DNA from: a virus
IMG/VR virus record: IMGVR_UViG_3300042387_000156
Coordinates: 1-40,913 of that record
Length of the DNA stretch: 40,913 nt
Strand: one strand, 5' to 3'
The stretch's first letter is position 1. Each line of letters begins with the position of its first letter. Below, piece by piece: positions 1 through 40,913 of the stretch. The translations under genes and the position numbers were made by a program. The notes beneath the pieces are model-generated. The model made no database searches, was not told the DNA's origin, and was given only the letters and a program-made list of their open reading frames with translations.

Positions 1-156
1 CACTATTCTCGTACATCATCCCACTCACTCTCTACTGGTAGCCATGAATTACCTTGCCCTACGAATTGCGGTATCTCGTTGATGTAAGCAGGTGGCAACT
101 TGCGTGGGTCTAATCCCATAGCACGCTGTATATCCACACGCTCAAAACGATCTGTG
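1..156. repeat. Terminal direct repeat, left copy (circular joint)
   Basis: The first 156 bases recur at 40758-40913 in the same orientation. The copies differ at one base: C at 30, T at 40787. The difference falls in the third position of a Glu codon of the whiB-like gene (GAG versus GAA on the minus strand), so it is silent. This is the signature of a contig that closes on itself, or of a terminally redundant phage genome. The single silent difference suggests population variation rather than random error, but an error cannot be excluded. Confidence 0.93.
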
Positions 157-392
157 TTAGCCCATATCCCGTCTAAATCTTTATAGGATAAAGCATACTC
201 ATAACACTCATCGTATGCAGGACAACTCATACACACAGTCCTAGCACGCAAGGCACTAGGTGTGCGTGAGAATTTCTCCCTAAGTTTCCAGCGTGGATAC
301 ACGCCGATAACTTCACTCATCTCGGGAAACCAATCATCAGGACTTGGATCGTATGCGCAACTTGCTTCGTTCACGAAGTTAGGCATAGTCAT
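3..392 (-). CDS. whiB-like: WhiB-family Fe-S transcription regulator
   Basis: This encodes about 129 residues with the WhiB layout. An isolated Cys12 is followed by a C-x2-C-x5-C cluster (Cys54, Cys57, Cys63) that would hold a [4Fe-4S] cluster with it. The family's G-[IV]-W turn is seen as GIWAN at about 75-79, followed by a basic stretch. WhiB proteins are confined to Actinobacteria and their phages, where they bind the primary sigma factor region 4 and alter promoter choice. I chose the ATG at 392 because it overlaps the upstream stop as ATGA and has a GAGAGGTGG ribosome site 6 nt away; the reading frame is open 13 codons further upstream. It lies late in the leftward operon. It probably redirects host RNA polymerase (inference). 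The gene is complete here, and its C-terminal part is repeated at the window end. Confidence 0.9.
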   Translation of the reverse strand: MTMPNFVNEASCAYDPSPDDWFPEMSEVIGVYPRWKLREKFSRTPSALRARTVCMSCPAYDECYEYALSYKDLDGIWANTDRFERVDIQRAMGLDPRKLPPAYINEIPQFVGQGNSWLPVESEWDDVRE

Positions 393-733
393 AACAGACC
401 ACCTCTCATAAAGAACACACGATAAGCACACTCTGTGTTATCGCCTATACATTGTTCGCCACGCTTAGCACCACACATAGCGCATGGATACTCTCGTGGA
501 TCATCTAAGTTAAACATGGTACTCGGCAACGATTTATAGCGCACACGAGTAGCATCACTAGAGGGCAGGTATGTGAGATAAACAGACACAGGCCCGTCTA
601 TCTCCCAACCTTCCTCGAGGTGTATGAACTCACCTGCAAGGAGATCAACTCGTGTGGTTTTATTACCACCTTTCGTGGTTTTCCACACGAGATCATCCCA
701 CTCACACTTGCGCTCACGCATCATCTTAAGCAT
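389..733 (-). CDS. Small zinc-finger-like protein of unknown function
   Basis: This encodes about 114 residues. The C-terminus holds a probable zinc site with Cys84, Cys87, Cys95 and Cys102 (CAMC, then C-x7-C and C-x6-C), like the short C-terminal zinc fingers common in actinophage proteins. The N-terminal part is charged and has no family I recognise. The frame is open to an ATG at 820, but that region overlaps a convincing zinc-ribbon gene in another frame (726-863). I therefore prefer the ATG at 733, which overlaps that gene's TAA by 8 nt and has a GGGG tract 6 nt upstream; ATGs at 724 and 721 are alternatives. Its stop overlaps the WhiB start (ATGA), so translation is probably coupled. 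Confidence 0.7.
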   Translation of the reverse strand: MLKMMRERKCEWDDLVWKTTKGGNKTTRVDLLAGEFIHLEEGWEIDGPVSVYLTYLPSSDATRVRYKSLPSTMFNLDDPREYPCAMCGAKRGEQCIGDNTECAYRVFFMRGGLL

Positions 734-863
734 GAAGTACCCCGATCTTTGCCATGCCACACGAGTAGCAATAGTTTCGTTCAGCGTTATAGTCATGCTC
801 AGGTACCCACATGGGTACATCGCACTTGTGGCATCGAGTGTCGATACACTTAGTCGTTTGCAT
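726..863 (-). CDS. 45-residue zinc-ribbon protein
   Basis: This very short gene has a textbook zinc ribbon: Cys11-x2-Cys14 (CHKC), 17 residues, then Cys32-x2-Cys35 (CYSC). The product starts MQTTKCIDTRC and ends GVLHA. The ATG at 863 has an AGGA ribosome site 7 nt upstream, lies inside the end of the preceding gene (stop 850-852), and the stop overlaps the next start as ATGCTTAA. The spacing matches the other coupled genes in this operon. Function is unknown; free-standing zinc ribbons of this size often bind nucleic acid or protein partners. The alternative is that the overlapping longer frame (to 820) is used here, but that frame has no ribosome site and no motif in this part. Confidence 0.72.
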   Translation of the reverse strand: MQTTKCIDTRCHKCDVPMWVPEHDYNAERNYCYSCGMAKIGVLHA

Positions 864-1020
864 CTGTGTATCCTAACTGTTCAGCCTTCTCACGATATGT
901 GTGTGAGCGTAGCAACCAGCGACTAGCATCTATCATCTTGCGTTGTGATAGCGCAATCTCATAGTGCTTGTAGCAGGTGTCTGCCATTGTTGCGTATGCC
1001 TTTAGCGGTGGTGTACTCAT
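850..1020 (-). CDS. Hypothetical 56-residue protein
   Basis: A 56-residue reading frame starts at the ATG at 1020, one base after the amidotransferase stop (1022-1024). A GGGAG ribosome site lies 7 nt upstream. The product (MSTPPLKAYATMADTC to YTDAND) is mostly helical and charged, with a short segment DASRWLLRSHTYREKAEQLG that looks like an amphipathic helix. It has no zinc site, signal or membrane segment. I do not recognise the family. It fills an otherwise empty gap in a tightly packed operon, which together with the ribosome site supports it being real. Confidence 0.72.
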   Translation of the reverse strand: MSTPPLKAYATMADTCYKHYEIALSQRKMIDASRWLLRSHTYREKAEQLGYTDAND

Positions 1021-1021
1021 G

Positions 1022-1852
1022 TTAGAACTCCCATGCTGTTGAGTATGCTTTGTGTGATTGCTCGTATGTCATTTTCTTGTAGCACATACAGTTTACACTA
1101 ACCATGTCGCACCATTGGCAGGTATCACACACTTGGCACACATAGTTGTGGATGATGAGATCATCCTCGAGTAAGTGTGTTTGGCATCCTACGCATGGCC
1201 ACTCCTCGTTATCGTATGTGTTTTCTGATGCGGTATAGAATGAGCCTAAGTCTTGCTTGCTATACCACTTGTTGTAGAAGCCGTATGAAGGCGAGCAACT
1301 GTCGTTAGACCACCACACACCACTCTCGTCTGTCGTACCCTTGTTATCGTGTAGCAGGTACATCTGATACTCTGCCTTAGGATCAACAGTAAGCACACAC
1401 ACCTTAGAGCCTGATGTGTACTCCTCGAGTATGTTGTAGATGTGTGGATTATCGAGAGCAGATACACCGCCTATCTTGGCGAGAACTTCCTCTGCGAATA
1501 TGCGTGTATCACTACGCCAATCTCCCGTTGGAATATCTATTGGGAGTATGCCGTTGTGTGCAAGCACAGTCATACTGTCTGCTACCTTGAACGGGTGGCA
1601 GTTGTCCAAGTTAGTTGCGCCATGTGTGGCTAGTCGTGCGTGCCATAGTGCATAGTCAGACGGATACTCAGCACGCATCTTGAGGAACTCATTGACCGCA
1701 TCATCAGGATCCATTGTGTGATAGGTGATGATACGCTTCTCCTTGCTCACGACAATAGCAAACCCGAAGCCGTCTGGGTTGTTGATCGCAGAGTAAGTTA
1801 ACTTCTCACGATCAGGTAATACATTGGGTGGTACTACGCATAACATACACAT
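1022..1852 (-). CDS. Class II glutamine amidotransferase with C-terminal Cys cluster
   Basis: This encodes 276 residues. Cys2 follows the initiator Met, as required for the Ntn-type nucleophile of class II glutaminases, which release ammonia from glutamine. Other family signatures are DGFGFAI near 28, LWHARLATHG near 69-78 (the Arg/His substrate loop) and LAHNGIL near 97-103 (the Asn-Gly oxyanion loop). The last 60 residues carry eight or more cysteines in CVGC, CQVCDTCQWC and CMC patterns, which suggests a zinc module not usual for the family. The ribosome site GAGGA precedes ATG 1852. It sits directly downstream of an amidoligase-like gene; this pairing is known from predicted peptide-amide systems in bacteria and phages. 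The likely job is to supply ammonia or remove a glutamyl group; the substrate is unknown. Confidence 0.8.
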   Translation of the reverse strand: MCMLCVVPPNVLPDREKLTYSAINNPDGFGFAIVVSKEKRIITYHTMDPDDAVNEFLKMRAEYPSDYALWHARLATHGATNLDNCHPFKVADSMTVLAHNGILPIDIPTGDWRSDTRIFAEEVLAKIGGVSALDNPHIYNILEEYTSGSKVCVLTVDPKAEYQMYLLHDNKGTTDESGVWWSNDSCSPSYGFYNKWYSKQDLGSFYTASENTYDNEEWPCVGCQTHLLEDDLIIHNYVCQVCDTCQWCDMVSVNCMCYKKMTYEQSHKAYSTAWEF

Positions 1853-1853
1853 G

Positions 1854-3377
1854 TTAGTTTTCCTCGTCTGTGGAATTAGATCCCACGCTTGTAGTTTCTA
1901 GCACCTTCATCGCAACTTGCGTGAAGTTTCCGTACTTGTCCTGATTGTCTAGCACATAAGCCATGAACCTAAACCACGATAGTTGCTTGTCCTTTGGGTT
2001 TATTCTCATATCTCGTGTGTATTCTGTGGCTGCATGTAGGAACTCAATAGCAGATAAAATCCTCTGCTTGCGGAGTGATCCTCTGAACACACGAACCTCT
2101 AGCGTGGCATCGTTGTATGAGTTAACAGCCTCATACCTGTCTGCCTGTTGTCCATGCTTGATCTTGGGTACGAGATAGCCCTTGTCCTTGAATCTTGCGT
2201 AAGAACTTGAGCGACCTGCTACGCCTTCGACCATGCGTGAGTTGTCGTATATGAGTTTCTGAAACCGCAACTCATGACCCTCATCACGCTTGCCATTTTT
2301 CATGAAGGCTGTGCGTGATATGTGAATGTGTAATCCACATGTGCTTGTATCCCATGAACGGAAACCAAGTTGGCGTAAGCGGTTCAGCCAATCCCAGTTA
2401 AGGTTCTCGAGTTGATCGAATGAGTGTGGATGCGATACGATCTCGAAGCCGTCATTGAGTGAGCCGTCATGCTTACAGTACACACGATCTCCGAGTTGAT
2501 CTATCACCACTTGAGCGCCGTTATCTACACCATGCTCGTTAGAATCCTCGACCTCTAACTCGAAGCCGAAGTGATACTGAGCCTTCCCGTAAAACTGTGG
2601 GGCTGGCTTGTATGAGTAATCGTAGATTAGCCCGTTGCGATAGCACTCATGGTCATCGTTTTCTGTACGCTCACCATAGCACTCACCACACTCCCAACTC
2701 TCGTCATAGCATGTACCACACAGGCTACGATCACGAGCATCGGAGTAATGAAGTTCGCTGAACATCTCGTTGCAATACTCACACATCGAGAAATCATCTG
2801 ACTCATTAAGCACATCCGAACATGTTGCACATGTAGGAGAGCCGTTAAAGTATGCGTGTTGATTACCATAGTGCGGAGTTTCACACTCACCACATGTATA
2901 TGAACATGTGCGGTGTACTGTACGCATCTCGTTATCGTACATAACCTGAACAGTATTGGTCATGTACTCAAACGGAACATGATAATCACCTGTTTGAAGT
3001 ATCATACGATGACATAGGCATACATGGCGTGTATCCTCGTGCTTGGCTATGTACTTGGCAGGGAACAGCGTGTCTATCGCAGTAGAAACGCTATCTGTGA
3101 TGTTTAATACCTTCGAGTATGCGCTCTCGATGTCTGTATCAAAGCGCAAAGCCTTGCGTGTGCAAGGATCGCATAGGTATGTCCTCTGGCGTGTGGTTGT
3201 CTGTGTGTCGTACAGAGCAGAGCCTTTGCCACAGTTATCGCAGACGCCATAACCTGCCGTTGTAATGCGTACGGCTAGGAGTGCGTCTAGATCATCTTGG
3301 TTCAGTTGCATGAACCAATCGTGTGTGGCTACACTTGCGTAATAATCTGCGAATGTAGCCTGTAAGCCTGTGCTCAC
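1854..3377 (-). CDS. Amidoligase-like (glutamine-synthetase-fold COOH-NH2 ligase) protein with zinc-rich N-terminus
   Basis: This encodes about 507 residues if the GTG at 3377 is used. That GTG overlaps the upstream stop as GTGA; the ATG at 3410 is an alternative. The first ~240 residues hold many Cys pairs (CDNC, CDPC, CGEC, CATC, CEYC, CGTC, CGEC), enough for several zinc knuckles. The C-terminal half matches the Amidoligase_2 type: FGFELEVE near 270-277, KHDGSL then GFEIVSHP near 302-317, CGLHIHIS near 347-354, and TLEVRVFRGS near 425-434. These acidic, His and Arg positions are the ATP/metal and substrate residues expected in the family. Such enzymes join a carboxylate to an amine at ATP cost. 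The zinc-rich N-terminus may bind a target. The adjacent amidotransferase suggests one pathway; the product is unknown. Confidence 0.75.
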   Translation of the reverse strand: MSTGLQATFADYYASVATHDWFMQLNQDDLDALLAVRITTAGYGVCDNCGKGSALYDTQTTTRQRTYLCDPCTRKALRFDTDIESAYSKVLNITDSVSTAIDTLFPAKYIAKHEDTRHVCLCHRMILQTGDYHVPFEYMTNTVQVMYDNEMRTVHRTCSYTCGECETPHYGNQHAYFNGSPTCATCSDVLNESDDFSMCEYCNEMFSELHYSDARDRSLCGTCYDESWECGECYGERTENDDHECYRNGLIYDYSYKPAPQFYGKAQYHFGFELEVEDSNEHGVDNGAQVVIDQLGDRVYCKHDGSLNDGFEIVSHPHSFDQLENLNWDWLNRLRQLGFRSWDTSTCGLHIHISRTAFMKNGKRDEGHELRFQKLIYDNSRMVEGVAGRSSSYARFKDKGYLVPKIKHGQQADRYEAVNSYNDATLEVRVFRGSLRKQRILSAIEFLHAATEYTRDMRINPKDKQLSWFRFMAYVLDNQDKYGNFTQVAMKVLETTSVGSNSTDEEN

Positions 3378-3520
3378 TTGCGTAGATCCCGATTCGCTTT
3401 GGCGAGCCATTGGACTTGGCGTGTGAGGCGTGCGTTCTGCACCGCTGTCGTGATGAACAGCGATGTACTTACTGTTAGGGCAATCATCGTAGCGATGAGT
3501 GTGCCTGTGTCTAGGTACAT
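3374..3520 (-). CDS. Small single-span membrane protein, first gene of leftward operon
   Basis: This 48-residue frame begins MYLDTGTLIATMIALTVSTS, with a hydrophobic span at about 8-27 and a basic tail (RLTRQVQWLAKANRDLRK). The ATG at 3520 has a strong AGAGGA ribosome site 7 nt upstream. The TGA overlaps a GTG start of the amidoligase gene (GTGA). It lies in a different frame from the long open frame that extends the amidoligase upstream to 3575; that extension has no ribosome site or motif. It probably sits in the inner membrane with the tail in the cytoplasm. Function is unknown; it could anchor the following enzymes or mark early membrane takeover. Confidence 0.72.
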   Translation of the reverse strand: MYLDTGTLIATMIALTVSTSLFITTAVQNARLTRQVQWLAKANRDLRK

Positions 3521-3540
3521 ATTCTTTCCTCTCGTGTGAG

Positions 3541-3588
3541 AAACTCCCTACGAGTGGGAAAATGAAGTAAACCACCCGTAGAGAGTTT
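3541..3588 (-). promoter_or_regulatory. Hairpin in 5' leader of leftward operon
   Basis: AAACTCCCTACG (3541-3552) and CGTAGAGAGTTT (3577-3588) form a 12-bp stem with one mismatch. GTGG and CCAC inside can extend it. It lies between the proposed start of transcription near 3610 and the ribosome site at 3527-3532, so it would form in the leader RNA. On the plus strand the right arm runs into TTTTT, so it could also stop rightward transcripts. Role unproven. Confidence 0.55.
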
Positions 3589-3616
3589 TTGATGATCCTT
3601 TGACCACCAAGAAACC

Positions 3617-3644
3617 ATCATAGCAGATCGGTTTTTGAGGTCAA
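3617..3644 (-). promoter_or_regulatory. Sigma70-like promoter for leftward operon
   Basis: On the minus strand TTGACC (3639-3644) and TATGAT (3617-3622) are separated by 16 bases, close to the -35/-10 consensus of primary sigma factors. The expected RNA start is near 3610, upstream of the small membrane gene at 3520. GGTCAAA (3639-3645) and TTTGACC (3599-3605) form an inverted repeat around the -10 box, a possible operator. This promoter could drive the whole leftward operon. Confidence 0.7.
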
Positions 3645-3661
3645 AAAAGCCCTGAATAAAA

Positions 3662-3804
3662 GAAAAAATGCGTGCGTATGTAGAGATCATAAAAAATCTT
3701 CCTTCACGTACGAGTTGTATGTACGTTGTGCGTACGTATGACAGCGAGGAATGTAGCGTGCGTCCGCATAGGCGTGTGCGTAACAGCGATGAATGTAGTG
3801 CGTG
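3662..3804. repeat. GT-rich region with direct repeats, non-coding
   Basis: No convincing gene is seen in 3645-3951. This part is rich in CGTGCG and CGTACG words. ACAGCGAGGAATGTAGCGTG (3741-3760) recurs imperfectly at 3783 as ACAGCGATGAATGTAGTGCG, 42 bp further on. GTACG-ttgtg-CGTAC (about 3721-3735) is a small inverted repeat. Short frames on both strands here show no ribosome site and a biased composition. The stretch could bind a regulator or be part of an origin; the sequence alone does not decide. Confidence 0.5.
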
Positions 3805-3827
3805 TGCGTGCGGGGGCGTATGGAAAA

Positions 3828-3920
3828 TTCGGACATTTCGGACATGCGCTTGATTCCCGTATAGAAAAGATCACCAACACAAACCGCATGGCTAGGGGAT
3901 AAATCGGACATATCGGACAA
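3828..3920. promoter_or_regulatory. Two tandem pairs of a 9-bp repeat, putative operators
   Basis: TTCGGACAT occurs twice head-to-tail at 3828-3845, and ATCGGACAT/ATCGGACAA at 3903-3920. The two pairs lie 75 bp apart, about seven helical turns. A possible rightward -10 box TATAGA (3860-3865) lies between them, and the second unit (TTCGGA, 3837-3842) sits where a -35 box would be, 17 bases upstream. Repeats in this arrangement fit operators or iterons for a phage regulator. The binding protein is unknown; WhiB or the sigma-like factor are candidates. Confidence 0.55.
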
Positions 3921-4021
3921 GAAACGCCTCAAAATGAGCGTAAATTAGGTCATGGCTTGGATCGGTGGTAAAGTTGATCCAATGCCAAAAGGCAGGAACC
4001 ACCTAAACGAAATGAGAAAAA

Positions 4022-4453
4022 ATGAACAAGATCGAAATAACCGAAATCGTGGACATGTTTGAATTGACCACAGAAGCATCTAAGTCATGCGTAAATCGTC
4101 TAGAGTCTGCGCTGACTAAAACTGGCTCAACATCATCACGCTTGAGCATGGCATCATCATCACTAAGCGCCTTGCGTGATAAGTACGATGATGAAACCAC
4201 CGATTACATCTCACTTAACGCCTTATCCTCGATCCTTAAGTTTGCAAGCGTGTTAGGCGTGGATAACAAGAAGCCAGCGCAAGCAGAGGACAAGCCAGCC
4301 AAGAAAAGAAAAACAGGTTGGGAGAATCTGAAGCCAGCAGACGCAACACCAGCGAAGCCAAAGAAATCCGCAAGCGTGGAAATCTCGGGCTTATCGAATG
4401 AGGACATCATCGCTCAACTATTGGAAGCCTTGAGCGTAGCGCAACGCAGATAG
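4022..4453 (+). CDS. Hypothetical protein with basic linker
   Basis: This encodes 143 residues. The N-terminal ~80 residues look helical and Ser-rich (EIVDMFELTTEASKSCVNRL and a later SSLSALRDKYDDE). A Lys/Ala/Pro-rich linker (about 83-117) leads to a short C-terminal helix ending ALSVAQRR. I do not recognise a family. The ribosome site is weak (GAG 9 nt upstream). It stands alone between the control region and a strong terminator, so it has its own transcript. Its place before terL is where a small terminase often lies, but no DNA-binding motif is visible and I make no such call. An overlapping 36-codon frame from 3952 is weaker. Confidence 0.7.
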   Translation: MNKIEITEIVDMFELTTEASKSCVNRLESALTKTGSTSSRLSMASSSLSALRDKYDDETTDYISLNALSSILKFASVLGVDNKKPAQAEDKPAKKRKTGWENLKPADATPAKPKKSASVEISGLSNEDIIAQLLEALSVAQRR

Positions 4454-4470
4454 TCCACCGACACAAACTT

Positions 4471-4510
4471 AACCCCGTATGCGTGCGAGCGTGTGCGGGG
4501 TTATTTTTAT
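4471..4510 (+). terminator. Intrinsic terminator after the 143-residue gene
   Basis: AACCCCG (4471-4477) and CGGGGTT (4496-4502) form a 7-bp stem with an 18-base loop, followed by ATTTTTAT. It lies 17 bases after the stop at 4453. It separates this short transcript from the terL operon. Confidence 0.8.
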
Positions 4511-4523
4511 GCGCTCACGCACG

Positions 4524-4620
4524 CTGGGGCTCTGCCCCAGACCCCGCTGGGGGACACCCCCAGACCCCCGGGCGGATAGAATCGGGGTCAAAAAGCGACC
4601 CCGATGCTTGTAATCCGCCC
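4524..4620. repeat. GC-rich cluster of three perfect hairpins
   Basis: Three perfect inverted repeats lie side by side: CTGGGGC-tct-GCCCCAG (4524-4540), CTGGGGG-aca-CCCCCAG (4547-4563), and a double-stem hairpin with outer arms GGGCGGAT (4570-4577) and ATCCGCCC (4613-4620) and inner 9-bp arms ATCGGGGTC (4581-4589) and GACCCCGAT (4597-4605). The block is strikingly GC-rich against its AT-rich surroundings and contains no credible gene. It resembles REP-type palindromes of high-GC actinobacteria. It could be an origin, a packaging signal or an acquired element; none is proven. Confidence 0.8.
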
Positions 4621-4697
4621 TCGGGCAGGGTAACACTATCAGGATATATTTTTTACTCATTATATGCTCTGACCTGCGGTTATCTATATCTTCTAAA

Positions 4698-4836
4698 GTA
4701 CTAGCGTTCGGTTCAACATAGTTGAACGGGTTAGTATATATGTACGGTAAAACGAACGCAAGTACCTAGTGAGTTTTCTCGGAGCACTTAATGTGCTCCT
4801 CGCCTCGGGGGTAGTGAGGCGCTTTTAAGAAGCGCC
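4698..4836 (+). promoter_or_regulatory. Structured leader upstream of terL
   Basis: GTACTAGCGTTCG (4698-4710) pairs with CGAACGCAAGTAC (4753-4765), 13 bp with one mismatch, and encloses a perfect GTTCAAC-ata-GTTGAAC hairpin (4711-4727). Next come GGAGCAC-ttaat-GTGCTCC (4781-4799), CGCCTC/GAGGCG (4801-4806, 4816-4821) and GGCGCTT-ttaag-AAGCGCC (4818-4836). The last two share bases 4818-4821 and cannot form together, as in attenuators. No gene lies in 4511-4866. A strong GGAGG site (4855-4859) for terL follows. It could be regulatory RNA, or a DNA signal for packaging. Confidence 0.6.
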
Positions 4837-4866
4837 GAACGAAGGGGGATATATGGAGGTTTTATT

Positions 4867-6738
4867 ATGAGTGCTAAGACGGGTGTCGAGCATCATAACG
4901 TTGTAGCCCTCAGGGAGGCTAAGGCAAAGGTCATTGACTATGCTAGGCAAGGTCTATCTCTTCAGGATGCTATTATCAGGGCAGGCCGAAAGCCAGATGT
5001 GCTCAAGGACTGGAAACGTGATCCTAAATTCATGGCCGAACTTGAGAAGGCTAAGACTGAAGGACAGAAGGCACTTGAGATTGTCTCAGGAGATGCTAAG
5101 TTTAAGATTGGCTTTGAGGAGTTCTCAAGGGAGTTCCTAGATAGCCCCATCTTCCCACACCATCAGAACTGGATTGATATCCTAGAAGGCCGTGAGCCTT
5201 CATGGCAGCATACATCTATGGTCTATGAGCCAGCCTCAGCCAAGCGTCTACTAATAAACGTACCGCCTGAACATGCTAAGTCCACAGTCATCACAGTCAA
5301 CTACTGTGTATATCGGATCGCTATGAATCCGAATGTTAAAATTACTATTGTCTCCAAAACCCAGGAGCGTGCCAAGGAGTATCTATACTCCATCAAGCAA
5401 CGCCTCAACCATGAACGCTGGTCCAAGATGCAAGCCATCTATGGAAGTGCTGCTGGTTGGAAGGAAGAGTCAGATTCCTGGAAAGCGGACCGCATCTATG
5501 TGGCTCGTGACTCTACAGAAAAAGACCCTACTGTACAGGCCCTCGGTATCGGAGGCCAGATTACAGGTGCTCGTTCAGATTTGATTATCCTTGACGACGT
5601 TGTGACTACTACCAACGCTCATGAATGGGAGAAGCAACTACTGTGGCTACAGCGAGAAGTTATCACTCGTCTAGGAGATGCAGGTAAGTTGCTCATTGTG
5701 GGGACTAGAATTGCATCCAATGATCTCTATCGAGAGATTCGTAACCCTGACCATTGGTCAAGTGGCAAGACACCATTCACATATATGAACTGTCCTGCTG
5801 TATTAGAGTTTGATGAGGATCCTGAAAAATGGGTTACTCTTTGGCCTAAGTCCCATATACCATGGGAAGGTTCTGAGGAAGAGGTAATACCTGATGAAAA
5901 TGGGCTATACCCGAAATGGGACGGGCCAGCGTTATTCCGTCGTAGAAGTGAAGTCTCGGCCTCTGCCTGGGCGTTGGTATATCAGCAGCAGGACGTACAA
6001 GAAGATTCTATTTTTTCCCCTGGATGTGTACAAGGCTCAGTCAACAGGATGCGAAAGAGGGGTCCGCTAAAACCTGGCGCAGCCGGCCATCCTAAAGAAG
6101 CAGGTGCTTACTACACTATCATGGGCCTAGACCCAGCGATGAGTGGAAGAACCGCTGCAGTTGTAATGACTGTAGATCGTATGACACGTAAGCGTTATGT
6201 ACTAGATGTTGAAAATATGAAAGATCCAACTCCACAGAAGATACAGGAGTTGATTGAGGACTGGTCTACTAAGTACCAACCTCAAGAACTAAGAATTGAG
6301 ACCAATGCGCATCAGAAGGCTTACGCCCTAGACGCAGATCTAAACTCATACCTAGCCTCTCGAGGCATTCGGTTCTCAAGCCAATTCACTGGTAAGAACA
6401 AGTGGGACACCTCTTTCGGTGTAGCAGCCATGTCTGGCCTATTTGGCACTATGCGCAATAATCTACACCAAGATAATAACTTGATAGAGATACCATCCCA
6501 GGATGGATCTGAAGGAATCAAGGCTTTGATCCAACAGTTAATAACTTGGAAGCCTGATACTAAAGGACCTACAGACTGTGTTATGGCTCTATGGTTCTGT
6601 GAACTAAGAGCAAGAGAAATTATCAATAATGGTAAAATCAATCAAACCCACATTACTAATAAATGGGCAACTCGCAAGCAGATCGATAATCGCTTTACTG
6701 TAAATGTAAACGATTACGAGATGTCTATGTACGAATAG
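4867..6738 (+). CDS. terL: Terminase large subunit with N-terminal HTH-like extension
   Basis: This encodes 623 residues. TerL packages DNA into the prohead by ATP hydrolysis and cuts it. The ATPase part has a deviant Walker A, NVPPEHAKST (131-140), a Walker B LIILDD (239-244) and a LLIVGTR motif (275-281). The RNase H-like nuclease begins at MGLDPAMSG with Asp422; PTDCVMALW carries the late Asp570. Residues ~14-66 precede the ATPase and read as short helices (GLSLQDAIIRAGRKPDVLKD), like a homeodomain/HTH of small terminases. No separate small terminase is recognisable, so this segment may do the DNA recognition (inference). GGAGG lies 7 nt before ATG. First gene of the packaging/head operon. 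Confidence 0.93.
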   Translation: MSAKTGVEHHNVVALREAKAKVIDYARQGLSLQDAIIRAGRKPDVLKDWKRDPKFMAELEKAKTEGQKALEIVSGDAKFKIGFEEFSREFLDSPIFPHHQNWIDILEGREPSWQHTSMVYEPASAKRLLINVPPEHAKSTVITVNYCVYRIAMNPNVKITIVSKTQERAKEYLYSIKQRLNHERWSKMQAIYGSAAGWKEESDSWKADRIYVARDSTEKDPTVQALGIGGQITGARSDLIILDDVVTTTNAHEWEKQLLWLQREVITRLGDAGKLLIVGTRIASNDLYREIRNPDHWSSGKTPFTYMNCPAVLEFDEDPEKWVTLWPKSHIPWEGSEEEVIPDENGLYPKWDGPALFRRRSEVSASAWALVYQQQDVQEDSIFSPGCVQGSVNRMRKRGPLKPGAAGHPKEAGAYYTIMGLDPAMSGRTAAVVMTVDRMTRKRYVLDVENMKDPTPQKIQELIEDWSTKYQPQELRIETNAHQKAYALDADLNSYLASRGIRFSSQFTGKNKWDTSFGVAAMSGLFGTMRNNLHQDNNLIEIPSQDGSEGIKALIQQLITWKPDTKGPTDCVMALWFCELRAREIINNGKINQTHITNKWATRKQIDNRFTVNVNDYEMSMYE

Positions 6739-6745
6739 GAAACTA

Positions 6746-8509
6746 ATGGCAATTGATATTCAGTTAATCTCTCAACGTGTCGAGAATCTAAAACAACGAC
6801 ACGCAGAGCGTGATGCCCGTATGGCAGACATACTTGCTGTACGTAAAGGTAAGATGACTGAGGTATTCCCTGACTTGTTCCCAGAAGGAATGAACTCAGC
6901 GATGGTTGCCAACTTCGTAGATGTTGCAGCCCGTGACCTTGCAGAGGTACTGGCTCCACTACCATCCTTTAACTGTTCGACAACTAACACATCTTCAGAT
7001 CGTGCTAGAGCATTTGCTGACAAGCGTGGCATGATTGCCAATAACTATATTTACAATTCACGCCTACAATCACAGATGTACTGGGGTGCTGACTGGTATT
7101 TTACATATGGCTTCTTACCTATCCATATTGAATTAGATTTTGAATCACAACTTCCACGTATTCGTGTAGAAGATCCTATTGGAGCATATCCAGAGTTTGA
7201 TAGATTTGGTCGCTGCGTATCATACGCAAAGCGATACATGAAGACAATTGGCGAACTAGCCACAGATTATCCTGAGTATGCTGGTGCTATCCTTGGAAAC
7301 CTTGGATACAACCAGAATACTAATGCAGTTGTAGAACTTATTCGCTATACAGACAAGAACAATATCGTTCTTTATGTACCTAGCCGTGGTAACTTAGTAT
7401 TAAATGCAGCAAAGAATCCACTAGGAAAGATGCTGGTATACGTTGCTCGTAAACCTGGTATCGATGAAGAACCTCGTGGACAATTTGACGATGTATTGTA
7501 TGTACAGTTAGCAAGAGCACGTTTTGCTAACCTAAGTATGGAAGCAGCAGAGAAGTCTATTCAGGCTCCTATGGTTGTTCCTACTGATGTTGTAGATTTG
7601 CCTATGGGTCCTGATGCGATTATTCGCACCAACCAACCTAATGCAGTTGGTCGTGTCAAACTTGACATTCCTGCTGCAGCCTTCCAAGAGCAAGCAGCAC
7701 TTCAAAGCGAAATGCGATTAGGTGCTCGTTATCCTGAAGGTAGAACTGGAAACATTAACGCTAGTGTTATTACTGGCCAAGGTGTACAGGCTCTATTAGG
7801 TGCCTTTGATTCACAAATCAAGGCTGGACAAACCATCCTGGCAGAAACTTTCGAAGAAGTCGTTCAGGCTTGCTTTGAAGTTGACCAGGTGGTGTTTGAT
7901 GTAGAGAAATCGGTTAGAGGCGTCGCTCAGGGTACTCCGTACGAGTTAAAGTACATACCTAGCAAAGACATCAAGAACGACACTTCTATTGAAGTTCGTT
8001 ACGGATTGATGGCAGGACTTGACCCATCACGAGCCCTAATCTTCTCACTACAAGCACTTGGTGCTGATCTAGTATCTAAAGACTTCATACGTCGTGAACT
8101 TCCATGGAGCGTAAACGTAACTCTAGAAGGACAACGAATTGAAATTGAAAAGATGCGTGCTAACTTGACCGCCGCTATAACATCAACTGCGCAAGCAATT
8201 CCTGCTATGGCAGCACAAGGTCAAGATCCATCTGCGATGATTAAGAATATCGCTGATGTTATCACACGCACACGAAATGGGGAAAGCATAGAAAATGCTG
8301 CGCTAGCCGTATTCACGCCACCTGCACCTACTCCGCAGGAAGAAGCGATGGCTCAAGCGCAGGCAGGAACGGTTCCACCAGGTTCACAAGCCCCAGCAGA
8401 GCAGGCTCCCCTGTCCCCAGCCACTCCTGGACCCGCTTCTGGTGGAACCCCACAACAAGGTGGAGAAGATTTAATGAGTATATTGGCAGGATTACAAGGA
8501 CAACAATAA
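6746..8509 (+). CDS. Portal protein
   Basis: This encodes 587 residues and lies directly after terL, the usual site of the portal gene. The portal forms the dodecameric ring through which DNA enters and leaves the head. The N-terminus (long charged helix, then MVANFVDVAARDLAEVL near 53-69) and the middle (GAYPEFDRFGRCVSYAKRYM) match portal proteins of actinobacterial phages. The mid to late part has long helices, as expected for the wing and stem. The tail, from about 525, is rich in Pro, Gln, Ala and Gly and is probably disordered. AGGAA lies just upstream of ATG. Confidence 0.85.
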   Translation: MAIDIQLISQRVENLKQRHAERDARMADILAVRKGKMTEVFPDLFPEGMNSAMVANFVDVAARDLAEVLAPLPSFNCSTTNTSSDRARAFADKRGMIANNYIYNSRLQSQMYWGADWYFTYGFLPIHIELDFESQLPRIRVEDPIGAYPEFDRFGRCVSYAKRYMKTIGELATDYPEYAGAILGNLGYNQNTNAVVELIRYTDKNNIVLYVPSRGNLVLNAAKNPLGKMLVYVARKPGIDEEPRGQFDDVLYVQLARARFANLSMEAAEKSIQAPMVVPTDVVDLPMGPDAIIRTNQPNAVGRVKLDIPAAAFQEQAALQSEMRLGARYPEGRTGNINASVITGQGVQALLGAFDSQIKAGQTILAETFEEVVQACFEVDQVVFDVEKSVRGVAQGTPYELKYIPSKDIKNDTSIEVRYGLMAGLDPSRALIFSLQALGADLVSKDFIRRELPWSVNVTLEGQRIEIEKMRANLTAAITSTAQAIPAMAAQGQDPSAMIKNIADVITRTRNGESIENAALAVFTPPAPTPQEEAMAQAQAGTVPPGSQAPAEQAPLSPATPGPASGGTPQQGGEDLMSILAGLQGQQ

Positions 8510-8523
8510 CTAAGTAGGGGACA

Positions 8524-9093
8524 ATGACAACACTAGCAGCAATTCAAGGTAATGGTTGGGCTGTTGTTGGTTGCGATTCACGATCAACTGACGATCATGG
8601 TAAGCCAATGACTATGATTACTCCTAAGATAATCCAAAATGGTAGTTATCTTATAGCAGGAGCAGGTGCTTCTCGTGGTTCTAACCTCCTACAATTTGGT
8701 TGGAAGCCACCTAGATTTAAATTAAACGAAGATTTAGATAAGTTTATGACTACAAAGTTCATACCTTCTATGAGAAAACTATTCTTAGATGCTGGTTATG
8801 ACATGAAAGAAGATGGACAGGCTGCATCTCACGATTCAGAGTTCATTGTTGTAGCCAATGGTGTTATATATCCAATCTTTTCTGATTATTCTTGGGATAG
8901 AACCTCTACTAAAGTCTACTATTCAGGTAGCGGAGGACATACAGCACTAGGTGCTATGGAAGTTCTTGGCGCAGATAAGGCCAAAACAGCGGAACAGGCA
9001 GCAGAAATTATAGAAAAGTCTATTAACACTTCAATTAAGTGGGATGTTTATTCAAACGGCCCAGTCATTATTAAAAAACAGTTCGCAAGATAA
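8524..9093 (+). CDS. Proteasome/HslV-like Ntn protease, probable head maturation protease
   Basis: This encodes 189 residues. The start MTTLAAIQGNGWAVVGCDSR is like HslV and proteasome beta subunits: Thr2 becomes the N-terminal nucleophile after Met removal, Asp18 corresponds to the conserved Asp17, and Lys35 lies where the family has its Lys33. The order of strands and the GAGASRG segment near 47 also fit an Ntn fold. It sits between portal and scaffold/capsid genes, where phages encode the prohead protease, and no serine-type prohead protease is found. I infer that it trims scaffold or capsid during maturation. Alternative: a peptidase acting in the host. GGGG lies 3-6 nt before ATG. Confidence 0.75.
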   Translation: MTTLAAIQGNGWAVVGCDSRSTDDHGKPMTMITPKIIQNGSYLIAGAGASRGSNLLQFGWKPPRFKLNEDLDKFMTTKFIPSMRKLFLDAGYDMKEDGQAASHDSEFIVVANGVIYPIFSDYSWDRTSTKVYYSGSGGHTALGAMEVLGADKAKTAEQAAEIIEKSINTSIKWDVYSNGPVIIKKQFAR

Positions 9094-9105
9094 GGATATT
9101 AAACA

Positions 9106-9534
9106 ATGTCAATGATCTCACCAGTGTCTGGTCCAGGAAAATTTGCAAAGCGTGAAGACTTATCTCGTGTAAAGAAGATTCAAAGAGAAGCAAAGATTCA
9201 AAACGCTACAGGTGGCACCTACGGACAGGCTACACAGTTGCAAGATATTGCATCAGGTGCATCCACAGTACAACCTGGCACAATTGTTAACCCTTCTCCT
9301 GTTAATACTATAGCCACTGGCGTACGTCCTACACCTGTTAGAGAATTACAAGGTGATGGTGGACCTATTACAGACGGTGCTGGTGGAAATACACCAGGTG
9401 CTGGACCTGAAGTACTACAACAACCAGTTGATGCTCCTGATAATGCTGCACTCCTAGCCCGTGCTATGTTTGCTGTTAACCCAACACCTCAGAACCGTAG
9501 GTTACTAGAAGCATTTCTTCAAGAAGGTCGTTAA
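9106..9534 (+). CDS. Hypothetical virion-cluster protein
   Basis: This encodes 142 residues. The N-terminal 35 residues are basic and helical (KREDLSRVKKIQREAKIQ); the middle is low-complexity Gly/Pro/Thr; the last 40 residues (NAALLARAMFAVNPTPQNRR to EGR) form an amphipathic helix. No family is recognised. It lies between the Ntn protease and the giant protein, and its stop overlaps the next ATG (TAATG), so the two are probably translated together. It could be a head-interior or assembly factor. Its low-complexity middle would be an easy protease target, but this is speculation. Confidence 0.8.
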   Translation: MSMISPVSGPGKFAKREDLSRVKKIQREAKIQNATGGTYGQATQLQDIASGASTVQPGTIVNPSPVNTIATGVRPTPVRELQGDGGPITDGAGGNTPGAGPEVLQQPVDAPDNAALLARAMFAVNPTPQNRRLLEAFLQEGR

Positions 9535-12500
9535 TGTCCAGTCCTTTAGTAAACTACTGGAGTAAATACAAGTATACGAGTCTTTTCGATCAAGATAAGG
9601 TTCAAGCAAATATAGGTCAACTTGTAGACCAACAAATATCTGGATTAACCCCAGATACAATTATGAATCTTGATTCTCTTATAAAGAAGTTTCCTAATCA
9701 ATCAAAAGATTATTTAATTAGTGCTGCTAAAGTAGGCTTAAATGCTAACAGCCAGGGTATTGAAAAGTTATCAAGTGCAGATGGCTTTGCTCAGTTAATG
9801 CAGGATTTGACTAATGTTGAAAACATTAAGAGTCAAGCAGATAAAGATAAAGGTTTTCGTGAAGGTATCTACGGATTATTAAAAGGTACCACTCGTGCTG
9901 CATTTGCTACGCTTCAAGCACCTTACCAATATGTAACTAATGTTGGCAGAAACATGTATGCTGCTGCTCAAGGTGAAAAAAATATACTTTCTCCAATTAT
10001 TGCTGCTTCTCCAGCAAATCTATTTGGTGAGACAACTAATCTTGGTCAATTATTAAGATCTACTGCTGGCGTAGTTACTAATAAAGGTCCAGTTGATACT
10101 GGTTCTGGTTTCTTCGTATCTCCTGAAAGTAAAGTAGGAGCAGCACAGGCTAAGGCTATGTCTGCTTATGGCCGTGTTAATGGTAAATCATTTACTATTG
10201 GTCGTGCTAGCCTAAGTTCATTAGGAGCAGATCCAAACGGTACTCCTTATCGAGTAATGTCAGGTATCGTAGATGGCGTATTAGCCGTTGGTACAGATCC
10301 TTCTTTATGGCTTGGTCCTGGTTCTATTACAAAGATTATTCAAGGTGGAAAGCAATTACAGGGTGCTAAGGCTGCTGCTCAAGCGGTAGAAGAAGCAAAG
10401 CGTCTTGCAAAGATAGACGATGTTAAGAATTTAACCAAAGAAGAAAAAGCACTTATTAAAGAACGTATTGGTGCTGAGAAAAAAATTCGTCGTACTGTAG
10501 ATAATACCTACATGAAGGCTGAAAAAGATTTAGCAAAGAAGACACAGGCTAAGAGCGTTGCTGTAGCAACTAAGTTAGAGAAGGCTCTTAATTATGGTAT
10601 TAAGCGTGGAGATCAAGTAGAGGGAAATGCAGATGTTGCAGCCCTTATTGAGAATGGCAAGATCGGCGACTTCTTATTAAAGAACATTGGCGATAATAAG
10701 CCTGAAGGTGTAATTGATAACCTTGCTCAATTGTCTGCTGACCATAAGAATACTGGCGAAATGTTTACTGGTATCTACATGGATGATGTTCCAACTCCTG
10801 GACAGTTAAGACTAGGTGCATTTGGTGAGCGTGAATACGTTACTACTGTATCTAAAGATAACCCATTAGAATTATTTGATATTACAAAGACCTACGATAA
10901 TGCTACAGCAGATGAAAAACTTGCTGAACTAGGTCGTCGTGAAGAGTTCTTTGGTAAGTTATACGGATTTGCTGAAGATCCTAACCTTCCTGAGGCTACT
11001 AAAGATGCTATATATAATTACATTAACAATAATGATACTGGTGCAAACCTATGGAAGTATACTTCAGACGATCTAATCTTTGGTAATGGTGGACAAAACG
11101 TTGCTGAATTAGTATCTTTTGCAGTCAAGACTAAAGACGAAGGTTTAATTAACGCAGTATCTCAAGCCCTTACTGATACCTGGAAGTTTGATGGATACGT
11201 AAACATCCGTGGAATTCACGGTGGTACTGGTGGAGTAGTAATTACCAACGCTTCTAAAATAGGAGCACGTCAAGTAGGTATAAGCGATGTTCTTACATCC
11301 CTACAAGGTACTGCTGCTATGGGTACAGAACTAGGTGCTAAGTTGGTAGGAGCAGTTAAATCTGCTCAACAAGAAATTTTAGATTCTAAAACAGCGTTTG
11401 ATTCAGCCAAGGCTGCTAGTGCTGGTATTGATGGAAAGATTAAAGAGATTGATATTCTGCGTGACTATGCAGCGCAAGATCCTGAATTAGTTGCTCAGTT
11501 ATTAAATGATCCTGAGAACATCGGTATTGCTAAACTGATGGGTCTTGAAATGGAAATTGCTGATAAGCAATACTTAAAAGAGTTTTATAGAGGCGAAGTA
11601 GGGCTTATTGATGGCTTTGGTGGAGCAGTCAAGGGTGACGTTGATAAGGCTGCAGGATACTTATTAGGTCCTCGCTTTGCGCAGATTGCTGATATCGTAG
11701 CAAACGAAAAAGAATTCTCTCGTCTACATAGACTATTTGGTCGTAAATTAGATGTTGAAATGACACAAGAATTAGTTGCTGCTACAACTGGTGATGAAGT
11801 TATATCTATATTCTTAAAGCATCTAGCAGCACCTACATCAGATCCTAAGATCTATCGCTCTCTTGCCCTTAAAGGTGAAGCAGCATTAGCCGCTAAGAAT
11901 CCATTATTCAAGACTGTGCCACCTCTTGCCTATAAGGCAATTAACTATGTGGAAAAAGTTGAAAAGAACTTTGGTCGTTACTTTACCCAATCTGTAGTTT
12001 TACCATTGGATGACCTAGATAGACTTGTAAATGGAATGGAAGACTGGATGTCTTCTGCCAAGATTCCTGATGAAATCATTGATGCAACAATTAATAGAAT
12101 TACATCTGCTACTACTTTACAACAACGTTCAGGTATTGTATTCCAGGAAATCGAGAATGCTCAAGTAGCATTGGCTAAACGCCTTGCTCCAGGAGATACT
12201 GCAGTAGAAGATGCAGTTCGTGAAGCCTTCCGTGCTACTGGCCGTGAGAATGCTGTCATTAAGCAATATACACCAGAACGTCTTGCTAAAGGTGAGATGC
12301 CTTCTTTGAATATACTTAATGGAGAGACTCATTTTTTCTCACCAGATCAGGCTATATTCGAATACCAATTCTTAGATGATGTGGTAAGACTTCCTGATAC
12401 TAGAGATATTTCTAAATTAATTAGAAAATATAACAATAGTAAGATTAAGTATGGCGCTAAACAGTCATTAGATGTATTCAATACTGAGATTGGTGATCGT

Positions 12501-15329
12501 TGGAGAACGGCTCAACTAGCATTTCGTATTGCTTATATTGCACGAAACGTTGGCGAAATGCAATTCCGTCAGTACTTTTCAGGACATGAATCTTTATTAA
12601 ATCATCCATTTAACTATATCGCTATGATGGCAGGAAATCCTAATGGCGGAGCAGCAAAACAGTTACTGGCTAAGATGTCTAAATATTCTAATGATGTTAA
12701 AGGCAATAGTCTAGTAGGTAAAGATGCTGAGTTAAATCAATCCATATCAGCATTCGTGGAAGAAAACTTTAATTTCCTAGCCCGTAATCATAACTCTGGA
12801 GATCCTAGATTTGCATTTGTAGGTAAAATCTACGAGGCTATTGGAACAGATAGCAGTAAGTACCACGTTGGTTTAGCCAATACATTGATCCGTGCTCACT
12901 CAGATGCTCTTATTCCTATTGTAGCAAACACCGCAGAAGAAGCACAAGATGATGTAGTACGTTTACTTATTGAAGGTAAAGGCGAGAAGTTTGCTGGAGT
13001 TTTAGAAAACCTAGTTAATGGTGGCCGTAATGGCGTTGAGACAGCAGAGTTTGCAAAGATATTTTTAAGAGATCCAAAAAAGGTAAACGGCAAGTACAAC
13101 TTGAGCGCAGAAAACATGATACCTGAGAATGTTAAATCATACTTATTTGATAAAACATCTACTGGTTCTGTAGCCCGCTATATTGACAATGTTGCAGGTA
13201 CTGGTCCTGGATCTGTGGCTATCCGTAAATTGCTTTCTGATGGTGAAGTTATCCAGAATGGTGTCAAAATAAAGATACCTAGATACAAGACTGTTGGAAA
13301 TATAAATGACTTTGCTGATGAAGATGGAGCATTTAAATCCCTTATAGGTCGTAACTTCCCTAAAGAAGATATGACTGGATCTACTGTTATCCATGTTCGT
13401 GATAAGCGATTTGGCCCACAAGATACAAAGTATTTAGACACAGCAGTAAACTGGTTCTTTGATGGTGCTACTAAAATTGAAAACGTAGTTAACTTTGCAC
13501 CTGAGTTTCGTATGTCATACTGGGACCATGTAGGTCGTTATGTAGGCATGGTTAATGATGATGCCCTAGATGCACTTTTGGTAAATGCCAAGAAGTCATT
13601 AGCGCCACTAACTATCAATGGCCGTAATATAAGTATGCGTCGTCACCCATCTTTGCGTGCTATTAATAAAGAAATAGCGGCTCGTAAAAAGGGTAAGTCA
13701 GTAGATGATGGTATTGATTTAGATACTATGAACTCAATGGCTGCTAAGAAGGCTTCTGCCTATACTAAAGATTTGTTCTATGATGCTGCTAGGCAACGTC
13801 AATACGCTAACTCAATACGTTTCTTATTTCCCTTTGCACAAGCACAGTTCAATACCATGTACAAGTGGGCTCAATTATTTAAAGATAATCCTGTACAGTT
13901 CTACAAGATTGGTCGTGCCTACAACGCATTGACCCAAGAAGGATCTAGTGCTATCTATGATCTAACTGGAACTAAATATGAAGAGAATCAAGGATTCTTT
14001 TACAAAGATGAATTTGGTGAGACTCGTTTCCGCTATCCATTAGCAGGAAGCATAATTGGAGCCATGGCTGGAAAGAACATTGATACTGCTCAGGCACTTC
14101 AGATTACTGCCCCAGTTCAATCTCTGAACCTTGTATTTGGTGCAGTCAATCCAGCAATTCCTGGTATTGGTCCCGTAGGTCAGATTGCTTATGCAGCAAC
14201 TGGAAAGTCTAAAGCATTTGGTCCTGAATGGGATGCTATGCGTCAAATTATATTTCCGTTTGGTGAGCCAAGTGGAATTGAAGATTTCTTCCTTCCAGCA
14301 TGGTTAAAGAAATCATTCTTACTTGCTGTTAACAATGGTACTCAAGTAGAACGTGGCGTAAAAGACTGGGCTTCATACTTAGCATCTACTGGTGATTATG
14401 GTGACAATCCATTAGCCAATGATACTGAAAGAAACCAGTTGTTTAACGATGCTCGTGGTATATCTCGTTGGACTGGCTTGATGACAGCATTCTTCCAGTC
14501 TATTGCTCCAGCAACTCCTTCTCAAGAGGTATTTGCTAAGGACAAAGAAGGTAAACTACGCACTCAAACAGCATTGTATAGTGCATACGATCAGATAATG
14601 AAGAAGCACCCTGGAGATTACTTCAAGGCTGTAGGCGAGTTCTCTGATACATTTGGAATCAAAAACATTTTAGTTATCCTAGGTGGTTCTACAAGATCAG
14701 TTCGTGGTACTGGAGATGCTTGGTCATTCTTAAATGAGAATCCAGATATGGCGGATAAGTATGCTACTAGAACTGGCGATATCGTTCCTTACTTCTTCCC
14801 TGGCGGAGAAGCAGCAACTGCTTACTATAATTGGCAGAAGGCTACAGGCCGTCGCCGTATACTACGCCCTGAAGAGTTAGAGCAATATGCTGAAAACGTT
14901 GTATACCAAATGGCTAAGTCTCAGATTTCTGAAGAACAAGCAACTCTTGGATATAGCGATATTTGGTACACAGAAAAGGTAATTGAATTAAATAATCAAT
15001 TCGGTGGATCTGCTCCTGTACTATCAACAGATATTGGATCTGCTAGAGATAAAATTGCTGGTGTTGAAAAAGCATTAGCCGAACCAGCATTTGAAAAATC
15101 TCCTGTCTATAAAGAAACAGTAGAATTTTATAATGCTTATAAATCTGCGGAGAAGTATTTGCAGGAAGTCAGAACCAGTGCTACACCTAACATAGGTGCT
15201 GGATTCTGGTATGCGAAAGAGCAGGCTAAAAATCTAAACGATTTAGCCACAAGATTAATGGTACAAAATCCAGCATTCTCCCGTATGTACTACGGAGTGT
15301 TTGCTTCATTACTGAAGGTAGAGGAATAA
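9534..15329 (+). CDS. Giant virion protein, possible internal/ejection protein
   Basis: This encodes 1931 residues, the largest gene, about 14% of the genome. It has no signal peptide. A Lys/Glu-rich coiled-coil-like stretch lies at about 275-350. Near residues 1415-1450 a segment RQRQYANSIRFLFPFAQAQF, followed by NTMYKWAQLFKDNP, resembles a Phe-Pro-Phe element I associate with large internal virion proteins of podoviruses. No polymerase motif, lysozyme motif or tape-measure-like repeat is evident. It lies upstream of the capsid gene rather than in the tail cluster, which argues against a tape measure. It is probably packed in the head and ejected with the DNA (inference). Two further large unknown proteins follow without gaps. 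Confidence 0.75.
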   Translation: MSSPLVNYWSKYKYTSLFDQDKVQANIGQLVDQQISGLTPDTIMNLDSLIKKFPNQSKDYLISAAKVGLNANSQGIEKLSSADGFAQLMQDLTNVENIKSQADKDKGFREGIYGLLKGTTRAAFATLQAPYQYVTNVGRNMYAAAQGEKNILSPIIAASPANLFGETTNLGQLLRSTAGVVTNKGPVDTGSGFFVSPESKVGAAQAKAMSAYGRVNGKSFTIGRASLSSLGADPNGTPYRVMSGIVDGVLAVGTDPSLWLGPGSITKIIQGGKQLQGAKAAAQAVEEAKRLAKIDDVKNLTKEEKALIKERIGAEKKIRRTVDNTYMKAEKDLAKKTQAKSVAVATKLEKALNYGIKRGDQVEGNADVAALIENGKIGDFLLKNIGDNKPEGVIDNLAQLSADHKNTGEMFTGIYMDDVPTPGQLRLGAFGEREYVTTVSKDNPLELFDITKTYDNATADEKLAELGRREEFFGKLYGFAEDPNLPEATKDAIYNYINNNDTGANLWKYTSDDLIFGNGGQNVAELVSFAVKTKDEGLINAVSQALTDTWKFDGYVNIRGIHGGTGGVVITNASKIGARQVGISDVLTSLQGTAAMGTELGAKLVGAVKSAQQEILDSKTAFDSAKAASAGIDGKIKEIDILRDYAAQDPELVAQLLNDPENIGIAKLMGLEMEIADKQYLKEFYRGEVGLIDGFGGAVKGDVDKAAGYLLGPRFAQIADIVANEKEFSRLHRLFGRKLDVEMTQELVAATTGDEVISIFLKHLAAPTSDPKIYRSLALKGEAALAAKNPLFKTVPPLAYKAINYVEKVEKNFGRYFTQSVVLPLDDLDRLVNGMEDWMSSAKIPDEIIDATINRITSATTLQQRSGIVFQEIENAQVALAKRLAPGDTAVEDAVREAFRATGRENAVIKQYTPERLAKGEMPSLNILNGETHFFSPDQAIFEYQFLDDVVRLPDTRDISKLIRKYNNSKIKYGAKQSLDVFNTEIGDRWRTAQLAFRIAYIARNVGEMQFRQYFSGHESLLNHPFNYIAMMAGNPNGGAAKQLLAKMSKYSNDVKGNSLVGKDAELNQSISAFVEENFNFLARNHNSGDPRFAFVGKIYEAIGTDSSKYHVGLANTLIRAHSDALIPIVANTAEEAQDDVVRLLIEGKGEKFAGVLENLVNGGRNGVETAEFAKIFLRDPKKVNGKYNLSAENMIPENVKSYLFDKTSTGSVARYIDNVAGTGPGSVAIRKLLSDGEVIQNGVKIKIPRYKTVGNINDFADEDGAFKSLIGRNFPKEDMTGSTVIHVRDKRFGPQDTKYLDTAVNWFFDGATKIENVVNFAPEFRMSYWDHVGRYVGMVNDDALDALLVNAKKSLAPLTINGRNISMRRHPSLRAINKEIAARKKGKSVDDGIDLDTMNSMAAKKASAYTKDLFYDAARQRQYANSIRFLFPFAQAQFNTMYKWAQLFKDNPVQFYKIGRAYNALTQEGSSAIYDLTGTKYEENQGFFYKDEFGETRFRYPLAGSIIGAMAGKNIDTAQALQITAPVQSLNLVFGAVNPAIPGIGPVGQIAYAATGKSKAFGPEWDAMRQIIFPFGEPSGIEDFFLPAWLKKSFLLAVNNGTQVERGVKDWASYLASTGDYGDNPLANDTERNQLFNDARGISRWTGLMTAFFQSIAPATPSQEVFAKDKEGKLRTQTALYSAYDQIMKKHPGDYFKAVGEFSDTFGIKNILVILGGSTRSVRGTGDAWSFLNENPDMADKYATRTGDIVPYFFPGGEAATAYYNWQKATGRRRILRPEELEQYAENVVYQMAKSQISEEQATLGYSDIWYTEKVIELNNQFGGSAPVLSTDIGSARDKIAGVEKALAEPAFEKSPVYKETVEFYNAYKSAEKYLQEVRTSATPNIGAGFWYAKEQAKNLNDLATRLMVQNPAFSRMYYGVFASLLKVEE

Positions 15330-15330
15330 A

Positions 15331-16479
15331 TTGACATTTAATACTGGGCCAACGTATCAGTCTCAAGCAGAGCAATTAAAACAGGTACAAGCAGAAGGTG
15401 GATTTGAATTAAAGTCCAGACTCTACGCAGATCCTGCTGCTTATTCTAAGGCTATTGGTAACTACCTATTAGAGTGGCGCAATACCTCTCAAGAAGGTTT
15501 CCAGAATAAACTAGATTATATTCAAGCCTTGCTTCGTGGCAGTAACTTGTCTTCTGATGATACCCCTAGAGGTGTATTTGGAGTTAAAGATACCGCAGCC
15601 TTAAAAGATGCTTCTTTAATTGCCCTTCAAAATGGTATTCCATTTATACAGGTACTAGAAGAATTATATAAAAATAAAGGTGGCGGCGGTACTGCCAAGT
15701 TTAGCAAGCAGGTAGCCACATCTATTAAGTTGATTGATCCTACAGATGCCAAGGCTAGCCTATCAGATGCTTACTACCAAGCATTCGGCGCCTTCCCTTC
15801 TGATGCTCAAATTAAAAATTACATGAACCTTTACAACGCTGAGGCTAAGCGTCAAAAGGGTAAGTCTATTACAACCTACAATACAAGTGGAACTGTTACT
15901 ACTCAACAGACTACTACTATGGATGAAGGTTTTACAGAGAAAGAACAACAGAAGTTCTTGGCTGAATACCTTGTAAAGAATTACGATATGACTTCTAGTG
16001 AAGAACTTGGCGGTACAGCAAAGAGTTTATATGATGCCATTGTTGGCACCTATGCTGCTAATTACCTAGATGAACCTGACTTCGAAACAGTAACTGGAGT
16101 AATTAAGAATGTTCTTTCATCATCTGATGATAAGACCGCTACTCAACAATTAGAGACCTTCTTACAGCAAGGTCGTAAGATTGCATCAAAGCAGTGGTTA
16201 GGTCTTGAGAAAGAACTATCTGCTGGAGAAAACATCTCTACATACACAACCCCTTTGGCTAAGTCATTAACTAAGTTATTTGGTAGAACAGTTAATTATG
16301 ATGATCCTTTAATTAAGAAGGCTATTAACTTCAAAGATGAAAAGGGTGTATATCGTATGATGAATGAAATTGAATTGTCAGCAGCAGCAGAATCAGATCC
16401 TAGATACGCAGTAAGTTCTGGAGCCATTAATAAGGCTACCAGTTTGGCTGATAAAATTGCAACAGCATTGGGAGAGTAA
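15331..16479 (+). CDS. Hypothetical virion protein following the giant protein
   Basis: This encodes 382 residues from a TTG start at 15331, with AGAGGA 5 nt upstream. It is helix-rich, with a Gln-rich N-terminus (YQSQAEQLKQVQAEGGFELK), a Gly-rich hinge (NKGGGGTAK) near 117 and a Thr/Gln linker near 189-198. No catalytic motif is visible. It is coupled to its neighbours: 1 bp after the giant gene and TAATG overlap with the next. It probably belongs to the same virion substructure, perhaps an internal core or ejection complex. Confidence 0.8.
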   Translation: MTFNTGPTYQSQAEQLKQVQAEGGFELKSRLYADPAAYSKAIGNYLLEWRNTSQEGFQNKLDYIQALLRGSNLSSDDTPRGVFGVKDTAALKDASLIALQNGIPFIQVLEELYKNKGGGGTAKFSKQVATSIKLIDPTDAKASLSDAYYQAFGAFPSDAQIKNYMNLYNAEAKRQKGKSITTYNTSGTVTTQQTTTMDEGFTEKEQQKFLAEYLVKNYDMTSSEELGGTAKSLYDAIVGTYAANYLDEPDFETVTGVIKNVLSSSDDKTATQQLETFLQQGRKIASKQWLGLEKELSAGENISTYTTPLAKSLTKLFGRTVNYDDPLIKKAINFKDEKGVYRMMNEIELSAAAESDPRYAVSSGAINKATSLADKIATALGE

Positions 16480-17786
16480 TGGCTATTAGTTCAGAAACCA
16501 AAAGAGAAAATGCTGCTGCAGCAAGAGCGGTTAAACCTACTACTGTAACTACTCAAACACCTGTTGTTACTCCTAAGCCTAAGCCTGCCCCTATTCCTGC
16601 ACCTAGGACTCAAGCACAGATTTCTGCAGACTATAAAAAGATTTCTGAAATTCTTGGAACTATGCAAACAAATCTTCCAAAGATTCAATCAAATCTTGCT
16701 GCTTTTGCAGCAAACTCTGGCGTAACACTTGACTCTTCAGGAAATGTAGTTACTGTTACAGTACTTTCTAGTTCATACTCAGGTATTGGTAAAGATCGTA
16801 CAAGAACTGATAGAATGTCAGATGGCTCAACTAGAACCTTTTCTGATCCAGACCCTACCTATCAAGAGCCAGTAACTGGTACAACCAACCTACAGGTTAT
16901 TAAATCTACACTAAAGGGACGTGGGCTTCCAGCCACACTAGTAGATGATTCTATGGCATTCTTAACCGCTCTACAAAAAGAGGGTTTAGACGAAGAGGGT
17001 ATTGTCGAGATCTATCTAAACAACAAAGATTATACGACTAAAGCAGGTACAACAATTACCTCACCATTCTACGCTAAGTATGGTTTCTTTAATGATAAAG
17101 TTACAGATCCTTATAGTGCTAAAGACTTGTTCCAGACTGTAGAAGGATATAAGGCTACTGCCACTAAATATGCTTTAGATACTAAATTTACAAGTAATGA
17201 TTATATTCAATCATACTTAACAAACAAGGTAAGCGTTAAGGCATTTGATGAGAATGCTAATACTGCTCGACTGCTTGCTATTACATCAGATCCTAATAGA
17301 ATTAAGGCATTGACTGATCTTGGTTACATCTCAGGAGCACAGAACCTTACAGACTTCTACTTAGATCAAACCATAGGTACAGAGCAAATGAAGCAGAGAG
17401 TTAATACTGCAGCCGTTGCAATTGAAGCAGTCCGTCGTTCTAACGCTGCTACTGGTATCGTAGTTAATACAGATAACATTAAGAAGTATGGCGCTGAACT
17501 TACAGCCAAGGGCTTAAGCGAGAACGAAATTGCAGCACTTGCATCTAAGGGATACGAAAATATTGCAGCATCCCTAGCACCTGCTACGAAACTATCTGGT
17601 ATCTATGAAGGTGCAAATGCAGCAAAGACATCTACTATTCAAGCAGAACTTGAAGAAGAGCAATTCCGTGGAATTGAAAAAGAACGATTCAAGCGTTTAT
17701 CTGAACAAGAACAAATGTCCTTTAGAAGACAGTCTGGATTAACTGGTCAGTCCCTAAGGACTACACCAATCTCTGGACAATACTAA
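16479..17786 (+). CDS. Hypothetical virion protein
   Basis: This encodes 435 residues. An N-terminal basic segment leads to a Pro/Lys linker (TPVVTPKPKPAPIPAPR, about 27-43), then mostly helical sequence with a charged C-terminus (ELEEEQFRGIEKERFKRLSE) that looks coiled-coil. No known domain is recognised. It ends the group of three large proteins between the protease and the scaffold. A 120-bp gap with small hairpins follows, so a separate capsid transcript is possible. Confidence 0.8.
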   Translation: MAISSETKRENAAAARAVKPTTVTTQTPVVTPKPKPAPIPAPRTQAQISADYKKISEILGTMQTNLPKIQSNLAAFAANSGVTLDSSGNVVTVTVLSSSYSGIGKDRTRTDRMSDGSTRTFSDPDPTYQEPVTGTTNLQVIKSTLKGRGLPATLVDDSMAFLTALQKEGLDEEGIVEIYLNNKDYTTKAGTTITSPFYAKYGFFNDKVTDPYSAKDLFQTVEGYKATATKYALDTKFTSNDYIQSYLTNKVSVKAFDENANTARLLAITSDPNRIKALTDLGYISGAQNLTDFYLDQTIGTEQMKQRVNTAAVAIEAVRRSNAATGIVVNTDNIKKYGAELTAKGLSENEIAALASKGYENIAASLAPATKLSGIYEGANAAKTSTIQAELEEEQFRGIEKERFKRLSEQEQMSFRRQSGLTGQSLRTTPISGQY

Positions 17787-17798
17787 CTAGATTCCCGA

Positions 17799-17835
17799 CA
17801 TGGAGCCATCGGTCCATGCGGTGTATAAAACCGAT
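17799..17835. promoter_or_regulatory. Overlapping inverted repeats before the scaffold gene
   Basis: CATGGA (17799-17804) pairs with TCCATG (17813-17818), and ATCGGT (17808-17813) pairs with ACCGAT (17830-17835). The two stems overlap and are alternatives. They lie in the 120-bp gap 17787-17906, the largest within the head genes apart from the terL leader. A leader element or operator for the capsid transcript is possible; no clear -35/-10 pair is seen. Confidence 0.4.
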
Positions 17836-17906
17836 AGTACGAGCCATTATAGATGCCCCTATCTTTAATGAGGCGTACGCCAACTACTAACAAGGGAGAA
17901 GTTGCT

Positions 17907-18392
17907 ATGAGCAACAACCGCGATAACTACTGGGATGAAGATGAAGAAGATGATGACGTCAATGTGGCAACATTTGATTCAGATACAGACCTTGTAAAGA
18001 AACTACGCAAGGCCTTAAAGGTCGAGCAAAAGAGAAACAAGGATCTGGAGTCCACTTTAGGTGAACTCAGTAAATCCCAAAGAGAGCGGGTTTTGAAGGA
18101 TGTATTTGCATCCCGTGGCGTAAACCCAAAAGTTGCCGCTTTCGTTCCAAGTGATCTAGATGCTTCGGAAGAAGCAATTTCATCTTGGTTGGAACAGAAC
18201 GCTGAAATATTCGGTGTTCAAGTACAACCTAGAAAAGAAGTAGATTCTCGAGATGTAGCATCTATTCGTCAAATGGACAATGTAACAACAGGGGCTTTAT
18301 CCCCCGACAAGGCTGAGGATATGGGTATTAAAATCCAATCTGCTCAATCTGCCGAAGATATTCTAAACCTAATCTACGGTTCACAATCGTAG
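17907..18392 (+). CDS. Capsid scaffold-like protein
   Basis: This encodes 161 residues from the ATG at 17907, which has GGGAG 8 nt upstream; the frame is open 18 codons further but without a ribosome site. The N-terminus is extremely acidic (NYWDEDEEDDDVNVATFDSD); then comes a Lys-rich coiled coil (about 35-65) and a compact C-terminal part. An acidic, helical protein of this size directly before the capsid gene fits a scaffolding protein that guides shell assembly and is removed later, perhaps by the Ntn protease. There is no sequence motif that proves this. Confidence 0.7.
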   Translation: MSNNRDNYWDEDEEDDDVNVATFDSDTDLVKKLRKALKVEQKRNKDLESTLGELSKSQRERVLKDVFASRGVNPKVAAFVPSDLDASEEAISSWLEQNAEIFGVQVQPRKEVDSRDVASIRQMDNVTTGALSPDKAEDMGIKIQSAQSAEDILNLIYGSQS

Positions 18393-18424
18393 TAATTTCA
18401 CACTAACCGAAAGGATATGACTAA

Positions 18425-19405
18425 ATGTCATTATTTACCGCTGCTGCGTTGCCTTCAGGGCAAGCAGGCACAGTGGTCGGTGCTAACCTTGTAACACAGG
18501 CGTATGATCGTCTCGTAGAGTTTGCTCTTCGTTCCGTACCATCATTCCGTCAAGTTGCTGATAAGAAGCCCGTATCACAAACACACGCTGGTTCAAGCGT
18601 GCTATTCCAGATCTACAACGATTTGGCAGTAAAGACATCTACACTAACTGAAACAGTTGACGTAGATGCAGTAGCAGTACCTGCTACAACAAGCGTTGCT
18701 GTAACTCTAAACGAGTACGGTAACTCAATCATCTCAACACGTAAGTTAGATTTATTCTCACTTGCAGATGTAGAGCCAGCACTTGCTAACATTGTTGCTT
18801 ACAACTTGAACGATTCTCTTGATGAAGTTATCAAGGGAGTTCTTGCAGGTGGCACAAAAGTTATCCGCGAAATCGCTGGAGCAATCTCAACTGCTGCCGT
18901 AACAGGTGTATCTGCAACAGATACCTTGAAGGCAAAAGACATCCGCTACGTAGTAGCGAAGATGCGTGCAGCAAACGTAGTTCCACGTCGTGGAAGCCTA
19001 TTTGCTTCATACATCCACCCAGAAGTTTCACACGATCTTCGTGCAGAAACAGGAACTGCTTCATGGCGTCAACCTGCAGAGTACGTAAACCCAGCAGGCA
19101 TTTACGCAGGCGAGATTGGAACTTTTGAAGGCGTTGCTTTCATCGAGTCTCCACGTCTACCTAACTCACAAGCAGGCGCAGGTTCAGGCACAACACAAAC
19201 TCGTGTGTACGACACATTTATCATGGGTCAACAAGCACTAGCAGAGGCTGTTGCTGAAGAGCCACACACTGTAATTGGTCCAGTGACCGACAAGTTGATG
19301 CGTCTACGCCCAATCGGCTGGTACGGAGTATTAGGTTGGAACCTATACCGTCCAGACGCTCTATGGCGTATTCAGACTGCATCAGCAGTTCGTCCAGCGG
19401 CTTAA
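18425..19405 (+). CDS. Major capsid protein, N4-gp56-like
   Basis: This encodes 326 residues. Features of the N4-gp56 capsid family are VTLNEYGNSIISTRKLDLFS (about 97-116), an IHPEV segment after a RGSLFASY strand, and IGTFEGVAFIES near 236-247. This family has the HK97 fold and forms the icosahedral shell. It follows a scaffold-like gene, has AAAGGAT upstream, and is trailed by a stable hairpin. Codons end in C more often than in neighbouring genes, as expected for the most highly made virion protein. Confidence in the capsid role is high; the exact subfamily is less sure. Confidence 0.88.
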   Translation: MSLFTAAALPSGQAGTVVGANLVTQAYDRLVEFALRSVPSFRQVADKKPVSQTHAGSSVLFQIYNDLAVKTSTLTETVDVDAVAVPATTSVAVTLNEYGNSIISTRKLDLFSLADVEPALANIVAYNLNDSLDEVIKGVLAGGTKVIREIAGAISTAAVTGVSATDTLKAKDIRYVVAKMRAANVVPRRGSLFASYIHPEVSHDLRAETGTASWRQPAEYVNPAGIYAGEIGTFEGVAFIESPRLPNSQAGAGSGTTQTRVYDTFIMGQQALAEAVAEEPHTVIGPVTDKLMRLRPIGWYGVLGWNLYRPDALWRIQTASAVRPAA

Positions 19406-19420
19406 TCTAAGTAATTAGAT

Positions 19421-19452
19421 AGATGGGGCTAGGGGCAACTCTAGCCCTATCT
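19421..19452 (+). terminator. Stable hairpin trailing the capsid gene
   Basis: AGATGGGGCTAG (19421-19432) and CTAGCCCTATCT (19441-19452) form a 12-bp stem (one G-U in RNA) with an 8-base loop. No run of T follows, so it may protect the 3' end of capsid mRNA or terminate partially rather than fully. It lies 16 bases after the capsid stop. Confidence 0.65.
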
Positions 19453-19474
19453 GTAAAACTACTAAGGAGAACAA

Positions 19475-19747
19475 ATGCCAACTTATAAATATTACTTCGA
19501 AACACCATATGTTATGGAAGGTCCAGCAGGGTACAATAGGCTACACTATCGCATGAAGTTAAAACGTGGTGTATCAGTACTTAAGGAGAATGGCGTTTAT
19601 CGTGAGGCACGTTATCCATACATTGATGAATTAAATGCAGCCCAAGCCTACTACCTAGGTGGAAGTAAATATGAAGTTTCCCTTGCTGAGAAGACATCTT
19701 TAGAAGCAGCGGGATATACAATAGAAACAATAACGATAGCAGACTAG
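19475..19747 (+). CDS. Hypothetical small virion-cluster protein
   Basis: This encodes 90 residues beginning MPTYKYYFETPYVMEGPAGY and ending EAAGYTIETITIAD. AAGGAG precedes the ATG at optimal distance. It looks like a compact mixed alpha/beta protein rich in Tyr; no family recognised. It lies just after the capsid gene, where decoration or head-completion proteins are common, so such a role is possible but not shown. Confidence 0.8.
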   Translation: MPTYKYYFETPYVMEGPAGYNRLHYRMKLKRGVSVLKENGVYREARYPYIDELNAAQAYYLGGSKYEVSLAEKTSLEAAGYTIETITIAD

Positions 19748-19759
19748 GGATAACAGGGA

Positions 19760-20035
19760 ATGTCTTTACACAGAGAGAGAACACATCCAGTAGAAGTTGA
19801 TGGATGTTTTGGTTGCAAGATTTCCGCTTTACAGTTGAATCCAGGCGAGGCATCTACTCGTACTAGCATGTCAACTAAGAAGTGGGATGGGGAGTTACAG
19901 GCCTACCGTAATGCACGTGCTCAAGGTATACAACCTGCCTCTACACAGATGAAAGATATAAACGCAGCAGTTGCTGCATCAAACCACTTCGGCAAAGCGT
20001 TTAAAGCCGATGAACCAGGAAGAGGAATAATCTAA
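19760..20035 (+). CDS. Hypothetical protein with CxxC
   Basis: This encodes 91 residues. A single CFGC pair lies at about 16-19 (GCFGCKIS), followed by charged helical sequence ending in GRGII. One Cys pair plus His8 could bind metal, but this is weak. The ribosome site is the purine run of AGGGATAACAGGGA just upstream; that stretch also resembles a homing-endonuclease site (see findings). The TAA overlaps the ATG of the next tiny gene (TAATG). Confidence 0.75.
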   Translation: MSLHRERTHPVEVDGCFGCKISALQLNPGEASTRTSMSTKKWDGELQAYRNARAQGIQPASTQMKDINAAVAASNHFGKAFKADEPGRGII

Positions 20036-20163
20036 TGCCAAAAGTAAACGGAAAAGAATTTGCTTACACAGCAAAAGGAATGGCTATGGCCAAAAAAGAA
20101 GCAAAGAAAACAGGCAAGAAAATGGTTATGAAGAAAATGAAGAAAATGGGAAAGAAGAAGTAA
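20035..20163 (+). CDS. 42-residue Lys/Met-rich basic protein
   Basis: This tiny gene begins MPKVNGKEFAYTAKGMAMAK and continues as runs of Lys with Met and Ala (KKMKKMGKKK at the end). About 40% of residues are Lys. Start and stop are coupled to the neighbours (TAATG overlap; next ATG 1 base after TAA). The start MPKVxGKxFxYTAKG is, from my recollection, a recurring pattern in small basic proteins of aquatic phages. It probably binds nucleic acid or is packed in the head; function is unproven. Confidence 0.72.
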   Translation: MPKVNGKEFAYTAKGMAMAKKEAKKTGKKMVMKKMKKMGKKK

Positions 20164-20164
20164 T

Positions 20165-20578
20165 ATGGACAAAAAGAATGAAAAAATGAAAAATTTGCCA
20201 AAAGTTAAACCAGTGCCAGCCGTAAGCAAGAATATGGCTTCAAGTTTTCGCTCATCTGGAGATGACAAATCTCGTCAAAATAAAAACTTTCTATCATCTG
20301 TTGCTGGACGTATTGGCCTAGTTGCTAGAGAATTTCGTGATATTCCTACGGCTGTTGGTACTGGCTTGGTTGCTTCAATTGACAGAAACCAAGGTGGCAA
20401 ACCTGGATCAGAGTACCTACAGAAGATTGTAGACAATGATACTCGTGCTGACTGGAATACTCGTCGCCAAGTTAAAGAGGCAGTTAAGTCTATTACTGGC
20501 AAAAAGGGTACACGATCTGACCAAATTGTAGGCGGTAAGTATATAAACAAAACGCCTAAGAAAAAAGTAACTAGGTAA
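20165..20578 (+). CDS. Hypothetical basic protein
   Basis: This encodes 137 residues, rich in Lys and Arg throughout, with a Lys-rich tail (KYINKTPKKKVTR). The central part (AGRIGLVAREFRDIPTAVGT) is more hydrophobic and could be a folded core. No known domain. It is one of five consecutive or near-consecutive basic proteins between the capsid and connector genes. Confidence 0.75.
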   Translation: MDKKNEKMKNLPKVKPVPAVSKNMASSFRSSGDDKSRQNKNFLSSVAGRIGLVAREFRDIPTAVGTGLVASIDRNQGGKPGSEYLQKIVDNDTRADWNTRRQVKEAVKSITGKKGTRSDQIVGGKYINKTPKKKVTR

Positions 20579-20603
20579 TTCCACAAAGACAGGGGAATAG
20601 TTT

Positions 20604-21332
20604 ATGAGACAAAAGCAAGAAACAGTATCGCTAGCATGGTGTGATAACGGCAACGTAGACGGCATGTTTATGCTTGGGGTAACCGATGTGTTACTTCAAT
20701 CAGGTATTAAGTTTGAGTCAACTATCCGTAGTGGTGGTAATCAGATCGCTAGACAGCGTGATCGGTTAATCAACCATTGGTATGATTCTAATAAATCAGA
20801 GTGGCTACTATGGGTAGACTCAGATGTAGTAATCAATCCAGAGATATTTATGAAACTTTGGAATGTTAAAGACAAGTACTCAAAGCCTATGATTACTGGA
20901 GTTTATTTTACTTCAGATAATCCTGAGGAACCTCTAATGATTCCAATGCCTACTATCTTCAAGTTTGCTGATGAAGGTGGCAGAGTATTCTCTAAGAGAA
21001 TCCATCCTATGCCAGTAGATCAACTAATTCAGGTTGATGCAGCAGGTATGGGACTCCTCTTGATGCACAGAAGCGTAGTCAAGAAGATTAGAGATGATAA
21101 GGGCGATATTCGCTTATTTGCCGAACAGGGCAAGGCTGATAGTTTCGTAGGAGAAGATATCTACTTCTTTGCTATATGTCATCAAGTAAAGATTCCATTA
21201 TGGTGTCATACAGGAGCCTTGGCTCCACACATGAAGAGATTCTCATTTGATGTTCACTACTACAATGCAATATTTGGAGGAAAGAAAAATGGCGACACCA
21301 GCGTGGACTCGCAAAGAGGGCAAGAATCCTAA
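20604..21332 (+). CDS. GT-A type glycosyltransferase in head gene cluster
   Basis: This encodes 242 residues. The pattern of a GT-A fold transferase is visible: an N-terminal nucleotide-sugar part with SGGNQIARQRDRLINHWY (43-60), then the metal-binding WVDSD (70-74, Asp72-x-Asp74), a GAGMG-like acceptor loop (AAGMGLLL, 146-153), VGEDIYFF (182-189) with a probable catalytic Glu/Asp, and a late His (H202/H209). Such enzymes move a sugar from a nucleotide donor to protein, glycan or DNA. The position among virion genes suggests glycosylation of capsid or fibres, but host glycan or DNA targets are possible. The 3' end overlaps the next gene by 44 bases. Confidence 0.75.
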   Translation: MRQKQETVSLAWCDNGNVDGMFMLGVTDVLLQSGIKFESTIRSGGNQIARQRDRLINHWYDSNKSEWLLWVDSDVVINPEIFMKLWNVKDKYSKPMITGVYFTSDNPEEPLMIPMPTIFKFADEGGRVFSKRIHPMPVDQLIQVDAAGMGLLLMHRSVVKKIRDDKGDIRLFAEQGKADSFVGEDIYFFAICHQVKIPLWCHTGALAPHMKRFSFDVHYYNAIFGGKKNGDTSVDSQRGQES

Positions 21333-21564
21333 AGGCGGATTAAACGCCAAGGGAAGAGCCTCTGCAAAAGCGGCAGGTATGAATCTTAAGCCACCTGTAA
21401 AAAAGGCTGAGGCTAAGAAGTCACCTAAGTCTGCTGCAAGACGTAAGTCTTTCTGTAGCCGTATGTGCGGAATGAAGTCTAAACTTACTTCTGCTAAAAC
21501 TGCTAGAGATCCTAACTCTAGAATTAATAAATCACTTCGAGCATGGGACTGTAACTGCGGATGA
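21289..21564 (+). CDS. DUF6321-like small basic phage protein
   Basis: This encodes 91 residues from the ATG at 21289, preceded by GGAGG; an ATG at 21247 lacks a ribosome site. The start PAWTRKEGKNPKGGLNAKGR, followed by ASAKAAGMNLKPP and later RRKSFCSRMCGMKSKL, matches a conserved small phage protein family I recall as DUF6321. It is Lys-rich, with Cys in CSRMC and WDCNC that could bind zinc. Function is unknown. It overlaps the transferase end and the next start (ATGA). Confidence 0.75.
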   Translation: MATPAWTRKEGKNPKGGLNAKGRASAKAAGMNLKPPVKKAEAKKSPKSAARRKSFCSRMCGMKSKLTSAKTARDPNSRINKSLRAWDCNCG

Positions 21565-21722
21565 AAAAACAATTTTGGGATAAGAAGAACCCTAAGAAAA
21601 CTTCTAAGAAATTAACATCAAGTCAAAAGAGTGCCGCTAAAGCAAGGGCAAAGGCAGCAGGTAGGCCTTACCCAAATCTAGTAGATAACGCTGCAGTAGC
21701 CAGAAAATCAACCAAGAAATAG
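21561..21722 (+). CDS. 53-residue basic protein
   Basis: This begins MKKQFWDKKNPKKTSKKLTS and continues with SAAKARAKAAGRPYPNLVDN. Over a third of residues are Lys or Arg. The ATG overlaps the previous stop as ATGA. The AAKARAKAAGRPYPN pattern resembles short DNA-binding peptides seen in phage virion clusters. Function unproven. Confidence 0.72.
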   Translation: MKKQFWDKKNPKKTSKKLTSSQKSAAKARAKAAGRPYPNLVDNAAVARKSTKK

Positions 21723-21734
21723 CGAGGAAATACA

Positions 21735-22181
21735 ATGAACATCAATGACAACAGCGAAGTAGATCTAGCGATTCAAAGAGTTAATCTTGCAATTGCTGCT
21801 AGCGATCTAAGAGCAACCACTGCTAAGTTAACAAAATTAGCAAAAGCAACTAAGTCACGCACTAACTATGCAAGCCGTAATAACCAAGGAAAAGCATTTA
21901 AGCCTAATGGTGTAACAATGCCTACTATGGCTAGTCCTCGTGCTACAGAGCGTGTAGATAGAATTACTAAATCTAGCCCTCGTGCCACAGAACGTGTAGA
22001 TAGACTTGCTAAGTCTAGTCCTCGTGCTGCTGAACGTGCTAATACAAAGGCTCCAAAAAAAGATACATCTTTCAAAAAGGCTGGTATCTTGCCTGCGTTA
22101 ACTTCTCCTGAGGCTAAAAAATTCCGTGATACTTTTAATAAAAAAGGACTTCTCCCAGCACTACGTTCACGTGGTAAGTAA
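21735..22181 (+). CDS. Basic protein with three 14-residue tandem repeats
   Basis: This encodes 148 residues. Residues ~67-105 carry three tandem copies of SPRATERVDR[IL][TA]KS, the third decayed (SPRAAERANT). The DNA repeats of about 42 bp lie at 21937-22060. A second repeated element, KKAGILPAL/KKGLLPAL, occurs in the C-terminus. The protein is Lys/Arg-rich, like histone H1-type tails. AGCGAGGAAA provides the ribosome site. It may bind DNA or RNA in the head; no known family. Confidence 0.78.
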   Translation: MNINDNSEVDLAIQRVNLAIAASDLRATTAKLTKLAKATKSRTNYASRNNQGKAFKPNGVTMPTMASPRATERVDRITKSSPRATERVDRLAKSSPRAAERANTKAPKKDTSFKKAGILPALTSPEAKKFRDTFNKKGLLPALRSRGK

Positions 22182-22190
22182 GGAACTCAA

Positions 22191-22463
22191 ATGGCCGTCG
22201 GAACTCTCGGTTCTACATTTAGTGCTGAATTAAATCGTCTTGCTAATGGTGGCACTTACCCTGCCATCTTAGCCTATAAAGGCGATCAAGAAGCAGCCAA
22301 CGTATGGGCAGGCACAACTGGTGAAAGTTTACAGGGTGCTCTCAATCGTAAGGCTGGTAAAACAGACCCAACAACATTTTTAGACCTCAATGGTATTTGT
22401 AACTTACTTGGTACAACAAGTGACTTAGAAGCACCTGAAGCCCTTAGAAGGATATCCTCTTAA
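22191..22463 (+). CDS. Hypothetical conserved virion-cluster protein
   Basis: This encodes 90 residues (MAVGTLGSTFSAELNRLANG to EALRRISS). AAGGAA precedes the ATG. The pattern GTYPAILAYKGDQEAANVW then ALNRKAG resembles short proteins seen next to connector genes in actinophages, but I cannot name a family. The stop overlaps the next ATG (TAATG), so it is coupled to the connector/tail gene. Confidence 0.78.
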   Translation: MAVGTLGSTFSAELNRLANGGTYPAILAYKGDQEAANVWAGTTGESLQGALNRKAGKTDPTTFLDLNGICNLLGTTSDLEAPEALRRISS

Positions 22464-23362
22464 TGACAACGACCTATGCCAATCTTGTAGACGATGTGCT
22501 ACTTAACCTATCAGGTTATACACTTCGTCAAGATAGAACTACACATTTAACTGGTAACATTACCTCATCTAGCACAACACTTAACCTCGCAAGTGTTAGC
22601 AATATTGGCAAGGGTCTCGTTGAGATTGACGATGAACTAATTTGGATCGATTCATATGACCGTATTTCTAATACTGCGGTTGTTCCCCCGTATGGTCGTG
22701 GCTACAATGGTACGGTTGCTACTAGCCATACTGCCAATACGAAGGTCACAGTTGCGCCATCTTTTCCTAAAATTGTGGTAAAGAAGAGTATCAATGATAC
22801 AATTGATGCAGTATTTCCTAAACTATTTGCTGTAGGAACACACACATTTACTTTACAAGCAACTAAGACTACCTACGAAATTCCTGCAGATGTACAAACT
22901 GTGCTTTATGTCTCATGGAGTGTAGTTGGTCCATCTAATGAATGGCTTCCAGTTAAATCTTGGCGCCACGATCCATTGGCTAATGCTACTAGTTTTACTA
23001 CTAGAAACAGCGTCTCTGTATATGACAGAATAAGCCCAGGAAGAACTGTACAAGTTTATTATTTAAAGAAGCCTTCTACACTGTCATCATCTAGTGATGT
23101 TTTTGAAACAGTAACTGGACTGCCTTCATCCTGTAAGGATGTAATTATGTACGGTGCTGCTTACCGCTTAGCATCTTTTATTGATCCAGGTAGACTTACA
23201 TATACATCTGCTGAGGCAGATAATACAGACACCAAGATCCAATATGGCTCTGGTGCGTCTACTGCTCGTTTCTTGCTTGCTCTATTTACCCAAAGACTAA
23301 CAGAGGAATCTGAAAAACTCCGTGATGTCTATCCATCCAAAATCCACTATACGAGGTACTAA
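22463..23362 (+). CDS. Head-tail connector or tail-tube-like structural protein
   Basis: This encodes 299 residues. The N-terminus (TTYANLVDDVLLNLSGYT) is typical of head-tail adaptor proteins. The middle has beta-rich Ser/Thr segments with a YGRGYNGT turn; the C-terminus has a long helix pair (CKDVIMYGAAYRLASFI and ARFLLALFTQRLTEESEKL). This architecture resembles adaptor proteins such as podoviral tail tubular protein A, but the match is by general layout only. It begins the tail module. Confidence 0.6.
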   Translation: MTTTYANLVDDVLLNLSGYTLRQDRTTHLTGNITSSSTTLNLASVSNIGKGLVEIDDELIWIDSYDRISNTAVVPPYGRGYNGTVATSHTANTKVTVAPSFPKIVVKKSINDTIDAVFPKLFAVGTHTFTLQATKTTYEIPADVQTVLYVSWSVVGPSNEWLPVKSWRHDPLANATSFTTRNSVSVYDRISPGRTVQVYYLKKPSTLSSSSDVFETVTGLPSSCKDVIMYGAAYRLASFIDPGRLTYTSAEADNTDTKIQYGSGASTARFLLALFTQRLTEESEKLRDVYPSKIHYTRY

Positions 23363-25312
23363 ATGACAACTCGCCTGTACTCATCCATCTCGCAGGAGAC
23401 TACACTTACATCATCATTGGCTGGTAGCACATCTGCTACTACAATGGTAGTCAACTCTGCATCCGCCTTAATGTCTTCTATTGCACCTACAGGTACTCAG
23501 ACATTTACAGTTGTTATCGATCCAGATACGGCTCTTGAAGAAATTGTAGATGTTGTCTATCCTAGTGCTGCTGCTAGCAATACGCTAACAATTGTTCGTG
23601 CCATTGATTCATCTCAGGCTATTGCTCACTCAGCAGGTGCCAAAGTACGCCACATGGGTATTGGTCGTGACTTCCGTGAAGCCAATGAACACATTAAAAA
23701 TGAAACAACTGCACACGGATTAACTATTGCTAACGTCCTTGAGACGACAGATACAAATATGATTACTACAGCGATGCTGCAATCTAACTCTGTAACTACT
23801 GCAAAAATTACAGACTTAAATGTAACCACAGCGAAGATTGCGGACAGTGCTATCACATCTGCAAAGATTGCTGACCTTGGTATAGCAACTGGAGATATTG
23901 CAGACTCCGCTATTACTAGTGGAAAGATTGCAACTGGTGCCGTAGGTACAGCCAAGATTGATGACCTATCTATCACAGAAGCAAAGATTGTATCTAATGC
24001 AGTAACAACTGCCAAGATTGCAGATTCCGCAATTACTAGCGCAAAGATAGTAGATGGAACAATTGTTGCAGGAGATATTGCTGATGGAGCAATCACCTCA
24101 GCAAAGATTCTTGATGGAACTATTGCTACTGGTGATATTGCTGACAGTGCTATTACTTCGGCTAAAATTGCTGATGGTACTATTGTTGCTAGTGACCTAG
24201 CAGACGGAGCAGTTACTTCTGCCAAAATCCTAGATGGCACTATTGTCAATGCTGACATTAACGCAACCGCTGCTATTGCTAAAACTAAGTTAGACCTTGG
24301 TGGAACTATTACATCTGCTGACTTGGTGGATGGAACCATTGTTGCTTCAGATATTGCTGACGGAACTATTACTGCAGCCAAGTTAGTATCTGACCCATAT
24401 GCTCGTGCTAACCATACTGGTACACAGACAGCCTCAACTATCTCAGATTTTAACACAGCAGTCCGTACTAATCGTCTAGACCAAATGGCTGCACCAACTG
24501 GTTCAGTATCTGTTAATAGCCAAAAGGTAACATCTCTTGCTACACCTACTGACAATGCCGATGCAGCAACTAAAGCATATGTAGACACCAAAGTAGCAGA
24601 CCTTGTTAACTCTGCACCTGGAACACTAGATACCCTTGGTGAAATTGCTAATGCAATTCAATCAGGTGGAACAGTCTATGAATCTTTCGTATTAAAAGCA
24701 GGTAGCACTATGACAGGCGCTCTTACTTTATCTGGAGCACCTTCTTCTAACTTACACGCTGCTACAAAGGCGTATGTAGATACAGTTGCTGGTTCTGCTA
24801 CCGCTGCTGCAGCCTCTGCTACTGCTGCTGCTAACGCACTTGATTCTTTTGATGATAGATACCTAGGTGCTAAGTCAACTGCTCCATCTGTAGATAATGA
24901 TGGTAACGCACTATTAACTGGTGCTCTTTACTGGAACACTACAAGCAATCTTATGTTTGTATGGTCTGGCTCCGTTTGGGGTTCTATCTCATCTGCTGCA
25001 GAAATCTATCGCTATAGATATACAGCATCTGGTGGAGAAACATCTGTATCTGGTGCTGACGCTAATGGAGCAACACTATCCTACTTAGTAGGCAAAGAAC
25101 AGGTATACCTAAATGGTGTGCTACTAGCCCGTACCTCAGATTACACGGCAAGCAACGGAACAAGCATTACATCTTTAGGTGCTTTAACCGCTGGAGATAT
25201 TCTTGAAATTATTACATTTACTTCTTTTGAAGTAGCAAACGCAGTAACGCAAGTTAACTTTGACTTAGGTCAAGAAGCACAAAACATAATGTCCATAATG
25301 GGCGCACTCTAA
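23363..25312 (+). CDS. Tail fibre with IAD-type repeats
   Basis: This encodes 649 residues. Residues ~135-345 contain many copies of a roughly 14-residue motif such as DGAITSAKILDGTI or DSAITSAKIADGTI, which would build a trimeric beta-rich shaft. The N-terminus (~1-110) is probably the particle-binding part. Later segments DNADAATKAYVDTKV and SSNLHAATKAYVDTVAG are classical fibre hinge motifs; an AAASATAAANAL collagen-like/coil element follows, then a C-terminal head domain (LYWNTTSNLMFVWSG, VYLNGVLLARTSDY). It mediates host attachment. The repeats are protein-coding; a long antisense frame (23626-24591) is an artefact of them. Confidence 0.9.
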   Translation: MTTRLYSSISQETTLTSSLAGSTSATTMVVNSASALMSSIAPTGTQTFTVVIDPDTALEEIVDVVYPSAAASNTLTIVRAIDSSQAIAHSAGAKVRHMGIGRDFREANEHIKNETTAHGLTIANVLETTDTNMITTAMLQSNSVTTAKITDLNVTTAKIADSAITSAKIADLGIATGDIADSAITSGKIATGAVGTAKIDDLSITEAKIVSNAVTTAKIADSAITSAKIVDGTIVAGDIADGAITSAKILDGTIATGDIADSAITSAKIADGTIVASDLADGAVTSAKILDGTIVNADINATAAIAKTKLDLGGTITSADLVDGTIVASDIADGTITAAKLVSDPYARANHTGTQTASTISDFNTAVRTNRLDQMAAPTGSVSVNSQKVTSLATPTDNADAATKAYVDTKVADLVNSAPGTLDTLGEIANAIQSGGTVYESFVLKAGSTMTGALTLSGAPSSNLHAATKAYVDTVAGSATAAAASATAAANALDSFDDRYLGAKSTAPSVDNDGNALLTGALYWNTTSNLMFVWSGSVWGSISSAAEIYRYRYTASGGETSVSGADANGATLSYLVGKEQVYLNGVLLARTSDYTASNGTSITSLGALTAGDILEIITFTSFEVANAVTQVNFDLGQEAQNIMSIMGAL

Positions 25313-25327
25313 GAAAGGTAGTAACTA

Positions 25328-25630
25328 ATGGCTACAGTAAGTAAGGCTCTATTTCGTGGAGCAGCAGCAACATCAAGTACAACTCTATATACAGTACCGT
25401 CATCTACAACTGCGGTAGTAACTAATATAGTAGTAACTAACACAGCATCTAGCGGTGCAACATTTGATATATTATTAGATGATGTCGCATTAGCAAATGA
25501 TGTATCTGTGGCTGCTAACTCAATCACAGCAATTGACTTGAAGCAAGTCCTTGCTCAAAATAAAACTATTAAAGGTTTAGCATCTGCTACAACAGTAACA
25601 TTTCACATCAGCGGAGTGGAGATAGCGTAA
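25328..25630 (+). CDS. Small beta-rich virion protein
   Basis: This encodes 100 residues, nearly all predicted strand: LYTVPSSTTAVVTNIVVTNT and ATFDILLDDVALAND, ending VTFHISGVEIA. It has the look of a small beta-sandwich found among tail genes of many phages, as a fibre accessory or decoration protein. AAGGTAGTAACT precedes the ATG. The stop overlaps the next gene's ATG. Confidence 0.8.
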   Translation: MATVSKALFRGAAATSSTTLYTVPSSTTAVVTNIVVTNTASSGATFDILLDDVALANDVSVAANSITAIDLKQVLAQNKTIKGLASATTVTFHISGVEIA

Positions 25631-27111
25631 TGGGATTACAACAAATACCTTCTAAAGGTGGCATACCTTCTGGCGATACCGCTGGTCGTCCAGGCAGTCC
25701 TGTTATTGGTGATACATATTACAATGGAGAACTTGAACTTCTTGAAATTTACAACGGAAATGATTGGGTAGCATCTTCTGCACCACCCGCTACTCCATCA
25801 ATTACAAGCGTAACTGATGTTGGTACAGGATTGGCTTATACTACTGGTGGTACTTTTACTGTAGTAGTTGCCCCTGGTAGTGGTGGTTCTACTCCATTAC
25901 AATATACTGCTTCAACAACAACGGGTGGGTTTACTGCAACAACTTCAAGTGCAACACTAAGTTTAACTGGATTAACTTCTAACACTAATTTTGCCGTAGT
26001 TGCAAATGCGGCTAATAACTTTGGTGTAACGGTTAATAGTACTCCATCTGCTTCAGTACTTGCTACAACAAAACCGCAAGCACCTACTATTGGAACGGCT
26101 ACTGCTTCAACTTCAGCAAATGAAATAACAGTAAGTTGGACACTTGGAAATACTGGTGGTAAAGCACTTAGTGCAATAACTATTACTCCATATTTAAATG
26201 GAACAACTGCTGAAACTTCTCGTACAGCAGCAACAACAAGTTCTACTTCATATACATTTACATCAGGACAATTAACTGCTGATTCTGCTTATACATTTAA
26301 AGTTAAAACAACTAACGCTAATGGCGATAGTCCTGAAAGTTCTGCATCAAATTCTGAAACAATGCCAAATTTAACTCAAATAAATTATTTAGTAATTGCA
26401 GGTGGCGGTGGCGGCGGTGGTGATTTTGGTGGCGCTGGCGGTGCAGGAGGTTATAGAACTTCTGCTGGAACTTCTGGTGGAAATTTGTCTGCTTTAGACC
26501 CGATACTTGTTTTACTTAATACAAACTATACTGTAACTGTTGGTGGTGGTGGCTCTGGTACTGGAAGTACAAGTCAAAGAGGTGCCTCTGGTGGTGATTC
26601 TGTATTTTCTACAATTACATCAACAGGCGGTGGCGGTGGCGGTTCAAGAAACATTGGTTCTGGTAGTGGTGGTACTGGTGGCTCTGGAGGCGGCGCTGGA
26701 TATAATGGAGGTAATACAGGTGCTGGAGGTGCTCGTACAGGAAGCCCAATACAAGGGCACGATGGTGGCACTTCTACTCCTTATTACGGCGGTGGTGGTG
26801 GTGCTGGAGGTCCTGGTGACAATGCTCCAACCGCAGGAATTGGTTTAGCAAGTACTATTACTGGCTCTTCCGTTACAAGAGGTAAAGGTGGTGATGGTAA
26901 TGCTCCAACCGCAAACACTGGTGGTGGCGGCACCTTCTCAGGTAGCAGTGGTACTGGAGGAACAGGCGCTGCTGGTGTTGTAATTCTTCGTTATCCTTCA
27001 ACAAGAACAATAACAGTTGGCGCAGGACTTACTGCCGATGCAACTGGAACCGATGGTTCATTTTCATATAAAGTATTCACTGGTGGCAGTGGGAATGTGA
27101 GTTGGGCATAA
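25630..27111 (+). CDS. FN3 plus glycine-rich tail adhesin
   Basis: This encodes 493 residues. An N-terminal motif GRPGSPVIGDTYYNGELELL (about 20-39) precedes two fibronectin-III-like domains (about 55-145 and 147-245). Residues ~250-460 are a glycine-rich domain with GGGGGGGDFGGAGGAGGYR, opening LVIAGGG and closing GVVILRYP. Gly-rich domains of this kind form polyglycine-II sandwiches in T-even-type adhesins (gp38) and vary at their tips to choose receptors. FN3 domains bind carbohydrate surfaces loosely. It is the best candidate for the receptor-binding tip. TAATG overlap with the next gene. Confidence 0.85.
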   Translation: MGLQQIPSKGGIPSGDTAGRPGSPVIGDTYYNGELELLEIYNGNDWVASSAPPATPSITSVTDVGTGLAYTTGGTFTVVVAPGSGGSTPLQYTASTTTGGFTATTSSATLSLTGLTSNTNFAVVANAANNFGVTVNSTPSASVLATTKPQAPTIGTATASTSANEITVSWTLGNTGGKALSAITITPYLNGTTAETSRTAATTSSTSYTFTSGQLTADSAYTFKVKTTNANGDSPESSASNSETMPNLTQINYLVIAGGGGGGGDFGGAGGAGGYRTSAGTSGGNLSALDPILVLLNTNYTVTVGGGGSGTGSTSQRGASGGDSVFSTITSTGGGGGGSRNIGSGSGGTGGSGGGAGYNGGNTGAGGARTGSPIQGHDGGTSTPYYGGGGGAGGPGDNAPTAGIGLASTITGSSVTRGKGGDGNAPTANTGGGGTFSGSSGTGGTGAAGVVILRYPSTRTITVGAGLTADATGTDGSFSYKVFTGGSGNVSWA

Positions 27112-27503
27112 TGGCACACTACGCACTTATTGATTCAAACAACATAGTAGTTCAGGTAATTACTGGCGTTGATGAAAATATAATTCAAACCGATTTAGAT
27201 GGCACAGAAGTTGGTGGTACATCAGAGGCTTGGGAACAATTCTATGCTTCCCGCCCTTGGTTTGCTGGATTAACTTGTAAGCGTACATCTTTAAATGGAA
27301 ATATTCGTGCAAACTATGCATTTATTGGTGGAAAATATGACCCAGAGTTTGATGTATTTATTGAACCTCAACCATTCCCTTCTTGGAAATTAAATTACAC
27401 AACCTTTAAATGGGAAGCACCAGTTGCTAAACCAGAAAATATTGAAGGTTATTTATGGAAATGGTCTGAGTACAACAAAGAATGGATTCAGGTGGCAATC
27501 TAA
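27111..27503 (+). CDS. Tail accessory protein (MAHYA-type)
   Basis: This encodes 130 residues from the ATG at 27111, which overlaps the preceding TAA. The start MAHYALIDSNNIVVQVITGV and the segments RANYAFIGGKYD and FDVFIEPQPFPSWKLN match a small family common in cyanophages and other aquatic phages, found beside tail fibres. It probably caps or assists fibre assembly. It ends in a TAATG overlap with the next fibre gene. Confidence 0.8.
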   Translation: MAHYALIDSNNIVVQVITGVDENIIQTDLDGTEVGGTSEAWEQFYASRPWFAGLTCKRTSLNGNIRANYAFIGGKYDPEFDVFIEPQPFPSWKLNYTTFKWEAPVAKPENIEGYLWKWSEYNKEWIQVAI

Positions 27504-28261
27504 TGACTAAAGCCCGTGACTTAGCAAATGCAGCAAATGCATTAGATGATGTATCAGCCACAGAACTTGGTTACCTAGATGGCGTAACTTCTGCTATTCA
27601 AACACAGTTAGATGCAAAGACTGCAAAGTCTACCCTAACTACTACAGGTGATATTTACTATGCCTCTGGTGCTAATACCCCTGCTAGATTAGGTATTGGT
27701 TCAACTGACCAGGTTCTAAAAGTAACTGATGGAGTGCCTGCTTGGGCTACCCCCGTTAGTGGTTCATTGACTTTATTATCAACCACTAGTTTATCTGGTT
27801 CAAGCGTTACAGTATCTTCAATTAGCCAAGCATATAAAAACCTGGTTATTTATGTAAAAGATATGACCTTTGCATCTGGTGAAGCAGCACTTAGATTACG
27901 CTTAAATGGAGATACAAGTTCTAATTACGTTGACGGATTTGTTACTGCAAATGCACGTCTTCTTCCAACTATGTCTACAACTGGTTCTCAAAATGATTTT
28001 ATGAGAGTTACTGGTTTGCAACCTAGATATAATTCAGCCAATTTTTTTGCTGAGATAGAAATTCCTGATTACACCAATACCGCAACAGCCAAAATAGTAA
28101 AAATGAACAATAAGTTTAATGACCAAGATGATAGTTCTCAATGTTCATCTACGGGTTCAGGCGCTTGGAGTAAAGCACCAGAAGCAATTGACAGCATCAC
28201 AATTTACCTATCAGCCAGCACTTTTAGTAGTGGCTCAATAGAGATATACGGAATAAAATAA
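27503..28261 (+). CDS. Tail fibre/appendage protein
   Basis: This encodes 252 residues from the ATG at 27503 in a TAATG overlap. The N-terminus (ANALDDVSATELGYLDGVTS, then IQTQLDAK) is a classical fibre hinge motif; a GSTDQVLKVTDGVPAW segment follows, also typical of fibres. The C-terminal ~150 residues are a beta-rich domain with an LRLNGDTSSNY loop, like jelly-roll fibre heads. It may be a second receptor-binding fibre. Confidence 0.82.
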   Translation: MTKARDLANAANALDDVSATELGYLDGVTSAIQTQLDAKTAKSTLTTTGDIYYASGANTPARLGIGSTDQVLKVTDGVPAWATPVSGSLTLLSTTSLSGSSVTVSSISQAYKNLVIYVKDMTFASGEAALRLRLNGDTSSNYVDGFVTANARLLPTMSTTGSQNDFMRVTGLQPRYNSANFFAEIEIPDYTNTATAKIVKMNNKFNDQDDSSQCSSTGSGAWSKAPEAIDSITIYLSASTFSSGSIEIYGIK

Positions 28262-28314
28262 TAAGCATTACAGAAGAACAAGCAAGACTTTTACTTTCTT
28301 AATTAAGGAGCATC

Positions 28315-30531
28315 GTGACTGGTCGTCATATTACCGAAGCGTTACCTGTCAATATAGGTAACCCTGGTACATCTGGATTCTGGACTAATAACGCAGAAGA
28401 CTATGATGTTGCTATAGGTGGAATTCCATTCATCTTAGCACCAACAGATATAAATCCGTACCAAAGAGAGACTGCTCCTTATCGTAAAGATCAGTTTGAT
28501 AACTCTAAAGAACCAGGTGAGCAATCACTTACTGGTTGGTGGATTCGTTCTCAATCATCATTTCATGGTGGTTCTGGTATTAAGTTCTATGATCCTACCT
28601 CAGGTGAATCTACTGGATATCGCTTTGCCGATTCTCAAGGTATAAATGTATGGACTAAGGGACAAGCATCTCTACTTAAAGAGGCTACCTCAGTACATCA
28701 AACTACTGGTCCAGTTGTAGGTACAGATCATCAACATACAAATCAACATATCCGTACCATTCAATGGGGCGGTGCAAATGGTGTATTACTGCACGATGAG
28801 TACGATGTAGACAAAATACTTCCTTCTATAACTGTATCTATTACTAACAAGGCTTTAACTTCCAACGTAGCAACCCTTACTACTTCCGCAATACACGGGC
28901 TTACAGTTGGTATGACTATTACAATTACGGGTGTAGATGCTACATTCAATGGTGAGTATCGCATTACAACCGTGCCTACAACAACTACTTTTACCTACGC
29001 TAAGACCGCATCTAACGTAGCCTCTACTGCCGTATCTCCAGTAGGTACTGGCATAACCGATGAGGTTATTCACTTTATTGATTACAACTCTGGTTCAGCC
29101 GAAAAAGTATATGCTATCTGTGATGATGGAGTAAATGTTTATTGGATAACTAACCAAGTACATGGTGGGGCAAACAAACTACATATGTACAAGAAGCCAT
29201 TGACTGGAGATTCTTCCAGCACAGCAGATGAAACACTTATGTTCCGTGCAGATGCAGTTGTTGTTGTATATGCCAAAATGGATTTTATTAAAGATCGTAT
29301 TATTCTATGTGTAAACAATAAAGTTTATGAGTTAGCAACTAACTCTACATCACTACCTACTCCAGTATACACTAACCCAAATACTAATTATCACTATACC
29401 TCTGTGGCTGCTTCTGGTCCTGCTATCTACACTGCTGGACATTCAAGTATCTATTCAACTATTCAAAAGTATACATTGACTACTGGTGGCGCTATGCCTA
29501 CATTAAGTCAAGCATCTGTTGCTGCAGAATTTCCTCCAGGCGAGATAGTTGAAAAAATATTCTACTACCTTGGATACATGATGATTGGCACTAACAAGGG
29601 TGTGCGTGCCGCTATCATTGATCCACAAGATGGATCTATAGGATATGGTCCGTTAATTGTAGAGACGCCTCAACCAGTATATGACTTTACTGCTCGTGAC
29701 CGTTTCGTATGGTGTACTACAGGTGTTGGGCCATTAGATGCAGGTCTTACTCGTATTGATCTAAGCACTACAATTGAAGGTGAATCACTTAGATTTGCTT
29801 ACGCCAATGACTTACAATTTCCTCAGACAACAGAACATTATACGACTGGCGTAGCCTTTATTGGAGCAACTGATCGTCTAGCATTCTGCACTACTTACGA
29901 AGTTACTGACGGAGCAATATACCTAGAGTCTGCTACTGCTTTAGTATCTAGTGGTTATCTAACTACTGGTGCTATTCGCTATGGAACACTAGAGCCTAAG
30001 AATTACAAGTTCCTACGTGGTCGTGGTGACTTTTCTTTCGGTGCTATGGATTTAGCAACAGTAGATTCTGCCAATAATACCTACTCAGTAATTACTTACA
30101 ACTCATCTGTTGGTTCACCTGAGGCTGCCACACTAAGCCCAGAAGGCCCACAAGAATATATATCATATAAATTTACGCTCTCACGTAGCGCAAGCAATAG
30201 CAGTCAAGGTCCGATATTCAAGGGCTTTCAAGCAAAATCTCTTCCAGCAACTAAACGCCAACGGTTGATTCAGTTCCCTGTTTGGTGCTTTGACGTGGAA
30301 ACCGATAGATACAATGTGCTGGCTGGCTATGAAGGCCGTGCATGGGAGCGTATCCAACTTCTAGAAGAATTAGAAGCCAATGGAGATATTGTAAACGTAC
30401 AAGATTTTACAACTGGAGAAAGAGTACAGGCTATTATTGAACGTGTATCTTTTGCACGCAAGACTCCTCCTAGTACTCGTTACGACGGGTTCGGTGGTCT
30501 ATTAACTATGACAGTTAGAACGGTCTTATAA
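28315..30531 (+). CDS. Large tail/nozzle-like structural protein
   Basis: This encodes 738 residues from a GTG start with AAGGAG 4-5 nt upstream. The N-terminal part (TSGFWTNNAEDYDVAIGGIP) and the many strand-turn segments through 150-600 (ATSVHQTTG, KVYAICDDGVNVYWIT, DRIILCVNNKVYEL, DRFVWCTTG) have the rhythm of a beta-propeller, with an inserted Ig-like domain near 165-245 (ITNKALTSNVATLTT). The C-terminus has a RRxxxLxxLEELEANGDIVN-like finishing domain. It could be the nozzle or hub of the tail. No tape-measure-like coiled coil is present. Role assigned by position and fold impression. Confidence 0.62.
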   Translation: MTGRHITEALPVNIGNPGTSGFWTNNAEDYDVAIGGIPFILAPTDINPYQRETAPYRKDQFDNSKEPGEQSLTGWWIRSQSSFHGGSGIKFYDPTSGESTGYRFADSQGINVWTKGQASLLKEATSVHQTTGPVVGTDHQHTNQHIRTIQWGGANGVLLHDEYDVDKILPSITVSITNKALTSNVATLTTSAIHGLTVGMTITITGVDATFNGEYRITTVPTTTTFTYAKTASNVASTAVSPVGTGITDEVIHFIDYNSGSAEKVYAICDDGVNVYWITNQVHGGANKLHMYKKPLTGDSSSTADETLMFRADAVVVVYAKMDFIKDRIILCVNNKVYELATNSTSLPTPVYTNPNTNYHYTSVAASGPAIYTAGHSSIYSTIQKYTLTTGGAMPTLSQASVAAEFPPGEIVEKIFYYLGYMMIGTNKGVRAAIIDPQDGSIGYGPLIVETPQPVYDFTARDRFVWCTTGVGPLDAGLTRIDLSTTIEGESLRFAYANDLQFPQTTEHYTTGVAFIGATDRLAFCTTYEVTDGAIYLESATALVSSGYLTTGAIRYGTLEPKNYKFLRGRGDFSFGAMDLATVDSANNTYSVITYNSSVGSPEAATLSPEGPQEYISYKFTLSRSASNSSQGPIFKGFQAKSLPATKRQRLIQFPVWCFDVETDRYNVLAGYEGRAWERIQLLEELEANGDIVNVQDFTTGERVQAIIERVSFARKTPPSTRYDGFGGLLTMTVRTVL

Positions 30532-30728
30532 TGAGTAGCACGGAATGGGCTGGCTTAGCAGTAGCAGTCGCAACCATTATAGCAAGTTTTGCTGGTTCAA
30601 TTAGATGGTTAGTTAAACATTATTTAGAAGAATTAAAACCTAACGGGGGCGGGTCCGTGAAAGATCAAGTTAATCGATTGGAAACCCGTGTCGACCAAAT
30701 TTACCTACTTCTTTGCGAGAAGAAATAG
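30531..30728 (+). CDS. Single-span membrane protein, holin-like
   Basis: This encodes 65 residues. A hydrophobic span lies at ~7-27 (GLAVAVATIIASFAGSIRWL), then a Gly-rich hinge (NGGGS) and a coiled-coil-like tail (VKDQVNRLETRVDQIYLLL). This topology fits a small holin or a membrane-anchored spanin-like partner. It opens the lysis/membrane module and overlaps the tail gene at TAATG. The 3' end overlaps the next gene by 41 bases. Confidence 0.68.
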   Translation: MSSTEWAGLAVAVATIIASFAGSIRWLVKHYLEELKPNGGGSVKDQVNRLETRVDQIYLLLCEKK

Positions 30729-31791
30729 TTTAGTAGCAGTATTCTTTTTAATCTTTGGAACATCATTATTTGCCATGCCTACTGCTCAAGCAGCATATGC
30801 AAATACAACAATTACTTGTGGTAATGAAACTAATGAAAGATCATTCCAAGTAAGTTGGGATAACTCTAACCAATTTTTTGCTGACAAAGGATACATACCT
30901 CGATTATATTGTGAAGGCGGATATGCTGGTAGTTATAGGATTTATATTAGTGACACTCTTAACGATACTACTCTTGGTTATTACCAAGGATTAGTCCCTG
31001 TCGTTTCGGAACCCACTCCTGTTGCCCCGTCTGATACATCGACTGCGACGAGTGAGACTCAAACTGTAACGGCTGACACGAGCACGTCGACTTCTGATAC
31101 GTCGACCTCGAGTTCTGATACCACGACAACAACCAGCCAACAGGAAACCCCAACAGTAACCCCACAGCCAACTGATTCATCTACTGTCCCTTCCGATACA
31201 TCAACTGTTGAAACCGTAACTGTAGCACCTGTAGATGGTAGCACAGCAACATCAGAACCTATTCCTGTACCTATTCCTCAGCCTGCTCCTGTAATAGAGC
31301 CAACTCCAGAACCTCAACCTGTAACTGAACCCGAAGTTGAGCCAGTTCCTGAGCCAATTGATGAGCCTGAAATTCCAGTAGAGGAAGAACTTCCTTTACC
31401 AGTTGAAGAAGACGTTGATCCTGTTGTTGAGACACCTGAACCTCCTGTAGTTGAAGAGGAAGAAATTGTACCAGAAGTTATACAGATCGATCAAGTTGAC
31501 TTAGAAACCTTAGATCCTGAAACACCAGTTCAACTAGAAAATGGTGTAGTACTTGAGGCTGGCGTAGTAATAGCCCTTCAATTATTAGAAAACCCAGCAG
31601 AATTATTATCTGAAATATTTACAAATCCAGCAGAGGTTCTTACTGCTCTCTCAAACATAGGCGCTGATATGTCGCAAGAAGTAAGAGAAGAGTCTGAAAA
31701 AGTAATCATCTCTGCAGTCATCGCTGGAAACATAGCAACTCAAGCAGCAGCATCCGCTGGTGCAGTAGCCGCAATTAGGAGGAAACCATGA
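30688..31791 (+). CDS. Secreted Ser/Thr/Pro/Glu-rich surface protein
   Basis: This encodes 367 residues from a GTG at 30688. A signal peptide is plain: basic FARRN, hydrophobic LVAVFFLIFGTSLF, cleavage after AQA near 35. A folded ~65-residue domain with paired Cys (TCGNE, YCEGG) follows. Residues ~110-190 are Ser/Thr/Asp repeats (TSTSDTS-like), then ~190-265 Pro/Glu repeats (PEPQPVTEPEVEPVPEP). Near the C-terminus is a helical region and a hydrophobic stretch (IAGNIATQAAASAGAVAAI) before RRKP, which may anchor it. Codons in 31035-31130 favour ACG/TCG and hence differ from neighbours. It probably coats or spans the host envelope during infection; the role is unknown. Confidence 0.68.
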   Translation: MSTKFTYFFARRNSLVAVFFLIFGTSLFAMPTAQAAYANTTITCGNETNERSFQVSWDNSNQFFADKGYIPRLYCEGGYAGSYRIYISDTLNDTTLGYYQGLVPVVSEPTPVAPSDTSTATSETQTVTADTSTSTSDTSTSSSDTTTTTSQQETPTVTPQPTDSSTVPSDTSTVETVTVAPVDGSTATSEPIPVPIPQPAPVIEPTPEPQPVTEPEVEPVPEPIDEPEIPVEEELPLPVEEDVDPVVETPEPPVVEEEEIVPEVIQIDQVDLETLDPETPVQLENGVVLEAGVVIALQLLENPAELLSEIFTNPAEVLTALSNIGADMSQEVREESEKVIISAVIAGNIATQAAASAGAVAAIRRKP

Positions 31792-31955
31792 AAGCCTGGT
31801 TCTCAGATATCTTTAATCAACTATGGACGTTCTTAGGAATGTTCATCGCTTGGGTAGTCCTAGAAGGATCAGCCAAGACTGTGGTTGGTTATGCAATCGT
31901 AATGTCCGCAGTTATATGGGGAATTACTTACAACTTACGAAACCCAAAGGAATAA
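31788..31955 (+). CDS. 55-residue double-span membrane protein
   Basis: This begins MKAWFSDIFNQLWTFLGMFI and has two hydrophobic spans (LWTFLGMFIAWVVLE and TVVGYAIVMSAVIWGI), with a short basic tail. AGGAGG lies 7-8 nt upstream of ATG 31788, which overlaps the previous stop (ATGA). A small two-span protein inside a lysis cassette is a good holin candidate, but the other membrane genes around it compete for that role. Confidence 0.72.
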   Translation: MKAWFSDIFNQLWTFLGMFIAWVVLEGSAKTVVGYAIVMSAVIWGITYNLRNPKE

Positions 31956-31956
31956 T

Positions 31957-32265
31957 ATGTCATCACTTAAAAATGTTTTAATGCGTATCGTTGCTGTATT
32001 CGCAGCATCAGGTCTGTCTGTAATTGGTGCTGGCGCTATTGCTGGCGTTGATACAATCACAGCAGTAACTGTGGCCGGTCTTACAGCAGTAGCAGCAGTA
32101 GTAGAGAAGTTAGCCCGTGCATTTATGGATGATGGCAAACTGTCTCTAGATGAAATCAATGCTGCATTCTCATCTGTAGATAAAGGCGCTAAGACAGTTG
32201 CCGATACAGAGGTAGAAACTCGTCAGGCTGCTGACAAAGCAAAGATTGACCCTAACTATAACTAA
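31957..32265 (+). CDS. Holin-like membrane protein
   Basis: This encodes 102 residues. Two hydrophobic Ala/Gly/Val-rich spans (VLMRIVAVFAASGLSVIGAG and ITAVTVAGLTAVAAVVEKL) are followed by a charged tail. It directly precedes the endolysin, with the stop overlapping at TAATG. Similar two-span proteins are called holins in actinophages. It would form membrane holes at lysis to release the endolysin. Confidence 0.72.
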   Translation: MSSLKNVLMRIVAVFAASGLSVIGAGAIAGVDTITAVTVAGLTAVAAVVEKLARAFMDDGKLSLDEINAAFSSVDKGAKTVADTEVETRQAADKAKIDPNYN

Positions 32266-33002
32266 TGAAAAAGGGAACAGTCACTGCAATCGTTGAGATT
32301 GCCAAAAAAGAAGTTGGGACCATTGAAGGTCCAAAGGATAACGAAACCAAGTATGGTGCCTTTACTAAGGCAAACTTCCTACCTTGGTGTGGATCCTTCG
32401 TCATGTGGTGTGCTAATCAAGCAGGAGTAAAAGTCCCTAATACAGTATCAACTGTAGCAGGTGCTGGTGCTTTTAAGAAGATGGGTACTTGGACTGAAGC
32501 CAAGGACGCTAAACCACTACCAGGAGATATCGCTTTCTTTGATTTCCCTGGAGATAATGTTGATCGTATCTCTCATGTTGGTATCGTAGTTGATAACAAC
32601 GGAGATGGTACAGTTACCTGTATTGAAGGTAATACTGCTGGTAATCCTAAGGGAGATCAGCGTAATGGTGGAGAGGTCGCAGTTAAGACTCGTGGCTACA
32701 TCGCCAACAAAAAGAAAGTTATGGTTAGCATCGTAGGATTTGGTCGCCCAAACTACGTTGGTAATGAAGTAACCGCTAAGGTGCCAGTATCTGAGGCTCC
32801 TGCTTTCCCAGGAACTATTAAGCCTGGAGATAGAAGCGATGGAGTAAAAACCATTCAGAGAGCATTGGCATTAGTTGCTGATGGTATCTATGGTAATCAA
32901 ACCAAAGCAGCAGTTATCAAGTTCCAAGATAACCACGACAACCTAGATTCCAATGGAATCATTGGCCCTAGAACATGGGCTGAATTAGTCAAGTTCCTCT
33001 AA
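32265..33002 (+). CDS. Endolysin: CHAP domain plus peptidoglycan-binding domain
   Basis: This encodes 245 residues. The N-terminal CHAP domain has WCGSFVMWC with catalytic Cys42 and SHVGIV with His104, then ECGN-like CIEGNT (119-124) for the third residue. It cuts peptide or amide bonds in peptidoglycan. A flexible linker (about 166-182) leads to a PG_binding_1 domain (about 185-245) with DRSDGVKTIQRAL, GIYGNQTKAAVIKFQ and IGPRTWAEL. There is no signal peptide, so release depends on holin. It is the main lysis enzyme. Confidence 0.92.
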   Translation: MKKGTVTAIVEIAKKEVGTIEGPKDNETKYGAFTKANFLPWCGSFVMWCANQAGVKVPNTVSTVAGAGAFKKMGTWTEAKDAKPLPGDIAFFDFPGDNVDRISHVGIVVDNNGDGTVTCIEGNTAGNPKGDQRNGGEVAVKTRGYIANKKKVMVSIVGFGRPNYVGNEVTAKVPVSEAPAFPGTIKPGDRSDGVKTIQRALALVADGIYGNQTKAAVIKFQDNHDNLDSNGIIGPRTWAELVKFL

Positions 33003-33010
33003 GGAGAATC

Positions 33011-33202
33011 ATGATAGATAAAGACAAAGCAAAAGCAATCGCCATGTCCTACCTACGTGCTGCTGCAGCATCTGCAGTTGCATTGTACACAGCAGGACAA
33101 CGTGATCCAAAAGTATTGGCTATGGCATTCGTAGCAGGCCTAGTAGGCCCAATTATGAAGGCGCTAGACAAATCTGCACCTGAGTTCGGTCTCAAGAAAT
33201 AG
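33011..33202 (+). CDS. Small hydrophobic holin-like protein
   Basis: This encodes 63 residues. A hydrophobic helix (MSYLRAAAASAVALYTAGQR) and another (VLAMAFVAGLVGPIMKAL) frame a short DPK turn. AAGGAG is 6-7 nt before ATG. The segment RDPKVLAMAFVAGLVGPIMK is a pattern seen in small proteins after actinophage endolysins. Probably a membrane partner of lysis. It ends the late operon. Confidence 0.75.
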   Translation: MIDKDKAKAIAMSYLRAAAASAVALYTAGQRDPKVLAMAFVAGLVGPIMKALDKSAPEFGLKK

Positions 33203-33240
33203 CCCTAATCGGGCTTTGAAGGCTGTTTTAAGACATTTAA

Positions 33241-33283
33241 CCCCCCTACCTAAGGTAATTCCATAGGCAAGGGGGGCTTTTTG
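33241..33283 (+). terminator. Strong intrinsic terminator at end of lysis module
   Basis: CCCCCC (33241-33246) and GGGGGG (33271-33276) form the stem, with a nested TACC-taa-GGTA hairpin inside (33247-33257), followed by CTTTTTGTTGTTTT. A smaller AGCCC-taatc-GGGCT-TT hairpin lies just upstream at 33201-33217. Together they would stop late transcription before the replication operon. Confidence 0.85.
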
Positions 33284-33455
33284 TTGTTTTGCGCCTTGGT
33301 TGATTATCATATATTATACCCAAGCGGGAAACCGTGGGGCAGAAACTTCAAATGACGGGTGACGGCAAAAGCCTAACCAGCCATTCTACCAACCAAGATT
33401 TTTCTTGGGGGGTGGGGGGCATTTCTTAAATTCAGGGTTCAGGCATCGTTTCGAT
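33284..33455 (+). ncRNA. Structured intergenic region, possible regulatory RNA
   Basis: No gene is visible between 33203 and 33490. CTTGGTTG (33295-33302) can pair with CAACCAAG (33390-33397), enclosing CGG-gaaa-CCG (a GAAA tetraloop) and GGC-aaaa-GCC hairpins. The same CCAAG (33393-33397) can instead pair with CTTGG at 33404-33408, making a competing hairpin followed by GGGGGGTGGGGGG. Alternative pairing of this kind resembles riboswitch or attenuator logic, but I recognise no known class and no tRNA features. If it is transcribed, it could be a small RNA. Confidence 0.4.
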
Positions 33456-33484
33456 TTGCGGTAGCAAATACGGTGTAGTATGAT
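33456..33484 (+). promoter_or_regulatory. Promoter for replication operon, likely leaderless
   Basis: TTGCGG (33456-33461), 17 bases, TATGAT (33479-33484) form a good sigma70-type promoter. The ATG of the next gene starts 6 bases after the -10 box, exactly where transcription should begin. The mRNA would thus be leaderless, a common form in Actinobacteria. No ribosome site precedes that ATG, which agrees. Confidence 0.75.
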
Positions 33485-33490
33485 TACGGT

Positions 33491-34267
33491 ATGAACAATT
33501 TACCGCAACATGTGTCTTACTCGTCTCTTGGTACATTCCTAGAATGTGGCTGGAAATATAATATAACCAAAGTACAGGGTGTCCAAGAAGGACATGCCGT
33601 TTGGTTTACTGGTGGTTCTGCCGTACATAAGGCTACAGAACTCTATGACTTAAATCCTCTAAAGTATTCTACCCTTGAAGAACTATGGAATGAAGCATGG
33701 TTTCAACAGGTTAAAGAAGATGAAGAAATAAACGGCGACATGAATGACTGGCAGTATCGTGGTCGTGAAGATATGTCGTGGTGGTACGGCGAAGGTTTAT
33801 GGATGCTGGAGCGTTGGGCGGACTTTCGTGCCAATGGTTGGGGCATCTATAAAGACTATGTAGAAAAACAGTTTGAAGTGCCTCTCGTGGATACAACTGT
33901 TAAGATGGCCATTGACCGAGTGATGACGGATTTCGATGGTAACATAGTCCTCCTTGATATAAAGACAGGGGCGTCATCCCAAAGGCACCCACTTCAACTT
34001 GCTACTTATGCGTGGGCTTTGCGCAAGATGGATGGCCTTGAAGTGAACAAAGCAGGCTTTTGGGATGCACGAACTGGACATGTATCTATATGGAATTTAG
34101 AACATCTAGCAACAGAAAAAGTAGAGGAAATATTCCTTGGCTTTGATAAGGCTCGTAAGGCTGAGATCTTCTTGCCTAATCTAAGCAACTGTGGTCGATG
34201 TGGTGTACTGTCTCATTGTAAGTTTATGAATGGAAAATACACAGATAAAGGAGCAAACAATGGCTAA
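33491..34267 (+). CDS. Cas4/RecB-like PD-(D/E)xK nuclease with Fe-S cysteines
   Basis: This encodes 258 residues. The nuclease core shows His46 (GGSAVHKATE), Asp142 (AIDRVM), the signature Asp156-x-Lys158 (LLDIKTG) and Gln169/Tyr173 (QLATYAW), as in the RecB/Cas4 exonuclease group. Cys19 plus C-terminal Cys234, Cys237 and Cys243 (CGRC, C-x5-C) match the four-Cys [4Fe-4S] site of AddB/Cas4 enzymes. It probably resects DNA ends for recombination-driven replication. First gene of the replication operon, with no ribosome site (see promoter). Confidence 0.88.
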   Translation: MNNLPQHVSYSSLGTFLECGWKYNITKVQGVQEGHAVWFTGGSAVHKATELYDLNPLKYSTLEELWNEAWFQQVKEDEEINGDMNDWQYRGREDMSWWYGEGLWMLERWADFRANGWGIYKDYVEKQFEVPLVDTTVKMAIDRVMTDFDGNIVLLDIKTGASSQRHPLQLATYAWALRKMDGLEVNKAGFWDARTGHVSIWNLEHLATEKVEEIFLGFDKARKAEIFLPNLSNCGRCGVLSHCKFMNGKYTDKGANNG

Positions 34268-34682
34268 TGCTAACTTCCAAGTTAGTGCTAAGTTAAATGA
34301 TGGTCGTATCTTCTTGATCGCAGGAGATACAGCCGATGGGTTCAAGGGTAACTTGACTCAGATACTGGGAGATATCGGTGCAGAGAATCTAATCTCTACA
34401 ATGGCATCTTCATTAGAAGGAGCACCTACAAGCATAGAACAAGCAGTAGGTAATCTTGCACAAGGTCTAGGTGCTAGGCCAGTAGCAACACCAACACAAA
34501 CTTTCTCACCAAGTACAGGTCCGTCAAGTCGTGCTTGTAAACATGGTGAGATGACTAAGCGAACAGGTGCTGGGGCAAAGGGTCCATGGAAAGCGTTCAT
34601 GTGTCCATCTCCTAAGGGAACGCCTGACCAATGTGAGCCAGTATGGATCCGACGTACTGATGCAGATTGGAATTCGTTTTAG
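34260..34682 (+). CDS. Hypothetical protein with zinc-like C-terminus
   Basis: This encodes 140 residues from the ATG at 34260, preceded by GGAG and overlapping the nuclease end; a frame start at 34230 is less likely. The N-terminal part (NFQVSAKLNDGRIFLIAGDT) looks like a small beta domain with an amphipathic helix after it; an Ala/Pro/Thr linker leads to a C-terminal CKHG, MCPS and QCEPVW set, which could bind zinc. Proteins of this layout sit beside nucleases and RecA-like ATPases in actinophages; a DNA-binding role is plausible but not shown. Confidence 0.75.
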   Translation: MANANFQVSAKLNDGRIFLIAGDTADGFKGNLTQILGDIGAENLISTMASSLEGAPTSIEQAVGNLAQGLGARPVATPTQTFSPSTGPSSRACKHGEMTKRTGAGAKGPWKAFMCPSPKGTPDQCEPVWIRRTDADWNSF

Positions 34683-34685
34683 TAA

Positions 34686-35474
34686 ATGAGAACCTTAGCC
34701 CGTGCCGTAGGTAGCAAGGATATCGGTGGTGAACCATTACCAACTGTATTCCGTACCTTTGACGTAAATAAAATCGTCATACGACGGGCAGAAGTGTCTA
34801 TGATTGCAGGAACTCCAGGGGCAGGTAAGTCAACACTTGCCCTTGCAGTTGCTTTAAGAACTAAAGTTCCTACTCTTTATATAAGTGCAGACACCAATGC
34901 CCACACTATGGCTATGCGTTTGCTATCAATGATTTCTGGACAGCCACAATCAATGGCTGAACAGATGCTCATAGAATCAGTTGAGGAGTCTCGTAAGACT
35001 ATCAATGATAATTCAGGGCATATCTTCTGGTCATTTGACTCAGCGCCAACATTGGCTGATTTAGATATGGAAGTATCTGCCTTCGAAGAACTATGGGGTT
35101 GTCCGCCAACTTTAATCGTTATAGATAATCTAATTGATATATCTAATGATAGTGGCGAAGAGTTCGCAGCGATGCGTTCTACAATTAAAGAACTGAAATA
35201 TCTTGCAAGAGATACTAATGCTGCAGTTCTTCTCCTTCACCATACGAAGGAATCGTATCCTGGCAATCCTTGTCAGCCACGATCAGCATTACAAGGAATG
35301 GTAGCGCAACTACCAGCCTTGATCTTAACTGTCGGAAGTAACGCTCCTGGATATATTGCTGTCGCACCTGTTAAAAACAGATACGGCAAAGCAGATCCAA
35401 CTGGCGATACATCGTTCTGGCTACAATTTAATCCTGAAGTGATGGAAGTTTCCGATATACCTGAAAGATTATGA
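34686..35474 (+). CDS. RecA/DnaB-like ATPase
   Basis: This encodes 262 residues with a complete P-loop: Walker A GTPGAGKST (42-50), Walker B LIVIDN (143-148), and LLLHH (182-186) with the sensor His/Thr. KNRYGK near 230 resembles the Lys/Arg finger of DnaB-family and RepA-type ATPases. It is shorter than DnaB and lacks the primase-binding N-terminal domain, so it may be a loader, a small helicase or a recombination ATPase. It lies between nucleases and primase genes, so replication is its likely role. Confidence 0.82.
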   Translation: MRTLARAVGSKDIGGEPLPTVFRTFDVNKIVIRRAEVSMIAGTPGAGKSTLALAVALRTKVPTLYISADTNAHTMAMRLLSMISGQPQSMAEQMLIESVEESRKTINDNSGHIFWSFDSAPTLADLDMEVSAFEELWGCPPTLIVIDNLIDISNDSGEEFAAMRSTIKELKYLARDTNAAVLLLHHTKESYPGNPCQPRSALQGMVAQLPALILTVGSNAPGYIAVAPVKNRYGKADPTGDTSFWLQFNPEVMEVSDIPERL

Positions 35475-35686
35475 GCGCCAAGGATATCTGGGAATTAAAA
35501 CCAGACTATAAAGAAGCGATGGATATACGTGGTGAACCTACCAAAGTATGTCCTTGTGGTTCTTATATCTGGAAGTTAATGGTCGAATGGGATGACCATG
35601 ACAATACAATAAGTTCATACTTTATCGATATGGAGTGTGCTGTCTGTGGGACAAAGGCAACAGCCCCAACAGAGGAGAGACTATGA
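35471..35686 (+). CDS. Zinc-ribbon protein
   Basis: This encodes 71 residues. CPCG (about 27-30) and CAVCG (about 55-59) form a clear zinc ribbon, with strands between them. The start overlaps the ATPase stop (ATGA). It may be an accessory DNA- or protein-binding factor of the replication genes. Confidence 0.82.
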   Translation: MSAKDIWELKPDYKEAMDIRGEPTKVCPCGSYIWKLMVEWDDHDNTISSYFIDMECAVCGTKATAPTEERL

Positions 35687-36105
35687 AGAAAAACAACCTC
35701 AAATACATATTGATGTGTTTTGTGGTTTTTGCGGGTTTCTGGCCTCAAAGTGCGGTTGCGTCTATGATGGTCGTAACTACTATGAAGCCTGAATGCATAG
35801 AAGTAAAATTCACAATCAATCAAAGTAAGATATTCGCTAAGCGTTATGCTAAGAATAAAATAAAATATCTAGGTTGGAATGACCACGAGTGGAAATCTTT
35901 ATTAACACTCTGGAACAAAGAATCTCGCTGGGATTACACAGCAGATAATCCAAAGTCTACTGCATATGGAATACCCCAAATTCTCAGAATGTCAGAAGAT
36001 ACCACCCCAAGTGAGCAGGTTGACTTGGGCATCAAATACATCAAAAAACGGTATAAAACGCCTAGTTTGGCGCTTAAACACCACTTGCGAAAGGGTTGGT
36101 ATTAA
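35683..36105 (+). CDS. Secreted lysozyme/transglycosylase-like enzyme
   Basis: This encodes 140 residues from the ATG at 35683, with AGGAGAG upstream and ATGA overlap; the frame is open 16 codons earlier. A signal peptide is clear (KKNNLKYILMCFVVFAGF, cleavage after AVA at ~27). The mature part has LWNKESRWDYTADNP with catalytic-type Glu80, AYGIPQI (94-100), and DLGIKYIKKRY followed by a final HLRKGWY, the pattern of small actinobacterial SLT-like domains. It would cut glycan strands from outside the membrane. Its place within the replication operon, not the lysis cassette, is unusual; it may act early. Confidence 0.82.
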   Translation: MKKNNLKYILMCFVVFAGFWPQSAVASMMVVTTMKPECIEVKFTINQSKIFAKRYAKNKIKYLGWNDHEWKSLLTLWNKESRWDYTADNPKSTAYGIPQILRMSEDTTPSEQVDLGIKYIKKRYKTPSLALKHHLRKGWY

Positions 36106-36112
36106 AGACTAA

Positions 36113-36484
36113 ATGGCAAACAAGAATGGTCGCAAAGGATCTTTATTCGAAACAACTGTATTAAAATGGTTGCGTTCTAAAAATGTAGTAGCCGAAAGAT
36201 TAACTAAGGCTGGTGCTAAAGATGAAGGCGACATTGTTGTTATGGCCAATGGTAAAACTTATATCCTGGAACTCAAGGCGACTAAGGCGCTCAAGTTGCC
36301 TGAGTTCTGGAATGAAGCAACTGTTGAAGCAAAGCATTATGCAGAGGCACGTTCACTTAGCGAAGTACCACCATCGTATGTTATAGTTAAGCGTAGGATG
36401 GCAGGCATCGATCAAGCATGGGTGGTGGAAGATTTCAACCAATGGATCAAGAAAGTCACATCATGTAGATGTGTTACCGATTAA
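36113..36484 (+). CDS. Hjc-like Holliday-junction resolvase
   Basis: This encodes 123 residues. The pattern of archaeal-type Hjc nucleases is visible: Glu13 (SLFETTVLKWL), Asp40 (DEGDIVV) and Glu53-x-Lys55 (YILELKAT), giving a PD-(D/E)xK active site. It would cut four-way junctions to clear branched DNA before packaging. It overlaps the primase start by 14 bases. Confidence 0.85.
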   Translation: MANKNGRKGSLFETTVLKWLRSKNVVAERLTKAGAKDEGDIVVMANGKTYILELKATKALKLPEFWNEATVEAKHYAEARSLSEVPPSYVIVKRRMAGIDQAWVVEDFNQWIKKVTSCRCVTD

Positions 36485-36839
36485 GCCGATACTGGAGCAC
36501 TATGGAGCAAAAGTACCTGAACGAAGTGGATGGTCATCAATCAGATGTCCCTTCCACGATGACACACATAGATCAGCCACAGTCAACATTAGAGAAAATG
36601 TATTTTGTTGTTTCGCCTGTCAAGTTAAAGGAAACACTTACAACATTATTATGGGGAAAGAGGGGCTAAAGTTTTATGAAGCAGTCAAGTTTGCAGAGAG
36701 AATCTCTGGGCAAAGCAGCCAAGTATTACGCAGCAGCAGTACACGAAGCGGAGGATTACCTCGGAGAACGGGGAATATCATTGGAGATAGCCCGCAAAGT
36801 GGGATTGGGCGTCGTGCTAGATCCAATCACGGGGCATGA
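36471..36839 (+). CDS. Primase zinc-binding part (DnaG CHC2-like), frame-split
   Basis: This encodes 122 residues from a GTG at 36471. CPFHDD gives Cys26 and His29, and CCFAC gives Cys47 and Cys50, forming the CHC2 zinc site that reads primer start sequences. KGNTYNIIMGKEGLKFYEAV (53-72), followed by KFAERISG, is the usual DnaG extension. After ~84 the sequence becomes low-complexity Ser/Arg/Gly, while the +1 frame takes up the primase sequence (next gene). The C-terminal 38 residues are thus probably not functional if a frameshift occurs. Either programmed +1 shift, coupled separate proteins, or an assembly error. Confidence 0.78.
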   Translation: MLPIKPILEHYGAKVPERSGWSSIRCPFHDDTHRSATVNIRENVFCCFACQVKGNTYNIIMGKEGLKFYEAVKFAERISGQSSQVLRSSSTRSGGLPRRTGNIIGDSPQSGIGRRARSNHGA

Positions 36840-37299
36840 ACAATATGAAAATAGGTTGTCTATTCCGTACATTACACGTACGGGTGTGGTTGACCTCAGG
36901 TTCAGGTCTATGGATTCGCAAGAACCAAAGTACATGGGCTTGGCTGGTGCAACTACACACCTCTTTAATACGAGAGCGTTCTTCAAAGCCTCATCGTACA
37001 TTTGTATTTGTGAAGGTGAGATTGACACGATCACGTTGGATTATGTTTGTGGTCTCCCTTCCGTCGGAGTGCCTGGAGTAAACAATTGGAAAAAACATTA
37101 TACAAAATTACTAGCGGACTTCGACAAGGTATTCATGTTTGCTGATGGAGATCAAGCAGGGCATGAGTTTTCTAAATCATTGACTAGAGAATTAGGTAAC
37201 GTCATTACTGTTCAGATGCCTGAGGGTGAAGATGTTAACTCTATGTATCTCAAGCATGGTGCTGAGTACTTTAAGCAGAAGGTGGCTAACTCACAATGA
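36676..37299 (+). CDS. Primase TOPRIM part (DnaG-like), frame-split
   Basis: This encodes 207 residues in the +1 frame relative to the zinc part. AAKYYAAAVHEAEDYLGERG (14-33) continues the primase core; the TOPRIM domain has CEGEID (112-117) and FADGDQAG (155-162), with the metal residues Glu113 and Asp157/Asp159. Together with the zinc part it would make RNA primers. The ATG at 36676 has GAGGGG about 10 nt upstream, so it could be made separately. The first ~13 residues (MKQSSLQRESLGK) have no match and are the alternative frame of the zinc part's helix. Confidence 0.82.
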   Translation: MKQSSLQRESLGKAAKYYAAAVHEAEDYLGERGISLEIARKVGLGVVLDPITGHEQYENRLSIPYITRTGVVDLRFRSMDSQEPKYMGLAGATTHLFNTRAFFKASSYICICEGEIDTITLDYVCGLPSVGVPGVNNWKKHYTKLLADFDKVFMFADGDQAGHEFSKSLTRELGNVITVQMPEGEDVNSMYLKHGAEYFKQKVANSQ

Positions 37300-37652
37300 C
37301 AATGCTAATACCTACAGAAAAAGGATATAAGTGTAAGGATTGTGACTTTGTTACACCTGATTTATTTACATTCTTAGATCATTGTGAAATAAGTTTTGAA
37401 TGGAAGGTTCGTTTGAGTAGCCAGTACTCACTAGAACTATTCACCATACTTGATGAGATGGCTCATCTGATAGATCATGGTGACTTAGATAATCTATATG
37501 ACTTGATTCAATCTATTGCCTTAGCATTAGTTAACGCATCAGAGGGTGAAGAAACATTACATAAGTTTATAAATGAAGCGCATACAGTAGAACTTGCAGC
37601 AGATTTAGTGCAAGGAGTAGAGGAATTACTAAAGGAGCATGATGATAAGTAA
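37296..37652 (+). CDS. Hypothetical protein with N-terminal zinc-finger-like motif
   Basis: This encodes 118 residues. The start (YKCKDCDFVTPDLFTFLDHC) has C-x2-C followed by His/Cys, like a C2H2-type finger. The rest is acidic and helical (LYDLIQSIALALVNASEGEE). It overlaps the TOPRIM gene's stop. It might bind nucleic acid or a replication partner; no family recognised. Confidence 0.78.
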   Translation: MTMLIPTEKGYKCKDCDFVTPDLFTFLDHCEISFEWKVRLSSQYSLELFTILDEMAHLIDHGDLDNLYDLIQSIALALVNASEGEETLHKFINEAHTVELAADLVQGVEELLKEHDDK

Positions 37653-37932
37653 AGAATTTGAAAAAGCATTAAGCGATACGTTCAATGAACTAGAGGAACT
37701 ATTGCTGTCTAAGCATAAGGATTACGGCCCTAGGAATATTGCAGATGCACCAGGTGGTGCTATCAATGGTCTTAGAGTTCGTATGCATGACAAGTTGGCA
37801 CGAATCAATAATCTATACGATTCGGTAAGAGATATGGCACCAGAACACGAATCCTTTGAGGATTCATTCAAGGATATGGCTAACTATGCAGTAATAGGAC
37901 TGCTAGTACTAAGAGGAGACTGGAGTAAGTAA
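37642..37932 (+). CDS. Nmad1/DUF1599-like protein
   Basis: This encodes 96 residues from the second of two adjacent ATGs, which has the better distance (4 nt) to GGAG. The motif KHKDYGPRNIADAPGGAING, followed by LRVRMHDKLARINNL, and the end ESFEDSFKDMANYAVIGLLV match a family I know as DUF1599, nucleotide modification associated domain 1. It is related by pattern to MazG-like nucleotide enzymes. Its presence hints at altered nucleotide metabolism or base modification, but no other known base-modifying enzyme is seen here. Confidence 0.78.
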   Translation: MISKEFEKALSDTFNELEELLLSKHKDYGPRNIADAPGGAINGLRVRMHDKLARINNLYDSVRDMAPEHESFEDSFKDMANYAVIGLLVLRGDWSK

Positions 37933-38144
37933 TGAGAAATAAAAAGAAAAAATTAGAAATAGAAGTACAACTACTTAATAGAAGAATAGCGAATCTTGAG
38001 CAACGATCATACAAAATGCTTGAAGTATTAAAAGCATCAGGCATTGTCGAAGCATTAGAAGAAGGTGAAGATATGATTACTATTCCATACCATGGTCCTT
38101 GGGGTACCGTAGATAGTCACTATAAAATCAATGAGGTTTTCTAA
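37932..38144 (+). CDS. Hypothetical coiled-coil protein
   Basis: This encodes 70 residues. A basic N-terminus (RNKKKKLEIEVQLLNRRI) begins a coiled coil to about residue 35, followed by an acidic patch (EALEEGED) and a short C-terminal domain (PYHGPWGTVDSHYKINE). TAATG overlap with the preceding gene. Unknown function. Confidence 0.75.
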   Translation: MRNKKKKLEIEVQLLNRRIANLEQRSYKMLEVLKASGIVEALEEGEDMITIPYHGPWGTVDSHYKINEVF

Positions 38145-38425
38145 TGAAAATATTTGGACCATACAAAGGGAGCAAACAGAATGGCGGTAGGCCGATCTAT
38201 GTCTTTAAGCGTAAGAAAAAAGATGGCACTACTGTTACTACTTCTAGCAATAAGGCTCGTGTGGACTACAAAAAAGCCACAGGTAAATCCTTACGAAAAG
38301 ATCAAGAGGTAGACCACAAAGATAATGGTGGTCGTGCTGGCCGTGATGGCATAAGGAATCTACGAGTACTATCTAAAAGCAAAAATGTTGCTAAAGAAAA
38401 TAAACGGAGAGCGAATAAAAAATGA
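38144..38425 (+). CDS. HNH-type endonuclease-like protein
   Basis: This encodes 93 residues. The motif EVDHKDNGGRAGRDGIRNLR carries the HNH-type Asp-His and Asn; the tail NVAKENKRRANKK is basic. A first part (PIYVFKRKKKDGTTVTT) could be the DNA-binding strand region. Small HNH proteins of this kind often nick DNA during packaging or act as homing enzymes. It lies away from terL, so homing or recombination is as likely. It overlaps its neighbours at both ends. Confidence 0.75.
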   Translation: MKIFGPYKGSKQNGGRPIYVFKRKKKDGTTVTTSSNKARVDYKKATGKSLRKDQEVDHKDNGGRAGRDGIRNLRVLSKSKNVAKENKRRANKK

Positions 38426-39162
38426 GTAAAGCCATAGTAGTGATCTCAGATTTGCAAAGCCCGTTCCACGATGTGGATGCGGTCAATGCAGTCAAGAAGT
38501 TTATCTATGCATACCAACCTGATTCTGTTGTATCGGTTGGAGATGAAATTGATTTCCAGAGTATCAGCCGTTGGGCAAAGGGTACTGAACTTGAATGGGA
38601 AAGATCGATAGGTAAAGACAGAGATACTACTGTAAAGATTCTTGAACAGTTAACTGTGGATACTATTGTACGTAGCAACCATTCAGATAGATTGTTTAAT
38701 AAGTTACGTTCATCTGCACCTGGATTCCTTGGATTACCAGAGTTAGAGATTGAAAAATTTCTTAAGTTAGATGAACTTGGTATCAATTATTACCATGGAC
38801 CTGTAGAGATTGCTCCAGGTTGGTTACTAATGCATGGCGATGAGGGTAACGTACAACCGACAGCAGGGGCTACTGCTCTCGGACTTGCGAAGCGTTCAGG
38901 AATGTCAGTCGTATGTGGTCATACACATCGTATGGGTCTTGCTCATTACACTCAATCATGGGCTAATGGATCTCGTGCTGTATGGGGTATGGAAGTTGGA
39001 CACCTCATGAATGTCAAGCACGCTAAGTACATCAAGGCTGGTCTATTCACATGGCAACAAGGCTTTGGTATCCTGCATGTGGATGGCAAGAATGTAACTC
39101 CACAGATTGTTCCAATCATTAAGAATTCATTTACTGTCGAAGGCAAGACGTGGCGGTGGTAA
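38422..39162 (+). CDS. Calcineurin-like metallophosphoesterase
   Basis: This encodes 246 residues. The metal-binding motifs of the family appear in order: ISDLQSPFH (Asp10, His16), VGDEID (Asp41), RSNHSD (Asn86, His87), LLMHGD (His138), CGHTHR (His167, His169). It probably hydrolyses phosphate esters in nucleic acid or nucleotides; the exact substrate is not readable. Members are common in actinophage replication modules. It is overlapped by the frame of the next gene. Confidence 0.88.
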   Translation: MSKAIVVISDLQSPFHDVDAVNAVKKFIYAYQPDSVVSVGDEIDFQSISRWAKGTELEWERSIGKDRDTTVKILEQLTVDTIVRSNHSDRLFNKLRSSAPGFLGLPELEIEKFLKLDELGINYYHGPVEIAPGWLLMHGDEGNVQPTAGATALGLAKRSGMSVVCGHTHRMGLAHYTQSWANGSRAVWGMEVGHLMNVKHAKYIKAGLFTWQQGFGILHVDGKNVTPQIVPIIKNSFTVEGKTWRW

Positions 39163-39167
39163 AAAGA

Positions 39168-39863
39168 ATGATCGAAGATTACGATGGTGTAGTGTCATCT
39201 ATTGCCTACGAATACACACGCAAGTATCGCATGGTTGAAGTAGATGACCTACGCCAAGAGTTGTGGCTATGGTTCTTAACCCATCCTAAGAAGGTTAAGC
39301 ATTGGCAGACTGAACTTGACAGCAAGCAATCTGTGAAACTCATAGCACGCTCATTACGTAATGCTGCAAAAGATTACTGTCAAAGGGAAAAGGCTAAGGT
39401 CGTTGGCTATCGTGTAGAAGATAACTATTACTACGATAAACAATTACTTGAGAGCGTACTTCCTGCTGTATTAACAGGCGTAAGAGAAGCACCTGTCTTG
39501 AGTGATCTAAGTTTTAGCAACGTGAAGAAGGTTGCCTCAGAGGGCAACAACTGGCCTGCCATGTGTGCTGATATAACTAAGGCGTACAACAAGTTGTCTA
39601 AGGAACAGCAAGGTATGATATTCTTGCGTTACGCAAGTGGGCTTGAGATGGGTGCGATAGCATCTGAGGTATCTTCATCTACCGATGCTGTGCGTATGCG
39701 TGTGAATAGAGCATTAAAAAATATGTTAAACTTTCTTGGTGGCAACTATCCACGCAGGGAACGTGATTACACAGAGGAGGAAGTAAATGGAAAACAAGAT
39801 GACAGTCTCAACGGAGACGATCAATCAATCGTTCCAGACGATACAGACGTATCTGAAGAATGA
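39168..39863 (+). CDS. Sigma-factor-like transcription protein
   Basis: This encodes 231 residues from the ATG at 39168 (GGTGG about 9 nt upstream); a GTG at 39150 is possible. DYDGVVSSIAYEYTRKYRMV, then EVDDLRQELWLWF, resembles sigma region 2 (about 1-45); KLSKEQQGMIFLRYASGLEM, then GAIASEVSSSTDAVRMRVNR, is a region 4-type HTH (about 137-185). The C-terminus is an acidic tail. It probably redirects host RNA polymerase, perhaps to late promoters. Together with WhiB, it is the likely regulator of gene expression. Its tail overlaps the next gene by 77 bases. Confidence 0.8.
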   Translation: MIEDYDGVVSSIAYEYTRKYRMVEVDDLRQELWLWFLTHPKKVKHWQTELDSKQSVKLIARSLRNAAKDYCQREKAKVVGYRVEDNYYYDKQLLESVLPAVLTGVREAPVLSDLSFSNVKKVASEGNNWPAMCADITKAYNKLSKEQQGMIFLRYASGLEMGAIASEVSSSTDAVRMRVNRALKNMLNFLGGNYPRRERDYTEEEVNGKQDDSLNGDDQSIVPDDTDVSEE

Positions 39864-40095
39864 AGAATGGGTAAAGTCCCAGTCTGATGATTTAATAACC
39901 ACGCTTAAAATACTCGAAGAAACTATTGAAGTCATGTCTACGCAGATCTATGTGTTCATAGATTACTTCCAGCAATACACACAGGCTTTAGAGAAATCTA
40001 TTATCTTTACAGGCGTGAGTGCTGTATCTAACAGCGATGAATATACAAGCCCAACACAAACTTCTACTGAGCCTGTGAGCGTGAGCCTCGCATGA
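39787..40095 (+). CDS. Hypothetical helical protein
   Basis: This encodes 102 residues. A strong AGGAGG site lies 7-8 nt upstream of ATG 39787, inside the sigma-like gene, so the overlap appears genuine. It is helical (ETINQSFQTIQTYLKNEEWV) with acidic and Tyr/Phe-rich parts and a Ser/Thr-rich tail. No family recognised. Its stop overlaps the ATG of a tiny Cys-rich gene. Confidence 0.72.
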   Translation: MENKMTVSTETINQSFQTIQTYLKNEEWVKSQSDDLITTLKILEETIEVMSTQIYVFIDYFQQYTQALEKSIIFTGVSAVSNSDEYTSPTQTSTEPVSVSLA

Positions 40096-40262
40096 TATGT
40101 GCATCATGTATAACGGGTGGCACGATGAATAGTTATGGGCGTGAGCAATTAGCACACGAAGCACACAGGAATTGTGAATACGCTGATTGTGCGTGCCAAC
40201 ATCAGACAGGTGAGTGGGCAATAAAAAAACCCCCACGCAAGGACAGTACGCAGGGGTCTTAG
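40092..40262 (+). CDS. 56-residue Cys/His-rich protein
   Basis: This begins MICASCITGGTMNSYGREQL and includes NCEYADCACQHQ near 28-39. The cysteines and histidines (CASC, then C-x4-D-C-x-C-x-H) suggest a small metal-binding fold. The ATG overlaps the preceding stop (ATGA). The 3' end reaches into the leftward terminator at 40223-40258, so its tail (KKPPRKDSTQGS) is encoded by the hairpin. Function unknown; last gene of the rightward operon. Confidence 0.65.
   Translation: MICASCITGGTMNSYGREQLAHEAHRNCEYADCACQHQTGEWAIKKPPRKDSTQGS
40223..40258 (-). terminator. Leftward intrinsic terminator at convergent operon ends
   Basis: Read on the minus strand, ACCCCTGCGTA pairs with TTGCGTGGGGGT (11 pairs including G-U) and is followed by TTTTTTTATT. 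It lies 18 bases past the last leftward stop at 40276. In the rightward direction the pairing is weaker and lacks a T-run, so it mainly ends the leftward operon. Confidence 0.8.
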
Positions 40263-40275
40263 TGTGTATGCGCAG

Positions 40276-40479
40276 TTAAATTTTCTGTTTGCCAATCTCG
40301 TCAGCAATTAACATAAGTGTGTCGTCTACACGCATCCACAATTCTTTATCGTTCATGAACATACTCTTAGCGAGTTTCCACTCGGCACGAGATAACTCTC
40401 GCCCGAGCAGACCCTCAACTTCTACACGCTTGACTAGATAAATAACAGCCTTGTACGGATTAGGCTTAGCCTTATTCAT
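40276..40479 (-). CDS. Hypothetical small protein
   Basis: This encodes 67 residues from the ATG at 40479, which overlaps the preceding stop by 8 bases; an ATG at 40497 is an alternative. It is helical, with RELSRAEWKLAKSMFMNDKE then RVDDTLMLIADEIGKQKI. No known family. Last gene of the leftward operon, directly before the terminator. Confidence 0.72.
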   Translation of the reverse strand: MNKAKPNPYKAVIYLVKRVEVEGLLGRELSRAEWKLAKSMFMNDKELWMRVDDTLMLIADEIGKQKI

Positions 40480-40660
40480 CACGCAGGTATTCCACATCTA
40501 GGACACGCTTGATATCAGCCTCATCCCAATCGTACAATTCCCACTCGTCAATGCGTTCAGTTGCTAACTTAACAGCATCGTACACATCTAGCGCATAGAT
40601 ATCACGATAGACAGTTATGAGAGCCTTAGCCTTCACACGATACACGCCTTGCTCACTCAT
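40472..40660 (-). CDS. Hypothetical small acidic protein
   Basis: This encodes 62 residues from the ATG at 40660. That start overlaps the stop of a small membrane gene (ATGA) and has GGTGG upstream; the frame is open to 40738 but that part overlaps the membrane gene. The sequence (VYRVKAKALITVYRDIYALD, then VYDAVKLATERIDEWELYDW) reads as strand-helix-strand and is rich in acidic residues. Unknown function. Confidence 0.7.
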   Translation of the reverse strand: MSEQGVYRVKAKALITVYRDIYALDVYDAVKLATERIDEWELYDWDEADIKRVLDVEYLRDE

Positions 40661-40773
40661 AATGCCACCGCCAGTATGCCACCAACGACAGCAAGGACAG
40701 CAAAACAGATATGCGCTATCAGGCGCAACTGTTCCCATACAGTTTCTTCTGTGAACTCACTATTCTCGTACAT
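40657..40773 (-). CDS. 38-residue single-span membrane protein at the circular joint
   Basis: This tiny gene starts within the 3' end of the whiB-like gene (ATG 40773; a second ATG is directly upstream at 40776) and reads MYENSEFTEETVWEQLRLIA, then a hydrophobic span (HICFAVLAVVGGILAVAL) to its end. The TGA overlaps the next start (ATGA), like its operon neighbours. The ribosome site is weak (GAGTGGG). It is seen fully only at the right end because the repeat places it across the circular joint. Confidence 0.65.
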   Translation of the reverse strand: MYENSEFTEETVWEQLRLIAHICFAVLAVVGGILAVAL

Positions 40774-40913
40774 CATCCCACTCACTTTCTACTGGTAGCC
40801 ATGAATTACCTTGCCCTACGAATTGCGGTATCTCGTTGATGTAAGCAGGTGGCAACTTGCGTGGGTCTAATCCCATAGCACGCTGTATATCCACACGCTC
40901 AAAACGATCTGTG
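40758..40913. repeat. Terminal direct repeat, right copy
   Basis: This is the right copy of the 156-base repeat described at 1-156. A redundancy this short usually marks the assembler's overlap of a circular or circularly permuted genome rather than a biological terminal repeat, which would be collapsed or longer; direct terminal repeats of this size do exist in some phages. Confidence 0.93.
40760..40913 (-). CDS. whiB-like: Partial second copy of the whiB-like gene (circular overlap)
   Basis: This is the C-terminal ~50 codons of the same gene as at 3-392, cut by the window end. It differs from the first copy by one silent base (40787). It is not a second gene but the overlap of a circular assembly. 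Confidence 0.9.
   Translation of the reverse strand, partial: TDRFERVDIQRAMGLDPRKLPPAYINEIPQFVGQGNSWLPVESEWDDVRE

What the first reader, a model, noticed from the sequence alone, without database searches (positions are those of the whole stretch)
1854..3520. Zinc-rich amidoligase with small membrane partner heads a leftward operon
The amidoligase half carries FELEVE, HDGSL, GLHIHIS and EVRVFRGS motifs, while the N-terminal half has seven or more CxxC pairs. A 48-residue membrane protein is coupled to it through a GTGA overlap, and a glutamine amidotransferase with its own Cys cluster follows. Families of this type are known to be paired in predicted peptide- or metabolite-amide systems (established); the combination with zinc arrays and a membrane micro-protein in a phage early operon looks uncommon (inference). 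It may modify a host wall peptide, a host protein or a nucleotide.
Basis: partly seen in the sequence, partly recalled or inferred. Interest (0 to 1): 0.75.

Follow-up and report, generated by a model that had tools for sequence, protein, structure and literature searches.

The report
Phage zinc-amidoligase with glutaminase partner
A virus of actinobacteria carries a matched pair of enzymes, one that makes amide bonds and one that takes ammonia from glutamine; the pair is already known from other phages, it turns up as an inseparable unit in many phages and gut mobile elements, and nobody yet knows what it modifies.

Summary
1854-3377(-) is a real Amidoligase_2 protein: PF12224 28.3 bits against a cut-off of 22; AlphaFold pLDDT 90.7; Foldseek's 22 best PDB hits are all glutamine-synthetase/YbdK/PafA/Dop relatives. 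It has seven CxxC pairs, where shuffling gives 1.1. 1022-1852(-) is a class II glutamine amidotransferase with all catalytic residues. The two are inseparable: adjacent on one strand in 91 of 92 non-redundant viral loci and 71 of 72 bacterial loci, median gap 2 nt. Zinc arrays are the rule in the family, not an oddity.

The 48-residue membrane protein is a real, conserved gene under purifying selection, led by a conserved sigma-70-like promoter. It is not a dedicated partner: relatives without the amidoligase keep a homologue in the same place.

The pair is already described (Marvin, OM43 phages, phiEco32/LUZ24-like phages). Most likely mechanism (inferred): the amidotransferase frees ammonia from glutamine and the amidoligase uses ATP to amidate a carboxylate on a host macromolecule; substrate unknown. 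Verdict: new member of a known kind. Two details look unreported: a zinc cluster on the amidotransferase specific to the phage lineage, and the same module on gut mobile elements.

The parts
3617..3644 (-). Candidate promoter TTGACC-16-TATGAT (extended -10) ahead of the leftward operon
   Evidence: 10 of 12 matches; total number of matches in the region not above shuffles. A TTGAC-N-TAnnnT site lies within 250 nt upstream of the small ORF in 38 of 80 non-redundant loci against 0.75 expected from shuffled upstream DNA, mostly at -90 to -104.
3374..3520 (-). First gene: 48-aa single-pass membrane micro-protein (MYLDTGTLIATMIALTVSTSLFITTAVQNARLTRQ...)
   Evidence: Conserved family (A3). Codon test pN/pS 0.43 in frame against 1.08 and 1.66 in shifted frames. 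Found also in relatives that lack the amidoligase.
1854..3377 (-). Amidoligase_2 protein, 507 aa, GTG start coupled by GTGA to the micro-protein
   Evidence: Pfam; PHROG 16683 and 22302 (unknown function); AlphaFold; Foldseek; alignment A5.
2643..3242 (-). N-terminal zinc array (Cys46-Cys245; 7 CxxC)
   Evidence: 5-10 CxxC in nearly all viral relatives, 6-7 in most bacterial ones. Zinc binding itself is inferred.
1893..2570 (-). Glutamine-synthetase-like catalytic domain: E273/E275, D304/G305/S306, E312, H350/H352, E427/R429
   Evidence: E273, E275, D304, S306, E312, H350, H352, E427 and R429 invariant in 65 sequences; G305 invariant in A1 and at least 90% in A4; fold.
1022..1852 (-). Class II glutamine amidotransferase (276 aa), Cys2 nucleophile, 1 nt after the amidoligase
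   Evidence: Pfam; C2, R73, T76, G78, N100, G101, D115 invariant in 37 sequences; AlphaFold pLDDT 84.9; Foldseek GlmS glutaminase, EgtC, PurF.
1079..1195 (-). C-terminal Cys cluster of the amidotransferase (CVGC...CQVCDTCQWC...CMC)
   Evidence: 4 CxxC in 91 of 92 phage homologues, none in 66 of 68 bacterial homologues.
850..1020 (-). 56-aa ORF, conserved fourth gene of the operon
   Evidence: Homologue at the same offset in 55 viral loci.
3..431 (-). WhiB-like transcription factor closing the operon
   Evidence: PF02467 35.2 bits, cut-off 23.6; conserved in 71 viral loci.

Best explanation
The two enzymes form one glutamine-dependent amidation module. Shown: the amidoligase has the glutamine-synthetase-like fold with its metal/ATP signature (E.E, H.H, E.R) intact; the downstream protein has an intact class II glutaminase site; the two genes are practically never apart. 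Inferred: the glutaminase splits glutamine at Cys2 and passes ammonia to the amidoligase; the amidoligase activates a substrate carboxylate with ATP as an acyl-phosphate and converts it to the amide; the invariant zinc array next to the catalytic domain holds a macromolecular substrate or the partner protein. My best guess for the target is a host macromolecule, an envelope peptide or protein (as suggested in print for phiEco32 and Marvin), changed early in infection to the benefit of the phage. The micro-protein and WhiB are neighbours under the same promoter, not subunits.
For: Pfam scores over cut-off. AlphaFold and Foldseek: the amidoligase matches YbdK E 4e-6, glutamine synthetase, GMAS, PafA and Dop; the amidotransferase matches GlmS glutaminase E 1e-6, EgtC and PurF. 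Catalytic residues invariant in 65 and 37 homologues. Adjacent in 91/92 viral and 71/72 bacterial loci, median gap 2 nt. Among phages with a related terminase the amidotransferase was never seen without the amidoligase. Distances between amidoligases track those between amidotransferases (r 0.89) better than those between terminases (r 0.62). The same pair occurs in Marvin, MEP402, a Manatee Spring phage, Acinetobacter phage 313 and a mycobacterial linear plasmid.
Against: No biochemistry exists for this family to my knowledge. A class II amidotransferase fold can also act as a gamma-glutamyl hydrolase (EgtC is among the Foldseek hits), so ammonia transfer is not proven. Some amidoligases lack the partner (Clostridioides phage AR1086-1), so the ligase may work without it. 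TM-scores to known structures are low (0.26-0.35).
Confidence: 0.5

Rival explanations
1. Gamma-glutamyl chemistry instead of ammonia transfer: the amidoligase joins the gamma-carboxyl of glutamate to an amine, like YbdK or EgtA, and the amidotransferase-like protein trims or hydrolyses the gamma-glutamyl product, like EgtC in ergothioneine synthesis.
For: The best structural match of the amidoligase is YbdK, a gamma-glutamylcysteine-ligase relative. EgtC structures are among the best matches of the amidotransferase, and TIGR03442 EgtC scores weakly. Related phage systems include a gamma-glutamyl cyclotransferase (Stenotrophomonas phage; LUZ24-like phages, PMC3890496).
Against: No gamma-glutamyl cyclotransferase in this record (with positive controls). 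GlmS glutaminase scores higher than EgtC by sequence and structure. A strict operon fits an enzyme complex better than a separate trimming step.
Confidence: 0.25
2. The module acts on peptidoglycan precursors: it amidates D-Glu or diaminopimelate carboxyls as MurT/GatD and AsnB-type enzymes do, so that the wall resists other phages or host lytic enzymes, with the micro-protein holding the enzymes at the membrane.
For: Published suggestions for phiEco32 and Marvin (PMC10580990). The micro-protein is coupled to the amidoligase by GTGA in this window and lies just upstream in most actinophage relatives.
Against: The micro-protein also occurs in relatives without the amidoligase (7 of 16, against 6 of 8 with it; Fisher p 0.21) and lies on the other strand in some (L072, L156). 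Zinc arrays are more usual in proteins that bind proteins or nucleic acids. The module occurs also in OM43 and Acinetobacter phages of Gram-negative hosts.
Confidence: 0.2
3. The module protects incoming DNA: it is shared by phages and gut conjugative elements because it modifies a host defence protein or the element's own nucleic acid.
For: 65 of 79 non-redundant bacterial loci have a resolvase, integrase, relaxase or coupling gene within the flank. The zinc arrays fit a nucleic-acid or protein substrate. Many phages of the group carry the cassette near the terminase.
Against: No PADLOC model matches. No base-modification gene was recognised among the window proteins scanned. Mobile context alone does not give a function.
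Confidence: 0.12

Closest known systems
Mycobacteriophage Marvin gp105/gp106 (Marvin cluster, 19 records)
   Same: Adjacent amidoligase and class II amidotransferase with Cys clusters in both; 34.9% identity over residues 230-482 and 32% over 95% of the amidotransferase
   Different: Shorter N-terminus (4 CxxC); no homologue of the micro-protein found upstream
Amidoligase/GATase pair of OM43 phages MEP401 and MEP402 (PMC10580990)
   Same: Adjacent pair, published as PF12224 plus PF13522
   Different: Only two CxxC in the N-terminal half of MEP402; host is a Gram-negative methylotroph
phiEco32/LUZ24-like multi-enzyme amidoligase systems (Iyer et al. 2009, recalled and cited in PMC10580990; LUZ24-like in PMC3890496)
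   Same: Amidoligase_2 and class II amidotransferase in one cluster
   Different: They add an ATP-grasp ligase, a COOH-NH2 ligase and a gamma-glutamyl cyclotransferase; none found here
MurT/GatD peptidoglycan amidation complex
   Same: Works alike if the best explanation is right: a glutaminase feeds ammonia to an ATP-dependent ligase that amidates a carboxylate (PMC6085368; own knowledge)
   Different: Other folds: Mur ligase and class I amidotransferase; not homologous

Membership tests
Amidoligase_2 (PF12224) | Pfam score over the curated cut-off | tested here: met
   28.3 bits, cut-off 22
Amidoligase_2 (PF12224) | Glutamine-synthetase-like fold | tested here: met
   AlphaFold pLDDT 90.7; 22 best Foldseek PDB hits all in the superfamily, best E 4e-6, prob 1.00, TM-score low at 0.26-0.35
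Amidoligase_2 (PF12224) | Metal/ATP signature E.E, H.H, E.R | tested here: met
   E273, E275, H350, H352, E427, R429 invariant in 65 sequences
Amidoligase_2 (PF12224) | ATP-dependent amide formation | not testable with these tools
   Needs biochemistry
Class II glutamine amidotransferase | Pfam score over cut-off and Ntn fold | tested here: met
   GATase_4 32.4 bits, cut-off 23; GATase_6 27.0 bits, cut-off 27; Foldseek GlmS glutaminase E 1.3e-6
Class II glutamine amidotransferase | N-terminal Cys nucleophile, Arg, Asn-Gly oxyanion hole, Asp | tested here: met
   C2, R73, N100, G101, D115 invariant in 37 sequences
phiEco32/LUZ24-type amidoligase system | Accompanying ATP-grasp ligase and gamma-glutamyl cyclotransferase | tested here: not met
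   PF13535 and PF06094 absent, controls positive. PF14395 absent but without a positive control. The record is not known to be complete
   Homologues in 7 of 16 terminase relatives lacking the amidoligase, 6 of 8 having it
Known anti-phage defence system | Match to a PADLOC model | tested here: not met
   No match at E 0.1

The most novel reading that the evidence does not exclude
A two-protein zinc-amidoligase/glutaminase module, carried alike by actinophages and by conjugative elements of gut Clostridia, that amidates a host protein or nucleic acid to help foreign DNA become established: a counter-defence by chemical amidation, of a kind not described so far.
Probability: 0.1. Interest if true: 0.75.

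Novelty: new member of a known kind. Interest (0 to 1): 0.33.

Why it matters
Phage amidoligases have been predicted since 2009 and I found no experiment on any of them. The survey shows that the two-gene form is a single unit, common in phages of one actinophage group and on gut mobile elements, while PHROGs still lists both protein families as unknown. That gives a small, testable pair. It also separates the unit from neighbours (membrane micro-protein, WhiB) that would otherwise be taken for parts of it.

Tried and rejected
Membrane micro-protein as obligatory subunit: it looked compelling at first, since only one of the loci found with the micro-protein alone truly lacked the amidoligase. 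The terminase-anchored control showed the link to be shared phage ancestry and synteny. Natural fusion of the two enzymes (L067, same contig as L115): the fused ORF lacks the first residues of the amidotransferase, including the catalytic Cys, and its zinc half is in another ORF, so it is a deletion or assembly error and not evidence. Solved-structure search by sequence gave nothing for the amidoligase and only weak PurF/GlmS hits for the amidotransferase. Rfam and tRNA searches of the window were empty. The Marvin paper and Iyer 2009 are not held in the library, so what they say is taken from citing papers or memory.

Full report
WHAT IS IN THE SEQUENCE. The leftward strand of window 1-3520 holds a compact operon: a 48-aa membrane micro-ORF (3374-3520), a 507-aa amidoligase (1854-3377, GTG start overlapping the stop of the micro-ORF as GTGA), a 276-aa class II glutamine amidotransferase (1022-1852, 1 nt downstream), small ORFs, and a WhiB-like factor (3-431). 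The seven CxxC pairs in residues 1-269 are far beyond chance (mean 1.14 in shuffles, 0 of 20,000 reach 7). The record is a virus contig of 40,913 bases. Its terminase and capsid are closest to an uncharacterised Caudovirales record and to Streptomyces phages, and it encodes WhiB, so an actinobacterial host is likely (inference).

FAMILY AND FOLD. Pfam places the large protein in Amidoligase_2 (28.3 bits, cut-off 22) and the next in GATase_4 (32.4, cut-off 23). PHROGs matches both strongly only to families of unknown function (phrog_16683, phrog_22302; phrog_25883). An AlphaFold model from 65 homologues (mean pLDDT 90.7, pTM 0.56) retrieves YbdK, glutamine synthetases, gamma-glutamylmethylamide synthetase, PafA and Dop as its 22 best PDB matches, best E 4e-6. 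TM-scores are low, as expected with an extra zinc half, so this is a superfamily assignment and no more. The amidotransferase model (pLDDT 84.9) retrieves GlmS glutaminase, EgtC and PurF. Catalytic residues of both are invariant: E273, E275, D304, S306, E312, H350, H352, E427, R429 in 65 amidoligases, and C2, R73, N100, G101, D115 in 37 amidotransferases. That these correspond to the E.E, H.H and E.R signature of glutamine synthetase and to the Cys/Arg/Asn-Gly/Asp site of class II glutaminases is established knowledge of those families (own knowledge).

THE PAIR IS A UNIT. In non-redundant loci with sequence downstream, the amidotransferase follows on the same strand in 91 of 92 viral and 71 of 72 bacterial cases, median gap 2 nt. 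The viral exception, L067, is a damaged fusion without the catalytic Cys. Distances between amidoligases and between amidotransferases correlate at r 0.89, amidoligase against terminase at 0.62: the pair is inherited together and not simply with the phage. The pair also stands in Marvin, MEP402, a Manatee Spring podovirus, an Acinetobacter phage and beside each other on a linear Mycobacteroides plasmid. A Clostridioides phage has the amidoligase without it.

ZINC ARRAYS. Cys165, 183, 186, 199, 220, 223, 230, 233 and 245 are invariant in 65 sequences from phages and Clostridia. Most members of both groups carry 5 to 10 CxxC pairs, so the array is ancestral and ordinary for this branch. The Cys cluster on the amidotransferase, by contrast, is in 91 of 92 phage proteins and absent from 66 of 68 bacterial ones: a phage-lineage addition, shared with Marvin. 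Zinc binding is inferred from the Cys pattern.

THE MEMBRANE MICRO-PROTEIN. It is a real gene. A family with invariant I-A-L and N is found upstream of most actinophage amidoligases. Its codons evolve under purifying selection (pN/pS 0.43 in frame, 1.08 and 1.66 out of frame). A TTGAC-N-TAnnnT promoter lies in its leader in 38 of 80 loci against 0.75 expected. A scan for the micro-protein alone seemed to tie it to the amidoligase: six loci lacked it, five of them at contig ends. The control removed that conclusion. Among contigs chosen only by their terminase with at least 5 kb of upstream DNA, 6 of 8 with and 7 of 16 without the amidoligase carry the micro-protein (Fisher p 0.21), in the same place, followed by unrelated genes. 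Some of the latter seeded the second profile, but they were found by the first profile too, and L283, L287 and L323 were not seeds. In L072 and L156 it lies on the other strand from the amidoligase. It is a gene of the phage group that happens to lead this operon.

CONTEXT IN BACTERIA. In the Clostridia loci, 65 of 79 have a resolvase, integrase, relaxase or coupling protein within the flank, and DUF960 and DUF3846 are recurrent neighbours. The module is cargo of mobile elements there as well.

WHAT IS KNOWN. The pair was reported in OM43 phages as PF12224 plus PF13522, with the remark that it was proposed to modify the wall and prevent superinfection in phiEco32 and to act in metabolite synthesis or phage-host interaction in Marvin (PMC10580990). 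LUZ24-like phages combine it with ATP-grasp, COOH-NH2 ligase and gamma-glutamyl cyclotransferase (PMC3890496). Clostridium prophages with amidoligases are discussed in the same terms (PMC11318856). The window lacks the extra enzymes as far as the record goes (inconclusive). I found no experiment on function.

MECHANISM. I favour a glutamine-dependent amidation module (confidence 0.5): the glutaminase makes ammonia, the ATP-dependent ligase forms the amide, and the zinc half positions a macromolecular substrate. The steps up to intact active sites and obligate pairing are shown; ammonia transfer, complex formation and the substrate are inferred. Gamma-glutamyl ligation with EgtC-like trimming (0.25) cannot be told apart by sequence. 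The peptidoglycan version (0.2; it overlaps with the best explanation as one choice of substrate) loses some support now that the membrane protein is not a dedicated subunit.

VERDICT. The rarity claim and the membrane-partner reading do not hold. New member of a known kind; interest 0.33.

Noticed in passing
8524-9093 (+): Proteasome/HslV-like protein (phrog_1040 'peptidase HslV family', E 2e-20; PF00227 22.2 bits, just under cut-off) between portal and the next structural gene. The related Streptomyces phage RosePharie has only short hypothetical ORFs at that place. Possibly a head-maturation protease or an independent Ntn hydrolase.
   Followed up: partly
L171-L250 (genome loci): The amidoligase/amidotransferase pair is widespread in gut Clostridia on mobile elements, next to DUF960, DUF3846, resolvase and relaxase genes.
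   Followed up: partly
L008 and L333 (Clostridioides phage and plasmid): An amidoligase without amidotransferase, followed instead by an RlaP-type nucleotidyltransferase (RNA-repair family) and preceded by a DUF1653 gene: a different pairing, perhaps with RNA metabolism.
   Followed up: no
L067:1991-4026 (+): Amidoligase fused to an amidotransferase that lacks its start and catalytic Cys, with the zinc half in a separate ORF: deletion, pseudogene or assembly error.
   Followed up: yes
4510-4575: Dense G+C-rich element between the 4022-4453 ORF and the terminase (GGGGCTCTGCCCCAGACCCC...GGGGGACACCCCCAGACCCCC). The first 20 bases recur exactly in six locus entries upstream of related amidoligase operons, some of them from one contig; nature unknown.
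   Followed up: partly
850-1020 (-): 56-aa helical ORF conserved in 55 related loci right after the amidotransferase, without any known family.
   Followed up: no
L002:5874-6010: In the closest relative a further ORF of about 45 aa (MSAELEIKCWCGVITYSDADRIAHDCNYYPHDIIERDELWEKQL) lies between micro-protein and amidoligase; the window appears to have lost it, which created the GTGA overlap.
   Followed up: partly
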